From contig CACJXQ010000009.1 of the NCBI GenBank assembly GCA_902597385.1, positions 1 to 58,764 of the forward strand: a stretch of DNA of 58,764 bases, written 5' to 3'. The translations under genes and the position numbers were made by a program. Source of the stretch: an uncultured Pseudomonadota bacterium (GTDB lineage: Bacteria > Pseudomonadota > Gammaproteobacteria > Ga0077536). Under the pieces are notes generated by a model that searched no databases, was not told the DNA's origin, and saw only the letters and a program-made list of their open reading frames with translations. Shown here one piece after another: positions 1 through 58,764 of the stretch (position 1 is the first letter of the stretch; each line of letters opens with the position of its first letter).

Positions 1-891
1 CGGATGAACTGATGGATTCCAATTTTCTACCACCGCCAAAGCCCTATGTCCTTGCCCCAGAGCATGATTTTTTTGTTTGCTTGACGGGCCGAATAGTCCA
101 AAAATCGGAATATCAGAAGCGGAAAGAATGTGCATAGGCCCAGAGTCGTTAGTTACTGCGAAGTTAGCTTTCCTTCCTAGCTCGGCAAGCTCTAATATGG
201 TAAAGGAGCCTGTTGCATCGATACCAACTGCCGATGCTAATCGGTTATTTAAGGCGGCGTCGTCTGGCCCTCCTATCCATACTATCCCAAATCCGTTGCT
301 ATCCAAGCGATAACCTAATTGTTCAAAGTATGGCCATCGTTTCTCGGGACGAGATCTGCTTGAACCTGCATGCAAGATAACAAAAGGTTTTTTTGTTTCG
401 AGATTCTGAGCCATCCATTTCTCTACTTTGACTTTCTGTTTCTCGGCGGCTAAGAGCAAAGGACTTTTATCTTTAACTTTGATTCCTCGCTGTTCTACCA
501 CCTTGCACATTCTATCAAAAATATGCGTCTGTCCTTCCCACCTTTCAACTGGATGATACCTGTATGGGAATCGGTGATTGCCTACACTATTTTTTATCCC
601 GCTTAGCAGGCAGATTATTCTTGACCGGTCATTACTCTGCAGATCAAATAATTGGGAATACTGGGTTTTTCTAATATCGAGAACGAATTTTAGATTTTCA
701 AGGATGCTAGCATTATCAATCGTTTTAACGTTGAGATTCTTCCAATTTTCAAAAATCGAAATAAACGGCTTTGTGGTTACTAAAGTAAAGTTTGAGCTTT
801 TTTGGGAATCGGTTATGGCTTTTACCAAAGGAGTAGCCATAATGACGTCGCCTAGGGCTCCAAATTTAAATATTAAAGTTTTTTTTGGCAT
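1..891 (-). CDS. Glycosyltransferase family 9 (heptosyltransferase-like), partial
   Basis: The reading frame opens with ATG at 889-891 on the minus strand and stays open for 297 codons to the window edge, so the C-terminal end is missing. The start MPKKTLIFKFGALGDVIMAT is the typical GT9 N-terminus (K-x-GxxGD, with the G-A-L-G-D loop near residues 11-15). Further on there is 'ILHAGSSRSRPEKRWP' and, near residue 250, 'TNDSGPMHI', the conserved sugar-nucleotide-binding D-S-G-P-M-H block of lipopolysaccharide heptosyltransferases. Family knowledge: such enzymes add ADP-heptose, or another sugar, to the LPS core at the inner membrane. It is divergent from the sulfotransferase-like gene at 931, separated by 39 nt. 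The donor sugar cannot be told from sequence. Confidence 0.85.
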   Translation of the reverse strand, partial: MPKKTLIFKFGALGDVIMATPLVKAITDSQKSSNFTLVTTKPFISIFENWKNLNVKTIDNASILENLKFVLDIRKTQYSQLFDLQSNDRSRIICLLSGIKNSVGNHRFPYRYHPVERWEGQTHIFDRMCKVVEQRGIKVKDKSPLLLAAEKQKVKVEKWMAQNLETKKPFVILHAGSSRSRPEKRWPYFEQLGYRLDSNGFGIVWIGGPDDAALNNRLASAVGIDATGSFTILELAELGRKANFAVTNDSGPMHILSASDIPIFGLFGPSSKQKNHALGQGHRALAVVENWNPSVHP

Positions 892-930
892 TTAGAAAAA
901 AAATAGTCGCATCGGTTATCATAAGGCATC

Positions 931-1758
931 ATGTTTCATCATAAACGAGATACAGCACCTGTTTCGCCTTTTTTCTTCCATTCTAGACTTTTTTGGAAGA
1001 CATTAGGAAATTTCGCGATCTTTAGAGGGCGAGGTTCCCGTGGGCAACTGGTAAGTATGCATCAGGCAGGGACCCATTATCTAAAACATTTAATCGCTTG
1101 TGCTATTGCCGACAAATATGAAATTCCAGACCCAGAGTTTAATCATGCAAATGATATTTTTGGGGGGCCAAAGGATGAAGTAGTTTATCAAGATATCCCC
1201 AGACTTATTAGCAGCCACAGCTATCCACATCCGCTACTCCTTTCGGAATTTGTTCACGAATTATTTAATTTACCAGCTTATGTGCTTTTAGTAAGAGATC
1301 TAAGACATAGTCTAATATCGAATTATGCTAAATGGTCTCATAAATATGAGGTTCCTTTTTCTTCCTATCTGAGAGGAGAAATGCGTTCAAAGAGATTCAA
1401 TAGTGATATTTGGTGGACAATCCGCTTTCTTAACGGGTGGGGTCTTGTGTACAAACGTATTCCAAATAAATTTATGATTCTAAAATATGAAGACTTATTA
1501 GAAGACCCTTTCGCACAAGTCAGCCGGTTGAATAATTATTGGGCTCTTAAATTAAGCCAGCAGAATATAGAATACGGGATTGCCCAATCAACTAAAGAAA
1601 AAATGAAGCTAAAAGATGACCCTAATAGGCCAAAAGGGGCTGTTCGAAATGCGAGTAGCAATTTGTCGGCATTTACTTCTACGGATAAAAAGTTTACTAA
1701 AATAGTTTGCGATTCATATTTAAGTTTCTCAGCCGGCTATGACTATTCTAAATGGTAG
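931..1758 (+). CDS. Sulfotransferase-domain protein
   Basis: This 275-residue protein has the layout of PAPS-dependent sulfotransferases. A divergent 5'-phosphosulfate loop lies at residues 42-53 (SMHQAGTHYLKH, compare P-K-S-G-T-T-W). The 3'-phosphate-binding strand and helix follow at 118-135 (VLLVRDLRHSLISNYAKW; R122 and S128 match the conserved Arg and Ser). 'ILKYEDLLEDP' then matches the family Y-E-D-L motif. The family moves a sulfuryl group from PAPS to a hydroxyl or amine; in a glycan neighbourhood a sugar acceptor is likely. The P-loop is degenerate (Q-A-G-T for K/R-S-G-T), so activity is less certain. AAGG lies about 5 nt before the ATG. The 3' end overlaps the convergent glycosyltransferase gene by 11 nt. 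Confidence 0.7.
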   Translation: MFHHKRDTAPVSPFFFHSRLFWKTLGNFAIFRGRGSRGQLVSMHQAGTHYLKHLIACAIADKYEIPDPEFNHANDIFGGPKDEVVYQDIPRLISSHSYPHPLLLSEFVHELFNLPAYVLLVRDLRHSLISNYAKWSHKYEVPFSSYLRGEMRSKRFNSDIWWTIRFLNGWGLVYKRIPNKFMILKYEDLLEDPFAQVSRLNNYWALKLSQQNIEYGIAQSTKEKMKLKDDPNRPKGAVRNASSNLSAFTSTDKKFTKIVCDSYLSFSAGYDYSKW

Positions 1759-2884
1759 TTTTGGACATTTTCGATAGCCCTTCATACAAGTTCATATTCA
1801 GTTTTTGCATTCTTTCCAAGGTGAAAAACTTGTTTTCTGTAACGGGTGGATAGCTTTTTAGGAATTTCTCAGTTCGGTCAGCTGCTTCCCGAACGTTACC
1901 AACGGAAACCAAACCATAAGGATACCAGTCCTTCATGATTTCTTTTGTTCCACCGTGTTCATAGCCTATAACAGGAGTTCCTAAACTAAGGGCCTCGGCT
2001 GTCGTTCTCCCAAAGGCCTCCGGGATTTTTGTTACTGAGAATACTACAGTTGACACCGCCATAATTTCTTTAATATCTAACCTATTTCCAAGAAAAGAAC
2101 AATTTTCAAAAACATTGGCAGCCTTTGCTTTAGAGATTAATTCCTCTTTATATCTATTTTTATTTTTGCTAGCCCCTCCTACCAGCAGCGCGTGAAATCG
2201 CACTCCTCTTTCTTTTAATATTCGTAGTATCTCAAGAAAATCTAATTGGCCTTTCCAACGCGTTAGCCTAGCAGGTATGGTAAGCAGAGGCATATCACTT
2301 TTTAACCCCATTTGGTTTTGCCAGGAGTCTAGCCACTTCTGTTCTACTGAGAACTCTAAATTATGAGTTGCTTCGTCCACCCCTCTGGGAATGGTTATAA
2401 TCCTGTCATTTTCCACACTGGGATAGTTCTTTGTTATGTAATCTCGAATGTAATTTGAGATAGCTATTATCTTGTCCCCGCTCATCATAACTTTACTATA
2501 TGCGCTAACGCTGTAAGGTCCGTGTACAGTAGTTATCCAAATAGGACATTGTTCTTTTTTAATTTTTGAGAGTGCTAATCGGCCCAACCAAGCTGGTAGG
2601 CGGGACCTTGCATGAACAATATCTACTTTCTCTGACAAGCATAAATTTCTGATTTTTTTTACGTACTGAATTGTCTGGGGATGTTTTCTTCCAATGGACC
2701 AATTGAAGAATTCAGAACCCGTTTCTCTTAAGTCCCCCTCAAGCGGTCCGCTTTCACAAACCACAATAGAGCGATGTCCTCTCTTGTTCAAGGCGTCAGC
2801 GATCTGCACAGTTCCTCTTTCTACCCCGCCAATAGATAGTTTTGGTAGAAGCTGCATAACGGTAAGGGGTTTTTCGAGAGTCAT
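1748..2884 (-). CDS. GT4-family glycosyltransferase
   Basis: A 378-residue GT-B glycosyltransferase. The N-terminal domain starts with 'LLPKLSIGGVERGTVQIA', the acceptor-side glycine loop of family GT4 (glycosyltransferase group 1). The C-terminal domain has 'LTIPARLTRWKGQLDFLEIL' and the E-x7-E nucleotide-sugar motif as 'PEAFGRTTAEALSLGTPVIG'. It has no signal peptide and should act on the cytoplasmic face of the inner membrane on an LPS-core or lipid-linked glycan; donor and acceptor are unknown. It follows the ELM1-family gene by 13 nt on the same strand and is probably cotranscribed with it and with ilvE. Confidence 0.88.
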   Translation of the reverse strand: MTLEKPLTVMQLLPKLSIGGVERGTVQIADALNKRGHRSIVVCESGPLEGDLRETGSEFFNWSIGRKHPQTIQYVKKIRNLCLSEKVDIVHARSRLPAWLGRLALSKIKKEQCPIWITTVHGPYSVSAYSKVMMSGDKIIAISNYIRDYITKNYPSVENDRIITIPRGVDEATHNLEFSVEQKWLDSWQNQMGLKSDMPLLTIPARLTRWKGQLDFLEILRILKERGVRFHALLVGGASKNKNRYKEELISKAKAANVFENCSFLGNRLDIKEIMAVSTVVFSVTKIPEAFGRTTAEALSLGTPVIGYEHGGTKEIMKDWYPYGLVSVGNVREAADRTEKFLKSYPPVTENKFFTLERMQKLNMNLYEGLSKMSKTTI

Positions 2885-2897
2885 TTGTTAGCGTTTA

Positions 2898-3830
2898 TTA
2901 ACCTATCAAGCTAGGCCATCTATTTGCGATTAATTTTCCAACCCGATCGCGCTCGTTTAAAAATTGAACAGGTTGCCAGTTTTTGCTTTTGAGAGTCCTG
3001 ATTTTTCCTTCTTCAACTAAGCGTTGCTGATTTTTTGTTACCCTTGTTTCTCTTTTTTTGCATAGGTTAAATATTCCAACCCGACATCCCGCTGATAGAG
3101 ATTCGTATGTCATCGAGATGCTATCTGGAGTTACCCAGACGTATTGCGAGGATTCCAGTTCGTTTGCTAGCCAATTGGCTTTAACACGCTCAACATCCTT
3201 ATACTGAAAATTTGGTTGTTCGATTTTTGTTAGTAGGTTTTTGATTGTTTCCGGGGTTCTTCTAGAGGTCGTGAGGGTCCAGCGAATATTATTATCGGAT
3301 TTTTTTGTTACTTCTTCGATCTGCGATAAAATTGACTTATTGTCCCAAACATAATGTGAAGAATCGCCCCCTAAAAGGATAAGTCCAGAATCTTTATGTT
3401 TCGGCCACGCCTGTTCGACTAAGGCAAGAGGGCCTTCCGTCTCGATGACATTCTTGGCTCCTTTTACATCGTCATGTTTCGGTGCTATCAGGAGGTCTAA
3501 CCAAATCTTTGGAATAGATGGCCGCATGATACAAATTATTTTAGAGCTGAAAACTAGTTTACAGAAAACCAGCACTAAATGGGTTCGTCTTCCAGCACCT
3601 ATCACAATTTCTGGAAATGGCCTATGCCCATAGTATTTGATTTTCAGAATCTTAATCCAAGACTTAAAAAGGCTTTCCTCTATTATGAATTCTTTTGAAG
3701 ATATATTGAGGTATTTGGATAAGCCTTTCACCAAAGCTTTGGATTGATTAACATGGCCTGCCTTGCCGTCTGAGATCGTCCATGTACAAATAGCTTTCTG
3801 TTTCACTTGCAGGAGTAGTTTTTTTATCAA
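2898..3830 (-). CDS. ELM1-family protein (GT-B-like, DUF1022 type)
   Basis: A 310-residue protein resembling the bacterial family named after plant mitochondrial fission protein ELM1. Visible landmarks are 'TISDGKAGHVNQSKALVKGL' near the N-terminus, 'EIVIGAGRRTHLV' in the first half, and 'LLGGDSSHYVWD' and 'WVTPDSISMTYESLSAGC' in the second half. The last resembles the donor-binding segment of GT-B enzymes. The bacterial members have no settled function; placement beside a GT4 gene and a GT9 gene favours a role in envelope glycan synthesis (inference). The start is TTG at 3828-3830, overlapping the ilvE stop as TTGA; no ATG occurs early in the frame, so translational coupling to ilvE is likely. 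Confidence 0.72.
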   Translation of the reverse strand: MIKKLLLQVKQKAICTWTISDGKAGHVNQSKALVKGLSKYLNISSKEFIIEESLFKSWIKILKIKYYGHRPFPEIVIGAGRRTHLVLVFCKLVFSSKIICIMRPSIPKIWLDLLIAPKHDDVKGAKNVIETEGPLALVEQAWPKHKDSGLILLGGDSSHYVWDNKSILSQIEEVTKKSDNNIRWTLTTSRRTPETIKNLLTKIEQPNFQYKDVERVKANWLANELESSQYVWVTPDSISMTYESLSAGCRVGIFNLCKKRETRVTKNQQRLVEEGKIRTLKSKNWQPVQFLNERDRVGKLIANRWPSLIG

Positions 3831-4747
3831 ACTGGTGTTAACCAGCCGTCAGGTACCTCAACCTTACCCATTACCGAATCTAAGTAGGCTTCTTGTAGAT
3901 AACTAGTCACTGGGCCTCTTTTCCCTGCGCCTATTTCTCGGCCATCTAGTTCTCTAATTGGGGTAACTTCTGCAGCAGTTCCGGTGAAGAACGCCTCATC
4001 TGCCACATAAACTTCATCTCGGGTGATTCTCTTTTCAATAACACTATAGCCTTTATCTTTAGCGATCGAAATGATGGTGGTCCTGGTAATGCCTTCAAGA
4101 GCAGAGCTTAATTCAGGGGTATATATATTTCCTCCTTTGATAATAAATATATTTTCGCCTGAACCTTCAGCGATCATTCCTTCACTATCCAGAAGTAACG
4201 CTTCATCGTACCCGTCTCTGGCAGCTTCTTGCAGCGCGAGCACTGAGTTTATGTAAGCGCCAGTAGCTTTAGCTCTACACATAACACTATTAACCATGTG
4301 TCTAGTGAAGGATGATGTTTTGATGCGGATGCCTTTTTCGAGAGCTTCCTTTCCTAAATAGGCGCCCCAAAACCAGGAAGCAATCGAGACGTGTACACTC
4401 AAATCAGAGGCGTGAAGCCCCATGCCTTCTGAACCATAGTAGGCAATAGGTCGAATATATGCGGAAGATAGATTGTTGTTCTTAACGGAGTTTACGCATG
4501 CGTCCCTGATTGTTTTGAAAGAAAACGGTATCTTCATACCTAAAATGTGAGCCGACTGAAACAGCCTCTTGATATGATCATCAAGCCTGAAAATAGCAGT
4601 TCCTGAATTAGTTTCATAAGCTCTTATGCCCTCAAAAACCCCAACACCGTAATGAAGTGAATGTGTGAGCACATGGACGTTAGCATCTCTCCAATCCACG
4701 TTTTTCCCATCCATCCAAATTACGCCATCTTTATCTGCGAAGCTCAT
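3827..4747 (-). CDS. ilvE: Branched-chain amino acid aminotransferase
   Basis: Class IV PLP-dependent aminotransferase that interconverts Leu, Ile and Val with their 2-oxo acids, using 2-oxoglutarate/glutamate. The start at 4747 gives 306 residues, close to the E. coli length of about 309, and has a strong ribosome site (AGAGGAGA) about 9 nt upstream; a longer frame to 4843 would add 32 untypical residues. Signatures: 'WMDGKNVDWRDANVHVLTH' and 'LHYGVGVFEGIRAY' at the N-terminus, 'KATGAYINSVLALQEA' with the PLP-binding lysine, 'EGSGENIFI', and 'EVYVADEAFFTGTAAEVTPI' near the C-terminus. It is the first of a tight run with the ELM1-like and GT4 genes, although its job is amino-acid metabolism. 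Confidence 0.95.
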   Translation of the reverse strand: MSFADKDGVIWMDGKNVDWRDANVHVLTHSLHYGVGVFEGIRAYETNSGTAIFRLDDHIKRLFQSAHILGMKIPFSFKTIRDACVNSVKNNNLSSAYIRPIAYYGSEGMGLHASDLSVHVSIASWFWGAYLGKEALEKGIRIKTSSFTRHMVNSVMCRAKATGAYINSVLALQEAARDGYDEALLLDSEGMIAEGSGENIFIIKGGNIYTPELSSALEGITRTTIISIAKDKGYSVIEKRITRDEVYVADEAFFTGTAAEVTPIRELDGREIGAGKRGPVTSYLQEAYLDSVMGKVEVPDGWLTPV

Positions 4748-4885
4748 GACTGGCCTATCTCCTCTGCGCTTTATAATGTTTCTCGGGATTATACTCAAAA
4801 AGTGAATTAAAAACTTACGACTTGTTATGTTCAAGTGTTCCAATCTATTCGGGGCAAATGGTTGGTCCTACTTTTCCTCTCAGAA

Positions 4886-5308
4886 TCAATCCTCTACTTT
4901 AAATTCCGTATCAATAGTTTTGCCGGAGTTTGCCCCGGCGCGCCTTTCCTGACGCACAACGAATTTTAGTGCGACGATGGAGGCCACCTTCCTCCTTATC
5001 GAGGGAGCCATTAATACTAGACCCAAAACATCTGTTATGAAGCCAGGCGTCAATAAAACAACAGCTGATATAATCAGGATGCCACCAGAAATTAGCTCAA
5101 TAGTCGGTAACTCACCTCTTTGGACTGAAGTTTTAATGCGGCTTAGAGTGGATAAACCTTCAATGCGAACGAGCACTACTCCCAATATCGCAGTGGCGAG
5201 TATCATAATTATCGTATTAATCGCCCCAAAATTTTGACCAATCTCGATGATTAGAAAAATTTCTAGGAATGGCATCAAAAATATTAATATAAAAGTAATT
5301 AGAAGCAT
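4886..5308 (-). CDS. fxsA: FxsA-family membrane protein
   Basis: A small inner-membrane protein of about 140 residues with a hydrophobic N-terminus (residues 1-25), a second hydrophobic stretch 'IIMILATAILGVVLV', and a third around 'SGGILIISAVVLLTPGFITD'. The L-L-T-P-G-F-x-T-D segment is the hallmark of FxsA/YtzA proteins; the E. coli member affects exclusion of phage T7 by the F plasmid when overproduced. The tail is charged and cytoplasmic. I chose the ATG at 5308; TTG codons at 5320 and 5317 are alternative starts and no clear ribosome site decides. It is divergent from cutA and 138 nt upstream of ilvE on the same strand. Confidence 0.85.
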   Translation of the reverse strand: MLLITFILIFLMPFLEIFLIIEIGQNFGAINTIIMILATAILGVVLVRIEGLSTLSRIKTSVQRGELPTIELISGGILIISAVVLLTPGFITDVLGLVLMAPSIRRKVASIVALKFVVRQERRAGANSGKTIDTEFKVED

Positions 5309-5396
5309 GTTTGCCAACAAAATAATAGCGTCAGGTTCTTAATCGTAATAGTATCATGAAACAGTGCCCTTTTTCTTAACTTAAAGCCAAGTCCCC

Positions 5397-5717
5397 ATGT
5401 CAAAGATTCGCTTAGTTCTTTCATCTTGTCCTGATCTTGATAGCGCAGAGAGATTAGCAAAACTTGCGCTTGAAGAGCATCTCGTAGCCTGTGTAAATAT
5501 GATTCCGAATGCTTGCTCGATGTATTTATGGAAGGGGGAATTTATTACGGACAGAGAGTATTTATTGTTGGCCAAAAGTACAGAGGAGAGATTGGCGGAC
5601 TTAGAATCCCTTTGGAAGGCCCATCATCCTTATGAGGTTCCAGAATTCCTAGTGATGGACGTTGCCACATCAAGCAAAGAGTATGAAAAATGGATTGAAA
5701 AATGTTGCTTAGGTTAG
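5397..5717 (+). CDS. cutA: Divalent-cation tolerance protein CutA
   Basis: A 106-residue CutA1 protein, the family's usual size, expected to form a trimeric ferredoxin-like barrel in the cytoplasm. Conserved pieces are 'SCPDLDSAERLAKLALEE', 'VACVNMIPNACSMYLWKGE', 'EYLLLAKSTEERLADLE', and 'HPYEVPEFLVMDV' near the end. The family was linked to copper tolerance in E. coli, but its biochemical role is not settled. It overlaps dsbD by 16 nt; cutA next to dsbD is also the E. coli arrangement, where the two share a transcript. The ribosome site is weak. Confidence 0.93.
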   Translation: MSKIRLVLSSCPDLDSAERLAKLALEEHLVACVNMIPNACSMYLWKGEFITDREYLLLAKSTEERLADLESLWKAHHPYEVPEFLVMDVATSSKEYEKWIEKCCLG

Positions 5718-7468
5718 TAACTATATTTTCTCTTTTGATCTCCACTTCGCTTGTAGCGGCTGAGGATTATTCGCTTTGGGATGTATTTACTTCCGAAGAA
5801 AAAAATGAGAAATTTCTTCCGCCTGACCAGGCATTTCAATTAGATGCAATAATTCAAGAAAAAGCTGTGTTGATTAGATGGCAAATAGCAGAAGGCTACT
5901 ACTTATATAAAGAAAAAACCGCAGTCAAGAATATAAGCTTTAAGGAACACAATCAGGATCTGGATTTCCCCCCTAGTATTACTCACGATGATCCTGAGTT
6001 TGGGAAAGTCGAAATTTATCGAAATGCATTAGTAATTAAAAATCCCTTAAGCAACATTTCTAGTTTGCCAGCGGAGCTGACTCTGGAGGTTGATTTCCAA
6101 GGCTGCGCGGATGCTGGGTTGTGCTATCCACCGATTACGAAGTTATTACAAGTTAAGACAAATTTAGGACAAGGCCCCAAGCCTTCGAAAGACGCTTTTG
6201 GTCTAAATTCTTTAAGCTTACATTCTCTGATTCTTAGTTTTTTAGGATTTGGTTTGCTACTTTCATTGACTCCTTGTGTGTTTCCGATGGTTCCTATCCT
6301 CTCGGGCATATTAGTGGGAAGTCGAAGTGGGACTAATTCATCCAAGGCATTGTATATATCGAGTGTGTATGTGACCTTTATGGCGATTACGTACTCTCTC
6401 CTTGGAATTTTAGTAGCAATCCTCGGAAGAAGCCTGCAGGTTTTCTTGCATCACCCTTTTGCAATATTTTTTGTTGCCGGGATATTTTTCGCCATGGGGT
6501 TTTCTATGCTAGGTTTATTTAGCATTTCCACTCCTAGATTTTTAAACGATTACGTTAATAAAGTCGCTAACAATAAATCGTTAAATTCTATTGGAGGAGT
6601 GGCCTCTTTAGGTAGCTTGTCTGCTCTCATTGCGACTCCGTGTATAACGCCTCCTCTCGCTGCGGTACTAACATTCGTAGCAGATTCGGGCTCGCCTACT
6701 AAAGGTGCTCTTGCCCTGTTTTTTCTAGGGATAGGAATGGGTATCCCTCTCATTTTCTTTGGTACCTCCCTAGGTTATTTAATGCCAAGCTCTGGACAGT
6801 GGATGGATTATTTGAAAAAAATAACCGGGGTCATTCTGCTTGGTTCGGGGGTTTGGTTCGCTAGTCGTTTATTATCCGATCTGATGATCGTTGTGTCTTG
6901 GACGGCATTAATTATTCTAATGTTGGCGTATCTAGTCCGGCCAGTAGTTAACTTAAAAAGTTTTAGAAGCATTTTGAAGGGCAAAGGGTTTCTAAGAGTT
7001 ATTACTCTCTCAATGTTAGCTTGTGGGATAACGGTCTTCATATTCTTTTCTGTCTATGAAGGCCGACCCGTTTTCCAGTCGTCGGAGATCCAGCTTCCCG
7101 TAGAGTACAAGGCTGTAGAAAATCTCACCGATTTAAATTCAGAACTGTCTGAGTCGGTAAACAAAAGGAGGCCAGTATTGTTGGAGTTTTATGCGGACTG
7201 GTGTGTGGAGTGTAAGAGAATGGAGTCTGGAACCTTCCTGGATGCTGAAGTAAACAGGTTGCTATCAAACTACAGCGTTGTTAGGGTAGATATAACCGAC
7301 AATACAAAAGCCCATCAAGAGATATTGGACCAGTTCAGTCTTTTCGGTCCGCCGGCCCTTATTTTCTTTTCAAAATCTCAACCTGTGGAGATAGATAGGC
7401 GAATTGGCTTTGTCGATTCGAGCCAATTGATTGAAACTTTGAGATTTGTGTTAGCGGAGGAATCTTAG
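5702..7468 (+). CDS. dsbD: Thiol:disulfide interchange protein DsbD
   Basis: A 588-residue inner-membrane electron carrier that passes electrons from cytoplasmic thioredoxin to periplasmic partners. The signal peptide covers residues 1-20 (ending A-A). The N-terminal periplasmic domain runs to about 160 with the redox pair C135/C141 (GCADAGLCYPP). The central eight-helix domain, about 175-455, carries C192 (LTPCVFPMVP) and C314 (ATPCITPP). The C-terminal periplasmic thioredoxin domain has W-C501-V-E-C504. All six catalytic cysteines of the family are present, so it should be active. It overlaps cutA upstream and the TlpA-like gene downstream (TAGTG, 1 nt), indicating one operon. Confidence 0.96.
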   Translation: MLLRLVTIFSLLISTSLVAAEDYSLWDVFTSEEKNEKFLPPDQAFQLDAIIQEKAVLIRWQIAEGYYLYKEKTAVKNISFKEHNQDLDFPPSITHDDPEFGKVEIYRNALVIKNPLSNISSLPAELTLEVDFQGCADAGLCYPPITKLLQVKTNLGQGPKPSKDAFGLNSLSLHSLILSFLGFGLLLSLTPCVFPMVPILSGILVGSRSGTNSSKALYISSVYVTFMAITYSLLGILVAILGRSLQVFLHHPFAIFFVAGIFFAMGFSMLGLFSISTPRFLNDYVNKVANNKSLNSIGGVASLGSLSALIATPCITPPLAAVLTFVADSGSPTKGALALFFLGIGMGIPLIFFGTSLGYLMPSSGQWMDYLKKITGVILLGSGVWFASRLLSDLMIVVSWTALIILMLAYLVRPVVNLKSFRSILKGKGFLRVITLSMLACGITVFIFFSVYEGRPVFQSSEIQLPVEYKAVENLTDLNSELSESVNKRRPVLLEFYADWCVECKRMESGTFLDAEVNRLLSNYSVVRVDITDNTKAHQEILDQFSLFGPPALIFFSKSQPVEIDRRIGFVDSSQLIETLRFVLAEES

Positions 7469-8022
7469 TGCGCTTTGCAGGAAGTTTTTTTCTTTTGTCA
7501 GTGGCTTTTATTTCGGGTTACTGGCTCAACACTTATTTTAGCTTTTCGGATTTATCAATAACGCAAGACCTAAGCCCTAAAACAAAGGTTAATCGAGGTA
7601 AGCCTTATTTAGAAAAAAAGTTTTCAGATTTAAATGGTGATCTAGTTTCATTAAAAAAATGGGAAGCAAAACTTACAGTCATAAACTTTTGGGGCACTTG
7701 GTGCCCACCATGTAAAGAAGAGATGCCTTTATTAAGCCGTCTGAGCGAGAAGTTTAAATCTAAAAATGTACAATTTATTGGGGTGGCCCTCGATGATCTG
7801 AAAGCTATAAGGAGCTTTTTAGAGAGTGATCCCGTTGCTTTTCCAATTTTATGGGGTGCTTCCGATGTGAGTTTGTTTATGTCAGAGCTTGGTAATAATT
7901 TCGGAAGCCTACCCTATACCGTAGTTATTGATTCACAGGATACTATTTTATTTACCCAGTTAGGAGAGGTAGAAGAAGAAGCTTTTTCTAAAGAACTAGA
8001 AAAACTTGTTAAAAGCATGTAA
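7468..8022 (+). CDS. TlpA/ResA-like periplasmic thioredoxin
   Basis: A 184-residue membrane-anchored thioredoxin. An uncleaved-looking hydrophobic segment spans residues 4-23, followed by a linker and a thioredoxin fold with the W78-C79-P-P-C82 active site in 'INFWGTWCPPCKEEMPLL'. A typical cis-proline segment 'GSLPYTVVID' follows. Such proteins reduce periplasmic disulfides, for example in cytochrome c maturation or oxidative repair, and take electrons from DsbD. The GTG start shares its G with the dsbD stop, so the two are translationally coupled and probable partners. The exact client is not visible. Confidence 0.88.
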   Translation: MRFAGSFFLLSVAFISGYWLNTYFSFSDLSITQDLSPKTKVNRGKPYLEKKFSDLNGDLVSLKKWEAKLTVINFWGTWCPPCKEEMPLLSRLSEKFKSKNVQFIGVALDDLKAIRSFLESDPVAFPILWGASDVSLFMSELGNNFGSLPYTVVIDSQDTILFTQLGEVEEEAFSKELEKLVKSM

Positions 8023-8117
8023 AAACTCCAAAAATACGCTAAAATCGCCTATAATAAAAAAATTGAAGCCATCTATGTTTAAATATTGTTAAATGTTTTG
8101 CTACTGAGGATCCTGTT

Positions 8118-8564
8118 TTGTCTACGGTTTTACTACTTAATGGCCCTAATCTGAACCTTTTAGGAAAAAGAGAGCCCCACCTGTATGGGGAGACAACCCT
8201 AAAAGAAATAGAGTCAAATTTCGAAAAATCAGCCGTTGCTTCTGGTTTGGTAGCAGATTGCGTTCAAAGTAACTCGGAATCAGTATTAATCGAATCTGTT
8301 CATGCTGCCTCATCAAAAGGTACTGAAGGTATAGTAATTAATCCGGGTGCTTACGGTCACACAAGCGTAGCTCTTAGAGATGCTTTTTTGGGGACCGGCC
8401 TTCCTTTTGTAGAGGTGCATCTTTCCAATGTCTTTGCTAGGGAAGAATTCAGAAGCAGGTCGCTACTATCTGATATAGCAATCGGTTTGATTTCTGGATT
8501 TGGAGAAAAATCATACGATTTAGGCTTACAAGCAATTCTCACCTATTTGCAAAAAAATAAGTAA
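8118..8564 (+). CDS. aroQ: 3-dehydroquinate dehydratase, type II
   Basis: A 148-residue type II dehydroquinase, the third step of the shikimate pathway (3-dehydroquinate to 3-dehydroshikimate), usually a dodecamer. Signatures: 'LLNGPNLNLLGKREPHLYG' with the catalytic Arg and Tyr, 'QSNSESVLIE', 'INPGAYGHTSVALRDA' and 'VEVHLSNVFAREEFR' with the catalytic His. The start is TTG at 8118, the only start that keeps the conserved N-terminus. Together with accB and accC downstream this is the common gammaproteobacterial aroQ-accB-accC order. A TATAAT at 8050-8055 in the preceding 95 nt could be a -10 element, but no -35 box sits at the right distance. Confidence 0.96.
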   Translation: MSTVLLLNGPNLNLLGKREPHLYGETTLKEIESNFEKSAVASGLVADCVQSNSESVLIESVHAASSKGTEGIVINPGAYGHTSVALRDAFLGTGLPFVEVHLSNVFAREEFRSRSLLSDIAIGLISGFGEKSYDLGLQAILTYLQKNK

Positions 8565-8594
8565 AAATTAAAGAGCTATTTCGGAGAAGAAAAA

Positions 8595-9035
8595 TTGGAT
8601 ATCCGTAAAGTAAAAAAGTTGATAGAGCTTCTAGAAGAATCTAATGTTGCGGAGATAGAGATCAAGGAGGGTGAGGAATCGGTTAGAGTTACCAAGTCTG
8701 GAGGCTCTTTTATAAGCTCATCTTCGATCGAGTCAACTACAACCCCGAAGCCGCAGCAGGAATTAAATGTTGCGCAATCGCAAACCCCATCGGATACAGA
8801 TGGAGCCGCTATAAAGGCTCCGATGGTAGGTACATTTTACTCCGCCCCCTCACCTGATGCGCTTCCATTTGTTCAGGTCGGTAAAAATGTAAAAGCCGGC
8901 GATACTTTATGTATTATTGAAGCCATGAAAATCATGAACCCCATAGAAGCTGAAACCTCTGGTGTAATATCCGCAATACTAGTAGATAATGGTCAACCAG
9001 TAGAATTTGATCAGCCTCTATTTATGATTTCTTAA
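8595..9035 (+). CDS. accB: Biotin carboxyl carrier protein of acetyl-CoA carboxylase
   Basis: A 146-residue BCCP. An N-terminal helix '[17 protein letters not shown]' is followed by a Ser/Thr/Pro/Gln-rich linker (about residues 35-68) and the C-terminal biotinyl domain with the lysine acceptor in '[12 protein letters not shown]'. It carries biotin between AccC and the AccA/AccD carboxyltransferase during malonyl-CoA formation. The start is TTG at 8595, preceded by CGGAGAAG about 5 nt upstream. accC begins 10 nt downstream, so the two are one operon, as is usual. Confidence 0.97.
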
Positions 9036-9045
9036 TCGAACATAT

Positions 9046-10383
9046 ATGTTTGATAAAGTTCTTATTGCAAATAGAGGAGAGATAGCGCTCCGGGTTCTTA
9101 GGGCTTGCAAAGACCTCGGCATTAAGACAGTGGCCGTTCATTCTCAGGCGGATAGAGACCTCCTGCACGTAAGGCTAGCAGACGAATCAATCTGTATCGG
9201 TCCCGCGACGCCATTAGACAGCTACCTTAACATTCCAGCTATTATCTCGGCTGCTGAAGTAGTCGATGCCGTAGCTATTCATCCAGGCTATGGATTCCTC
9301 TCTGAAAAGGCAGACTTTGCGGAACGGGTCGAAAAAAGCGGCTTCATTTTCATAGGTCCTAATTCAGATACAATAAAAGTGATGGGAGATAAATTGTCTG
9401 CCATCAATGCCATGAAAAAGGTAGGGGTACCGTGTTTGCCTGGGTCAAATGGGCCGTTAAGTGGCGACCTACCTCTAGCAAAGAAGATTGCTAAACAGGT
9501 GGGTTATCCGATTATTTTAAAGGCAGCAGGCGGAGGCGGAGGCAGAGGTATGCGCGTTGTAAATACTGAAGCGTCGCTCAAATCTTCTATCTCGCTGACC
9601 CAACAAGAAGCGGCGGCTGCCTTTCAAGATGATCGTATCTATATTGAAAAGTATCTGGAGAATCCTAGACATATAGAATTTCAAGTATTGATGGATAATT
9701 TTGGAAATGGCGTTCATCTTGGTGAAAGGGATTGTTCTTTGCAAAGAAGACATCAAAAAGTACTAGAAGAATCTCCAGCTTTCGGGATCGAGCCAAATGT
9801 TCGCGAGGATTTAGGGGCCTTATGCGTAGAGGCTTGTCGAAAAATTGGCTATCGAGGAGTTGGTACTTTCGAGTTCCTCTATGAAAAAGGAGAGTTTTTT
9901 TTCATCGAAATGAATACCCGTATACAGGTAGAACATCCAGTAACTGAGATGGTAACAGGAATAGATTTAGTAAAAGAGCAATTAAAGGTTGCTGCCGGAG
10001 AAGAATTAAGAATCAGTCAGCAAGATGTAACTTATAATGGCCACGCTGTTGAGTGTAGGATAAATGCTGAGGACGCGAAGACATTTCGCCCTTCTCCTGG
10101 AAAAGTAACCTATTTCCATCCCCCCGCAGGGCCTGGTGTAAGAGTTGATTCTCATTTGTACACAGGCTATTCAGTTCCTCCAAATTATGACTCTCTAGTC
10201 GCTAAGCTTATTTGTCATGGCAAAACTCGGGAGGAGGCTATAGTTAGGGCTAGAAATGCTTTAGGTGAATTTGTGATAGAGGGCATCAGTACTAATATTT
10301 CTTTACATTCGGATTTACTATCGGATGCAACCTTTATTTCCGGTAATCACACCATTAACTATCTTGAAAGTAAACTGCGCTAA
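9046..10383 (+). CDS. accC: Biotin carboxylase subunit of acetyl-CoA carboxylase
   Basis: A 445-residue ATP-grasp enzyme that carboxylates biotin on AccB with bicarbonate and ATP. The N-terminal domain has '[18 protein letters not shown]'. The ATP-grasp glycine loop is '[14 protein letters not shown]', '[16 protein letters not shown]' and '[18 protein letters not shown]' are the substrate and metal-binding segments, and the C-terminal domain ends '[14 protein letters not shown]'. Length and motifs are complete and match the E. coli enzyme (449 residues). Confidence 0.98.
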
Positions 10384-10394
10384 ACTTCCTGATC

Positions 10395-11270
10395 GTGTGG
10401 GAATTAAGATTCGAAATCACAAGCGAAAAATGGGCAATACTTGAAGTACTATTATCTAAATTAGAACCTGCGGCCATCACCACGGCCTATGGTGACAAAG
10501 ATTTGTTTGATTCTAAGTCGAGCGCTGCCCAAATTTCACATTGGGAGAAATTTGAAGTATTAGTTCTCTTTAAAGATGTGAAACAAGTTGATCTAGCCTG
10601 CTCATTTCTGGTCAAGGTGGAGGGGATTCCCGGAAGCCTTAGAAAAAGAAAAATTCGAGAGGACGTTGATTGGAACTTGGAATGGAGAAAAAATTGGACT
10701 CCCATAACACTAAGTTCAGGGCTTCATATTTCGCCGAGTTGGTTACCGATACCTGCCCATGCAGCCAATGCAGTTAGATTAGATCCCGGTCAGGCGTTTG
10801 GCACGGGAACGCATGAAACTACAAAATTGTGTTTGAACTATTTAGATAGTTTCGGACTTTTAGAAAGGTTAAAAATGATAGATTACGGGTGTGGCTCAGG
10901 TATTTTATCTCTTGTAGCAGCCGCTCTGGGATGTAAACAGATAATTGCAACCGATAACGATCCCCAAGCTTTAGAAATAACCAAGAAGAACACGACTATA
11001 AATTGCCAGCAAAAGATAATCACCGTGGATGCCCCAGAGAATATTACAAGGGAGAAGTGTGACCTCCTAGTAGCGAATATACTTCTGGATGCGTTGTTGA
11101 GTTTGAGGGATGTCTTCTCAAAAATGGTGCGGAAAAATGGCTTTCTGGTGCTTTCTGGAGTCATGACGCCTCAGATAGAAACTTTAGTATCTACTTACGA
11201 CTCAGAGTTCGCAAAACAAAAGGTAAAGATTCTTAATGATTGGTGTATGTTAGTTTTTACCAAAAGATAA
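10395..11270 (+). CDS. prmA: Ribosomal protein L11 methyltransferase
   Basis: A 291-residue class I SAM methyltransferase that methylates L11. The N-terminal substrate-recognition domain begins 'MWELRFEITSEKWAILE'. The PrmA signature 'VRLDPGQAFGTGTHETTKLC' lies near the centre, followed by SAM motif I 'IDYGCGSGILSL' and motif IV 'LLVANILLDALL' (N-I-L). The start is GTG at 10395, 11 nt after accC. PrmA between accC and dusB/fis is the standard neighbourhood in many gammaproteobacteria. Confidence 0.95.
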   Translation: MWELRFEITSEKWAILEVLLSKLEPAAITTAYGDKDLFDSKSSAAQISHWEKFEVLVLFKDVKQVDLACSFLVKVEGIPGSLRKRKIREDVDWNLEWRKNWTPITLSSGLHISPSWLPIPAHAANAVRLDPGQAFGTGTHETTKLCLNYLDSFGLLERLKMIDYGCGSGILSLVAAALGCKQIIATDNDPQALEITKKNTTINCQQKIITVDAPENITREKCDLLVANILLDALLSLRDVFSKMVRKNGFLVLSGVMTPQIETLVSTYDSEFAKQKVKILNDWCMLVFTKR

Positions 11271-11320
11271 GTTATTTCCATGTTGGGAGAAAAACTTAAA
11301 AGGCTGACGGGTGTTATAAA

Positions 11321-12292
11321 ATGAAAATTGGCTCTTACGAGTTTTCGAGGCCACTAGTTTTGGCTCCAATGGCCGGTGTTACCGATATGCCCTTTCGCTC
11401 CTTGTGTAATAGTATGGGTGCGGACTACGTTGTCTCAGAGATGATTGCTGCGAAAACTGAGCTTTGGAAAAGTAAAAAAACTCAAACACGGTTATCGCTA
11501 GGAAGTTTCAAACCTAGGATAGTGCAGCTTGTGGGTGGGAACGAAGTGTTGATGGCAGAAGGTGCGGCAAGAGCCTGTGATAGTGGTGCGGATATCGTTG
11601 ATATAAACATGGGATGTCCGGCCAAGAAGGTTTGTAGGAAGGCGGCCGGCTCTGCATTATTGAGTGACCCAGCGCTTGTTATAAAAATATTAAGAGCAGT
11701 AGTTAAGGCCTCCAAGAGCCCAGTGACTCTTAAAATGAGAACTGGTCCAAACCAGACGAATAAAAATGGGGTCAGTATAGCTAAGATCGCCGAATCAGAG
11801 GGAATTTCTGCAATTGCAATACATGGAAGGACCAGAAATTGTAGATATGACGTTCCGGCAGAATATGAAACAATAGCTGCAATCAAAGACTCAATCGGTA
11901 TTCCTGTGTTGGTTAATGGGGATATAAGATGTGGGAGTTCTGCATTTAAAGCCTTGTCGGAAACGAGTGCTGACGGTTTAATGATAGGCAGAGCAGCTCA
12001 GGGAAACCCATGGATTTTCTCTTCGATTCGAGCAGCCTTAGATGGAGAGAGATGGAATGAGCCTACTCCAATTGAGAGATTAGAAGTTTTACACTCACTT
12101 TTGGAATCTATATACCAACTATATGGTAAAGAGCAAGGTTCGCGTGTTGCGAGGAAACATATCATTTGGTTCCTCAGCTATTTGCCAATAAAAAGCGAGA
12201 TTAAAAAAGCAACTATGAACAAATTAAAGACTTCCCATGATCAGCTCAATTTTGTGCAGTTTCGAAAGCGAGAGTTAGAAAATAAAGGATGA
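11321..12292 (+). CDS. dusB: tRNA-dihydrouridine synthase B
   Basis: A 323-residue flavin-dependent TIM-barrel enzyme that reduces uridine to dihydrouridine in tRNA (U17 in E. coli). Signatures: 'LAPMAGVTDMPFRSLC' (FMN binding), 'DINMGCPAKKVCRKAAGSAL' with the catalytic Cys in C-R-K, 'IHGRTRNCRYDVPA' and 'LMIGRAAQGNPWIF'. It overlaps fis by 4 nt (ATGA). The dusB-fis operon is a conserved gammaproteobacterial pair in which dusB transcription is bound to growth-rate control of fis. Confidence 0.96.
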   Translation: MKIGSYEFSRPLVLAPMAGVTDMPFRSLCNSMGADYVVSEMIAAKTELWKSKKTQTRLSLGSFKPRIVQLVGGNEVLMAEGAARACDSGADIVDINMGCPAKKVCRKAAGSALLSDPALVIKILRAVVKASKSPVTLKMRTGPNQTNKNGVSIAKIAESEGISAIAIHGRTRNCRYDVPAEYETIAAIKDSIGIPVLVNGDIRCGSSAFKALSETSADGLMIGRAAQGNPWIFSSIRAALDGERWNEPTPIERLEVLHSLLESIYQLYGKEQGSRVARKHIIWFLSYLPIKSEIKKATMNKLKTSHDQLNFVQFRKRELENKG

Positions 12293-12534
12293 GTGAAAAA
12301 GATTTACCCATCAGCTTCTTCGTTAAGCGTTCCTTAGAGAAATACTTCAAGGACTTGAATGGAGAGTATCCGAAGAATTTATATGCCCTAAGTCTAAGTC
12401 AATTAGAGAAGCCATTACTTGAGGTGGTAATAAAAGAAACCAAAGGGAATTTATCGAAAGCAGCTATTATTCTGGGTCTCAATCGAGTCACGCTACGAAA
12501 GAAATTGAAAAAATATAAAATATTAGAGAGATAG
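12289..12534 (+). CDS. fis: DNA-binding protein Fis
   Basis: An 81-residue Fis-family nucleoid protein and transcription regulator. The C-terminal helix-turn-helix is 'TKGNLSKAAIILGLNRVTLR', the typical Fis/NtrC-type DNA-binding end. The N-terminal part is shorter than in E. coli Fis (98 residues), lacking some of the beta-hairpin arm used for contact with the Hin/Gin invertases. The central dimerisation helix 'LYALSLSQLEKPLLEVVIKE' is kept. It is coupled to dusB by a 4-nt overlap and lies 2 nt before purH. Confidence 0.9.
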   Translation: MSEKDLPISFFVKRSLEKYFKDLNGEYPKNLYALSLSQLEKPLLEVVIKETKGNLSKAAIILGLNRVTLRKKLKKYKILER

Positions 12535-12536
12535 TC

Positions 12537-14111
12537 ATGGACAGGAAATTACAGAGATGGGCATTAATTAGTGTCTCCGATAAAAGCGGTCTGCGAGAAC
12601 TAGCTGAAGAATTAGTGAATCTTGAAATAGGCATACTTACAACCGGGGGAAGCTCCATGATTCTGCAAGATTCAAATATTCCGTTTACAGAGGTGTCTAA
12701 ATATACAGGGCATCCAGAAATCATGCGCGGGAGGGTGAAGACTCTACATCCTAAAATACATGGAGGAATCTTAGGCAGGGATGGGATTGATTATGAGCTT
12801 ATGGAAGATCTGGGCATTTACTCAATAGATTTTGTTATAGTTAATTTATATCCTTTTGAAGAAACTGTCTCAAAGGAAGGTGTATCCTTTGACGAAGTTA
12901 TTGAAAATATTGATATAGGAGGCCCTGCCCTCCTTAGGGCGGCGGCTAAAAATCATAGCCGTGTTACGTCTGTTTGCTCCCCAGATGATTACCAAGACCT
13001 CGTTTTCCATCTTAAAGGAGGTGGTAATGTTCCCCAGGATAAACGGCGTGTTTTAGCCGCTAAATCGTTCAGACACGTTTCACTTTATGACGAAAAAATA
13101 GCGGATTATTTGGGTTCTTCTGATCTCTCAGATGATCTCCAGTTCCCAAGCGAGAAAAAAATTAGTCTAAAGAGAAAAAAAATACTGCGCTATGGAGAAA
13201 ACCCTCACCAAGGAGCGGCTCTCTACGAGATTGATCTCACAGACAGCAAAGGAGTGGCTAACAGTAGACAGCTGGCGGGGAAGCAACTTTCTTACAATAA
13301 TTTAGTCGATGCTGATACCGCAATCGAGTGCGTTCACAGTTTCAATAGTCCCAGTTGCGTCATAGTAAAGCATGCCAACCCTTGCGGAGTTTCCGAGAGC
13401 AAAACATTAAAGGGAGCTTACGAGAAAGCCTTTAGCGCAGACCCAACCTCTGCCTTTGGCGGCGTTATAGGATTCAATAGGCCGGTTACGAAGGAGTTGG
13501 CGCAATTGATCCTATCAACTCAGTTTTTGGAGGTCATAGTTGCCCCAGATTATGATGAGGAATCGTTTGAAATATTCTCTAAAAAAGAAAACGTGAGAGT
13601 GTTGAAAGTTTTAGGGAATGACGGAAATGCCCATAGCGATTGGGAGTTGAAGACAATTGGTGGAGGTTTATTGGTGCAAGAGAAGGATCAGCCGGAGAAG
13701 GAGGAGGTAATGCAATCTGAATCGAAAATTGTTACTAGTCGATCCCCTACAGAAGAAGAGCGACAGGACCTTTTTTTTGCTTATAGGGTAGCGAGTTTTG
13801 TTAAATCAAATGCTATTGTGTTTGCTAAAGACAGGTTATCAATTGGAATTGGTGCGGGACAAATGAGTCGAATCTACAGCGCCAAATTGGCTGGTATTAA
13901 AGCCCAAGATGCCGGATTCAAGGTTGGTGGAGCGGTGATGGCATCTGATGCTTTTTTCCCATTTAGGGATGGTATAGATGAGGCGGCAGCCCAGGGTATC
14001 CGAGCAGTAATACAGCCTGGCGGTTCGGTCCGTGATGAGGAAGTCATAGAAGCTGCAAATGAGCACTCAATAGCTATGATCTTTACAGGAAGAAGACACT
14101 TTAGGCACTAG
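12537..14111 (+). CDS. purH: Bifunctional AICAR formyltransferase/IMP cyclohydrolase
   Basis: A 524-residue enzyme for the last two steps of purine synthesis (AICAR to FAICAR to IMP). The N-terminal IMP cyclohydrolase domain (about 1-195) shows '[18 protein letters not shown]', '[19 protein letters not shown]' and '[12 protein letters not shown]'. The C-terminal formyltransferase domain shows '[15 protein letters not shown]', '[12 protein letters not shown]' (Lys-His catalytic pair) and '[16 protein letters not shown]'. Both domains are complete. It forms a run with purD 26 nt downstream. Confidence 0.98.
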
Positions 14112-14137
14112 ACAGAAAATAAAAACAGGATTCGAAC

Positions 14138-15430
14138 ATGAAGATACTAATCGTTGGGGGAGGAGGAAGAGAGCACGCGCTTGCCTGGAAGTGCGCGGAG
14201 CCACCATACGTCGATAAAGTTTTTTGTGCTCCAGGAAACGCTGGTACTGCTAGAGAGGATAAGGTTATTAATGTTGCTATTTCTCCGGAGGATTTAGAGG
14301 GTTTGGCCTCGTTTGCCGAAGAGGAGAATATCGCCCTTACTATAGTGGGACCTGAAGCGCCCTTGGTGTCCGGCATCGTTAATGCCTTCAATGCGCGGGG
14401 ACTAAAGTGTTTTGGTCCAACAAAAGAGGCGTCGGTTTTAGAAGGGTCAAAAGTTTTTACCAAAGACTTTTTACATCGACATAGAATTCCCACAGGCAAG
14501 TATAAAAGTTTCTCGGATATTTCGAAGGCCGTAAATTATATAAAAGATTGCGAGTTTCCCCTGGTTATTAAGGCTGATGGCTTGGCATCCGGTAAGGGGG
14601 TTTTTATCACGTCTGACCTCGTTGAGGCAGAAAGGGTGGTTAGGACGATACTTTCGGGAAATAAATTTGGGGAAGCTGGAAGCCAAATAGTAATCGAAGA
14701 GTTCTTAGACGGTGAAGAAGTGAGCTATATCTGTATGACAGATGGATATCATTGTGTGCCTTTTGCTTCTTCACAGGATCATAAGGCTAGAGACGACGGC
14801 GATTCAGGGCCAAATACAGGAGGGATGGGGGCCTATTCACCTGCACCGTTGTTGGATAGTGAATTGGAGCATCGGGTGTTAGATGAAATCATATACCCCA
14901 CCCTCTCCGGCTTAAGGGAGGAGGGTAGGCTATACAAGGGTTTTTTATATGCTGGGCTCATGATAAATTCTAAAAAGCAACCAAAAGTCCTAGAGTTCAA
15001 CTGTCGTTTTGGAGATCCCGAAGCTCAACCCACTCTATTCCGTTTAAAAACTGATTTGGTCGATGCGTGTTTGAAGACCCTAGAAGGAGATATTGGGGAA
15101 CTGCAGCTAGAGTTTGATTCTAAAACTGCGTTGGGAGTTGTCCTTGCTGCTAATGGGTACCCCGAGTCTTATCAGACTGGTTGGTCCGTCAAGGTCGCGC
15201 AAAAAGCGTCGGTGCTAAAAGACTTAAAGATTTTTCATGCTGGTACCGCACTTTCTGGAGATGTTGTTGTTTCGACAGGGGGGCGAGTCTTATGTGTAGT
15301 TGGTCGCGGAGATAATGTCAGAGAGGCACAGATGGTGTCTTATAAGGGAGTCGATTTAGTTGAGTCATCGAACTTATTTTATCGGTCTGATATTGGTTAT
15401 CGTGCAATCGCTAGGTTGAAATCGCCATAG
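14138..15430 (+). CDS. purD: Phosphoribosylamine-glycine ligase
   Basis: A 430-residue ATP-grasp ligase (GAR synthetase) that joins glycine to phosphoribosylamine in purine synthesis. It starts 'MKILIVGGGGREHALAWK', the family's glycine-rich opening. It continues with 'VIKADGLASGKGVFI' (ATP loop), 'DHKARDDGDSGPNTGGMGAY' and 'EFNCRFGDPEAQPTLF'. Length matches E. coli PurD (429). It is the last gene of the purHD run and ends 25 nt from the convergent hisH stop. Confidence 0.98.
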   Translation: MKILIVGGGGREHALAWKCAEPPYVDKVFCAPGNAGTAREDKVINVAISPEDLEGLASFAEEENIALTIVGPEAPLVSGIVNAFNARGLKCFGPTKEASVLEGSKVFTKDFLHRHRIPTGKYKSFSDISKAVNYIKDCEFPLVIKADGLASGKGVFITSDLVEAERVVRTILSGNKFGEAGSQIVIEEFLDGEEVSYICMTDGYHCVPFASSQDHKARDDGDSGPNTGGMGAYSPAPLLDSELEHRVLDEIIYPTLSGLREEGRLYKGFLYAGLMINSKKQPKVLEFNCRFGDPEAQPTLFRLKTDLVDACLKTLEGDIGELQLEFDSKTALGVVLAANGYPESYQTGWSVKVAQKASVLKDLKIFHAGTALSGDVVVSTGGRVLCVVGRGDNVREAQMVSYKGVDLVESSNLFYRSDIGYRAIARLKSP

Positions 15431-15455
15431 CCGGAGCATCATTAAACCCATAAGG

Positions 15456-16103
15456 TTAACTAGCGCCATCCCATTTTACAAAATTTTCGAGTAGCTTTAG
15501 CCCGGCAGCTGAACTTTTTTCTGGATGAAATTGGGTCGCAAAAATGTTACCGAGACCGATTGATGAGGTGAATTCTCCTAGGTAGTTCGTTTTACCTACT
15601 GTAAGCTCAGGGTCTTTCGGCTTCACAAAGTAGCTATGAACGAAATAGAATCGGGTCCCTGAAGGAATCCCTTTCATAAGTGGGTGCATTTTTTCCCAGT
15701 AAACATTGTTCCATCCCATGTGAGGAATTTTGTCAAAATTCTTTTCGGATATATTATTAGGTTTTTTGAAGCGTTTTACTTCACCCTCGATTAGGTTAAG
15801 GCAAGCGGTTCCATTATCTTCTTCGCTTGTCCTCATAAGAGACTGAAGGCCTAAGCAAATTCCTAAGAAAGGCTTTGTTTGGCATAAGTTTTCAATTTTT
15901 CTGCCCAGGCCTGTTTTTTTGAGTTGACTCATGCAGTCTCCAATAGCGCCTTGGCCAGGAAACACTATTTTGTCTGAATTAGTAATCTCCTTAACATCCG
16001 AGCTCACTTTAACATTAATTTTCTTGCTGGAGACAGATTCCAGGGCTTTATACACCGATTTAAGATTACTTCCTCCATAATCTATGATGGTGATTGTAGT
16101 CAT
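15456..16103 (-). CDS. hisH: Imidazole glycerol phosphate synthase glutaminase subunit
   Basis: A 215-residue class I glutamine amidotransferase that supplies ammonia to HisF. The nucleophile is in 'PFLGICLGLQSLM', the oxyanion segment is 'IVFPGQGAIGDCM', and the catalytic His/Glu pair is 'ATQFHPEKSSA'. It starts 2 nt after hisB, so the two are cotranscribed. Its obligate partner HisF, and HisA, are not downstream here: the next gene is convergent purD. Confidence 0.95.
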   Translation of the reverse strand: MTTITIIDYGGSNLKSVYKALESVSSKKINVKVSSDVKEITNSDKIVFPGQGAIGDCMSQLKKTGLGRKIENLCQTKPFLGICLGLQSLMRTSEEDNGTACLNLIEGEVKRFKKPNNISEKNFDKIPHMGWNNVYWEKMHPLMKGIPSGTRFYFVHSYFVKPKDPELTVGKTNYLGEFTSSIGLGNIFATQFHPEKSSAAGLKLLENFVKWDGAS

Positions 16104-16105
16104 TG

Positions 16106-16699
16106 CTAGAGGGTGCCTTTGGTGCTTGGAAGCTGATCTTTCATTCTCGGATCTAATTCTATCGCCATCCTCAGGGAGCGCCCCAAAGACTTGAAGATGG
16201 TTTCAATAATATGATGAGAGTTGTGTCCTCTTAGGCAATCGATATGGAGAGTACATTGTAAATGATTTACGAAGCCTTGAAAAAACTCGAAAAACAAATC
16301 AACATCGAAATCTCCAACGACGTGAGATCTTGGAAAACTCACGTTATAAGAGAGACCTGGTCTCCCTGAAAGATCAATTACTACTCGTGATAGAGCCTCA
16401 TCTAACGGGACATAAGAGTGTCCATAACGCCTTATAGATGTTTTTTTCCCAACAGCCTCATTAATGGCCTGTCCCAACGTTATTCCAAGGTCCTCTACCG
16501 TATGGTGTGCATCTATTTCGAGATCTCCCTTTGCCTTTACCGAAAGGTCAAGGCAACCGTGTCTCGCTACTTGCTCCAGCATGTGGTCTAAAAATGGTAA
16601 TCCTGTTTTAGCTGTCAACTTTCCATTGCCATCAAGGTCTACGCTGATCTTTATATTTGTTTCGTTTGTGACGCGCTCTACTTCTGCTTTTCTATTCAA
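16106..16699 (-). CDS. hisB: Imidazoleglycerol-phosphate dehydratase
   Basis: A 197-residue monofunctional dehydratase (IGP to imidazole-acetol phosphate), without the histidinol-phosphatase domain of E. coli HisB. The manganese-binding repeats are visible: '[13 protein letters not shown]', '[14 protein letters not shown]' near residue 65, and '[18 protein letters not shown]' in the second half. The start is TTG at 16697-16699, preceded by AGGAAGAG; this is the only start that keeps the N-terminal '[12 protein letters not shown]'. The Shine-Dalgarno lies in a small inverted repeat (GGAAG/CTTCC, 16702-16714), which might tune initiation. Confidence 0.96.
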
Positions 16700-16807
16700 T
16701 GGGAAGGCTCTTCCTTTCTTTTGTGTCTACCCTAATGGTATAACACTAAAGGTCAATTTGTCTTCAATTAAGAGTTTGTCCGAGAGATCTATAAACTTGA
16801 GGAAAAT

Positions 16808-17725
16808 ATGGAAAAGATCAAAATAGAAAATGTGGAGAGTTGGCTTTCAAAAGAGCAGGCCCGTTTTATTAGTGAAGTTATAGGACTAGATAGTTCGATT
16901 ATTAAGCATGATGATTCCTGGAAGAAGGGATCAGCGAGTTTCGGGAGAACAGTAGTACTAAGTGATGGAAATATTTTCGAAAAGATAGCGGTGAACTTTT
17001 CGTCAATATCAGGAGATTCGTTACCCGAAGCTGCCAGTGCTAAGCGGCCGGATTTAGCAGGCTCGGCATTCAGAGCGATGGGATTATCAATAGTATCCCA
17101 TCCCCGAAACCCTTTTGTTCCAACAGCCCATCAAAATTTGCGTCTATTTTCGACTTTGGACCAGAAGAACCCTAATTGGTGGTTCGGTGGAGGGTATGAT
17201 CTTACGCCTTATTTCGGTTTTATTGAGGACTCTATAAACTGGCACCGATCGGCCAAGAAAGCATGTGTTGCTTATGGCGCAAATACTTATGAAAACTTCA
17301 AAGAGCAATGTGATGCTTATTTTAATGTTAAGCATCGAAAAGAACAGAGAGGAATTGGGGGACTTTTTTTTGATGATTTAAATTATTGGCCCTTCAAGAA
17401 ATGCTTTAACTTCATGAAAGATGTGGGCAAGGCTTTTTCATCATGCTATTTCGAAATCGTAAAAAAACGGAAAGAAATGGCTTACACAAAGGAACATCGT
17501 GATTTTCAGCAATATCGAAGAGGTAGATATGTTGAATTCAACCTAGTGCATGATAGAGGGACCCTATTCGGTTTGCAGTTCGGAGGCAGAATTAATTCTA
17601 TTCTAGCGAGTCTTCCTCCGACAGTGACCTGGCCTTATGAGCCCAGCGAGAATTTGAAGAAATATGAATCGGATCTACTAACAGAATTCCTCACTCCGAA
17701 AGACTGGTTAAGCGAGAACCTCTAA
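16808..17725 (+). CDS. hemF: Oxygen-dependent coproporphyrinogen III oxidase
   Basis: A 305-residue HemF that converts coproporphyrinogen III to protoporphyrinogen IX with O2. Conserved blocks: 'FSSISGDSLPEAASAKRPDL', 'PFVPTAHQNLRLF', 'WWFGGGYDLTPYFGF', 'FDDLNYWPF', and 'QQYRRGRYVEFNLVHDRGT' with the R-G-R-Y-V-E-F-N-L signature. A good GAGGA ribosome site precedes the ATG. The enzyme implies the cell lives, at least part of the time, with oxygen. It is divergent from hisB and ends 14 nt from the convergent Rieske gene. Confidence 0.97.
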   Translation: MEKIKIENVESWLSKEQARFISEVIGLDSSIIKHDDSWKKGSASFGRTVVLSDGNIFEKIAVNFSSISGDSLPEAASAKRPDLAGSAFRAMGLSIVSHPRNPFVPTAHQNLRLFSTLDQKNPNWWFGGGYDLTPYFGFIEDSINWHRSAKKACVAYGANTYENFKEQCDAYFNVKHRKEQRGIGGLFFDDLNYWPFKKCFNFMKDVGKAFSSCYFEIVKKRKEMAYTKEHRDFQQYRRGRYVEFNLVHDRGTLFGLQFGGRINSILASLPPTVTWPYEPSENLKKYESDLLTEFLTPKDWLSENL

Positions 17726-17739
17726 AAAGGATTAGTTTG

Positions 17740-18813
17740 TTAGTCTTCTCTCAAAGGAATCCCATTGTTTCTCAGAACTCTCCTTAGGTTAATAATTGCC
17801 GGAAATATTTCCTGATTCTGGTCTTCCCCTTGCCTATCAAAAGCTTCCTGTTCGAGCTGGCAGATCCACTTGTCCTCAGCGAAAATTCCATTAGTGAACC
17901 AGATGATAAAAGGCCATGCTACTTCTAATAGTAACTTCATAGAGGGACGTTTGATCATCATCAAGCCAAATGTATGATTTGAGTTTTGATTTTTACCGAG
18001 TGGGACATAAACGTTCCAGAGATCTAGAGCGGGCTCAGAACTTCCAGCGGTCCAAAACTTCAGGGTTTGATATGGATACTCAGTTCTGATAGTCATGAAA
18101 TCTCTGTCGGTTTTTTCTAAAGCTGCCGGTCTTTTCCCGAGCATGAATTTCTCACCCAAGGGTTGTTTCCCGCTCTTACGTTTAAAGGTATAGTCTGTTT
18201 CAACCCAATTGTCCCCCTCTCTGGTGCCTAAAAAGATGGTTTTTATACCGCCCATTAGGCGTCGGTGAAGAAACTGATGATTCATATCCATTAGATTCTC
18301 ATGCATAAAGCTGTAGTGACAATCGACGCGTCTATTGAGGTACCTAATCTTGTAGTCATTATTATTTGCATTATTGACTTCGGGAAAGAACACCTTTTCG
18401 ATTTTTGAATTATCTCCTGGGTATATAAAAATCAAACCATAAGCTTCCTTTGCGGGAAAGGATCTCACCTTATTTCTTTGTTTTTTACAGCCGGAGAGGT
18501 AGGGGATGTCAATGCAATTTCCATTAGCATCATATTCCCAGCCGTGATAACCGCATTTGATTCCAGTATTGGAAACAGTTCCAACATGAAGTGGAACTTG
18601 TCGGTGAGCGCATCTATTTTCGAGGGCATAAACTGCCCCTACCTTTGGTCTGACAACCACAATAGAGGTGCCGGCAAATTCAATATCCAGGGCTTTGCCG
18701 GCTTTTAGCTCACTTGATCTGACAATCGGATACCAAAAATTTGGATCTATACCGGTTTTCCTTAGGTCCGTATTTTTTTGGTTATTCTTTGTGTCTGGAT
18801 GCGCTGTTTCCAT
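17740..18813 (-). CDS. Rieske-type aromatic-ring-hydroxylating oxygenase alpha subunit
   Basis: A 357-residue Rieske non-heme iron oxygenase. The [2Fe-2S] site is C68-x-H70 (NRCAHRQVPLHVG) and C87-x2-H90 (KCGYHGWEY). The mononuclear iron site is N173-x2-D176-x2-H179-x3-H183 in 'ENLMDMNHQFLHRR'. Both are complete. The family hydroxylates or demethylates aromatics, sterols, choline-like compounds or chlorophyll derivatives; the C-terminal part gives no clue to the substrate. No reductase or ferredoxin gene adjoins, so electrons must come from elsewhere. The flavodoxin-like gene upstream on the same strand, 60 nt away, might be involved, but this is speculative. Confidence 0.85.
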   Translation of the reverse strand: METAHPDTKNNQKNTDLRKTGIDPNFWYPIVRSSELKAGKALDIEFAGTSIVVVRPKVGAVYALENRCAHRQVPLHVGTVSNTGIKCGYHGWEYDANGNCIDIPYLSGCKKQRNKVRSFPAKEAYGLIFIYPGDNSKIEKVFFPEVNNANNNDYKIRYLNRRVDCHYSFMHENLMDMNHQFLHRRLMGGIKTIFLGTREGDNWVETDYTFKRKSGKQPLGEKFMLGKRPAALEKTDRDFMTIRTEYPYQTLKFWTAGSSEPALDLWNVYVPLGKNQNSNHTFGLMMIKRPSMKLLLEVAWPFIIWFTNGIFAEDKWICQLEQEAFDRQGEDQNQEIFPAIINLRRVLRNNGIPLRED

Positions 18814-18873
18814 GTTGATGCCTTATAATCTGAGTTCGGAGAACCTAGCAGATTCGAAGAAATATCTCCATTT

Positions 18874-19335
18874 TTAAAAAATACCCATCTCTAGACCCGC
18901 AGCGATTGTACCGCCCATATCTTTACAATCTGAGAGATCTTTAGAGGTAATTTTTCCTTTGAAAACGAGCGCCTCGTCGATTCTTTTCCATCCAAGACCG
19001 ATGACTATTTTTTCGACAGAGTTAACAGCCCCAAACCCATCGGTATCAGCATTTACTATCAACTGATAGGGCAGGCCTCTTTTGGCATCTAAACATGGGT
19101 AATAAATTCTGTCGAAAAAATGCTTCAACGCGCCTGACATATATCCAAAGTTCTCAGTCGTGCCCAGAACGATGGCATCTGCTTTTAAGATTTTTTCGGG
19201 CTCTATAGTTACAGAGTCTTCGATAATTACTTCTAACTCGGCAAATGACTGACCTGATACCCCATCCATTAAGGCGGTGATGAGCTTTTTTGTTCCCCCT
19301 CCTTGGGAGTGAGAGACTACAATAAGAGTTTTCAT
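18874..19335 (-). CDS. Flavodoxin-like / NADPH-dependent FMN reductase family protein
   Basis: A 153-residue flavodoxin-fold protein. The FMN phosphate loop is 'VVSHSQGGGTKKLITALM' near the N-terminus, and 'DAIVLGTTENFGYMSGALKH' with 'FFDRIYYP' matches the isoalloxazine-binding segment of the NAD(P)H:quinone/FMN reductase group. It is short for a WrbA-type quinone reductase and lacks acidic flavodoxin features, so whether it is an electron carrier or a reductase is open. It lies upstream of, and parallel to, the Rieske oxygenase gene. Confidence 0.78.
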   Translation of the reverse strand: MKTLIVVSHSQGGGTKKLITALMDGVSGQSFAELEVIIEDSVTIEPEKILKADAIVLGTTENFGYMSGALKHFFDRIYYPCLDAKRGLPYQLIVNADTDGFGAVNSVEKIVIGLGWKRIDEALVFKGKITSKDLSDCKDMGGTIAAGLEMGIF

Positions 19336-19539
19336 TAATGATGCAACATTAGTCGTAGGCTTTTAAAGCTCAATATTCCCATAAAAAGATGATTAGTAGA
19401 ATTAAGTAATGTGTATTATTCCGATATGTGGGTGGTTTTAAGGAAATTCAGAAAAGGGAGTGAGATATATTGATGTTCATCTGATATTATTCGCGCTTTT
19501 AAATGATCTTGAAAAAATTCATCTGGAGCCTAGGTAAAA

Positions 19540-20370
19540 ATGATAAAGTCGGAGACAAGCAAGAAAAGTAAGAAAAGGCCTTTGTCCGAGATTGCAGACA
19601 AAAATGATTTATATGAAAGGTCAGTTCAGTGTGCTGAATCGGAGATAGACTTTATAGATCGACATTACGAAATCTTGAGAAAGAGAAAAGCAAAAAAATT
19701 AAGAGAAGACTTTTGTGGTAGTGCTTTAGTTTCTTTTGAATGGGTTGCTCGGCGAAAGGATAACGAGTCGATAGCAGTGGACATTGACTCAGAGGTAATG
19801 AATTGGGGTATTTCCAGTCATATGGGATCCTTGAATCGAAGCCAGAAAAATCGAATTCAATTTCTAGAAGAAGATGTGATTAAAGTAAGAACCGCTCCTC
19901 AGGATGTGATTCTAGCGACAAATTTTAGTTATTGGTGCTTCAAAGAGAGAAGGACACTTCTTAGCTATTTTGAAAGTGTTAGAAAAAGCCTGGCGACAGA
20001 TGGGGTGTTTTTCGTTGACTGTTACGGGGGATATGAGGCCTATCGGCTGCTCGAGGAGAAGACAGAACATGAGGGCTTCACTTATATCTGGGATCAAGCT
20101 GATTTTAATCCTATAAATAATCATCAACTTTGTTATATTCATTTTTCTTTTCCCGACGGATCTCGAATAGAAAGAGCCTTTAGCTACAACTGGAGGCTAT
20201 GGACAATTGGAGAAATTCGCGAGTTGATGAGTGAAGCTGGGTTTTCGCAAAGTTTAGTGTTCTGGCAGGATTGGGATGAATCTGAGGAAGCGGAGTCAGG
20301 TGAATTTACTATGGTAGAAAAAGCGGAACCGGATGCAGGTTGGATAGCTTATGTCGCTGCCCTTAGGTAA
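19540..20370 (+). CDS. Class I SAM-dependent methyltransferase
   Basis: A 276-residue methyltransferase. The N-terminus is basic and low in complexity (K/S-rich, residues 1-18). Motif I appears as 'LREDFCGSALVSFEWVARR' (D-F-C-G-[ST]-A type), the SAM acidic residue follows in 'AVDIDSEVMNWG', and motif IV is 'VILATNFSYWCFKER'. The family is widespread in bacteria with no assigned substrate. It is divergent from the flavodoxin-like gene across a 204-nt spacer and lies upstream of pstC, but separated from it by a promoter-like region, so a phosphate link is not implied. Confidence 0.82.
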   Translation: MIKSETSKKSKKRPLSEIADKNDLYERSVQCAESEIDFIDRHYEILRKRKAKKLREDFCGSALVSFEWVARRKDNESIAVDIDSEVMNWGISSHMGSLNRSQKNRIQFLEEDVIKVRTAPQDVILATNFSYWCFKERRTLLSYFESVRKSLATDGVFFVDCYGGYEAYRLLEEKTEHEGFTYIWDQADFNPINNHQLCYIHFSFPDGSRIERAFSYNWRLWTIGEIRELMSEAGFSQSLVFWQDWDESEEAESGEFTMVEKAEPDAGWIAYVAALR

Positions 20371-20389
20371 ATCGACCTTCGAAACATAA

Positions 20390-20409
20390 CTGTCATGAAA
20401 AATTAGCAT
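20390..20409 (+). promoter_or_regulatory. Possible Pho box upstream of pstC
   Basis: CTGTCAT at 20390-20396 is a perfect PhoB half-site. The second half is poor: TTAGCAT at 20403-20409 matches 4 of 7 and at the wrong phase (13 bp instead of 11). It lies 158 nt before pstC. A PhoB site is expected somewhere here because pst genes are PhoB targets and phoBR is nearby, but this candidate is weak. Confidence 0.25.
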
Positions 20410-20506
20410 ACTAGGAATAGCGTTTCCTTGGGGAATTCTGTAGCTTTTTGGGTCTGATTAAGAGCCAAATTAACTCCGAAATTGATATTGATTTTCGACC
20501 TTTAGG

Positions 20507-20535
20507 TTGGCCAAATTTGAAGGGCGGCATATAAT
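20507..20535 (+). promoter_or_regulatory. Sigma-70-type promoter for pstC
   Basis: TTGGCC at 20507-20512 and a perfect TATAAT at 20530-20535 are separated by 17 bp. The -10 box ends 18 nt before the pstC ATG, so the 5' untranslated region would be only about 10-13 nt, close to leaderless. A PhoB site would be expected to overlap the -35 region; none with both halves is obvious there. Confidence 0.45.
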
Positions 20536-20553
20536 GGGGAATACCCAGAATAA

Positions 20554-22827
20554 ATGAATGAAATAGATGTTAAATACGTGACGAACATAGGCGAATTTGA
20601 TAAGTCTCGTAGAGACAAAGTACGCAATCTAAAGGACGGATTGTTTGGGCTTTTCATGAGTGTAGGTGGCGTGTCAGTAATAGGTGCTATTTTGCTGATA
20701 TTTTTTTACCTTCTCTACGTTGTTCTTCCACTTATCTATGGAGCCTCCATCGAAAAAGTATTTTCTATAGATGGTCCCCGTAGCGAATCAAGCTTACTTT
20801 TAGATATAGATGAATATGATGAAATAGGACTGAATATTTACCCAGATGGCGTTGCAATTTTCAGCTCCTTGTTAGACGAAAAGATTATCAAAAGAAGTAG
20901 CCTATTTCCCTTTGAGGGCCCGTCCGAAACCATTACCTCTGTTGCCGCAGGAGACCCAGCAAGTAGAGTCTATGCCGTTGGAACGTCAAGTGGGCGAGGA
21001 AATCTTTTTCAGGCAGAATACGAGTTGACTTACCCCGAGGACAGGCGGGTTATCATTCCTAGGATAAATTTTCCATCAGGTCAAGAACCACTAGTTCTAG
21101 ATTCCAAAGGAGATGCGATTAGGCTAGTTTCAGGCCAATTTATGGATGAGCGTGGCACTGTTGTGAGCGTTACGAAGGATGGTAGATTGCTGGTGACGAT
21201 TATTACTGTCGAAACTGCCTTTCTCAGCGAGGATAAAGAAATTGTTTATGAGACTTTTCAAGTAAACGACACTAGCAAAAACCTTACTGAAATAAGATTA
21301 GATGTAGAACAGAGATATTTGGTAACCGTTTCAGGCGGTGGAATAGTCGCCCTTTGGGATGTTTCAGATCCCAAACGGTCTAACCTTGTCGATAAGGTAA
21401 GCGTGGTTAAGCCAAATGAAAAGATTTCGGCGATTTCTTTCTTGAGTGGAGGGATATCTTTGGTGGTTGGCACAGGATCTGGCAGCCTCCAGCAGTGGTT
21501 CCCGGTTCGGGATGAGAATAATCTTTATACCTTAAGGAAAATTAGAGATTTTGAGCCCATGCCGACAGAGATCACTAACATCAAACCAGAGCATTTTCGC
21601 AAAGCTTTTGCGGTGACTGATAAAGGAGGAAACTTTGCCTTATATCATGCAACGGCTAATAATAAGGTCGCTGATGTAGTCGGACTTTTCGATGATTTAT
21701 CGACGCTGGCGATTTCTCCTCGATCTAAGGCTGTATTATTCGCTGACTCAGCAGGCCAGCTAGATTTGTTTAAAGTAGACAATGAGCACCCAGAGATTTC
21801 TTTGGGCGCTCTTTGGGGTGAAATTTGGTATGAAAGCAGGTCAGAACCGGAGTACGTATGGCAATCTTCAGCGGCAAATAGTGATTTTGAGCCAAAGTAC
21901 AGTTTAACTCCTTTGGTTTTCGGGACGCTTAAAGCATCCTTTTACTCTATGTTATTTGCGGTTCCGTTGGCCATTTTTGGAGCAATTTATACGGCCTATT
22001 TTATGTCTCCTAGAATGCGTTCGATTGTTAAGCCGACGATAGAAATTATGGCTGCTTTACCGACGGTTATTTTAGGATTCCTGGCGGGGCTCTGGTTGGC
22101 TCCCTACTTGGAAAAAAACCTAGCCGGTTTTTTCCTAATAATGTTGTTCGTTCCCAGCATTGTTTTCCTAACTTCAATATTGTGGCCTAGCGTCCCGCGC
22201 GTTATCCGTGAGAGCGTGCCAGACGGTTGGGAGAGCTTATTATTGGTTCCGATAGTTTGCCTTGGAATTTGGTCGTCATTGACGTTAGGGACGGTAATCG
22301 AGATACAATTTTTTGGAGGTAATCTCCCGCACTGGCTAAATCTACATCATGGAATAAGTTACGATCAAAGGAACTCGATTGTAGTTGGTATAGCAATAGG
22401 TTTCGCAGTGATCCCCACGATTTTTTCTATAAGTGAGGATGCTGTTTTTGGTGTGCCGAGGTCTCTCACTATGGGTTCATTAGCCTTGGGAGCTACGCCT
22501 TGGCAGACTGTAACTAGAGTGATTCTCTTGACGGCAAGCCCAGGTATATTTTCTGCGGTCATGATTGGCATGGGACGCGCTGTGGGTGAAACGATGATTG
22601 TACTTATGGCAACTGGGAATACGCCCATCATGGATCTAAATATATTTCAAGGTTTTAGGGCGTTATCAGCCAATATCGCTGTCGAAATGCCTGAGTCGGA
22701 AGTGAACAGTACTCATTATCGTATTTTGTTCTTGGCTGCGTTGGTTTTATTTCTATCCACTTTTTTTGTAAATACTTTGGCGGAAGTCGTTCGTCAAAGG
22801 CTTAGAAAAAAATACGCTAATTTATAA
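20554..22827 (+). CDS. pstC: Phosphate ABC transporter permease, large PstC type
   Basis: A 757-residue PstC, far larger than the roughly 320-residue E. coli protein. Residues 30-65 hold a first membrane helix. About 70-445 is a periplasmic insert with repeated beta-strand segments ('VTVSGGGIVALWDVSDP', 'VVGTGSGSLQQWFPV', 'FADSAGQLDLFKV') that look like WD40/propeller blades. The C-terminal third (about 455-757) is the permease with 'TPLVFGTLKASFYSML' and the ATPase-contact loop 'SLALGATPWQTVTRVIL'. Large PstC proteins are known in Pseudomonas and relatives. It should pair with PstA in the inner membrane to import phosphate delivered by PstS. pstA follows after 23 nt. Confidence 0.93.
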   Translation: MNEIDVKYVTNIGEFDKSRRDKVRNLKDGLFGLFMSVGGVSVIGAILLIFFYLLYVVLPLIYGASIEKVFSIDGPRSESSLLLDIDEYDEIGLNIYPDGVAIFSSLLDEKIIKRSSLFPFEGPSETITSVAAGDPASRVYAVGTSSGRGNLFQAEYELTYPEDRRVIIPRINFPSGQEPLVLDSKGDAIRLVSGQFMDERGTVVSVTKDGRLLVTIITVETAFLSEDKEIVYETFQVNDTSKNLTEIRLDVEQRYLVTVSGGGIVALWDVSDPKRSNLVDKVSVVKPNEKISAISFLSGGISLVVGTGSGSLQQWFPVRDENNLYTLRKIRDFEPMPTEITNIKPEHFRKAFAVTDKGGNFALYHATANNKVADVVGLFDDLSTLAISPRSKAVLFADSAGQLDLFKVDNEHPEISLGALWGEIWYESRSEPEYVWQSSAANSDFEPKYSLTPLVFGTLKASFYSMLFAVPLAIFGAIYTAYFMSPRMRSIVKPTIEIMAALPTVILGFLAGLWLAPYLEKNLAGFFLIMLFVPSIVFLTSILWPSVPRVIRESVPDGWESLLLVPIVCLGIWSSLTLGTVIEIQFFGGNLPHWLNLHHGISYDQRNSIVVGIAIGFAVIPTIFSISEDAVFGVPRSLTMGSLALGATPWQTVTRVILLTASPGIFSAVMIGMGRAVGETMIVLMATGNTPIMDLNIFQGFRALSANIAVEMPESEVNSTHYRILFLAALVLFLSTFFVNTLAEVVRQRLRKKYANL

Positions 22828-22850
22828 TGAAATCTTGAGGCAAGTTGTAA

Positions 22851-24521
22851 ATGAGCTTAATGGCTAATAGGCGACCACATTGGAGGACATCGGGCACACC
22901 TTGGGTTTGGCTGACAGCGGGTACGGTGGCGTTTAGCTTGATTCTGGTTCTTGGCGTCTTGGGGATGGTTGGCTATCAAGGGATAATCCATTTTTGGCCT
23001 TCATCTGTGGTGCAAATATCACTTAAAGGAAATCAAGGGACCGCATTAGGGGAAGTGGCAGGAAGCGAAAACGTGAGCGTCGCAAGGTTACGTGACCAAG
23101 GAGTGCAAACACCCGAGGGGATGAGCCAAGTCGAAAGACTTCTCCTCAAAACCGGAAACCGAAAAATATATGGTTTTGATTTTAAGTGGTTCAATGAAAC
23201 TGATTACGATGACTTGAGCCTACCACCAGATGTGGCTGTCATTGAAAGAGAGGAATGGGGTAACTTCTATGGCTTTCTAGTTGGTTTGAAATTTGATGGC
23301 CAAATCTTGAAGGGTGAACGAGGCCAGCTAGAACTAAAACTGTCTGAGATGATGGCTCGTCGTTACGAGATAAAAGAAAAGATTCTCCGAGTTGAAAAGT
23401 CCGAAATGGGGGCTCTCAATTATCAAATGGATAAAATAAGGTTAGAGCGTCGAAAGCTTGAATTAGATCAGGTTCCTGGAAGTGATCCCCGTTTTGCTGA
23501 CCTAGATTTTAGGGTCAGCGAACTAGAAGAGCAGTATATAGTGTTGGGGGAAAGCTTGAGAGAGCTAAACCAGATGATTGATAGAGATTCTATTGAGATG
23601 ATTACCACTCAAGGCGAGCCAGTCATTCTGGATGTTAAAGATTTAGTAAGAGTGTACTTTCCTAACAACATGAATATATTCCAAAAATTTGCACATTATT
23701 TTGCAAAACTTTGGGAGTTCATTACAGATGATCCGAGAGAAGCGAATACGGAGGGTGGCATATTTCCTGCTATATTTGGAACCGTTGCGATGGTTTTGCT
23801 TATGGCTGTCCTTGTGACTCCTTTTGGTGTTGTAGCAGCGATTTATTTGAACGAATATGCTGCACAAGGAGCACTTACCAAAATTATTCGAATAGCTGTG
23901 AACAATCTGGCTGGGGTTCCTTCGGTTGTTTATGGAGTGTTTGGCCTGGGGTTCTTTGTCTATTTTCTGGGGGGCACAATCGATAGTTTATTTTTTGAGG
24001 CTAACGCACCTGCTCCTGTTTTCGGTACTCCTGGTTTAATGTGGTCTTCGTTAACCCTTGCTTTATTGACGGTACCAGTAGTGATTGTTTCTACTGAGGA
24101 AGGACTGACCAGAATTCCAAGAAGTATTAGGGAGGGAAGTTTGGCTCTCGGGGCAACCAAGGCAGAAACGCTATGGAGAACAGTATTGCCCATGGCGACC
24201 CCAGCTATGATGACCGGATTGATTCTGGCTGTGGCCCGAGCCGCAGGTGAAGTTGCCCCCTTGATGATGGTAGGTGTAGTTAAATTAGCTCCAGCTTTGC
24301 CGGTGGATGGTAATTTTCCCTTCATTCACTTAGATAGGAAATTCATGCACATGGGGTTTCATATTTATGATGTAGGTTTTCAAAGCCCCAATGTAGAGGC
24401 TGCCCGCCCCTTGGTATACGCTACTTCCTTCTTATTAATTATCCTTATAATATCGCTGAATATGACCGCTATAAAAATTAGAAATAGTTTAAGAGAGAAA
24501 TATAATGCAACCGAAACGTGA
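22851..24521 (+). CDS. pstA: Phosphate ABC transporter permease, large PstA type
   Basis: A 556-residue PstA, again about twice the E. coli size. After an N-terminal helix (about 20-48) comes an extracytoplasmic insert to about residue 295. It contains a predicted coiled coil, about 150-245, rich in E, K, L and R ('[19 protein letters not shown]', '[12 protein letters not shown]'). The permease core (about 300-550) contains '[20 protein letters not shown]', '[18 protein letters not shown]' and the loop '[18 protein letters not shown]'. It probably forms the channel with PstC. It overlaps pstB by 17 nt. Confidence 0.93.
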
Positions 24522-25377
24522 TGATACTCAAGGACCAAATGGGCTTAACAATTTTTCTGCTACGCCATCGGTCAAGGTCGATGTAGAAAAGCGGTCATGT
24601 GAAGTAAGCTCACTGAGCGAACAGGAGGCATGTCTTCAGGTAGAAAATATGAATTTCTATTATGGCGACGTCAAGGCGCTAAACAATATTAATATCACTA
24701 TTCCAGAGCGAAAGGTCACAGCTTTCATAGGACCTTCTGGCTGTGGTAAATCTACGCTTATAAGAATATTTAACAGAATGAATGATCTAATTGATGGGAC
24801 AAGGCTAGAGGGATCCGTTCGCTTAAGGGGCACCGAAATTTATGATCCGGATTTAAATGTTGCGGATCTAAGAAGAAGAGTAGGTATGGTTTTCCAAAAG
24901 CCGAACCCTTTTCCAAAATCCATTTATGAAAATGTGGCTTATGGTCTCCGTATTCAAGGGATAAATAATCGAGCCACTCTCAATGCTACTGTGGAGAAAG
25001 CCTTAAAAGGTGCAGCCTTGTGGGAGGAGGCGAAAGATAGATTACACGAGAATGCTTTGAGCCTATCGGGTGGCCAACAACAGCGACTAGTAATAGCTCG
25101 AGCTATCGCTATAGAGCCTGAAGTTCTATTATTAGACGAGCCCGCGTCCGCGCTTGATCCGATTTCAACCCTTAAGATAGAAGAACTCATTTACGAGTTG
25201 AAATCGAAATATACGATTGTTATTGTCACTCACAACATGCAACAGGCGGCTAGGGTTTCCGATTATACTGCTTTCATGTACCTCGGTGATCTGATCGAAT
25301 ATGACGATACGAAAAAATTATTTTCTACACCATCGATAAAACAAACCGAAGACTATATTACTGGTCGTTATGGTTAA
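24505..25377 (+). CDS. pstB: Phosphate ABC transporter ATP-binding protein
   Basis: A 290-residue ABC ATPase. An N-terminal tail of about 40 residues precedes the usual PstB start. Walker A is '[19 protein letters not shown]' with the PstB-specific N-R-M-N-D. The segment '[19 protein letters not shown]', the signature '[16 protein letters not shown]', Walker B '[13 protein letters not shown]' and the switch His '[15 protein letters not shown]' are all present. It energises PstC/PstA. The 17-nt overlap with pstA and the 27-nt gap to phoU put them in one operon. Confidence 0.97.
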
Positions 25378-25404
25378 AAATCCCCCCCTAATTAGAGTAA
25401 AAAT

Positions 25405-26103
25405 ATGTCGACTTATAACACAGGTTCTACCCACATTTCGCAACAGTATGATAACGAACTGGAAGATTTACGGTCTAAAGTACTATCAATGGGAGGTGTG
25501 GTTGAGGATCATCTTGTTAAAGTCATAACCACATTATCAACTGCCCAACTGGAGGGCGTGGAATATGTGGCTGAGAGTGACCATATAGTCAATAGTTTAG
25601 AGATAGAAATTGATCAGATATGTACAGAGATACTTCTTCGAAGAACTCCAGCTGCTTCGGATATGAGGCTAGTCTTAGCTATTTTTAAAACGATTACAGA
25701 CCTAGAGCGAATTGGCGATGAAACAGAGAAGATAGCGAGGTTGGTCCTCAAGTTGAATGATCCTAGAGCAATCACTATTTACTATACTGGTATACTGGCC
25801 ATATCTAGAAACGTAAGAAGAATGTTAAGTGACGCCCTCAATGCTTTCGCAAGAATGGACTCTAAATCTGCTAACAGAATAGCTCAAATGGACAAAGAAA
25901 TTGACGCTGGAATAGATCTTCTGATGCGCCAATTGATTACCTTTACCTTAGAAGACGTTAGTGTTATCTCAGCGGTTTTGGATGCAGTACTAGCCGCTAG
26001 GGCTTTAGAGCGGATTGGTGATCACGCTAGAAACATATGTGAGAATGTTATTTACCTCGTAGATGGTGTTGATGTAAGACATGGTGAAAGCGGGATAAGT
26101 TAG
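25405..26103 (+). CDS. phoU: Phosphate transport system regulator PhoU
   Basis: A 232-residue two-repeat helical bundle protein. Each PhoU domain shows the metal-binding E/D-x3-D pattern: 'TDLERIGDETEKIARLV' in the first and 'RALERIGDHARNICENVIYL' in the second. PhoU links the Pst transporter to PhoR so that the Pho regulon is silent when phosphate is plentiful. It is the last gene of pstCAB-phoU. Confidence 0.96.
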   Translation: MSTYNTGSTHISQQYDNELEDLRSKVLSMGGVVEDHLVKVITTLSTAQLEGVEYVAESDHIVNSLEIEIDQICTEILLRRTPAASDMRLVLAIFKTITDLERIGDETEKIARLVLKLNDPRAITIYYTGILAISRNVRRMLSDALNAFARMDSKSANRIAQMDKEIDAGIDLLMRQLITFTLEDVSVISAVLDAVLAARALERIGDHARNICENVIYLVDGVDVRHGESGIS

Positions 26104-26201
26104 GGTTTAGGCTCCGATAAAAATTATTAAAGATACGAGTACTTCATTGATTTAAGTGCAACACTATTTTCAACTCTAGCGCAATAGACTTCTTGGAAAG
26201 C

Positions 26202-27374
26202 ATGAAACTATCAGAAAAAATGAGCTCATTGGGGACCGAGACGGCCTTTGAGGTGTTGGAACGAGCAGAGTCTTTGGCCAACGAAGGTCGGGACATTATT
26301 AATCTTGGAATTGGTCAACCCGATAGCACCCCACCCGCTCAGGTTGTTGATGCTGCCATAAAGGCGCTTAGAGATGGGCACCATGGCTATACCGCAGCTC
26401 CGGGTATATATCCAATCAGAGAGGCCGTGGCTGAGTATCTCGCTCATACTCTTAGAGTTGAAGTGAGTCCTGAGAATATACTCGTTACACCTGGTGGGAA
26501 GCCCACAATATTCTTTGCTATCATGATGTTTGGGGAATTGGGGGCAGAAATACTCTATCCTAATCCGGGGTTTCCAATATATGAATCCGTGATTAGGTTT
26601 TCCGGTGCCAAGCCAGTTCCGATTCCGATTTTAGAGGGAAATAATTTTTCTTTTAAAGCAGATGAATTGTTATCCTTAATAACTCCAGCCACGCGTTTGA
26701 TAATTCTTAACTCTCCTGGCAACCCAGCCGGGGGGGCAGCCTGTAAAAGCGAAATGGATAAGTTTGTAGCAGGCATAGATGCTCGACCTGATATAGCTAT
26801 TTTAAGTGATGAGATTTATTCAAGGATTTATTACGGTGGTACAGAACACGTATCCCTCCTGAGTTACCCTCAAATAAGAAATCGATTAATACTATTAGAC
26901 GGATGGAGTAAAACTTATGCAATGACGGGATGGCGAATTGGTTTTTCTGTTTGGCCCAATGATTTAATAGAGGGTGCGATCAGGCTTGCCATAAATTGCC
27001 ACTCTTGTGTGAATTCCGCATCCCAGTGGGGTGCCATCGCTGCGTTAAAAGGCCCTCAAACATCGGTCCTTAACATGGTCGCATCTTTTGATGAGCGCCG
27101 TCGATTCCTTGTAGAAGCACTGAATGCAATACCTGGAATTACCTGCAAAGATCCAGTAGGGGCGTTTTATGTGTTCCCAAATATTACCGGTTCGGGGGTA
27201 AATTCCTTCACGCTTCAACAAGAATTACTAGAGAGGGCGGGGGTAGCAACGATTGCCGGTACGAGCTTTGGCAAATTTGGTGAGGGTTATCTTCGAATAT
27301 CATATGCTAGTTCCTTACAAAATATTCGGTTGGCGGTAGACCGTATTAAAGATTATCTCTCGTGTTTTTTATAA
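26202..27374 (+). CDS. PLP-dependent class I/II aminotransferase
   Basis: About 390 residues of the aspartate-aminotransferase fold. Signatures: 'NLGIGQPDSTPPAQVVDA', 'HHGYTAAPGIYPIREAVAEY', 'LNSPGNPAGGAA', 'LSDEIYSRIYYGG' and the PLP lysine in 'WSKTYAMTGWRIGF'. The subgroup resembles AspC/ArgT-like aminotransferases and the substrate is not fixed. I prefer ATG at 26202; an in-frame TTG at 26193 is an alternative, and GGAAAG directly before the ATG could serve either poorly. It stands alone between phoU and phoR and ends 8 nt from the convergent phoR stop. A Pho role is not implied. Confidence 0.87.
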   Translation: MKLSEKMSSLGTETAFEVLERAESLANEGRDIINLGIGQPDSTPPAQVVDAAIKALRDGHHGYTAAPGIYPIREAVAEYLAHTLRVEVSPENILVTPGGKPTIFFAIMMFGELGAEILYPNPGFPIYESVIRFSGAKPVPIPILEGNNFSFKADELLSLITPATRLIILNSPGNPAGGAACKSEMDKFVAGIDARPDIAILSDEIYSRIYYGGTEHVSLLSYPQIRNRLILLDGWSKTYAMTGWRIGFSVWPNDLIEGAIRLAINCHSCVNSASQWGAIAALKGPQTSVLNMVASFDERRRFLVEALNAIPGITCKDPVGAFYVFPNITGSGVNSFTLQQELLERAGVATIAGTSFGKFGEGYLRISYASSLQNIRLAVDRIKDYLSCFL

Positions 27375-27382
27375 AAAAATGC

Positions 27383-28729
27383 TTAAACTGAAGATTTCTT
27401 ACTTAAAGCTGGTCTACTAGAAATCATCTCTTTTGAAAAGATAACTCGAAAGGTGCTGCCGCTTCCTAATTCGCTTTCCATCTCTAGTTTACCGTTGTGT
27501 CTTTCTACTACGTGCTTTACCAAGGCTAAGCCCAAACCTGTGCTACTAAATTCGTCTCCCGAAATCCGCTGGCGAGATTCGTCCACTCTATAAAATCGTT
27601 CGGTTACCCGCAGGAGATGTTCTTGAGCTATCCCTATTCCATTATCTTTTACTTCAAACATTGGTAAACCGTCTGTAGTCCGTTGCCATTTGATTTGTAT
27701 GACGCCAGAATCTGCGCTCGTATATCTGACTGCATTGAAGATTATATTTGAGAAGACGATGTAAAGTTCTTCCCCTGATCCCTCTATCTTCAGGGCATCA
27801 TCTGTGTCTAGAGAGAATAGCTGAGAACCGGTATTTTTGAGCGATGTTGCCCTACGATGAATTTGGTTAATGGTCTCGCTCACGCTAATCGATTCAGGAT
27901 TCCTTATGGTGTCCTCGCTTTCTAGCTTGGATAGAAGAAGAAGCTCTTCGACAAGTTTGCTCATCATATCGGCTTGCTTTGCCATCTCTTCTATAGGTCT
28001 GTGCCATTTTCCATTTGGTTCTTTTTCTTTCAGGCTTATTAAATTTTCTATGTAGCCCTTAAAGACAGTAAGAGGTGTTCTTAGCTCATGAGACACGTTA
28101 GCTACAAAATCAGAGCGTGCCTCTAATGCCTCTTCTATAGCTGTAACGTCTCTGCCAACTAGTAGCCTTTGGTTTTTACCATACGGTGCGCTGACAAGGT
28201 TCATAATTTTGTTTGGTTCTCGAGGCGCTTTTATCCGCACCATATCGGTTTTTTTATTATCCGCTTCCAGTATTTCCTTTAGTAGCGGCTCACGAACTAC
28301 GTTTATAATTCGTCTCCCGACATCATCTGGAATTTTAATTCCCAATAACCGGATCGCTGTCTTATTTGCCCACCGTATAGTGTTTTCGTTATCAAGGGAT
28401 ACCACCGCGTCAGGTAGCGCCTTTGTCGCTTGTCTAAACTCTTTCAGTATAGTCCGAAGTTGTTTTTTTCTGGAACGTTGTCTTTTTCTCAAATCGGATA
28501 CTGATAGGATTACATTGTCTAGAGCGTCAGGAATTACACCCAAATTGGTTGGGAAATCTTCCCTGCGGTTTTTAATCCATTTTAGCGTGCGGTTTAATTT
28601 TAGGTGGAAAAAAAATATATAAGAGGATAAAGCAAGAACTAAAGTAAGAAAAAGTTCTTCAATTATTAACCCCAGAAAAGTAGCGGGTAGTAAAAAGGTT
28701 AGTAGTCTTCTGAGGTCAGCGCTGGTCAT
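27383..28729 (-). CDS. phoR: Phosphate-sensing histidine kinase PhoR
   Basis: A 448-residue PhoR-type kinase. Two short N-terminal membrane segments (about 8-42) are followed by a basic linker and a PAS domain (about 100-195). The dimerisation domain has H214 in 'FVANVSHELRTPLTVFKGY', and the ATPase domain has 'SNIIFNAVRYTS', 'DNGIGI' and 'STGLGLALVKHVVERHNG'. The lack of a large periplasmic sensor loop is as in E. coli PhoR, which senses through PstSCAB/PhoU, all but PstS encoded next door. It follows phoB by 46 nt. Confidence 0.94.
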   Translation of the reverse strand: MTSADLRRLLTFLLPATFLGLIIEELFLTLVLALSSYIFFFHLKLNRTLKWIKNRREDFPTNLGVIPDALDNVILSVSDLRKRQRSRKKQLRTILKEFRQATKALPDAVVSLDNENTIRWANKTAIRLLGIKIPDDVGRRIINVVREPLLKEILEADNKKTDMVRIKAPREPNKIMNLVSAPYGKNQRLLVGRDVTAIEEALEARSDFVANVSHELRTPLTVFKGYIENLISLKEKEPNGKWHRPIEEMAKQADMMSKLVEELLLLSKLESEDTIRNPESISVSETINQIHRRATSLKNTGSQLFSLDTDDALKIEGSGEELYIVFSNIIFNAVRYTSADSGVIQIKWQRTTDGLPMFEVKDNGIGIAQEHLLRVTERFYRVDESRQRISGDEFSSTGLGLALVKHVVERHNGKLEMESELGSGSTFRVIFSKEMISSRPALSKKSSV

Positions 28730-28775
28730 AATGAACTTAATTTAGGTTAGGAGTAAACCACCTAAATTTAATAGA

Positions 28776-29462
28776 TCATTGGATATTTGTCGAGAAACAG
28801 TAACCGAAACCCCTGGCCGTCTGGATGTAGGCATGACAACCAAATGGTTCCAGTGCTCTCCGTAATCTACGGATGTGAACATCCACTGTTCGTTCGTCTA
28901 CATTTTCGTTATTTTCCCAAACATGTGTTATGAGTTCGGCTCTGCTGTAGACTCTGCTATCTTTGGAGGCGAGAAAGCTCAGAAGTCGAAACTCTGTAGA
29001 GGTTAATCTTATTTTATTTCCTTTGTGTAGGGCTAGTTTTTTCTCCTGGTCAATCACTAGAAGATTTTCCCCAGAGGATTCTTTGCTAATGGTTGCTCTT
29101 CTAAGGACGGCTTTTATCCTAGCCAAAAGCTCATTTGTTGAAAATGGTTTTGTTACATAATCATCGATGCCAACGCTGAAACCTTTTAATTTATCAGTTT
29201 CTTCTGCTTTAGCGGTGACCAAAATAATTGGTATCGCAGAGCTTTCTTTTCTGCGACGTAGTCTTTTCGCAAGTTCTAGTCCTGAAAGGCCAGGGAGCAT
29301 CCAGTCTATGAGCACCACGTGGATATTTTCTTTAGCCAAAATCTCTTCAGCCGCACTCAATTCTTCAGCCTCGTGACAATGGTATCCGTCGCTCTCCAGG
29401 GTAAATCTTATCATCTCTCGAATTGATGAATTATCCTCTAAGACTAGGACGTTTTTGTTCAC
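28776..29462 (-). CDS. phoB: Phosphate regulon response regulator PhoB
   Basis: A 228-residue OmpR-family regulator. The receiver has D10, the phospho-acceptor D53 in 'VLIDWMLPGLSGLELA' and K104 in 'DDYVTKPFSTNELLARIKAV'. The C-terminal winged helix includes 'LTSTEFRLLSFLAS', 'ELITHVWENNENVDERTVDV' and 'HIRRLRRALEP', the DNA-recognition helix typical of PhoB. It activates pst and other phosphate-starvation genes. It is divergent from leuS across 198 nt in which I found no convincing Pho box. Confidence 0.95.
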   Translation of the reverse strand: MNKNVLVLEDNSSIREMIRFTLESDGYHCHEAEELSAAEEILAKENIHVVLIDWMLPGLSGLELAKRLRRRKESSAIPIILVTAKAEETDKLKGFSVGIDDYVTKPFSTNELLARIKAVLRRATISKESSGENLLVIDQEKKLALHKGNKIRLTSTEFRLLSFLASKDSRVYSRAELITHVWENNENVDERTVDVHIRRLRRALEPFGCHAYIQTARGFGYCFSTNIQ

Positions 29463-29660
29463 TTAATAATGTCTCCTCTCTGAATCTTGGTATTGTGTAT
29501 TGCTTAGATTACGTTATTATTACAGTCCTTTCTGATAGGTAATTCTGGCAGATCTTTACATCTCGATAAGCTGGCTTGTATGCTCGGCGCCTCTAGTAAA
29601 TATATGCGTAGAAAACCTATCGTAGGTTAACTTAATGTAATTTGTCGAGAATCCCCGTTT

Positions 29661-32264
29661 ATGCACGATTTGTTTGAAAGCGTATATGATCCTGCCCAGA
29701 TTGAGGAGGCTATACAAAAACATTGGGTAAAAAGTAAGATTTTTGAGGCTTATGAAGACGAATCGAAGGAAAAATTTTACTGTCTGTGTATGTTTCCTTA
29801 CCCCAGCGGTCGATTGCACATGGGCCATGTCAGGAACTATACCATAGGGGACGTTATAGCTCGCTATAAAAAAATGAAAGGATTTAATGTCCTGCAGCCT
29901 ATGGGGTGGGACGCCTTTGGTCTCCCGGCGGAAAATGCTGCGATTGAAAACCAGACCCACCCGGCAAAGTGGACCATATCGAATATAGAGTATATGCGTA
30001 ACCAATTGGAGAGATTAGGTTTCGCCTATGACTGGAGAAGAGAACTATCCACCTGTGATCCAAGTTACTATAGATGGGAACAGTGGTTTTTTACAAGACT
30101 GTACGAAAAAGGATTGGTTTACCGGAAAGAAGCGGAGGTGAACTGGGATCCGGTGGATCAGACAGTATTGGCTAACGAGCAAGTAATAGATGGGTGCGGT
30201 TGGCGCTCAGGGGTCCCGGTTGAGCGGAGGAGAATTCCTCAATGGTTCTTAAAAATAACTGATTACGCGGAAGAGCTTCTGGACGGATTAGATAGTTTAG
30301 AAGGTTGGCCTGAATCAGTTAAGACAATGCAAAGAAATTGGATAGGGCGATCTGTTGGGGTTAACATCACGTTCACCGTAGATGGAGCTAGAGATAATCT
30401 AGAGGTATTTACTACCCGACCGGATACTCTGATGGGGGCTACATATCTAGCGATAGCGCCAGATCACCCTTTGGCCCAGGAGTTTGCTGGCAATAATGAA
30501 GCTGTACGAAAATTTCTGGATGATTGCAGAGAAACTCCCGTATCAGAGGTAGACTTTGAAAAAATGGAGAAAAAAGGTGTCCCCTTAGGCCTATCAGCAA
30601 GTCACCCACTAACTGGCGATCCGCTCCCGGTCTGGGTGGCTAACTTCGTTTTGATGAGTTACGGTACAGGTGCGGTCATGTCTGTTCCAGCGCATGATCA
30701 AAGAGATTGGGAATTTGCAACTAAGTATGGACTCGAAATAAAACAGGTTATTGAACCTGAAAATGATGAAGATATTGACTTAAAAACGCAGGCTATCACG
30801 GAAAAGGGTCGCTTGATTAATAGCGGTGCTTTTGACGGGCAGAGATCCTCCGAAGCCTTCAGAGCAATAGCTGCCGAATTGAAGCTGCGAAATCTTGGGA
30901 TAGAAAAAGTTCAGTATCGACTTAGGGACTGGTTGGTCTCAAGACAAAGGTATTGGGGGTGTCCTATTCCAGTTTTATATTCGGATAAAGATGACATACT
31001 GTTAGAACAGGGTGAGAAATTGCCGGTGAGGCTTCCAGAGGAGATAGATCTTGATGGAGTGACTTCTCCCCTACAGGGTTCTCTGGATTTTCTGAAAAGT
31101 GTGGGATCTGATGGGAGAGTGCTGCGAAGAGAGACAGACACTTTCGATACCTTTTTTGAATCTTCATGGTATTTTTCCAGATTTTGTAGCTATGATGCTA
31201 AGGGATCAATGGTAGATGGCCGTACTAGTTATTGGATGCCGGTCGATATATACATAGGTGGGATTGAGCATGCTGTGCTTCACTTGCTTTATGCTAGGTT
31301 CTTTCACAAGACTATGAGAGACGAAGGCTTGGTCAGCTCTAATGAGCCGTTTAAGAAGTTGCTTACTCAGGGTATGGTCTGCAAAGAAACTTACTTTAGA
31401 AAACACGGTGCTAAGAAGGTTTATTTTAATCCCTCTCAAGTTGAGACGGAAACTGATTCAAAGGGGAGGGTTGTGAGCGCGATATTGAAGTCAGACAGTA
31501 ATCCCGTTGAGATAGGCCCCGTCGAGAAAATGTCTAAGTCAAAAAATAATGGTGTTGACCCCGAAGAGTTGATCAAGGCTTATGGCGCGGACACAGTTAG
31601 GTTATATACGATGTTCGCTTCACCACCCGAGCAATCTTTGGAGTGGTCGGACTCCGCGGTGGAGGGTGCCTCGAGATTTTTAAAATCAATCTGGAGACTC
31701 GTAAAGAGACACGTCGATAGAGGCTTATTGGCCAGTGCGAAAAACAATCAAAATTTACCTACTAGCTTGCAGACTATAAGACGCCAAATTCACGAGACGA
31801 TTGTAAAAGTTTCGGATGATATTGATAGGAGGTATAAATTTAATACAGCAATAGCGGCGGTAATGGAACTAGTCAATAATCTTTCCCGAATGAAAGTTGA
31901 GGAAGATGCTTCCCAGCAGGTGAGGCAAGAGGGTTTGGAAGTCACGGTGCTCTTGTTAACTCCAATAACCCCTCATATCACAGAAGTGCTTTGGCGTGCC
32001 CTTGGTCACAACGAAGATATCGCTGATACTACGTGGCCCAGCGTGGATCGGTCTGCCTTGATTAAAAACGAAAATAATATAGTAGTGCAAATAAATGGAA
32101 AAAAAAGAGCCACTATTGTTCTTCCGTTAGACTGCAAGAAAGAAGTGTATGAGTCTAAAGCTATTGAAGATCCAAACATACAGAAGTATCTCACTGAAAA
32201 TTCGATAGTCAAGGTTATAGTGGTTCCAAATAAACTGGTTAATATTGTTCTGAAGCCAAAATGA
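29661..32264 (+). CDS. leuS: Leucyl-tRNA synthetase
   Basis: An 867-residue class I synthetase. The HIGH motif is H53-M-G-H56 in 'PYPSGRLHMGHVRNYTIGDV', the CP1 editing domain spans about 225-415 with 'TTRPDTLMGATYLAIAPDHP', and KMSKS is at 623-627 ('VEKMSKSKNNGVDPEEL'). The C-terminal anticodon and tRNA-binding parts are complete, and the length is that of the E. coli enzyme (860). It overlaps lptE by 4 nt (ATGA). A possible weak promoter (TTGTGT, 16 bp, TATTAT) lies at 29493-29520. Confidence 0.98.
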   Translation: MHDLFESVYDPAQIEEAIQKHWVKSKIFEAYEDESKEKFYCLCMFPYPSGRLHMGHVRNYTIGDVIARYKKMKGFNVLQPMGWDAFGLPAENAAIENQTHPAKWTISNIEYMRNQLERLGFAYDWRRELSTCDPSYYRWEQWFFTRLYEKGLVYRKEAEVNWDPVDQTVLANEQVIDGCGWRSGVPVERRRIPQWFLKITDYAEELLDGLDSLEGWPESVKTMQRNWIGRSVGVNITFTVDGARDNLEVFTTRPDTLMGATYLAIAPDHPLAQEFAGNNEAVRKFLDDCRETPVSEVDFEKMEKKGVPLGLSASHPLTGDPLPVWVANFVLMSYGTGAVMSVPAHDQRDWEFATKYGLEIKQVIEPENDEDIDLKTQAITEKGRLINSGAFDGQRSSEAFRAIAAELKLRNLGIEKVQYRLRDWLVSRQRYWGCPIPVLYSDKDDILLEQGEKLPVRLPEEIDLDGVTSPLQGSLDFLKSVGSDGRVLRRETDTFDTFFESSWYFSRFCSYDAKGSMVDGRTSYWMPVDIYIGGIEHAVLHLLYARFFHKTMRDEGLVSSNEPFKKLLTQGMVCKETYFRKHGAKKVYFNPSQVETETDSKGRVVSAILKSDSNPVEIGPVEKMSKSKNNGVDPEELIKAYGADTVRLYTMFASPPEQSLEWSDSAVEGASRFLKSIWRLVKRHVDRGLLASAKNNQNLPTSLQTIRRQIHETIVKVSDDIDRRYKFNTAIAAVMELVNNLSRMKVEEDASQQVRQEGLEVTVLLLTPITPHITEVLWRALGHNEDIADTTWPSVDRSALIKNENNIVVQINGKKRATIVLPLDCKKEVYESKAIEDPNIQKYLTENSIVKVIVVPNKLVNIVLKPK

Positions 32265-32761
32265 AAACTTCCTCCTCCATTCTTATATTTTTAATATCTG
32301 TTGGTCTATCAGGCTGCTCTGGGTGGCAACTTCGGGGTGTATCGGAAGGAGAGGCATTGTCTTTTTCGGCCTATGTGAGTTTTTCAAGAGCCGAGAAAGT
32401 TGGCAGAGCGATGCCTCGTGCTCTGCGTTCAAGAGGGGGGATCTTGCGTAGCGCGTCCCAAGGGGCAGATTATTCAATAACTATATTAAACGAACAATTC
32501 AAGAGGAAGGTAATTTCGGTAGACCCGACCAATGGCTATGTAAGAGAAGTAGAACTTAGTCTTACATGTGAAATTACTGTGCGAGATAAAGATGGCAAAT
32601 TGGTTATACCTCGGCAAACCTTGAGATTCAGCCGAGACTATTATTTTGATGAGCTGTCAGCTGAGTTCACTGCTGACAATAGACAGGTTCTAGAAGACGA
32701 TTTGGCCCACAATGCGGCTGAATCTGTTGTTTTGCGACTAGATGTAGGCAGTTCTAAATAG
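32261..32761 (+). CDS. lptE: LPS-assembly lipoprotein LptE
   Basis: A 166-residue outer-membrane lipoprotein. The signal peptide ends in a lipobox 'LSGC' with the lipidated Cys at residue 19, followed by 'GWQLRG', the start of the LptE fold (C-G-[FW]-x-L-R-G). It plugs the LptD barrel and helps place LPS in the outer leaflet. The position between leuS and holA is the conserved gammaproteobacterial one. Its presence confirms LPS export in this organism. Confidence 0.93.
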   Translation: MKTSSSILIFLISVGLSGCSGWQLRGVSEGEALSFSAYVSFSRAEKVGRAMPRALRSRGGILRSASQGADYSITILNEQFKRKVISVDPTNGYVREVELSLTCEITVRDKDGKLVIPRQTLRFSRDYYFDELSAEFTADNRQVLEDDLAHNAAESVVLRLDVGSSK

Positions 32762-33757
32762 ATGAAAAGTTTTGATAGGGTTTTTGAATCCTGCCCTGGT
32801 AAAACTTTTTTTGTCTATGGCGCAGAACCGTTTCAGGGGGCAGAGTTCTGTGATGTCCTTAAACTTAAAGCCAAAGATCAAGGAATCGCAGAAAGATTGG
32901 TTTTTGAAGTGTCTACTAAAGAGTGCTGGCATAAAATAAGTGTAGAGTTAGATTCGCTGTCGCTTTTTGCTTCCAAAAGGCTAATAGAGATTTATCCTGA
33001 AGTTAGGACTTTAAAGGACGGGAAAGAGACGCTTGATAAAATTCTAAACCGGTCAAACAGCGATGTGCTATTACTTAAAGTCGGGCATCTAGACTTCAAG
33101 GAAAAGAAATCCAGTTGGTTTTCAATGCTCTCAAATAAATGCATAACATTGTGCTTTGATCAACCAACTTTAAACGAGATGCCTGAGTGGATTTCAGAAC
33201 GCTTTGCAAGTTACGATAAGAAGGTGTCTAGAGAGGCTGCAGGCCTAATTGCGGAGAGGACGGAAGGCAATCTGATGTCCACGGCTCACGAGATAGAAAA
33301 GCTTGTTCTTTTGATTGATTCAGAAAGTATTACTTTGAGTAAAGTGGTCGACTCCGTCTTGGACGGCGCTCAGTTTAGTATTTATGATTATAGGGATTCA
33401 TTATTGAAGGGTGATCTGAGGAGATCGGTAAAAATTATAACGTACTTGAAAAATGTCGGGGTCGAGCCCTTGGTGGTTAATTGGATTATAAGAAAGGAAT
33501 TAAGAGATCTGGCTCAGCTATTGGTTCGTCATGCGGATGGTGAATCATTTTCCGCTATCTTCAAATCGCTTAGAATATGGGGGGACAGGCTGGATCTGTT
33601 AAAAACTGCACTTAGACGGGGAAACGTTAATAGCTGGTTTGAATTATTGATCGAGAGTTCAAACATTGGGTTAACGATTAAAGGTGCCTCTGATGGTGAT
33701 CCTTGGGAAAAGTTGGGGCTGTTAACTGTTAGGGCATGCAGCTTGTGCCCTGATTAG
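32762..33757 (+). CDS. holA: DNA polymerase III delta subunit
   Basis: A 331-residue clamp-loader delta subunit that opens the beta clamp. Landmarks: 'FFVYGAEPFQGAEFCDVLK' at the N-terminus, 'LDSLSLFASKRLIEIYPE' (the clamp-binding region with L-F-A-S-K-R-L-I-E), 'AGLIAERTEGNLMSTAHEIE' and a helical C-terminal collar domain. The ATG directly abuts the lptE stop. Sequence conservation of HolA is generally low, so position between lptE and nadD adds weight. Confidence 0.92.
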   Translation: MKSFDRVFESCPGKTFFVYGAEPFQGAEFCDVLKLKAKDQGIAERLVFEVSTKECWHKISVELDSLSLFASKRLIEIYPEVRTLKDGKETLDKILNRSNSDVLLLKVGHLDFKEKKSSWFSMLSNKCITLCFDQPTLNEMPEWISERFASYDKKVSREAAGLIAERTEGNLMSTAHEIEKLVLLIDSESITLSKVVDSVLDGAQFSIYDYRDSLLKGDLRRSVKIITYLKNVGVEPLVVNWIIRKELRDLAQLLVRHADGESFSAIFKSLRIWGDRLDLLKTALRRGNVNSWFELLIESSNIGLTIKGASDGDPWEKLGLLTVRACSLCPD

Positions 33758-33791
33758 TCTTGTACTCGAAAAATTGAGTTAGGTGATCGTG

Positions 33792-35045
33792 ATGACTAAG
33801 AAACTAGATGACTATGTTGAGAAGGTTTGTGTGGAGGCTAAACTGGCCTCAAAAAGCATATCTACCGCAGATTACAATGCCAAAAATCTCGCTTTGCTGG
33901 CCATAGCAGATAAAATTAGAAAATCAAAAAAAGAAATTCTCGCCGCCAATGAAAAGGATTTGAAAGCTGGCGTCAATCTTGAGGATGCTCTTCTGGACAG
34001 GCTTACTCTAAGTCCGAGTCGAATAGAGTCTATGGCTTTAGGTTTAGAAGAAGTAGCGAGCATGTCAGATCCCATTGGAGAAATCACCAATCTCACTTAT
34101 AGACCGAGTGGTATTCAAGTTGGTAGGATGAGGGTGCCAATTGGGGTGGTTGCAGTAATTTATGAATCTAGACCTAATGTAACGGCGGACGTATCAGCGC
34201 TTTGTATCAAAGCGGGAAATGCAGTAATTTTAAAAGGCGGCTCTGAGGCTATGCATAGCAATGCTTCTATTTTGAGATGTGTGCATTATGGATTACGCAA
34301 ATACTCGTTACCTCAAAATACTGCCCAGTTGGTAAAAAAAGGTCGGGAGGTGACTTCTGTCCTATTGAAAAAAGATGAATACATCGATGTGCTTGTTCCC
34401 CGGGGCGGTAAAGGTCTAATAGAAGCTGTTTCCAAGTATGCTAGTATGCCTGTGATAAAGCATTTAGACGGTGTTTGCCATGTCTTTGTAGATTCTGCTG
34501 CTGATTTATCCAAGGCTTTTGATGTGGTAGTTAATTCCAAGACCCAACGCTATGGTACTTGTAACACCATGGAAACACTTTTGGTAAGCCAGGCAATAGC
34601 AAAAGCTTTTTGTTCTAGCTTATATCCAAAACTTATTGAGATGGGGGTCGAGATCCGTGGTTGCCCGAGGGCAATTCAATTCGATAAAAGAGTTAAGACC
34701 GCCTCAAATACCGATTGGTACGAAGAATACTTAGGCCCAATTCTGTCGGTAAAGATAGTGGATTCCATAGATGAAGCAATCACGCATATTGAAAAATACG
34801 GTTCCAGGCACACTGATTGTATCGTGACTGAGGATTTTTCTAGTGCGAGACATTTTCTTAAAGTAGTGGATTCTAGTTCCGTCATGATTAACACTTCTAC
34901 TCGTTTTGCCGACGGATATGAATATGGTCTTGGTGCTGAGGTTGGCATTAGTACAGATAAAATTCACGCTAGAGGTCCCGTAGGGCTAGAGGGCTTAACG
35001 AGTCAAAAATGGGTGGTTTTTGGTGATGGGCATATTCGAAGCTGA
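33792..35045 (+). CDS. proA: Gamma-glutamyl phosphate reductase
   Basis: A 417-residue NADPH-dependent aldehyde dehydrogenase superfamily enzyme that converts gamma-glutamyl phosphate to glutamate semialdehyde in proline synthesis. Signatures: 'VPIGVVAVIYESRPNVTADV', 'LKGGSEAMHSNASI', 'VPRGGKGLIEAVSKYASMPV', the catalytic Cys in 'QRYGTCNTMETLLV', and 'EVGISTDKIHARGPVGLEGL'. The ATG at 33792 is chosen because AGGTGAT lies 5 nt upstream; a GTG three codons earlier is less likely. proA before nadD occurs in several gammaproteobacteria. proB is not adjacent. Confidence 0.96.
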   Translation: MTKKLDDYVEKVCVEAKLASKSISTADYNAKNLALLAIADKIRKSKKEILAANEKDLKAGVNLEDALLDRLTLSPSRIESMALGLEEVASMSDPIGEITNLTYRPSGIQVGRMRVPIGVVAVIYESRPNVTADVSALCIKAGNAVILKGGSEAMHSNASILRCVHYGLRKYSLPQNTAQLVKKGREVTSVLLKKDEYIDVLVPRGGKGLIEAVSKYASMPVIKHLDGVCHVFVDSAADLSKAFDVVVNSKTQRYGTCNTMETLLVSQAIAKAFCSSLYPKLIEMGVEIRGCPRAIQFDKRVKTASNTDWYEEYLGPILSVKIVDSIDEAITHIEKYGSRHTDCIVTEDFSSARHFLKVVDSSSVMINTSTRFADGYEYGLGAEVGISTDKIHARGPVGLEGLTSQKWVVFGDGHIRS

Positions 35046-35087
35046 TTGTTTGCTCTCTTGCAGATTTTTAAATTTTTTGAGTTTGAT

Positions 35088-35714
35088 ATGAAGCGCATCG
35101 GATTATTTGGCGGTACGTTCGACCCAATACATAACGGACATATTAGAATGGCGGTGGAGGTTGCTGAAAATCTCCAGCTTGATGAGGTAAGGTTGATACC
35201 TGTCAATCAACCAAGTCATAGGTCTAGGCCGATCGCTTCCGCTGTACAAAGATCGGAAATGATATCATCAGCAATAAAAACCCCATTGGTTTTAGACGAC
35301 ATAGAGATCCAGCGTGGCGGTACCAGTTTTACAGTTGATACGCTAAAATATTTAAGAGCGGAGTACCCAAGTTGCACTCTTTTAATGATTTTAGGGGATG
35401 ACGCTTTTGTGTCACTTAAGACTTGGCATAAGGCTGAGGATATCTTTAAATTAACCAACATAGTCGTGGTTTCTAGAGATTGGGATGGAAAAGAAAAGCA
35501 AGAGAGCCCCCATCTTTCTTTGGGTGGCGTCTTGTCTACCCATTCAACTGATTTGATTGACTCTGTTGGTTACGTGTATTTTATGAAGACGCCTTTGCTT
35601 CATATCTCATCAACCGAAATTCGAAGGAAAGTTAGATTGAACGAAAGTATATCAGGGTTGGTTCCGACAGCAGTTGAAAAGATTATTTTTGGAAATAATC
35701 TTTACGTATCATGA
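35088..35714 (+). CDS. nadD: Nicotinate-mononucleotide adenylyltransferase
   Basis: A 208-residue NaMN adenylyltransferase of NAD synthesis. The nucleotide-binding motif is 'GLFGGTFDPIHNGHIRMA' right after the start, 'LILGDDAFVSLKTWHKAEDI' is the central segment, and the I-S-S-T-x-I-R motif is 'LLHISSTEIRRKV'. The ATG at 35088 keeps the family's short N-terminus; an upstream in-frame ATG at 35046 would add 14 residues. It overlaps rsfS by 4 nt. Confidence 0.95.
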   Translation: MKRIGLFGGTFDPIHNGHIRMAVEVAENLQLDEVRLIPVNQPSHRSRPIASAVQRSEMISSAIKTPLVLDDIEIQRGGTSFTVDTLKYLRAEYPSCTLLMILGDDAFVSLKTWHKAEDIFKLTNIVVVSRDWDGKEKQESPHLSLGGVLSTHSTDLIDSVGYVYFMKTPLLHISSTEIRRKVRLNESISGLVPTAVEKIIFGNNLYVS

Positions 35715-36070
35715 GAGAGCAAGTGAATCCAAATGATATCGTGCGTCTTATTTTGGATGCGTTGGACAACGGGAAAGCTATGGATACCGTAGTGTTGGAT
35801 GTTGAAAAGATTTCATCCTTCACTGATTTCATGGTTGTGTCTTCTGGCCGTTCAGTAAGGCAGGTAAAGTCTCTTATAAGAAGGGTTAGAGACACGCTTT
35901 CCGAAAGGCGACTGCGTCCCATTGGGGTTGAAGGTGAAAAAACCGGTGACTGGGTTTTGTTGGATTATGGGGAGGTCGTGGTACACATAATGCAGCCCTC
36001 GGCCCGTGAATTTTATCAACTTGAGCGCCTGTGGGGTGAATTGGGGAAACCTAATAGCCGAAATCAATAA
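35711..36070 (+). CDS. rsfS: Ribosomal silencing factor RsfS
   Basis: A 119-residue RsfS/Iojap protein that binds L14 and blocks subunit joining when nutrients are scarce. Family blocks: 'DTVVLDVEKISSFTDFMVV', 'SSGRSVRQVKSLIRRVRD', and 'GDWVLLDYGEVVVHIMQPSA' with 'REFYQLERLWG' at the end. nadD-rsfS-rlmH is a conserved run; rsfS starts in the nadD stop (ATGA) and rlmH follows after 5 nt. Confidence 0.96.
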   Translation: MREQVNPNDIVRLILDALDNGKAMDTVVLDVEKISSFTDFMVVSSGRSVRQVKSLIRRVRDTLSERRLRPIGVEGEKTGDWVLLDYGEVVVHIMQPSAREFYQLERLWGELGKPNSRNQ

Positions 36071-36075
36071 TAAAG

Positions 36076-36540
36076 ATGTCTATTGAAATCCTGTCTGTCT
36101 CTAGAAAGCCAACTGATTGGGTGAGGCAAGCTTTAGATGATTATTTGGTACGGTTTCCGTCAAATGCTGTCCCCAAATTGACTTTCTTGGCGCCGGAGAG
36201 CGGCCGACTTTCGAAAAAAGAGAGAGTCGCTCGGGAGGGAAAGAATATTCTCTCAAAGTTAGATCAAACGGACGTAGTTATTCTTCTGGATACAAGCGGT
36301 TTTTTAATTAATAACTTGGAGTTAGTAAGAAAGCTAAAGGAATTTAGCCAAGCAGCTGGACGTCTTAAATTGATAATCGGGGGATCTGAGGGGGTCCACG
36401 AATCCGTCAAGAAAAGAGCGTTTGAGACTTGGTCGCTTTCGACCTTAGTTATGCCGCACAAAGTTGTACAAGTGTTGCTTTTGGAACAGCTCTACAGGTC
36501 TCGGTGCATAATCGTAGGGCACCCTTACCATCGATTTTGA
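36076..36540 (+). CDS. rlmH: 23S rRNA (pseudouridine1915-N3)-methyltransferase
   Basis: A 154-residue SPOUT methyltransferase that modifies helix 69 of 23S rRNA. The trefoil-knot SAM site appears as 'KLIIGGSEGVHESVKKRA' and the end has 'VMPHKVVQVLLLEQLYRS' and 'GHPYHRF', the normal C-terminus. In related genomes mrdA/rodA often follow; here the run stops and the next gene, hppA, is convergent. Confidence 0.95.
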   Translation: MSIEILSVSRKPTDWVRQALDDYLVRFPSNAVPKLTFLAPESGRLSKKERVAREGKNILSKLDQTDVVILLDTSGFLINNLELVRKLKEFSQAAGRLKLIIGGSEGVHESVKKRAFETWSLSTLVMPHKVVQVLLLEQLYRSRCIIVGHPYHRF

Positions 36541-36546
36541 CAACGT

Positions 36547-36576
36547 ATAGAGGGACCAAATATATGGCCCCTCTAT
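36547..36576. terminator. Hairpin between convergent rlmH and hppA
   Basis: ATAGAGGGACC at 36547-36557 and GGCCCCTCTAT at 36566-36576 form an 11-bp stem with one A-C mismatch and an 8-nt loop. It sits in the 46-nt gap between two convergent stops, so it can serve both strands. The U-run after it is poor on both sides, so it is not a textbook rho-independent terminator. Confidence 0.6.
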
Positions 36577-36586
36577 TGTTAACTAC

Positions 36587-38593
36587 TTATAATGGTAGGA
36601 GAGGCACAATGAGAAGTGCCACGATGTTTATGATTTTAATTAGGGGATTAACTGCGGGGCCAGCAGTATCCTTGTAGGGATCGCCGACAGTATCACCAGT
36701 AACAGCTGCTTTGTGAGCTTCGGAGCCTTTGCCGCCGCAGTTTCCGTCTTCGATATACTTTTTGGCATTATCCCATGCTCCTCCCCCGGTTGTCATTGAA
36801 ATGGCAACAAAAAGGCCCGTAATAATTGTTCCTAGTAAAAGCCCTCCTAAGGCTTTCCAGCCTAAGATAAACCCTACAAGTATTGGTACTAAAACAGGCA
36901 AAAGGGAGGGGATAATCATCTCTTTTATTGCAGATCTGGTAAGCAGGTCTACCGCTTTTGAGTAGTCAGGCTTCGCGGTGCCTTCCATTATTCCTGGAAT
37001 TTCCTTGAATTGTCTTCTGACTTCCACCACAACCGAGCCAGCAGCTCTACCCACTGCTTCCATTCCCATGGCAGCGAATAGGTAAGGAATTAGGCCGCCA
37101 ATAAAAAGACCAATAATTACTTCTGGATCAGACAAAAGGAATTGAACTGGAGATCCCATTTTCTCCTCTAATTTGTGAGTGTAATCTGCGAAAAGAACTA
37201 ACGCTGCTAAGCCAGCGGACCCAATTGCATATCCTTTGGTCACTGCTTTAGTAGTATTCCCTACAGCATCGAGGGGGTCCGTTATACCTCTTATCTCATC
37301 GGGAAGGTTTGCCATTTCAGCGATACCGCCGGCATTATCAGTAATTGGTCCAAACGCGTCTAGAGCAACAATAATTCCAGTCATTGAAAGCATGGAAGTG
37401 GCCGCGATTGCTAGTCCATACAGGCCTGCTAGTTCGTAAGCAACATAAATACTTGCGCATACTGCTAAAACTGGAAAAGCGCATGCTTTCATTGATACGC
37501 CGATGCCGGCTATGATATTGGTCGCGTGTCCTGTTTCAGATGCAGAGGCTATATGCTTCACTGGGCCGTACTCGGTGCCAGTATAGTATTCGGTAATAAC
37601 AACCATTAAAGCGGTCAGAACTAAACCAACTATCGCACAACCGAACAAAGCGCCAGCGTTTTCGGGCATCAGTTCTTTAGTGATTGGATAGTAGGCTATT
37701 GCAGCTAAGACACCAGATACGATCAACCCTCTATAAAGAGCTCCCATGATGTTGCCTTCGTCTGAGGATTTTACGAAGAAAGTACCGATTATCGAAGCAA
37801 TTATTGATACCCCCCCCAAGACAAGAGGATAGATTATAGCGTTTGAGTTCTCTATCATTAACCCACCAAGTAGCATGGTAGCTATTACAGTTACGGCATA
37901 GGTTTCGAACAAATCAGCTGCCATTCCCGCACAGTCGCCAACATTGTCTCCAACGTTATCTGCTATCACCGCAGGGTTTCTTGGGTCGTCCTCGGGAATT
38001 CCAGCCTCAACCTTGCCCACAAGGTCAGCTCCAACATCTGCCCCTTTGGTAAATATGCCGCCTCCTAGCCGAGCAAAAATGGAAATCAGTGAGCCTCCAA
38101 AACCTAAACCAAGTAGCGGCTGCAACCCTTCTACACCGTTTAACAGAAGGATTTTGTAGTACCCAGCAACTCCGAGCAAACCCAATCCTACTACTAACAT
38201 TCCTGTGATAGCGCCTCCTCGAAAAGCTACTTGAAGTGCAGCGTTCAAGCCAGTCTCAGCAGCTGCCGCAGTTCTGGAGTTTGCTCTAACAGAAACGTTC
38301 ATGCCTATATAGCCCGCAGCTCCAGAGAGCACTGCGCCCACTAAAAATCCTACGGCGGTCCACCAATCTAGCGCCAGCCCCAAGGCTAGGAAGAGTATTA
38401 GTCCTACCAACGAGATGGTCGAATATTGGCGGTTGAGGTACGCAGAGGCCCCTTCTTGGACGGCGGTGGCAATTTCTCTCATCCGATCGTTGCCCATTGG
38501 AAGTGCAAGAATCCAACGTACAGACAATGCTCCGTAAATGATTGCCCCTAGGCCGCAAAAAATAGAAAACCAAAGTGGATTCAATAAAGACAT
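36587..38593 (-). CDS. hppA: Membrane-bound proton-pumping pyrophosphatase, K+-independent type
   Basis: A 668-residue integral membrane protein with about 16 hydrophobic helices. The pyrophosphate site is '[20 protein letters not shown]' with '[20 protein letters not shown]' (about 184-224). '[20 protein letters not shown]' and '[20 protein letters not shown]' follow. K449 in G-N-T-T-K-A is the residue that marks K+-independent H+-pumping enzymes (K+-dependent ones have Ala). It couples PPi hydrolysis to proton export, or makes PPi from the proton gradient. The SD AGGGGAGA is strong. It lies 99 nt downstream of the PPi-dependent phosphofructokinase on the same strand. Confidence 0.96.
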
Positions 38594-38627
38594 TAATTCT
38601 CCCCTAATCGATACATTTAAAAGTTTA

Positions 38628-38633
38628 ATTATA
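38628..38633 (-). promoter_or_regulatory. -10 element upstream of hppA
   Basis: The minus strand reads TATAAT 34 nt before the hppA ATG, in the 99-nt gap after pfp. No good -35 box sits at 16-18 bp. It may allow hppA transcription independent of pfp, but the evidence is only one hexamer. Confidence 0.35.
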
Positions 38634-38692
38634 CAAGTAAAATTGTGTCACTAATATTTGTTCTATGCCCAGGCGCTGATTCTACTTGTAAA

Positions 38693-39970
38693 TCAGTCAA
38701 TAGCAAAGTCATCTGTCAGTTTTCTTGGTGCGAATTGTTTTTTTAGAGAAACATAATTGGGCACGCCGTCTACATATGGAGGATAGTCTTCACCACTAAT
38801 TAGCGGACGCAAGTATTGGATGCAGTCTTCTGTAACCCCGAAACCATCGTGGCTTATGTAATCAGTGGGTAGGGTTTTCTCAACATTCGCGACCTTACTA
38901 AGGTCGGTCTCTCCAATAGTCCATCTGTAAGGATAATCTTGAGTTCTTACGATTATCGGCATGACGGCGTTCTTACCGCTTTTTGCATAGCTGACTGCGG
39001 CTGCACCTACTTCATAAGCGTGTTCCACATCAGTTCTGGAGGCGATGTGTCGGGCCGATCTTTGCAGGTAATCTGCCACCGCCCAGTGGTATTTAAAACC
39101 GGTCTCCGACCGAATTATTTCGGCCATGTAAGGGGCGACTCCCCCAAGTTGAGCATGACCAAATGCATCTTTAATGCCCTGTTCTGAAACAAAATTACCC
39201 TTCTCATTCCTGATCCCCTCAGAAACGACAATTGAGCAAAACCCATAAAGATCTACACACTCTTTCACCCTTCTCGTAAATTCTGATTTAAGAAAAGGTC
39301 TCTCAGGAAAAAGGATTATATGGGGAGGATCGCCAGCCTTTCTTGCGGCCAAAGCACCAGAGGCTGCAATCCAACCCGCATGGCGCCCCATTACCTCTAA
39401 AATGAATACTTTTGTTGACGTCTTTGCCATGGATGCAACGTCTAGGCTTGTCTCCATGATTGACGTAGCCACATACTTTGCAACTGAACCAAACCCAGGA
39501 CAGGAATCAGTGATTGGTAGATCGTTGTCTATAGTTTTTGGGATGCCTATACAAGTCAAAGGAAAGTTATTCTGTTCACAATACTTCGCTAGTTGATTTG
39601 TAGTATCTTGGGAATCTCCACCGCCGTTATAAAAGAAATAACCAATATTATGGGCTTTGAAAACTTCCAACAGTCTCTGGTATAGAGCTGGTTTTTCAAT
39701 TGGACTTCCCATTTTGAAACGACAAGAGCCAAAGGCGCCAGCAGGCGTATGTCTGAGGCCGGCAATTACATCTGTAGGCTCGAATGAGGTATCGATGAGT
39801 CGCTCATTTAAAACCCCTAAGATTCCATTTTCACCAGCGAATATTTTTCCAAAAGCCTCCTTGTGTTTTCGGGCAGTTTCAATTACCCCGCAAGCAGAAG
39901 CATTAATTACCGCAGTTACCCCGCCTGATTGAGCATAAAGCACATTTCTCTTTTTTACTTCAGTGGTCAT
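38693..39970 (-). CDS. pfp: Pyrophosphate-dependent 6-phosphofructokinase
   Basis: A 425-residue phosphofructokinase of the PPi-using clade. 'LYAQSGGVTAVINASACGVI' begins the fold. 'YNGGGDSQDTTNQLA' (116-120 G-G-G-D-S) replaces the G-G-D-G-S of ATP enzymes, and 'PKTIDND' (144-150) has Lys where ATP enzymes have Gly; both changes are the accepted marks of PPi specificity. 'VMGRHAGWIAASGALA' is the fructose-6-phosphate region. The reaction is reversible and so can run in glycolysis or gluconeogenesis. Paired with hppA downstream, an arrangement known from methanotrophs and some sulfur-oxidising gammaproteobacteria. A -10-like TATAAT lies on the minus strand at 39997-40002. Confidence 0.93.
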   Translation of the reverse strand: MTTEVKKRNVLYAQSGGVTAVINASACGVIETARKHKEAFGKIFAGENGILGVLNERLIDTSFEPTDVIAGLRHTPAGAFGSCRFKMGSPIEKPALYQRLLEVFKAHNIGYFFYNGGGDSQDTTNQLAKYCEQNNFPLTCIGIPKTIDNDLPITDSCPGFGSVAKYVATSIMETSLDVASMAKTSTKVFILEVMGRHAGWIAASGALAARKAGDPPHIILFPERPFLKSEFTRRVKECVDLYGFCSIVVSEGIRNEKGNFVSEQGIKDAFGHAQLGGVAPYMAEIIRSETGFKYHWAVADYLQRSARHIASRTDVEHAYEVGAAAVSYAKSGKNAVMPIIVRTQDYPYRWTIGETDLSKVANVEKTLPTDYISHDGFGVTEDCIQYLRPLISGEDYPPYVDGVPNYVSLKKQFAPRKLTDDFAID

Positions 39971-40137
39971 TTTAAATCCAAAATTAAAAAAAATTAATTA
40001 TAGCCTAACCGATGCTTTGATGTAGATTAAGAACCTCTAATGGAAATGTTTTTACCGAGTGTGGTGTCAAGCGACTCGAGAGCTGTTAATCTCACTATAG
40101 AGCTGACTTTATTAATCTACGGAAGGTTTCAGATTTT

Positions 40138-41595
40138 ATGCGTTATGCGGCTTTTGTGATTTATCTCAGTTTTGCTGTGATGGTCAATGTCGTTACAGCG
40201 ACAGAAATAGACCTTCCTGATCTCGGCGACTCTGCAGGTAGTGTCATTTCACCTGAGCAAGAGAGAAAAATTGCTAAATCTTTTAAGCGAGAACTTTTTC
40301 GTCAGGCTCCCCTGGAGACTGATGAGGAAATCATAGATTATCTCAACAAACTAGCTAAGTCCTTAACTAGTAATGCGGATTACGAAGGTGAATTTGAAAT
40401 TTGCATGATCAATAGTAAAGCAATTAATGCCTTTGCAGTTCCAGGTGGTTTGATATGCTTTAATAGTGGTTTGATTATGGAGACTCAAACTGAGGCAGAG
40501 TTAGCTTCAGTTATGGCGCACGAGATTTCTCACGTTACACAAAGGCATGGTGCTAGGATGATAGAGGCTGCGTCTAAAATGAATATTCCAACGATTGCTG
40601 CTTTGGTTGGTTCGATAGCGCTGGCGGCAGCGAATCCTCAGGCAGGATACGCAGCTATTATGGCGACTCAAGCAGCGGCTGTTCAGTATCAAATTAATTT
40701 CACAAGGGCAAATGAGAGGGAGGCGGATGCGTTAGGGATTAGTTTACTTGCAAAATCCGGCTACGATCCTAAAGGCATGGCCGATTTTTTTGGAAGGATG
40801 ATGAGGGCCAGTAGATACAGTGATCCAAAGCTTGTGCCAGAGTATCTTCGAACACACCCACTCTCCGTCAATAGAATCGCTGAAGCTCAAAGCCGAGTAG
40901 ATTCTTTAGGGCGGGGGGTAGTACGGGAGGAGGATTTCAGCTATCAGCTGATTTGGGCAAAAATCAGGGTGCTCTCAGAGAAAGAGTCCGCAAACGCGCT
41001 AAATTTTTTTGAAGACAGGGTGGCAACAACGGAGGGTTCCGTCCAATTAGCGGCTAAGTATGGCAGGGCAATAGCATATAGAGAAATAAATGATTTTTCT
41101 TCTGCTCGGAGGGAGATAGAGGCTTTGTTGGGCAAACACCCGAGGGAGATTTCTTTTTTGCTAGAAGCCGCCGCGATAGAGAAGCTAGCAGGAGATTATC
41201 GGGAAGCCTCATTTTATTATTCGAAAGCTTACAAATCTAGCCCCAAGAACAGAGCTGCTATTTATGGTTTGGTAGAAAATTTGCTAAAATTAAAGAAGAC
41301 TGACGAGGCATTGGCAATTTTAAATGAGTTTAAGTTTTCTGGAGAACTAGATTCCAAATTCTATAGATTGCAGGCTGAGACATTGCACTTACTTGATAGG
41401 CAGGTGAGCTCGAAGATGGCGATGGCTGAGCACTATTTTACGATTGGTGAGACTGCTTTAGCCGCAGAACAATTGCGGGTGGCTCGAGGTAATACAAATA
41501 TTACCAATTACCAAAGGTTAAAGTTAGTTGCCAGACTTTCTGAGCTAGAGGAAATTCTCGTGAAAGAGACCGAGCAGAAAAAGAATCGTATGTGA
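40138..41595 (+). CDS. bepA: Periplasmic M48 metalloprotease with TPR repeats, BepA-like
   Basis: A 485-residue exported protein. The signal peptide is residues 1-21. The zinc protease domain has H128-E-I-S-H132 in 'MAHEISHVTQRHGARM' and the third ligand E195 in 'NEREADALGISLLAKSGYDP'. The C-terminal half (about 300-480) is helical with TPR-like repeats ('YFTIGETALAAEQLRVARG'). BepA/YfgC proteases monitor LptD and Bam assembly in the outer membrane. Length matches E. coli BepA (487). It is divergent from pfp across 167 nt and ends 42 nt before the ABC exporter genes. Confidence 0.93.
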   Translation: MRYAAFVIYLSFAVMVNVVTATEIDLPDLGDSAGSVISPEQERKIAKSFKRELFRQAPLETDEEIIDYLNKLAKSLTSNADYEGEFEICMINSKAINAFAVPGGLICFNSGLIMETQTEAELASVMAHEISHVTQRHGARMIEAASKMNIPTIAALVGSIALAAANPQAGYAAIMATQAAAVQYQINFTRANEREADALGISLLAKSGYDPKGMADFFGRMMRASRYSDPKLVPEYLRTHPLSVNRIAEAQSRVDSLGRGVVREEDFSYQLIWAKIRVLSEKESANALNFFEDRVATTEGSVQLAAKYGRAIAYREINDFSSARREIEALLGKHPREISFLLEAAAIEKLAGDYREASFYYSKAYKSSPKNRAAIYGLVENLLKLKKTDEALAILNEFKFSGELDSKFYRLQAETLHLLDRQVSSKMAMAEHYFTIGETALAAEQLRVARGNTNITNYQRLKLVARLSELEEILVKETEQKKNRM

Positions 41596-41637
41596 GCGCT
41601 AACTAGACCTGAACAAAAAATAATAAAGAGTCCTCTT

Positions 41638-42477
41638 ATGCTAGTTCGAATCCTCAATCCAAAATTTAATTTAGACGCTTTTGCAGAAATAATGGATTTT
41701 CTTATAAAAAATGCACGACTTATTTTTGAAATGACCAGAGATAATTTGACTAGCAGGTACAGCGGTCAGTTTTTAGGAAGCTTGTGGATAATCATTCACC
41801 CCTTGGCACTGACGTTTCTTTACCTTTTTGTTTTTGGCGTCGTGTTTAAGCAGCGTATAGGCGGAACTACGGAAATGCCCCTGGACTATACTGCCTATAT
41901 ACTTTCAGGTTTGATACCTTGGTTTACATTTCAAACTGCGATGAACACAGCGGTGGTAAGCATTGTCAGCAATGCCCCTTTGGTCAAGCAGTTTATCTTT
42001 CCCTTAGAGGTTCTCCCGATTAGAGAAGCTCTTTCGGCTGTAGTGATATGGTTGGTTGGCATAGCCGCCACCCTCATTTACATTGGTGCATCTCAAACCA
42101 CAGCGATGCTTACTTGGCTGCTCTTGCCTATAACGCTTTTTTTTCAATTCCTAGCCATGGTTGGTGTGGCATTTTTATTGAGCGCTGTGGCGGTTTTTTT
42201 CAAAGATGCGAAGGATATAGTCGGAGTATTTTGTTTGATTGCAATATTTTTGATGCCAATAGTTTATTTACCTAATATGGTGCCAGGAGTCTTTAGATAT
42301 ATCCTTTGGGCCAATCCTTTTACTTATATGGTGTGGGTCTACCAGGATATAATTTACTATGGGAGGATGGAGCACCCCATCGCCTGGGTGATCTTTTTCC
42401 TTGGTTCCCTATTAATATTTGTTATCGGTTACCGATTTTTCAGAAAGGCTAGTTCGACGTTCGGGGGCATTTTGTGA
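41638..42477 (+). CDS. Polysaccharide ABC exporter permease (Wzm/KpsM-like)
   Basis: A 279-residue ABC-2 permease with six hydrophobic segments. An amphipathic N-terminus 'LIFEMTRDNLTSRYSGQFLG' precedes 'SLWIIIHPLALTFLYLFVFG', matching the interface helix of O-antigen transporters. The C-terminal end has 'ILWANPFTYMVWVYQDIIYY', common in Wzm proteins. With the ATPase that overlaps it by 4 nt it would export an undecaprenyl-linked polysaccharide through the inner membrane. It is the first gene of the polysaccharide locus. Confidence 0.9.
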   Translation: MLVRILNPKFNLDAFAEIMDFLIKNARLIFEMTRDNLTSRYSGQFLGSLWIIIHPLALTFLYLFVFGVVFKQRIGGTTEMPLDYTAYILSGLIPWFTFQTAMNTAVVSIVSNAPLVKQFIFPLEVLPIREALSAVVIWLVGIAATLIYIGASQTTAMLTWLLLPITLFFQFLAMVGVAFLLSAVAVFFKDAKDIVGVFCLIAIFLMPIVYLPNMVPGVFRYILWANPFTYMVWVYQDIIYYGRMEHPIAWVIFFLGSLLIFVIGYRFFRKASSTFGGIL

Positions 42478-44219
42478 CTGAAAAAAGTGTGATAGAGGTG
42501 ACAGACCTCTCTAAAGGCTACCCTATATATTCCAAGCCTACTCATATACTTAAGGAATTGGTTTTTGGCGGCGTAAGGCATGACACCTTCTGGGCGCTTC
42601 GGGATGTTTCGTTTACGGTCAAGGAAGGGCAGCGGGTAGGTATAATCGGGCCTAATGGCGCAGGAAAGAGTACCTTACTTAGAATTATTGCTGGGAACCT
42701 TAAAGCAAGTTCCGGATCTTTGAAAGTCAATGGTAATGTTTCAGCCTTATTAAGTTTGGTTCCAGCTTGGAACTTAGAGCAAACTGGAGTGGAGAATATA
42801 AGATTCAACCTTCTTTTGCGAGGATGTCAAGCAAAAGAGATTGGGACTCTAACGGATGAAATAAAAGCTTTTGCCGAATTAGGTAATTTCATTGATCAGC
42901 CGGTTAAGACTTACAGTGCTGGGATGAGTGCTCGCTTGTCTTTTGCGATAGCTACATCTGTAATTCCTGAGATTTTGATTGTAGACGAAGTGCTTGGGGC
43001 TGGTGACGGATATTTTGCCGGAAAAGCCGCTCAACGAATGCGAGAGTTTTGCGAACGAGGAAAATGCTTACTTTTTGTTAGTCATAGTCCTGCCGCCGTT
43101 CAGCAGATGTGTGATACCGTCATTTGGATGGAAAACGGTAGTATACGTTTACATGGAGAAGCAGGTTACGTCTTGAACCAGTACGAGCTTGATTATCGAG
43201 CCAGCGAAGATGAGCAAACTAGGGCGTACCATAAGGAGCTAGCAAACGACAGTAAGACCATTGCAGCTCCTGAGGACCTGAGCGACACCACTTTCTTACG
43301 TTTCCGTGTGACCCCGAGAGAGACGAATAGTTTCATAGAAACTCATTATGTTAGATCTATAATGGTGCGAGGTATAAGGGAGGAGGCTATTTCAGTGTCC
43401 TTGGAGGTGGGGGAAGATTCTGATAAAGCAGAAGCTTGGCTACAGCTTGCTGGTTGCGAGTGGGGTAGATTGCATGAACGCTCGGGCCAAACAACGCGGA
43501 TCTTATCCCGTTCTACGGGCAAAAAGTATGGGGGGGAGTTTTTAGTCAAAATCGCAGATTCCAATCGAAAATCCTATAATTTAGAAATTTGCCTAGAATC
43601 TGAATCGTCAAATGAAAAACTTTCTGTAGAATTATTAGACATGACAGAGGGGGTTTGGAAACCATTAGCGTGTTCTCGAGAGCAAAATACTATAGCGAAG
43701 GATACTTTGATTTTTGAGGGTAGTGCGAACATGCCTGATCGTACTGTCCTATATGAGGTACAACAAAAAGTAGTCAAAGAACACAAACCTACAGCAGAAA
43801 TTTTAGAGGTGCTTTTATTAGTTGAAGATGAACAGAAGGCTATAATTGCCGAGAATACCCCTTTTGAGATTGCAGTAAGAGTAAAGTTTAATAAAGTAGT
43901 CGAACTAGCCGACGTGGGTATAAAGATTACTCGTTCAGATGGTGTCTATGTCTTTTGGCAATCCTCTGGTTTAAGTGGAGGAAATATGGAAAATCCAGTC
44001 GGAGAATATTTGGTCCGGTTTAAATTTGATAAAAATATTTTAGGCGCAGGAGAATACTCGGTTAACACGCATGTTTCGAATGGCTGGAAATTTCCGGAGA
44101 ACTATCCCTACAGCCAAATTTATGCGCGAACGGTGGGAACTTTAGGGTTTACTGTATCAACAGAGAGGGATTTAGATTTTGGTGTTTTAAATGTTCGTGT
44201 TCCGGTGGTCATTGAATGA
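42474..44219 (+). CDS. Polysaccharide ABC exporter ATPase (Wzt-like) with extended C-terminus
   Basis: A 581-residue Wzt-type protein. The ATPase (1-250) has Walker A 'GIIGPNGAGKSTLLRIIAGN', the signature as 'YSAGMSARLSFAIAT', Walker B 'ILIVDEVLGAGD' and the switch His in 'LFVSHSPAAVQQM'. Residues about 265-430 form an extra beta-rich region, and about 435-580 a Wzt C-terminal carbohydrate-binding-like domain ('FEIAVRVKFNKVVELADVGI', 'EYLVRFKFDKNILGAGEYSV'). Classic Wzt is about 430 residues with one such domain. The C-terminal domain of Wzt recognises the finished chain end. The GTG start overlaps the permease stop, and the 3' end overlaps the methyltransferase (ATGA). Confidence 0.9.
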   Translation: MTEKSVIEVTDLSKGYPIYSKPTHILKELVFGGVRHDTFWALRDVSFTVKEGQRVGIIGPNGAGKSTLLRIIAGNLKASSGSLKVNGNVSALLSLVPAWNLEQTGVENIRFNLLLRGCQAKEIGTLTDEIKAFAELGNFIDQPVKTYSAGMSARLSFAIATSVIPEILIVDEVLGAGDGYFAGKAAQRMREFCERGKCLLFVSHSPAAVQQMCDTVIWMENGSIRLHGEAGYVLNQYELDYRASEDEQTRAYHKELANDSKTIAAPEDLSDTTFLRFRVTPRETNSFIETHYVRSIMVRGIREEAISVSLEVGEDSDKAEAWLQLAGCEWGRLHERSGQTTRILSRSTGKKYGGEFLVKIADSNRKSYNLEICLESESSNEKLSVELLDMTEGVWKPLACSREQNTIAKDTLIFEGSANMPDRTVLYEVQQKVVKEHKPTAEILEVLLLVEDEQKAIIAENTPFEIAVRVKFNKVVELADVGIKITRSDGVYVFWQSSGLSGGNMENPVGEYLVRFKFDKNILGAGEYSVNTHVSNGWKFPENYPYSQIYARTVGTLGFTVSTERDLDFGVLNVRVPVVIE

Positions 44220-44944
44220 TTTCTTTCCGTACCAAAGAACAACACAAGGCAATACTGCAATTCCAAAAAGACGAAATTACGCGGCTTTGTAATGATCAAC
44301 AATTTGCGAGAGATTGTGCCAGCTTAGAACATTACTCTAAAATTGGCGAATGGGAGGGCGCTAGCCCTGGAAAACACGTTCTTGAAGTAGGCTGTGGGCC
44401 CGGGAAGTATGTAGGCTTGTTGGCATCCTTGGGTTGCAATGTCACTGGAATTGATCCCCACAGCTTTGATACATGGTCGATTTTGGAAAACATTGCAAAC
44501 GTCAGTTTGAGACCTAAGGTTTTCGCTGAGGAGCTTCCGTTTCCCTCTGAATCATTTGATTCAGTATCCTGCTTAGGCGCTCTTTTGTATTTTGTTGACG
44601 CAGACAAGGCTCTTCAAGAATTCCATAGGGTCTTGAAGCCTAGGGGAAATTTGATAGTGAGGAATTTAAATAGACGCAATTTATATACTCGTGTTTGGCG
44701 CAAGCCTTTAGACCCTGCTTCAAGTAATATTTATTCTGCAGAGGAATTAAGTCTCTTGTTTCAAAGTCATGGTTTTACCACCTTACGTCAGTTCGCTTAC
44801 GGATTTTTCCCGCCAATCTTTCCTAAATTTTGGTGGTATTTAACAAATGGGATTCTGCCATTAAGATCTCAGCGGTTTCTATCTGATTTAATCCCTTCAT
44901 CTTGTAGGATTAATGATGTCGCTTTTTTGCGTAAGGTAGAGTAA
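44216..44944 (+). CDS. SAM-dependent methyltransferase in exporter operon
   Basis: A 242-residue class I methyltransferase. Motif I is 'VLEVGCGPGKYVGLLASLG', the SAM acidic residue follows in 'VTGIDPH', motif IV is 'FDSVSCLGALLYFVDADKAL' and 'EFHRVLKPRGNLIVRNLNRR' completes the Methyltransf_11 fold. It overlaps the Wzt gene by 4 nt, so it is made together with the exporter. In ABC-type O-antigen systems a methyl group at the non-reducing end often ends the chain and is the signal read by the Wzt C-terminal domain; this enzyme is a candidate for that step (inference). Confidence 0.85.
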   Translation: MISFRTKEQHKAILQFQKDEITRLCNDQQFARDCASLEHYSKIGEWEGASPGKHVLEVGCGPGKYVGLLASLGCNVTGIDPHSFDTWSILENIANVSLRPKVFAEELPFPSESFDSVSCLGALLYFVDADKALQEFHRVLKPRGNLIVRNLNRRNLYTRVWRKPLDPASSNIYSAEELSLLFQSHGFTTLRQFAYGFFPPIFPKFWWYLTNGILPLRSQRFLSDLIPSSCRINDVAFLRKVE

Positions 44945-45128
44945 AGAGACTCGTATTTCCATTAAATTTTAAAATCTTTTGTGTGTAGTCAAATCGACTA
45001 TCTAAAAACTTCCTCATCTTCACATGCCTCAATACTTCGCACTAGGAGTTAAAAAAATTTAACAAAATAATTCTATTATAAAGAGGCAGCTGCTTTGGGC
45101 GATCTCTTTCGATAGGTAGTAGTGTATA

Positions 45129-46058
45129 ATGGATGAATACTTAATTAATCTAAGACATTTTGCAATGAAACACACTGAATATGTTCATAAAACTTCTGCT
45201 CATTATTCGAAGCAATGGGGCCAAGATTTAGATTTTAAAACGTTTATAAAGAAAAACCCTGAGGCCGCCGCAGTAATGCCAGGGCGATTGCTCCCTTGGC
45301 CTAGTCTAATTGATAATATTCGGCGAAAAGCTGCCATCACAAAGACCAGTGTGTACGATGCGGCGTGTGGATTTGGTGATGTTTTTGTTCAGCTGTCAAT
45401 TGATCCTTGTCCACCCTATTTAGAATATATAGGAGTCGATCTCCATGATGGTTTGACGACGCTTGAAAATCATGTCCAGGCCACCTTTCAACAGGGCGAC
45501 ATAACAGAGAAAATTTTCTCGGAAGAGCGTTTTGATTACGTGATATGTCGTGCTGCATTACATCACACACCCCAGCCAAGAGAGACTTTTAGAACACTTG
45601 TAACTCAGCTAGCGCCGGGAGGGACGATTGCATTCTCTTGTTATAATAAAAAGTCTCCCATGCGTGAAGCCTCCGATGATGCGTTGAGAAGCAAAATTGT
45701 CCCCATGGAAGCTGATCAGGCCTTTGGTATCGCTCGTCAATTCAGTATCTTGGGTAAGGATTTACAAAATACTGATGGAAAAATTCAAATCTCAGATGAC
45801 TTGCCATTTCTGGGAATCGAAGCAGGGACTTATGGAGTACAAGAATTCATTTACAGGTATTTTTTAAAATGCTGGTATAATCCAAACTATTCCGAAGATC
45901 ACTCCGATATTGTTAATTTTGACTGGTATCATCCACCTTTTGCTTACAGATATGATTTAGATGAAGTGGTTGACTGGATAGATGATTGCGGCTTGAAATT
46001 GGTTAGGACTGCGACCATTGAAGCCCAGCATTATCTTGAAGCAGAGAAGGGAAAGTAA
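45129..46058 (+). CDS. SAM-dependent methyltransferase, copy 1 of a local paralog pair
   Basis: A 309-residue protein with motif I 'SVYDAACGFGDVFVQLS', the acidic residue in 'YIGVDLHDGL' and 'FDYVICRAALHHTPQPRETF' as motif IV. Its C-terminal third is shared with the methyltransferase at 54751: 'KKSPMREASDDALRSKI', 'EFIYRYFLKCWYNP' and 'FDWYHPPFAYRYDLDEVVDW' align with 'KKAPMREFADDFIRDKI', 'RFLYHFFLKCFWND' and 'YDWYHPQLCSRHTEGEIESW'. The K-[SA]-P-M-R-E and D-W-Y-H-P blocks are therefore useful marks of the subfamily. The substrate is probably a sugar of the local polysaccharide. A 184-nt spacer with AT-rich promoter-like sequence precedes it. Confidence 0.8.
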   Translation: MDEYLINLRHFAMKHTEYVHKTSAHYSKQWGQDLDFKTFIKKNPEAAAVMPGRLLPWPSLIDNIRRKAAITKTSVYDAACGFGDVFVQLSIDPCPPYLEYIGVDLHDGLTTLENHVQATFQQGDITEKIFSEERFDYVICRAALHHTPQPRETFRTLVTQLAPGGTIAFSCYNKKSPMREASDDALRSKIVPMEADQAFGIARQFSILGKDLQNTDGKIQISDDLPFLGIEAGTYGVQEFIYRYFLKCWYNPNYSEDHSDIVNFDWYHPPFAYRYDLDEVVDWIDDCGLKLVRTATIEAQHYLEAEKGK

Positions 46059-46201
46059 AGCTATTGATAGCAAGAGCTAATTTTTCGATAAAGTGACTAA
46101 AGGAATATATCTTTAAAGGGCCGAAGAAGATGTGCTTGATCAGATTTCGATGCGATTAACCTGGAAAGCAATATGCCTATTTTTATTCAAGGCGAATTAG
46201 A

Positions 46202-47602
46202 TTGATTGGATATTTGAAGTCCCTCAAGCTATCAGATCGTTTCGGAAGATTTTTTTCCCGGCAGGCGCGAGAGGCAGCTAGAAGGCAGACTAAGATAGCT
46301 GTTTTAGAACATCATCTGCGTCTTTTTGGATTGCAAGAGTTTGAACGTGTTCAGATTCAATACGGAGGCATTTGGCGAGATGTTGATGCCGAATTAAAGG
46401 GGGGTAATGTAGTAGTCATACTTGAACCCTCTACTCCCTTTCTTAAAGAGGGTGGGATAGGGTTTAAGAAAGAACCTCCAGGGGTATTGAAGTTGGACAA
46501 GAACACCTCTTGGGGGGCTCTGAGAACCTTACACGAAACTCTGACTTTTTATCATAGCAAAGCTGAAGGTATTGCGCGCACTGAGGCGGGTTCTCTAGCG
46601 TGGATAAAGTTTAGGGTATTAGGGGGAACACTTTTTGTTTTAGGGAGTGATGTTGCGGGTGATTTAATTAGATATAGGCAAGGTGATCCAGCGGCGGCTA
46701 GAAAAAAAAATAAGGCAGGGGCACTATGGGGGTTCAATTCAGAGAGGCCGGTGTATCTTTTTGAAGATCAATTAAAGGATCATCAGCCGGGCGAACGAGC
46801 GGCTGATGTGATAGCGATGGCTTTAGCTACAGAAATATCTACAGCCCTCGGTCAGCCGTTAAGCCCTTTATTACCTGGTGATGCTCCCGGTGCCATAGTG
46901 ATTACCGGTGACGATGATCAGGCTGAGCTAGAAAAGTATGAAGAGCAGTTAGAGATCCTGGGGAATCTACCTATCACCTACTTTCTCCATCCAAAAACAC
47001 GCCATACCCAAGAAACTATTAGAAGTATGTTGGGATCCTCTGAAATAGACCTTGGGTTACACCCAGATGCTCTTGAATCACCAGCTCGATATGGGAGGCT
47101 TTTGAGAAAACAAGTTGCTTGGTTTGAAGCGCTTGTTGGGCTTAAACCAGAATCTATACGTAATCATGGTTTTCTAAATGATGGATATTGGGGCCATCTA
47201 AGATTTTGGAAAAAAGAAGGGGTCAAATTCAGCTCAAATTTACCCGGATTGAATGGTCGTATACTCAACGGCTCTCTTTTGCCCGCGCGCGTGGCAATAG
47301 ATAATGAGCTAACAGACCATTGGTCGATTCTCACAGCTATAGGAGATGGTGTGGTATTCGTGCTAAAACTTAACGACAAACAAAGCCACGAGTTAATTCA
47401 AAATTTAGCTAGCTCCATTAGAGCATCTGGCATACCAGGGCTTATAGTAGTTAACCTACACCCTCAAAATATTTCCGAAACACGGTCGATGCATTTGGCC
47501 CTGAAGGAATTGGTCGGTGAAGGTTTTCTGGCTTGGAATATGTCGCAATGTCTAAACTGGTTTCTTGCACGAGATTCCCAGGGGGTTGAAAAAAATGACT
47601 GA
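46202..47602 (+). CDS. Polysaccharide deacetylase-like (NodB-fold) protein with unknown N-terminal domain
   Basis: A 466-residue protein. The C-terminal part (about 225-450) looks like a NodB-type barrel: 'IVITGDDDQAELEKYEEQL' (metal Asp pair), 'LPITYFLHP', 'EIDLGLHPDA', 'ESIRNHGFLND' and 'GLIVVNLHPQN' stand in the order of the five deacetylase motifs. The N-terminal 200 residues contain 'LFVLGSDVAGDLIRYRQGDP', which I do not recognise with certainty; it may be an amidotransferase-like or ThuA-like fold. No signal peptide is seen, so a cytoplasmic role on sugar precursors is more likely than cell-wall editing. The start is TTG at 46202; no ATG fits. The 3' end overlaps the next gene by 8 nt. 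Confidence 0.55.
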   Translation: MIGYLKSLKLSDRFGRFFSRQAREAARRQTKIAVLEHHLRLFGLQEFERVQIQYGGIWRDVDAELKGGNVVVILEPSTPFLKEGGIGFKKEPPGVLKLDKNTSWGALRTLHETLTFYHSKAEGIARTEAGSLAWIKFRVLGGTLFVLGSDVAGDLIRYRQGDPAAARKKNKAGALWGFNSERPVYLFEDQLKDHQPGERAADVIAMALATEISTALGQPLSPLLPGDAPGAIVITGDDDQAELEKYEEQLEILGNLPITYFLHPKTRHTQETIRSMLGSSEIDLGLHPDALESPARYGRLLRKQVAWFEALVGLKPESIRNHGFLNDGYWGHLRFWKKEGVKFSSNLPGLNGRILNGSLLPARVAIDNELTDHWSILTAIGDGVVFVLKLNDKQSHELIQNLASSIRASGIPGLIVVNLHPQNISETRSMHLALKELVGEGFLAWNMSQCLNWFLARDSQGVEKND

Positions 47603-49052
47603 AAGTAATTTGTGGCATAGCTGGGACCCACATCCTTGGAAACATCCTTGGCTGACGAGAAAGAATTTAATGAGAATGAAAAAATTTAGCCGCGAAGTGC
47701 TTGCTGAAGAGCGAGAAAAAACGAAAGGTCAGCTGACAAATAATATGCGCTTTGCGTTCTGTTGCAATCTGGCAAATTCAAATTATTTGCGGGCAAAACC
47801 TCTGCGTAAGCGAGGACTCAAAATCGATCTACATTTACATCCTCAAGACTTCAATTTTATGAGCCATCCAGGGTGGGAGGACTATTTGATGGCCATTGAT
47901 GGTGATGCCGAAAAAATTTTTCAAGACAAACCCCTCGTTTCTCCGCCTGACGTTTATCAAGAGAAGTTATCTGATAATTTTAGCCTCTCAGACACGCCAA
48001 TTTCTGAGAGGTATTTTTTGCGCTACAGTGATATTTTAGAGTTCGAACCATGGATGTATGCGCCTAAAACCTTAAAAGCCCTGAATGAAGCGGATGCAGT
48101 GTTAGTAACTCAGCATACTTACTTTGGCTATCTCTCTAGGGCGAAATACTTGGTCTCTCAAACTGGTGGAGATATCTGGTTTGAAGCTTCACGCAACGAC
48201 GAGCTAGGTCAACTTCAGCGCTTGGGCTTTTCAAGAGCTCGGATGTTCTTAACCTCCAACCCTTGGAGTTACGCCCATGCTCGCCGATTTGGGTTCAATA
48301 ATTTAGTTTATCTCCCTCAAATATTAGATGACGACGAATATTCGCCAGGACGGGGCGAATCGCGAAAATCTTGGCAAGAATCTATCGGTGGTGAGTTCTT
48401 TGTGCTGTCAACTTCTCGCTTTGATCATGCATATAAAGGTTCTCATATTGGCCTTAAGGGCTTTTCCGACTTCTCGAAAAAATTCCCTGAGTGCCGACTA
48501 GTTCTTGTTCGGTGGGGGGAAAATCAAGATGAATTAGATATCCTCCTAAGGGAATATGGTTTAGAAGGAAAAGTTTTATTCTTACCCTTGTCTGGTAAAG
48601 CGTTGTTAAGAGATTATTTAAGAAGTGCAGATGCTATGCTTGATCAGTTTGTATTGGGGTACTTTGGAGCTACAGGCTTAGAAGCGATGGCTTCTGGTTT
48701 GCCTCTGATCGGAAGGATAGAGAGAGATCAGTATGATTCCGTTTGTGAAACAGGTGCCCCTCCTATCCTAAATGCTTCTGATAGCGATCAGGTTACTTTG
48801 CACTTATCTAGATTATTTACAAATGGGTCTTTCAGGTGGGATCTATCAAAAAAAGTACGAAATTGGTTCTTGGCCAATCATGGTTCGACCCGTTGGGGGC
48901 CTGATTATGAAGCAGTCCTCGCAGCTACTTCTAAAAGTATTCCAATTGATTTTTCCAAGAGCCCTCTAAAGGAGGAGTTGAGTGAAGAAGAAAAAGAATA
49001 TCATCGATTAGGGAAAGAAAAAGCCCCTAAAACTCTGACTTACTCGATCTGA
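47595..49052 (+). CDS. GT-B glycosyltransferase-like protein, copy 1 of a local pair
   Basis: A 485-residue protein from the ATG at 47595 (GGGGG upstream; overlaps the previous gene by 8 nt). The N-terminal part begins 'MTESNLWHSWDPHPWKHPW'. A Rossmann-like domain follows with 'FAFCCNLANSNYLRAKPLRK'. The C-terminal domain has 'VLSTSRFDHAYKGSHIGLKG', 'LLRDYLRSADAMLDQFVLG' and 'GATGLEAMASGLPLIGRIER', the donor-binding E-A-M-A-S-G-x-P pattern of GT4. It shares layout with the protein at 52985 ('LASDVMADQFKLGAFGG' there), so the two are probable paralogs. It may add a sugar to the polysaccharide; donor unknown. Confidence 0.72.
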   Translation: MTESNLWHSWDPHPWKHPWLTRKNLMRMKKFSREVLAEEREKTKGQLTNNMRFAFCCNLANSNYLRAKPLRKRGLKIDLHLHPQDFNFMSHPGWEDYLMAIDGDAEKIFQDKPLVSPPDVYQEKLSDNFSLSDTPISERYFLRYSDILEFEPWMYAPKTLKALNEADAVLVTQHTYFGYLSRAKYLVSQTGGDIWFEASRNDELGQLQRLGFSRARMFLTSNPWSYAHARRFGFNNLVYLPQILDDDEYSPGRGESRKSWQESIGGEFFVLSTSRFDHAYKGSHIGLKGFSDFSKKFPECRLVLVRWGENQDELDILLREYGLEGKVLFLPLSGKALLRDYLRSADAMLDQFVLGYFGATGLEAMASGLPLIGRIERDQYDSVCETGAPPILNASDSDQVTLHLSRLFTNGSFRWDLSKKVRNWFLANHGSTRWGPDYEAVLAATSKSIPIDFSKSPLKEELSEEEKEYHRLGKEKAPKTLTYSI

Positions 49053-49103
49053 TAATTCGATGATCAAAAGTTTTTTCTAAGAATGAATTAAAAAAATAGT
49101 AAA

Positions 49104-49384
49104 ATGATAACGCACTTTAAACTTTTTTCTACACCCACTAGTCTAAAAATGATTAGATCAACTATCGCTGAAAAAAGCTATGTTTCTAATAGTTGTTCTG
49201 CAGAGGTGAGAACACAGCACCTGGCAAGATCTGGGCTGATCAATCTTTATTTTACTTCTGCTGGCGCTCATGCTCTCTATCCTAACGCAGTGAAAAATTA
49301 CCAGCAGACGATTCCAGTTCCTATATACCCCTCCATGTCAGATAAAGAGTCAAAAACTATTTCTTGTGCACCAGAGAGTTTTTT
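49104..49384 (+). pseudogene. Remnant of a DegT/DnrJ/EryC1 aminotransferase C-terminus
   Basis: A 94-codon frame (stop at 49388) whose last third reads 'YPNAVKNYQQTIPVPIYPSM' followed by S-D-K-E. This resembles the C-terminal end of DegT-type sugar aminotransferases (P-x-A-x-x-x-x-x-x-x-x-L-P-[IL]-[YF]-P-x-[ML]-[ST]-[DE]). The intact DegT gene at 51526 ends with the comparable 'YPIAAQSEDQTITLPLFPGM' and T-E-E-Q. The PLP-binding and catalytic parts are absent, and the 80 codons around this tail show nothing else. I read it as a decayed fragment; a real small protein is less likely. Together with the next gene's start it fills the 332-nt space after the glycosyltransferase. Confidence 0.5.
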
Positions 49385-50449
49385 ATGAATGATGTGAAGG
49401 TTTTTTTTCTGACTAGTCATTATGAGAGAAGCTATATAAAGTTTCTTAATGCGACAAGTGGAGCGTTACTTTTTCATTCTTTAGAGTACAGGAATCTCTT
49501 GATAGATGCCCTGGGAGAATCAAGTCAAGATAAGTATATTATTGCTACTATCGACGAAGAAGTCGTAGGTGCATTACCCCTTTTCTGTAACACAAGGAGT
49601 GCACCAAACGGAATAATAAATTCTCTCCCTTTCTATGGAAGTCATGGAGGACTATTAATTAGGGACGGGTTTGATGTAGATGTTATCGGGAAAAAAATTC
49701 TTGATTTTGCGCTAGATTATTTTTCTTCTGGAGACTTTCTATCCTTCAATATCGTAGACAATCCCTTTGATTCTAGAGCTAAACTACTCGAGGAGGTTCT
49801 GCAGAAGAAAAAAAGTGACTATAGGGTTTCCCAATACACGAGATTACCCGTTAAAGAAAGAGATCGTACAAGTATTGAGAGGGCTCTAATGGAACAGTTC
49901 CATTCGAAAACTAGAAACATGGTGAGGAAGGCGGCCAGGGAGGGTTTCATTTGTCAGGTAGGCAATATGGAAGAATTTGGAAAAAGCATTTATGATTTGC
50001 ATGTTGCTAATATGGAGAAAATATCTGGAAAGGCAAAACCACTGCATTTTTTTGAGGCTGTCTCAAATCATTTTTCTGCAAACAAGGGCTACAGGGTGTA
50101 TTTGGCACTGAAAAATGAAGAAATAGCTGCCGGCTTATTGCTTTTTTACTATAAAGATTTCTGTGAATACTTTACTCCAGTAATAAGCGAAAAATACAGG
50201 AACAGGCAGCCTCTATCATTTCTAATAATGAAAGCGATGTGTGATTGTGTTGAAAGAGGTACAAAAATATGGAATTGGGGGGGGACTTGGCCGTCGGCTC
50301 AAGAAGGCGTTTACCTTTTTAAGAAAAGGTGGGGCGCGGAGGAGTTAGAATATAATTACTATACGATTATAAAAAACAATCAATTGTCACATGATAGCCT
50401 ATCTACTCTCGCAGAAGAAAATAAATACTATTACATTGCGAAATTTTGA
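49385..50449 (+). CDS. FemAB/GNAT-like acyltransferase
   Basis: A 354-residue protein of the FemAB-related double-GNAT group (Acetyltransf_6/BioF2-like). The first half has 'FHSLEYRNLLIDALGESS' and 'GALPLFCNTRS'. The central positively charged motif 'FHSKTRNMVRKAAREGF' is typical of the group, which usually reads K-x-R-[RN]-x-[ILV]-R-K-A. The second half has 'GLLLFYYKDFCEYFTPVISE' and 'IWNWGGTWPSAQEGVYLFKK'. Members transfer amino acids from aminoacyl-tRNA, or acyl groups from CoA or ACP, to amino sugars or peptides. Here an N-acylated amino sugar is a likely product, since a DegT aminotransferase lies nearby. ATG at 49385 is preferred over an in-frame start 21 nt upstream (AGAGAG before it). 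Confidence 0.75.
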   Translation: MNDVKVFFLTSHYERSYIKFLNATSGALLFHSLEYRNLLIDALGESSQDKYIIATIDEEVVGALPLFCNTRSAPNGIINSLPFYGSHGGLLIRDGFDVDVIGKKILDFALDYFSSGDFLSFNIVDNPFDSRAKLLEEVLQKKKSDYRVSQYTRLPVKERDRTSIERALMEQFHSKTRNMVRKAAREGFICQVGNMEEFGKSIYDLHVANMEKISGKAKPLHFFEAVSNHFSANKGYRVYLALKNEEIAAGLLLFYYKDFCEYFTPVISEKYRNRQPLSFLIMKAMCDCVERGTKIWNWGGTWPSAQEGVYLFKKRWGAEELEYNYYTIIKNNQLSHDSLSTLAEENKYYYIAKF

Positions 50450-50472
50450 TACCTGGAAAGGGGAAAAATAAT

Positions 50473-51432
50473 ATGGAACGTGACCTCTCGCTATTAAATG
50501 ATCAGGTTGTCGATTTTTCTGTGAAAGAAGAATTGGTCGACATGCGAAATGGTTCAGTGGTTTTTATTTTAGGATTGCCCAGGTCTGGCACCACCCTGGC
50601 CCACCAAATCCTGGCTTCAACTGGGCTCTTCGGATATGTGAGTAATCTTGCGGCGAAATTCTATCGATCGCCGGCTTTTGGCGCGCTCTTACAAAAAAGC
50701 TTTGAGATGGAAGCTAAAGTTTTGTTCAAGTCAGATCAGTTTTTCTCGTCAGACTATGGGCGAGCAAATTCTTTTCTTGGTCCAAGCGAATTTGGATATT
50801 TTTGGAATCGATTTTTTTCTGGTCTCGAAGAAACTCATTGCTTGTCCGAGTCGAGCTTAAAAAAAGTTGATGTTGAATCCCTTCGGAAGGAGATTGGTGA
50901 TATGCTGTGTGTTCACCAAAAGAGTATAATATTAAAAAACAACACTTGGTTTAATTCACAGGCGAATTTTTTAGAAGAAGTGTTCCCGAATTCAATATTT
51001 GTTTTGTTGAATAGAGAGCCTTTCTATGTTGCCCAATCAATATTGTTGAAACGGTTTAACGATCCTGAACACAAGAATTGGTGGAGCATGAAGCCTTCAA
51101 ATTATAGAGACATTCAAAGTATGGAAGATTCGTTCAAACAGGTAGCCAATCAAGTCTGCGCTCTTAAAAAAGATTTGGATAGGTCGTTGGACAAGATTGT
51201 TGATAAAACCAAGGTAGTGGAGATAGATTATGAGTCGCTTTGCAGGGATCCCTCGGGTTTTATCAGACATGTCATCACGAAATTGAAAGGCCCAAAAGAA
51301 GTATCCGAGGAAATTCGTTTTAATAAAACCTTTGAGGTTGGTAATTCTGTTCGGCTGAGCGAGCAGGATGAGAGGAATCTCAAAAACTATTTAATGGGCT
51401 ACTTACAAATTGAAATTCCCAGAGAGGTTTGA
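50473..51432 (+). CDS. Sulfotransferase family protein
   Basis: A 319-residue sulfotransferase with a canonical PAPS loop near the start, 'FILGLPRSGTTLAHQILAST' (G34-L-P-R-S-G-T-T41). The 3'-phosphate-binding segment 'FVLLNREPFYVAQSILLKRF' follows in the middle, and 'VVEIDYESLCRDPSGFIRHV' matches the family's late Y-E-x-L-x-x-D-P motif. It is most like the Sulfotransfer_3 group used on carbohydrates. ATG at 50473 is preferred because AAAGGGG lies 10 nt before it; a TTG at 50446 overlaps the previous stop. It suggests sulfate on the polysaccharide. Confidence 0.82.
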   Translation: MERDLSLLNDQVVDFSVKEELVDMRNGSVVFILGLPRSGTTLAHQILASTGLFGYVSNLAAKFYRSPAFGALLQKSFEMEAKVLFKSDQFFSSDYGRANSFLGPSEFGYFWNRFFSGLEETHCLSESSLKKVDVESLRKEIGDMLCVHQKSIILKNNTWFNSQANFLEEVFPNSIFVLLNREPFYVAQSILLKRFNDPEHKNWWSMKPSNYRDIQSMEDSFKQVANQVCALKKDLDRSLDKIVDKTKVVEIDYESLCRDPSGFIRHVITKLKGPKEVSEEIRFNKTFEVGNSVRLSEQDERNLKNYLMGYLQIEIPREV

Positions 51433-51525
51433 TCTTAAATGAAAATGCATTTTGAAAGTCGGCATGAGACCTTATATGTCCGTATGATGCAAACTGCACC
51501 TTCTCCAAGATAAAGGTTATCTAAA

Positions 51526-52662
51526 ATGGATTTGACAAGCCCTCTCTTCGGCCCAGAAGAAATGGAGATGCTAAAAAATTGCCTTGATTCTAAATGGGTT
51601 ACCCAAGGCCCTATTACCAAGGAGTTTGAAGATCTTATCTGCGCTCGACAAGAGGTCAAGCATGCTCTAGCTACGACTTCCTGTACTGCTGCCTTGCATT
51701 TGTCTGTTCTATCTTTGAATGTCGAGCCGGAAGATGAGGTTATTGTCCCAGCCTTCACCTGGATTACTTCAGCTAATGCGGCAGAGTATGTTGGAGCAAA
51801 GGCTGTTTTTGTTGACATTGATCCTCTAACTTACAACCTAGATGCAACTAAATTGGAATCTGCGATATCTTCTAAAACTAGAGCTATTATTGTTGTCCAC
51901 TTGTTTGGATTGGCGGCTGAAATGGACCCTATTATGAAAATTGCTAATAGGCACGGCCTCGCGGTAATCGAGGATGCTGCTTGCGCGATCGGTACTACTT
52001 ATAATGGAGAAGCAGTTGGAGGAATAGGCACTTTGGGTTGTTTCTCTTTTCATCCTAGAAAAGTGATTACAACGGGTGAAGGAGGTTGTGTAACTACCAA
52101 CAACGCTGATCTTGCCGCCTCTATAGTTAGCCTAAGAAACCACGGAGCTACGGGCTTGCCTGATTCAACTCAAGAAGACATTGGCCCCTGGACTATGGCT
52201 ACGTTTAAGAAACTAGGGTTTAACTTGAGACTATCAGATATTCAATCTGCTGTGGGCGTTGCACAGTTTGCGAAGTTGGACATGCTTTTGAAAGAGCGTC
52301 GGCGGCTAGCGCTAAATTATTCCGAGCTCTTGGGCCATCTTGATGGCATTGCAGTTCCAACAAGAAACGTTAATTCAGCAGGTCATACATTTCAGAGTTA
52401 TGTAATTCGCGTTTTGGAAGGCGGTAGAAAAAAACGTAATCAGATCATGCAAAACCTAGCAGATAATGACATTGCCTCGCGTCCTGGCACTCATGCAGTA
52501 CACAAACTAGAGTATTACGCAAGCAGGTATAATTTGAAGTCTGATGATTACCCTATTGCTGCCCAGAGTGAGGATCAGACCATAACTTTACCTCTATTTC
52601 CTGGCATGACCGAAGAACAGCAGAATAAAGTTGTATCGGTTTTGACCTCTGCACTATTATGA
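51526..52662 (+). CDS. DegT/DnrJ/EryC1 sugar aminotransferase
   Basis: A 378-residue PLP-dependent aminotransferase acting on NDP-keto-sugars. 'DLTSPLFGPEEMEMLKNCLD' and 'WVTQGPITKEFE' begin the fold. 'ATTSCTAALHLSVLSLNV' binds the PLP phosphate, 'IVPAFTWITSANAAEYVGA' and 'VIEDAACAIGTTYNG' follow, and the catalytic lysine is in 'SFHPRKVITTGEGG'. It makes an amino sugar for the polysaccharide from the keto sugar of an upstream dehydratase, which is not in this window. It is complete, unlike the remnant at 49104. Confidence 0.93.
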   Translation: MDLTSPLFGPEEMEMLKNCLDSKWVTQGPITKEFEDLICARQEVKHALATTSCTAALHLSVLSLNVEPEDEVIVPAFTWITSANAAEYVGAKAVFVDIDPLTYNLDATKLESAISSKTRAIIVVHLFGLAAEMDPIMKIANRHGLAVIEDAACAIGTTYNGEAVGGIGTLGCFSFHPRKVITTGEGGCVTTNNADLAASIVSLRNHGATGLPDSTQEDIGPWTMATFKKLGFNLRLSDIQSAVGVAQFAKLDMLLKERRRLALNYSELLGHLDGIAVPTRNVNSAGHTFQSYVIRVLEGGRKKRNQIMQNLADNDIASRPGTHAVHKLEYYASRYNLKSDDYPIAAQSEDQTITLPLFPGMTEEQQNKVVSVLTSALL

Positions 52663-52984
52663 GTGGATAGCTGTCAGTAAGAACCTTTAAGATATTTTAC
52701 AAAGTGCGAAATGCCCGATGCTCATAAGAAAATATTTCCATAATAAGTCAGAAGATAAAGAAAACGTACTGTTCAGTGATGTTAAATCAAATAGAATTCT
52801 CGCCTATCATCAGCTTTACGGACGAGGGCCTAGGCTGCCTCGCATTGAAAGCATAGTTATTAGTGTTTTTAAGAATCTAAGATTACTAAGAGTTATATGT
52901 GAGCGTTCCTGTTGAAGTTACATATAAGCCTTAAGCGCCAAGCGGGTGGTACTATTTATCTGAATGTTGAGGCTTTAGAATAAA
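52663..52984. other. 322-nt non-coding spacer
   Basis: Between the DegT gene and the next glycosyltransferase. A 65-codon open frame at 52718-52915 has no recognisable motif, no ribosome site and a dull composition, so I do not call it. An inverted repeat TTATATGT/ACATATAA (52893-52900 and 52920-52927, 19-nt loop) might be a weak transcript hairpin. The spacer is long for this compact window and may be decayed sequence. Confidence 0.5.
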
Positions 52985-54712
52985 GTGTCATCGCCTAGTA
53001 ATAAGATGCACACCCGTTCGGCCGGGAATGTAGAAATTAGTCAACGAAATAGGGATTGGATTAAAGAATTTAAGATCCGGAATGGTCGGCCACCCAGGGT
53101 GCTTCATATCGGTAATATAGCTAACAATGCTTATAATAATTCTAAACTAATGAATCAGGCTGGACTTGTTTCAGATGTGATATGTTACGACTATTTTCAT
53201 ATAATGGGATGCCCAGAGTGGGAGGATGCAGATTTTGAAGTCGGAGAAATCGATCACTATAATCCAGATTGGAGGAAGGTGGACCTCAATAATTTCGAAA
53301 GGCCCGATTGGTTTATTCAGGGCGACATACTAAGTTGTTTGGAGATTTTAAGAAGCAAATGGGAAAAACCTCCAATCGATCCTCTGATAAGAAGAGGGTT
53401 CCGATTTCCGTTTTATCTTAATATAGATTGGTTTTCTTCAATAGTTTCTTTCCTGCGTGATAAGGTTTTAGGTGGATTTATACGGATCGTTTCTTTCCTG
53501 CGTGATAGCCTTCTAGGGAGGTGGTCCTTACCGATTGCTTCCCTTTCCCGTCTTAGAGTTTTAGGTAGGAACTATAAGAGTTTAAGTATTTTTATACGGA
53601 TCGCTTCTTTCCCGATTGGTAGCATTTTAGTAGGGTGTATAAAGATCGCTTCCTTCTTTCGCAATACATTTTCTCTTTCAAGATTTGCAAGTTTCGTTTC
53701 TCGCAAATATAGATCATTTTCAATGACCAAGTTCTCTCGAAGGTTTGCGAAAGAGTTCCCATCTCGCGTTGATAAAGTTACGCCGAAGGATTATCAAGAT
53801 TATTTATACATTTTGCCACACTGGAAAAATATCCTTAGGCATTATGACTTTATAATTGGATACTCTACAGATGGTATTTTACCAATGTTCTGTGAGGTGC
53901 CATTCTTTGCTTTTGAGCACGGCACCTTACGGGACATTCCAGATCAAGAAGACAGATCGGGTCGATTAACATCGTTAGCCTATCGTCTTGCGAAACACGT
54001 TTTTGTCACTAATTTTGATTGCGTGGAGAAAGCCAAGATTCTTGCGCCTAGAAGATATTCTTTAATTAATCATCCTTTTGATGAAGATGCCGCTTTTAGT
54101 ATAGATGGTGTAGAAGAATTAAGAACGCGACTTCTTTCCGATCTCAATTGCGAATTCTTATTTTTCCATCCGACCCGACAAGATTGGACAAAAGGCAATC
54201 CAATGGCGGATAAACAAAACGACATATTCTTAGAGGCTTTTGTTGCGCTTAGAAAAGCGGGAATAGATGTTGGAGTTGTCTGTTGTAACTGGGGTAAAGA
54301 TGTCGCGGCGACGAAGGAATTCCTTCGAGCAAAGGGTTGCGATCCCTATGTGGCTTGGGTAGAGCCCATGCCTTTATTGCCATTTCAAAGGATGTGTCTC
54401 GCGTCTGATGTTATGGCAGATCAGTTTAAACTAGGAGCTTTCGGAGGAATAACCTTTAAGGCCATGGCAGTCGGTTGTCCCATTATTACTTATTTAGACG
54501 AAGAAATGTTGTTACGACAATATCCCCAATGCCCTCCAGTTTTGAATTGTGCTACTGTTGAAGATATCATTGCCGCGGTAAGGTCTTTGCTCGATCAACC
54601 TGAGAAGCGACGAAAGCTTTCAGCAGATTCTCGCTCATGGATGAAACATTACCATAGCAAGGCGAAGACTTTAGATATACAAATTGACCAATTTAGATTG
54701 GCATTGAGTTAA
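52985..54712 (+). CDS. GT-B glycosyltransferase-like protein with internal tandem repeats, copy 2
   Basis: A 575-residue protein. The N-terminal domain (about 35-145) has 'RVLHIGNIANNAYNNSKLMN'. Residues 153 to about 245 are an inserted block of five degenerate units starting I-[VA]-S-[FL] ('IVSFLRDKVLGGFIR', 'IVSFLRDSLLGRW', 'IASLSRLRVLG', 'IASFPIGSILVGCIK', 'IASFFRNTF'), hydrophobic and basic. The rest resumes a GT-B fold with 'IIGYSTDGILPMFCEVPFFA', 'FFHPTRQDWTKGNPMADKQN', 'LASDVMADQFKLGAFGGITF' and 'KAMAVGCPIITYLDEE'. Start GTG 52985 has GAGG 12 nt upstream; ATG 53006 is an alternative without one. Probable paralog of the gene at 47595. Confidence 0.72.
   Translation: MSSPSNKMHTRSAGNVEISQRNRDWIKEFKIRNGRPPRVLHIGNIANNAYNNSKLMNQAGLVSDVICYDYFHIMGCPEWEDADFEVGEIDHYNPDWRKVDLNNFERPDWFIQGDILSCLEILRSKWEKPPIDPLIRRGFRFPFYLNIDWFSSIVSFLRDKVLGGFIRIVSFLRDSLLGRWSLPIASLSRLRVLGRNYKSLSIFIRIASFPIGSILVGCIKIASFFRNTFSLSRFASFVSRKYRSFSMTKFSRRFAKEFPSRVDKVTPKDYQDYLYILPHWKNILRHYDFIIGYSTDGILPMFCEVPFFAFEHGTLRDIPDQEDRSGRLTSLAYRLAKHVFVTNFDCVEKAKILAPRRYSLINHPFDEDAAFSIDGVEELRTRLLSDLNCEFLFFHPTRQDWTKGNPMADKQNDIFLEAFVALRKAGIDVGVVCCNWGKDVAATKEFLRAKGCDPYVAWVEPMPLLPFQRMCLASDVMADQFKLGAFGGITFKAMAVGCPIITYLDEEMLLRQYPQCPPVLNCATVEDIIAAVRSLLDQPEKRRKLSADSRSWMKHYHSKAKTLDIQIDQFRLALS
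53441..53734 (+). repeat. Degenerate tandem repeats inside a glycosyltransferase gene
   Basis: Units start at 53441, 53486, 53534, 53600 and 53645, spaced 45, 48, 66 and 45 bp, always in frame. The 19 bases GTTTCTTTCCTGCGTGATA are identical at 53444-53462 and 53489-53507. A second repeat, TTTATACGGATCG followed by [TC]TTCTTTCC, occurs at 53477-53498 and 53591-53612 with one mismatch in 22. The exact identity across these stretches, in a gene with no constraint to keep it, indicates recent slippage or unequal exchange. Confidence 0.85.
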
Positions 54713-54750
54713 ATTTGACCTCGATTTAGTAAATGATAAATGGATGATAA

Positions 54751-55632
54751 ATGACAGAAAGAAAACAGACCTTGAAAAGCTTCAAAGATAAATGGGAACA
54801 AAACCCCTCTTTGGCCTTTGAGCACACCCTTGAAGAGGGTTCCGAACTGTTTAACTGGATCTTAAATAGGAATGGATTTGAAGGAAAATCTGAGCTCTCC
54901 AATTGGCTCTCAAAAAAGACTAAGATATTGGACGCTGGTTGTGGGAATGGTAGGGTGACTGCCCTCTTGCGGGCCTACTCGATGGAGTCAGCCGAGATTG
55001 TCGGATTTGATCTGACTTCTTCTGAAGTTGCTAAATCAAACTTATCAGGTTTAGATAACATATCTATTCACAAAAAAGATCTGTTAGAAGATTTATCGGA
55101 TCTGGGGCGGTTTGATTTAATATACTGTCAGGAAGTGTTGCACCATACTACTGATCCTGAGAGAGCCTTTATAAATTTGACTGAATCTCTTGCTGATAAT
55201 GGTGAAATTGCGATTTACGTCTATAAGAAAAAAGCTCCCATGCGTGAGTTTGCAGATGACTTTATAAGAGATAAGATTTCAGAGCTTTCTTATGATAAAG
55301 CCCAAAATGAAATGCAAGGTCTGGCCAAGCTTGGTAAGAACCTTTCTGAATTAGATGCCAAGTTTTATTCTCCGGCGATTGATTTGCTGGGAATTCCCGA
55401 GGGCGAGTACGATGTACAGCGATTTCTGTATCATTTTTTTCTTAAGTGTTTTTGGAACGATGCGTTGAGTGATAAAGAAAACACTGACATAAACTATGAT
55501 TGGTATCATCCTCAGCTATGTTCCCGCCATACAGAGGGAGAAATAGAGTCTTGGTTCAAAGATGCAAAATTAAAAATTATTCATCGACATGTTGACCATT
55601 ACGGAATTACATATAGGGGATTAAAACAATAA
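54751..55632 (+). CDS. SAM-dependent methyltransferase, copy 2 of a local paralog pair
   Basis: A 293-residue methyltransferase. Motif I is 'KILDAGCGNGRVTALLRAYS', the acidic residue follows in 'IVGFDLTSSEVAKS', and motif IV is 'FDLIYCQEVLHHTTDPERAF'. The C-terminal third matches the protein at 45129 in several blocks (K-[KS]-x-P-M-R-E, F-F-L-K-C, D-W-Y-H-P). It lies 38 nt after the glycosyltransferase and 31 nt before the epimerase, suggesting one transcript. Its substrate is likely a sugar of the polysaccharide. Confidence 0.82.
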   Translation: MTERKQTLKSFKDKWEQNPSLAFEHTLEEGSELFNWILNRNGFEGKSELSNWLSKKTKILDAGCGNGRVTALLRAYSMESAEIVGFDLTSSEVAKSNLSGLDNISIHKKDLLEDLSDLGRFDLIYCQEVLHHTTDPERAFINLTESLADNGEIAIYVYKKKAPMREFADDFIRDKISELSYDKAQNEMQGLAKLGKNLSELDAKFYSPAIDLLGIPEGEYDVQRFLYHFFLKCFWNDALSDKENTDINYDWYHPQLCSRHTEGEIESWFKDAKLKIIHRHVDHYGITYRGLKQ

Positions 55633-55663
55633 GTAACAGATATAGCTCGCGAAGAGGTACTTA

Positions 55664-56545
55664 ATGAAGATGCTAATCGTGGGGTCCAATGGTTTTATTG
55701 GGTGTTCCCTTGCCGCCAAATTGAAAAATCTAGGTTTTCAGGTTATCGAGATGAGTTCCACTGATGGTTCCGGGATCGATCCAGTTACTGGCCTTTTGCC
55801 TGTGGACTTTTCTTTTCCAAAAGGAGTCTCGACTGTGATTTATCTTGCTCAATCTCCCTTGGCCTCAAAAATCATTAAGGGTGCCTCTCACGCATTAAGC
55901 GTTAATTGTGTTAGTGCTGTTAGACTAGCGTCGATGGCCGTTCATTCCAAGGTTCAAAGGTTTATATACCTCTCTACTGGAAATGTATATGCTCCGTCTT
56001 TTGATAAGCTCTGTGTGGACTCCCCATTGCGCAGAGATAACTTATATTCATTGAGTAAAGTCCATGCTGAAGAAGCACTAACTCTTTTTAGAAATCAATG
56101 TGAGATGATAGTAGTCAGACCATTTGGGGTTTTTGGAGACGGGCAAAAAGAGCGGCTAATTCCAAATCTGATCAAGAAAGTACGAATGAATGAAATAATC
56201 TCCTTGCACCCTAGTCCTAGCGAAATGGCCCGTAAACCTAACGAAACTGACGGCCTAAGAATTTCTTTGATTCACATTGAGGATGCGGTGGATATTTTAG
56301 CGACCATAGCCATTAAGGGTGGAGTCAATTACCTTAATCTTGCCGGACCTGAAATCTCTAGTATTCAGTCATTAGCTCAAAAAATATCCAGATTGTCAGG
56401 AAAGGAGTCCAGTTTTATCATCGAGGAAGACTGTCGTGAAACAGACTATATAGCTGATTTCCAGTCTGCGAAGGAAATATTGGGGCGGGACTTTATATCA
56501 ATCGAAACAGGTCTTACTTCTCTGATTGATTCATCAGTCGCTTGA
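55664..56545 (+). CDS. NAD-dependent epimerase/dehydratase
   Basis: A 293-residue extended-SDR protein. The nucleotide loop is G7-x2-G10-x2-G13 ('MLIVGSNGFIGCSLAAKL') and the catalytic pair is Y128-x3-K132 ('NLYSLSKVHAEEAL'). 'RFIYLSTGNVYAP' supplies the conserved Ser/Thr. The usual substrate is an NDP-sugar; C4 or C3/C5 epimerisation, dehydration or reduction cannot be separated by eye. The 3' end overlaps the convergent asparagine-synthase gene by 32 nt. Confidence 0.85.
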   Translation: MKMLIVGSNGFIGCSLAAKLKNLGFQVIEMSSTDGSGIDPVTGLLPVDFSFPKGVSTVIYLAQSPLASKIIKGASHALSVNCVSAVRLASMAVHSKVQRFIYLSTGNVYAPSFDKLCVDSPLRRDNLYSLSKVHAEEALTLFRNQCEMIVVRPFGVFGDGQKERLIPNLIKKVRMNEIISLHPSPSEMARKPNETDGLRISLIHIEDAVDILATIAIKGGVNYLNLAGPEISSIQSLAQKISRLSGKESSFIIEEDCRETDYIADFQSAKEILGRDFISIETGLTSLIDSSVA

Positions 56546-58430
56546 TTTTAGTGTCACTACCATAAATTTGATTCCAGTTTTCAAGGTTTAGCAAAGACCA
56601 GATGAGCAGTCGACGGTTTTCTCTACCTTCCAAGTGATCCTTTATTAGCGACGCTGTATTTTTGAAGTCTAGAAACTTGTAGATTAGTGAGTCAGGGTTC
56701 AACAGTAAATTTTTTACATAGGTTATACTTTCTCCCTTAAACCAACTAGCGTCTGGAGCTGAAAATCCTTGTTTTTCTCTAGAAATGACCTCTTCTGGAA
56801 CGTGACGAGATAGCATTTTCCTGAGAACTAATTTGCCATCTCGAGTTTTTTTAAAGTATTGGGCTGTTTTATTACCTGGTTCATTCTCATTCAGAGATAC
56901 TACCTCGGATAATTTACCTAATTTGAGGTGGGTTGGGAGATTCACCGAGAAGTCGACCAGATCATTGTCGAGAAACGGGACCCTTGTCTCCAAGCTATGA
57001 GCCATAGAAAGTTTATCCTCGACTACTAATAAACCATGGAGAAACGTTTTAGCCTCGAAATAGAGAGAATGGTTTACATAGTCTTCAGGCCTGTTCAAAT
57101 TTTCAGAGTGATTAATAAAAACACTTCTAAAAATTTCCTTCGTAGATATGTCTCGTATTTCCTTACTAATGGGCGAAAGAACATCTTTGATTCGGTCACC
57201 TGGTAATAATCTTTGCCAATAGTTATAGTATTTCTCAACGTAATGATCAAAATTATCATTTACGACAGCTCGATAGTACCGCCATGGATAACCCCCAAAC
57301 AGTTCGTCGCCGCCGGCTCCAGACAGAACTACTTTTACAAATTTGCTCGCTAATTTCGCGGCGTAATAGTTAGGGTAGCTTTGACCAACTCTCGGTTCTT
57401 CGAGATGCCAGGTAAATTTAGGGAGGATGCGTTCCATGTCCCCAGCTTTTAGAACCATTTCATAATGCTCAGTTTGGAATTTGTAGGACATAAATTCGGC
57501 TTCCCTTCGCTCATCGAATCCCATTTCTACCCCTGATGCAGAACTTAGATCGAATCCGCATGTAAAAGTCTTTAGATTAGGAAGTGATTTTGCTGCGATG
57601 GCCGTAATGGAGCCAGAGTCTATTCCGCCGCTGAGATAGGACCCGATTTCTACGTCGCTTACGAGTTGCCTTTTTACGGCTTGCTTAAACAACCTGTCCA
57701 ATTCTTCTATAAGCTCTTTTTCGTCATGTTGATATTTAGGCTCTTCGAAGCAAAAATCCCAATATCTACTTATTTTCAAATCATCTTTTGACTCTAAATC
57801 GAAAACCCCGAAACAGCCAGCTGGAAACATGTTGATGTTTTTAAATAAGGTATTAGATGTAAAAAAATTTTGGAATGTTAGATACTCGAGCAAACCTTCT
57901 GGAGATAATTCACTGCCCACTGAATCAGCGGAGATGATCGCTTTAATTTCTGAGGCAAATACAAACTGTTTCGAATTAAGAGAATAGTATAAAGGTTTAA
58001 TCCCGTATCTATCTCTTGCTACAGTAATTTTTTTGGATTTTTTATCTAGAATAGCGAGAGCAAACATTCCGTTGAACCGTCCAAATGCCTTTTCACCCCA
58101 ATGGCTGTATGCTTTTAGCACTACCTCGGTATCCGAAGCAGTCTCAAAATGACAGCCCGCTTTCTCTAAATCAGTCCTGAGTTCCCGAAAGTTATAGATT
58201 TCTCCATTATAAATGAGTGTCAATCCCTCAGTAGGACTATGCATCGGCTGGGATGCCGCCTCCGATAGATCTATTATCTTTAGTCGACGGTGCACAAAGC
58301 CTGTTGCCCCGTCGACATGGACGCCTTTTCCATCGGGTCCTCTATGGGTGAGAATTTCACTGATGTTTTCTAGAAGCTTTCGGTCAGCCGGACTTCCATC
58401 AAGGTTTACTGTTCCCGCAATGCCGCACAC
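56514..58430 (-). CDS. asnB: Glutamine-dependent asparagine synthase-type amidotransferase
   Basis: A 638-residue AsnB-family protein. The glutaminase nucleophile is Cys2 ('MCGIAGTVNLDG'), with 'LTHRGPDGKGVHVDGATGFV' and 'LIYNGEIYNFRELR' in the first domain. The synthetase domain has the ATP loop 'VEIGSYLSGGIDSGSITAIA' and 'KVVLSGAGGDELFGGYPWRY'. In polysaccharide loci such enzymes often amidate a sugar acid rather than make free asparagine, and its position here favours that. The start is GTG at 58428-58430, sharing one base with the upstream epimerase stop (TAGTG), so the two are coupled. Confidence 0.9.
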   Translation of the reverse strand: MCGIAGTVNLDGSPADRKLLENISEILTHRGPDGKGVHVDGATGFVHRRLKIIDLSEAASQPMHSPTEGLTLIYNGEIYNFRELRTDLEKAGCHFETASDTEVVLKAYSHWGEKAFGRFNGMFALAILDKKSKKITVARDRYGIKPLYYSLNSKQFVFASEIKAIISADSVGSELSPEGLLEYLTFQNFFTSNTLFKNINMFPAGCFGVFDLESKDDLKISRYWDFCFEEPKYQHDEKELIEELDRLFKQAVKRQLVSDVEIGSYLSGGIDSGSITAIAAKSLPNLKTFTCGFDLSSASGVEMGFDERREAEFMSYKFQTEHYEMVLKAGDMERILPKFTWHLEEPRVGQSYPNYYAAKLASKFVKVVLSGAGGDELFGGYPWRYYRAVVNDNFDHYVEKYYNYWQRLLPGDRIKDVLSPISKEIRDISTKEIFRSVFINHSENLNRPEDYVNHSLYFEAKTFLHGLLVVEDKLSMAHSLETRVPFLDNDLVDFSVNLPTHLKLGKLSEVVSLNENEPGNKTAQYFKKTRDGKLVLRKMLSRHVPEEVISREKQGFSAPDASWFKGESITYVKNLLLNPDSLIYKFLDFKNTASLIKDHLEGRENRRLLIWSLLNLENWNQIYGSDTKIKRLMNQSEK

Positions 58431-58764
58431 TATCTTTCAGCCGCTTTTTGTTGGCGCTTTAAAAGGGCTTCCTTATCATTATTTCTCCACTCAATCAGCT
58501 TGGTAAGCCCGCCCTTTAAATTTTCTTTGGCGGTAAAGTTGATTTCCCTTTTGGCTTTTTCAGGGCAACCGATTCTATTCTTAACTAGAGTAGCTTCGCT
58601 ACGTTCTTTATACGAAACCGGTTGTGTGCACTCCGTGAGTTCAAGTAGCATCTCTGCTAGTTCCTTCAAAGTAGTTCGAGTGCCGGTTCCGACATTATAA
58701 AATTCGTCGGTCACTTCTGCTTTCATTGCGCAAATATTGGCTAAGGCGCAATCTTCCACCGAGA
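58430..58764 (-). CDS. NAD-dependent epimerase/dehydratase, partial (C-terminal end)
   Basis: The frame enters from the right edge, so the N-terminus and nucleotide-binding domain lie outside. The visible 111 residues begin 'SVEDCALANICAMKAEV' and include 'FYNVGTGTRTTLKELAEML', the typical C-terminal segments (V-x-D-x-A-x-A and F-N-V-G-T-G) of UDP-glucose 4-epimerase-like extended SDR enzymes. The tail is basic and helical. It is cotranscribed with, and overlaps by 1 nt, the asparagine-synthase-type gene. Confidence 0.82.
   Translation of the reverse strand, partial: SVEDCALANICAMKAEVTDEFYNVGTGTRTTLKELAEMLLELTECTQPVSYKERSEATLVKNRIGCPEKAKREINFTAKENLKGGLTKLIEWRNNDKEALLKRQQKAAER

Follow-up and report, generated by a model that had tools for sequence, protein, structure and literature searches.

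The locus

Here, we describe a glycosyltransferase gene in a 58,764-nt stretch of DNA (hereafter, the window) from contig CACJXQ010000009.1 of an uncultured Pseudomonadota bacterium. The gene occupies positions 52985–54712 of the forward strand, begins with a GTG start codon, and encodes a protein of 575 aa, which we assign to the GT-B, GT4-like glycosyltransferases from its open reading frame, the match of a homolog profile to MshA, its AlphaFold2 model, and its structure matches. Its N-domain holds a long insert of variable sequence (53324–53752, forward strand; residues 114–256), delimited with the alignment of homologs, its composition, and control segments, and within this insert lies a block of degenerate repeats.

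The surrounding genes, all on the same strand, include an ABC-2 type membrane protein of an exporter (41638–42477; PF01061) and an ABC ATPase with a Wzt C-terminal domain (42474–44219; PF00005 and PF14524), to which an ATPase of the G422 genome is 45% identical over 237 aa. A methyltransferase (54751–55632) adjoins the glycosyltransferase and is followed by an NAD-dependent epimerase/dehydratase (55664–56545). Both have relatives near the glycosyltransferase in other genomes, the methyltransferase in G028, G422, and G015, and the epimerase in L008, G015, and G028. The cluster also contains a second glycosyltransferase at 47565, an aminotransferase, a sulfotransferase, and methyltransferases. 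This content fits an exported surface polysaccharide, and the enzyme at 52985–54712 probably builds a surface sugar chain.

Two further observations concern the cluster. The methyltransferases at 45129–46058 and 54751–55632 match the same relatives, which sit near the glycosyltransferase elsewhere. Just before the second glycosyltransferase, positions 46202–47602 encode a 466-aa protein without a Pfam match at E 1e-5; by eye, it resembles a polysaccharide deacetylase-type protein.

Fold of the enzyme

The preliminary description of this DNA, made from the sequence alone, had proposed a glycosyltransferase with a GT-B fold, and three comparisons agree. A profile of four homologs searched against the PDB matched MshA (E 8.9e-6); Foldseek, given an AlphaFold2 model built from three sequences, also returned MshA (3c4q, E 1.6e-10); and VIA aligned the model with TreT (6zn1) over 320 residues with a Z score of 19.7 and an rmsd of 4.7. 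With two Rossmann-like domains in the model and matches to solved GT-B enzymes, the window protein is predicted to have this fold.

The three-sequence model has a mean pLDDT of 54.7, with the C-domain mostly confident and the N-domain partly low, and a two-sequence model has a mean of 44.1. The model places the insert in the N-domain, between a helix ending near residue 126 and a helix-strand pair at 267–292. Both models draw the insert largely as helix, which is only a hint in a region where pLDDT is below 40 in either model and mostly 26–39.

The repeat block

The insert includes five degenerate in-frame units of about 45 nt (15 residues), each opening with I[VA]S and starting at residues 153, 168, 184, 206, and 221. 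These are, on the forward strand, unit 1 (53441–53485; IVSFLRDKVLGGFIR); unit 2 (53486–53533; IVSFLRDSLLGRWSLP), with 28 of 36 nt the same as unit 1; a longer unit 3 (53534–53599; IASLSRLRVLGRNYKSLSIFIR); unit 4 (53600–53644; IASFPIGSILVGCIK), with 26 of 36 nt the same as unit 2; and a diverged unit 5 (53645–53686; IASFFRNTFSLSRF). Successive units are spaced 15, 16, 22, and 15 aa apart, so that the frame is kept and the spacing is irregular. The block had originally been drawn from 53441 to 53734; its repeats extend to 53686, and the tail beyond (53687–53734, forward strand; ASFVSRKYRSFSMTKF) is a doubtful sixth unit, with weak resemblance to the repeat.

At the DNA level, the protein, its coordinates, and two direct repeats are as first claimed: GTTTCTTTCCTGCGTGATA stands at 53444–53462 and again at 53489–53507 (19/19 identity), and TTTATACGGATCG[T/C]TTCTTTCC at about 53477 and about 53591 (21/22 identity). 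The window holds the 20-nt core of the latter twice, where 0.01 occurrences are expected with up to three mismatches allowed. Without gaps, the block matches itself best over 57 nt, shifted by 114 nt, with a score of 24.5. Codon shuffles gave maxima of 13.0 (300 shuffles) and 15.5 (150 shuffles), and the protein-preserving controls, codon resampling and codon permutation, gave 21.5 and 20.5 (300 each). Since the self-match lies above the protein-preserving controls, DNA was copied and not merely similar residues selected. The in-frame growth that had been proposed is thus a DNA duplication, beyond any resemblance of the proteins.

That this growth happened "recently" was overstated. Pairwise identity between units over 36 nt is 47–78% and the longest exact repeat in the block is 19 nt, so the growth is not very recent. 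For the same reason an assembly artefact at 53441–53612, which the preliminary description had entertained, is unlikely in the extreme: the contig belongs to a draft assembly (72.7% complete, 66 contigs), but the copies are diverged, unlike a duplication made by an assembler, no long exact repeat is present, and the frame is open throughout.

Tandem Repeats Finder did not report the block, even at a score of 30, since its units have drifted apart in sequence and stand at uneven intervals; a regular tandem array is ruled out. So is a dispersed repeat or mobile micro-element, as the rest of the draft genome has no second copy of the block (best other match 25 nt, E 0.08). Rfam gave no match in the window. 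The glycosyltransferase at 47565 resembles the present protein only in its C-terminal half, and, as had been noted, no such block was reported in it.

The insert across the family

We compared six homologs (G015, G028, L008, G422a, G422b, and G154), five of them at 34–40% identity and one, G154, more distant, with insert limits set by eye. In an alignment of six sequences (A2), the N-terminal signature (GNxANNA, D-Y-x-H-x-MGCPEWE, and RPxWFxQG) and the part beyond about residue 258 are conserved, and a poorly conserved stretch separates the two. All seven proteins, the window protein included, have an insert at this one position, with a length of 143 aa in the window protein, 135 in G015, 140 in G028, 165 in L008, 112 in G422a, 101 in G422b, and 95 in G154. 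By this comparison, the insert of the window protein is not unusually long; it falls within the family range.

The net charge of the insert is +19 in the window protein, +20 in G015, +14 in G028, +24 in L008, −1 in G422a, and +8 in both G422b and G154; it is therefore basic in five of the six homologs (+8 to +24). Outside the insert, the seven proteins are mostly acidic, with net charges of −16 to +4. As a control, we took 507 overlapping 143-aa segments from the other open reading frames of the window, and none reached +19 (maximum +14).

DNA self-similarity above that of shuffles was seen in none of the six homolog inserts (0/6). Repeats as a family trait are ruled out; of the seven proteins, only that of the window is repeated. 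Because the homologs carry the insert at the same place without DNA repeats, we read the insert as an old family feature that predates the repeats and that duplication remodelled locally in the window's lineage. The block as a whole is then not the recent addition that it had been taken for, as stretches of 95–165 aa and mostly similar composition stand there in the homologs. The preliminary description had held against its own reading the case that homologs show the block as an ordinary conserved domain of constant length. The presence of a homologous stretch at the same place comes close to this case, but neither its sequence nor its length is constant.

It could be argued that the repeats arose by neutral slippage in a linker that is partly disordered, tolerates change, and does nothing but link. 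The varying length and sequence of the insert, its low model confidence, and the irregular spacing of the units would all suit such a linker; it would have no need, however, for so hydrophobic and basic a composition, and the basic charge kept in most homologs is far above that of other proteins in the window. We consider this account unlikely.

The family is rare and patchy. A homolog is found in 3 of 36 genomes from its own taxonomic family (the window's own genome included), in 2 of 369 genomes of a class sample, and in 3 of 398 genomes of a phylum sample, one of these being a partial C-domain match. A pattern scan of genome contigs found one Phycisphaeraceae contig with a homolog. None of the genomes searched was that of a close strain carrying the gene. 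Viral contigs and phages gave no relative, and the plasmid search yielded one weak C-domain match.

Two of the related loci have an organization of their own. The G422 genome has two diverged copies of the glycosyltransferase in tandem (L029:6252–9524), one with a neutral insert that includes a strong amphipathic segment and the other with a basic insert. The G154 homolog (L018:1–2970, minus strand) is the first part of a 1515-aa open frame, which seems to run on beyond it, with another half that resembles a glycosyltransferase and a part that resembles a methyltransferase.

A membrane-docking interpretation

Our preferred reading, to which we give a probability of about 0.6, is that the insert is a fast-evolving membrane-docking element, of which the window's version carries repeats, in a rare GT-B, GT4-like family of surface-glycan clusters. 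We infer membrane binding from composition only: this is a basic, hydrophobic segment of the N-domain, with a net charge of +19 over 143 aa and the same position in the homologs. The block had been described as both basic and hydrophobic, which the composition of the insert bears out. Against docking stands the lack of net charge in the insert of G422a; in favor, however, that same insert contains GFLMRILKRLIRLVR, the strongest amphipathic segment of all seven, with a hydrophobic moment of 0.63.

The enzyme would lie at the inner membrane, on its inner face, together with its lipid-linked acceptor and the ABC exporter; the insert lies in the N-domain, the acceptor side. Its Arg and Lys residues would bind anionic head groups, and its Ile, Val, Phe, and Leu residues would sit in the membrane interface. 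Because only the general composition of the insert would matter, duplication or deletion of units would be tolerated and repeats would be left behind. Peripheral glycosyltransferases have docking elements that evolve fast, and here internal duplication appears to have reshaped one of them, with other family members similar in length and mostly in charge without repeats. Overall, the original observation is confirmed and its interpretation partly supported: the repeats are a genuine, though not very recent, internal duplication inside a family-wide insert that probably docks to the membrane.

The suggestion that the units form amphipathic helices fares less evenly. Among helical angles, the periodicity of the block is strongest at 116 degrees, a height that 17 of 2000 shuffles attained, and that of units 1–2 at 94 degrees (103 of 2000), with segments picked by the analyst and no correction of the counts for this choice. 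The models draw helix; however, the periodicity is weak and the modelled helix is of low confidence. Residues 201–219, with a Kyte-Doolittle value of 1.87, could be a membrane-inserted rather than an interfacial segment.

The insert might instead dock to a protein, such as the exporter or the neighboring methyltransferase, and not mainly bind lipid. Such a role would agree with the exporter genes in the cluster and with the neighbors common to the homologs, but the sequence of the insert is hardly kept among homologs with these same neighbors, whereas a specific interface would usually be conserved, and what the insert does keep is its charge. We think protein docking rather unlikely.

GT-B enzymes do use membrane elements, given the precedents of PglH, MG517, and MGD1, and in PglH and MGD1 these belong to the N-domain. 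The membrane-attached "ruler helix" of PglH from Campylobacter jejuni keeps count of sugars (PMC5792488). A GT-B fold, a lipid-linked acceptor, and a basic, membrane-attaching N-domain element, amphipathic in PglH and perhaps here, are features of PglH (PMC5792488) that are predicted for the present enzyme; unlike PglH, which has one helix with a counting role, the present enzyme has a repeated element of about 143 aa with no counting role shown. According to excerpts from the work on MG517 and MGD1 (PMC6506492, PMC12022483), MG517 has an amphipathic helix as the membrane element of a GT-B enzyme, and Arabidopsis MGD1, a GT-B galactolipid synthase, binds the membrane through a long N-domain region of alternating hydrophobic and hydrophilic character, with much of the N-domain (180–244) missing from the structure. 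The window protein likewise has a long N-domain region with predicted membrane binding, but its enzyme family and acceptor differ, and the excerpts make no mention of tandem repeats for MGD1. We found no literature report of repeat expansion in a GT-B membrane loop, which is weak evidence of absence.

Repeats are known from Helicobacter pylori, whose glycosyltransferases have C-terminal heptad repeats with 21-nt units that vary in number between isolates, and whose fucosyltransferase has amphipathic anchoring helices too (PMC4202792, PMC3858298). Like these lipopolysaccharide (LPS) glycosyltransferases, the window protein is a glycan enzyme with tandem in-frame repeats; unlike theirs, which are C-terminal and of 21 nt, its repeats are internal, of about 45 nt, and diverged. 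The precedent (PMC3858298, PMC4202792) and the location of in-frame repeats within a surface-glycan enzyme invite the idea that members of the population differ in unit number and that this number tunes the length or structure of the glycan. However, the near-identical consecutive units of H. pylori are not seen here, where the units are diverged (47–78%), the spacing is uneven, and the longest exact repeat has 19 nt, and the total insert length lies within the range of the non-repetitive homologs. We regard this idea as very improbable. We have equally little expectation that serial duplication of a membrane-binding unit tunes the tightness or reach of the enzyme at the membrane, with unit number altering the surface glycan in natural populations. 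Length variation may occur, but the diverged and irregularly spaced units look unlike hypervariable arrays of the H. pylori heptad kind.

Phase variation, another early suggestion, finds no support: the reading frame survives when a whole 45-nt unit is gained or lost, and on/off switching is therefore not to be expected. The repeat in this probable docking loop is real but a modest curiosity, and switching of surface structure is unsupported; the significance would be greater if unit number varied and affected the glycan.

The donor site

Enzymes of family GT4 usually carry an EX7E motif at the donor site. The aligned place in A2 (54419–54496; residues 479–504) reads DQFKLGAFGGITFKAMAVG, with Ala485 and Lys492 instead of the two Glu residues, and we therefore label the protein GT4-like only. 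Most homologs retain Lys492, G422b alone having Glu there, and by this alignment the donor site of the family may be altered. For Pfam Glycos_transf_1, the window protein scores 13.9 bits, below the gathering cutoff of 26.4, and the best A2 member has an E value of 8.3e-7. With MshA, TreT, BshA, and PimA, which are GT-B enzymes of GT4 type, it shares the fold and the C-terminal donor domain; it differs from them in the 95–165-aa variable insert of its family and, from GT4 enzymes as generally known, in the Lys at the usual place of the second Glu.
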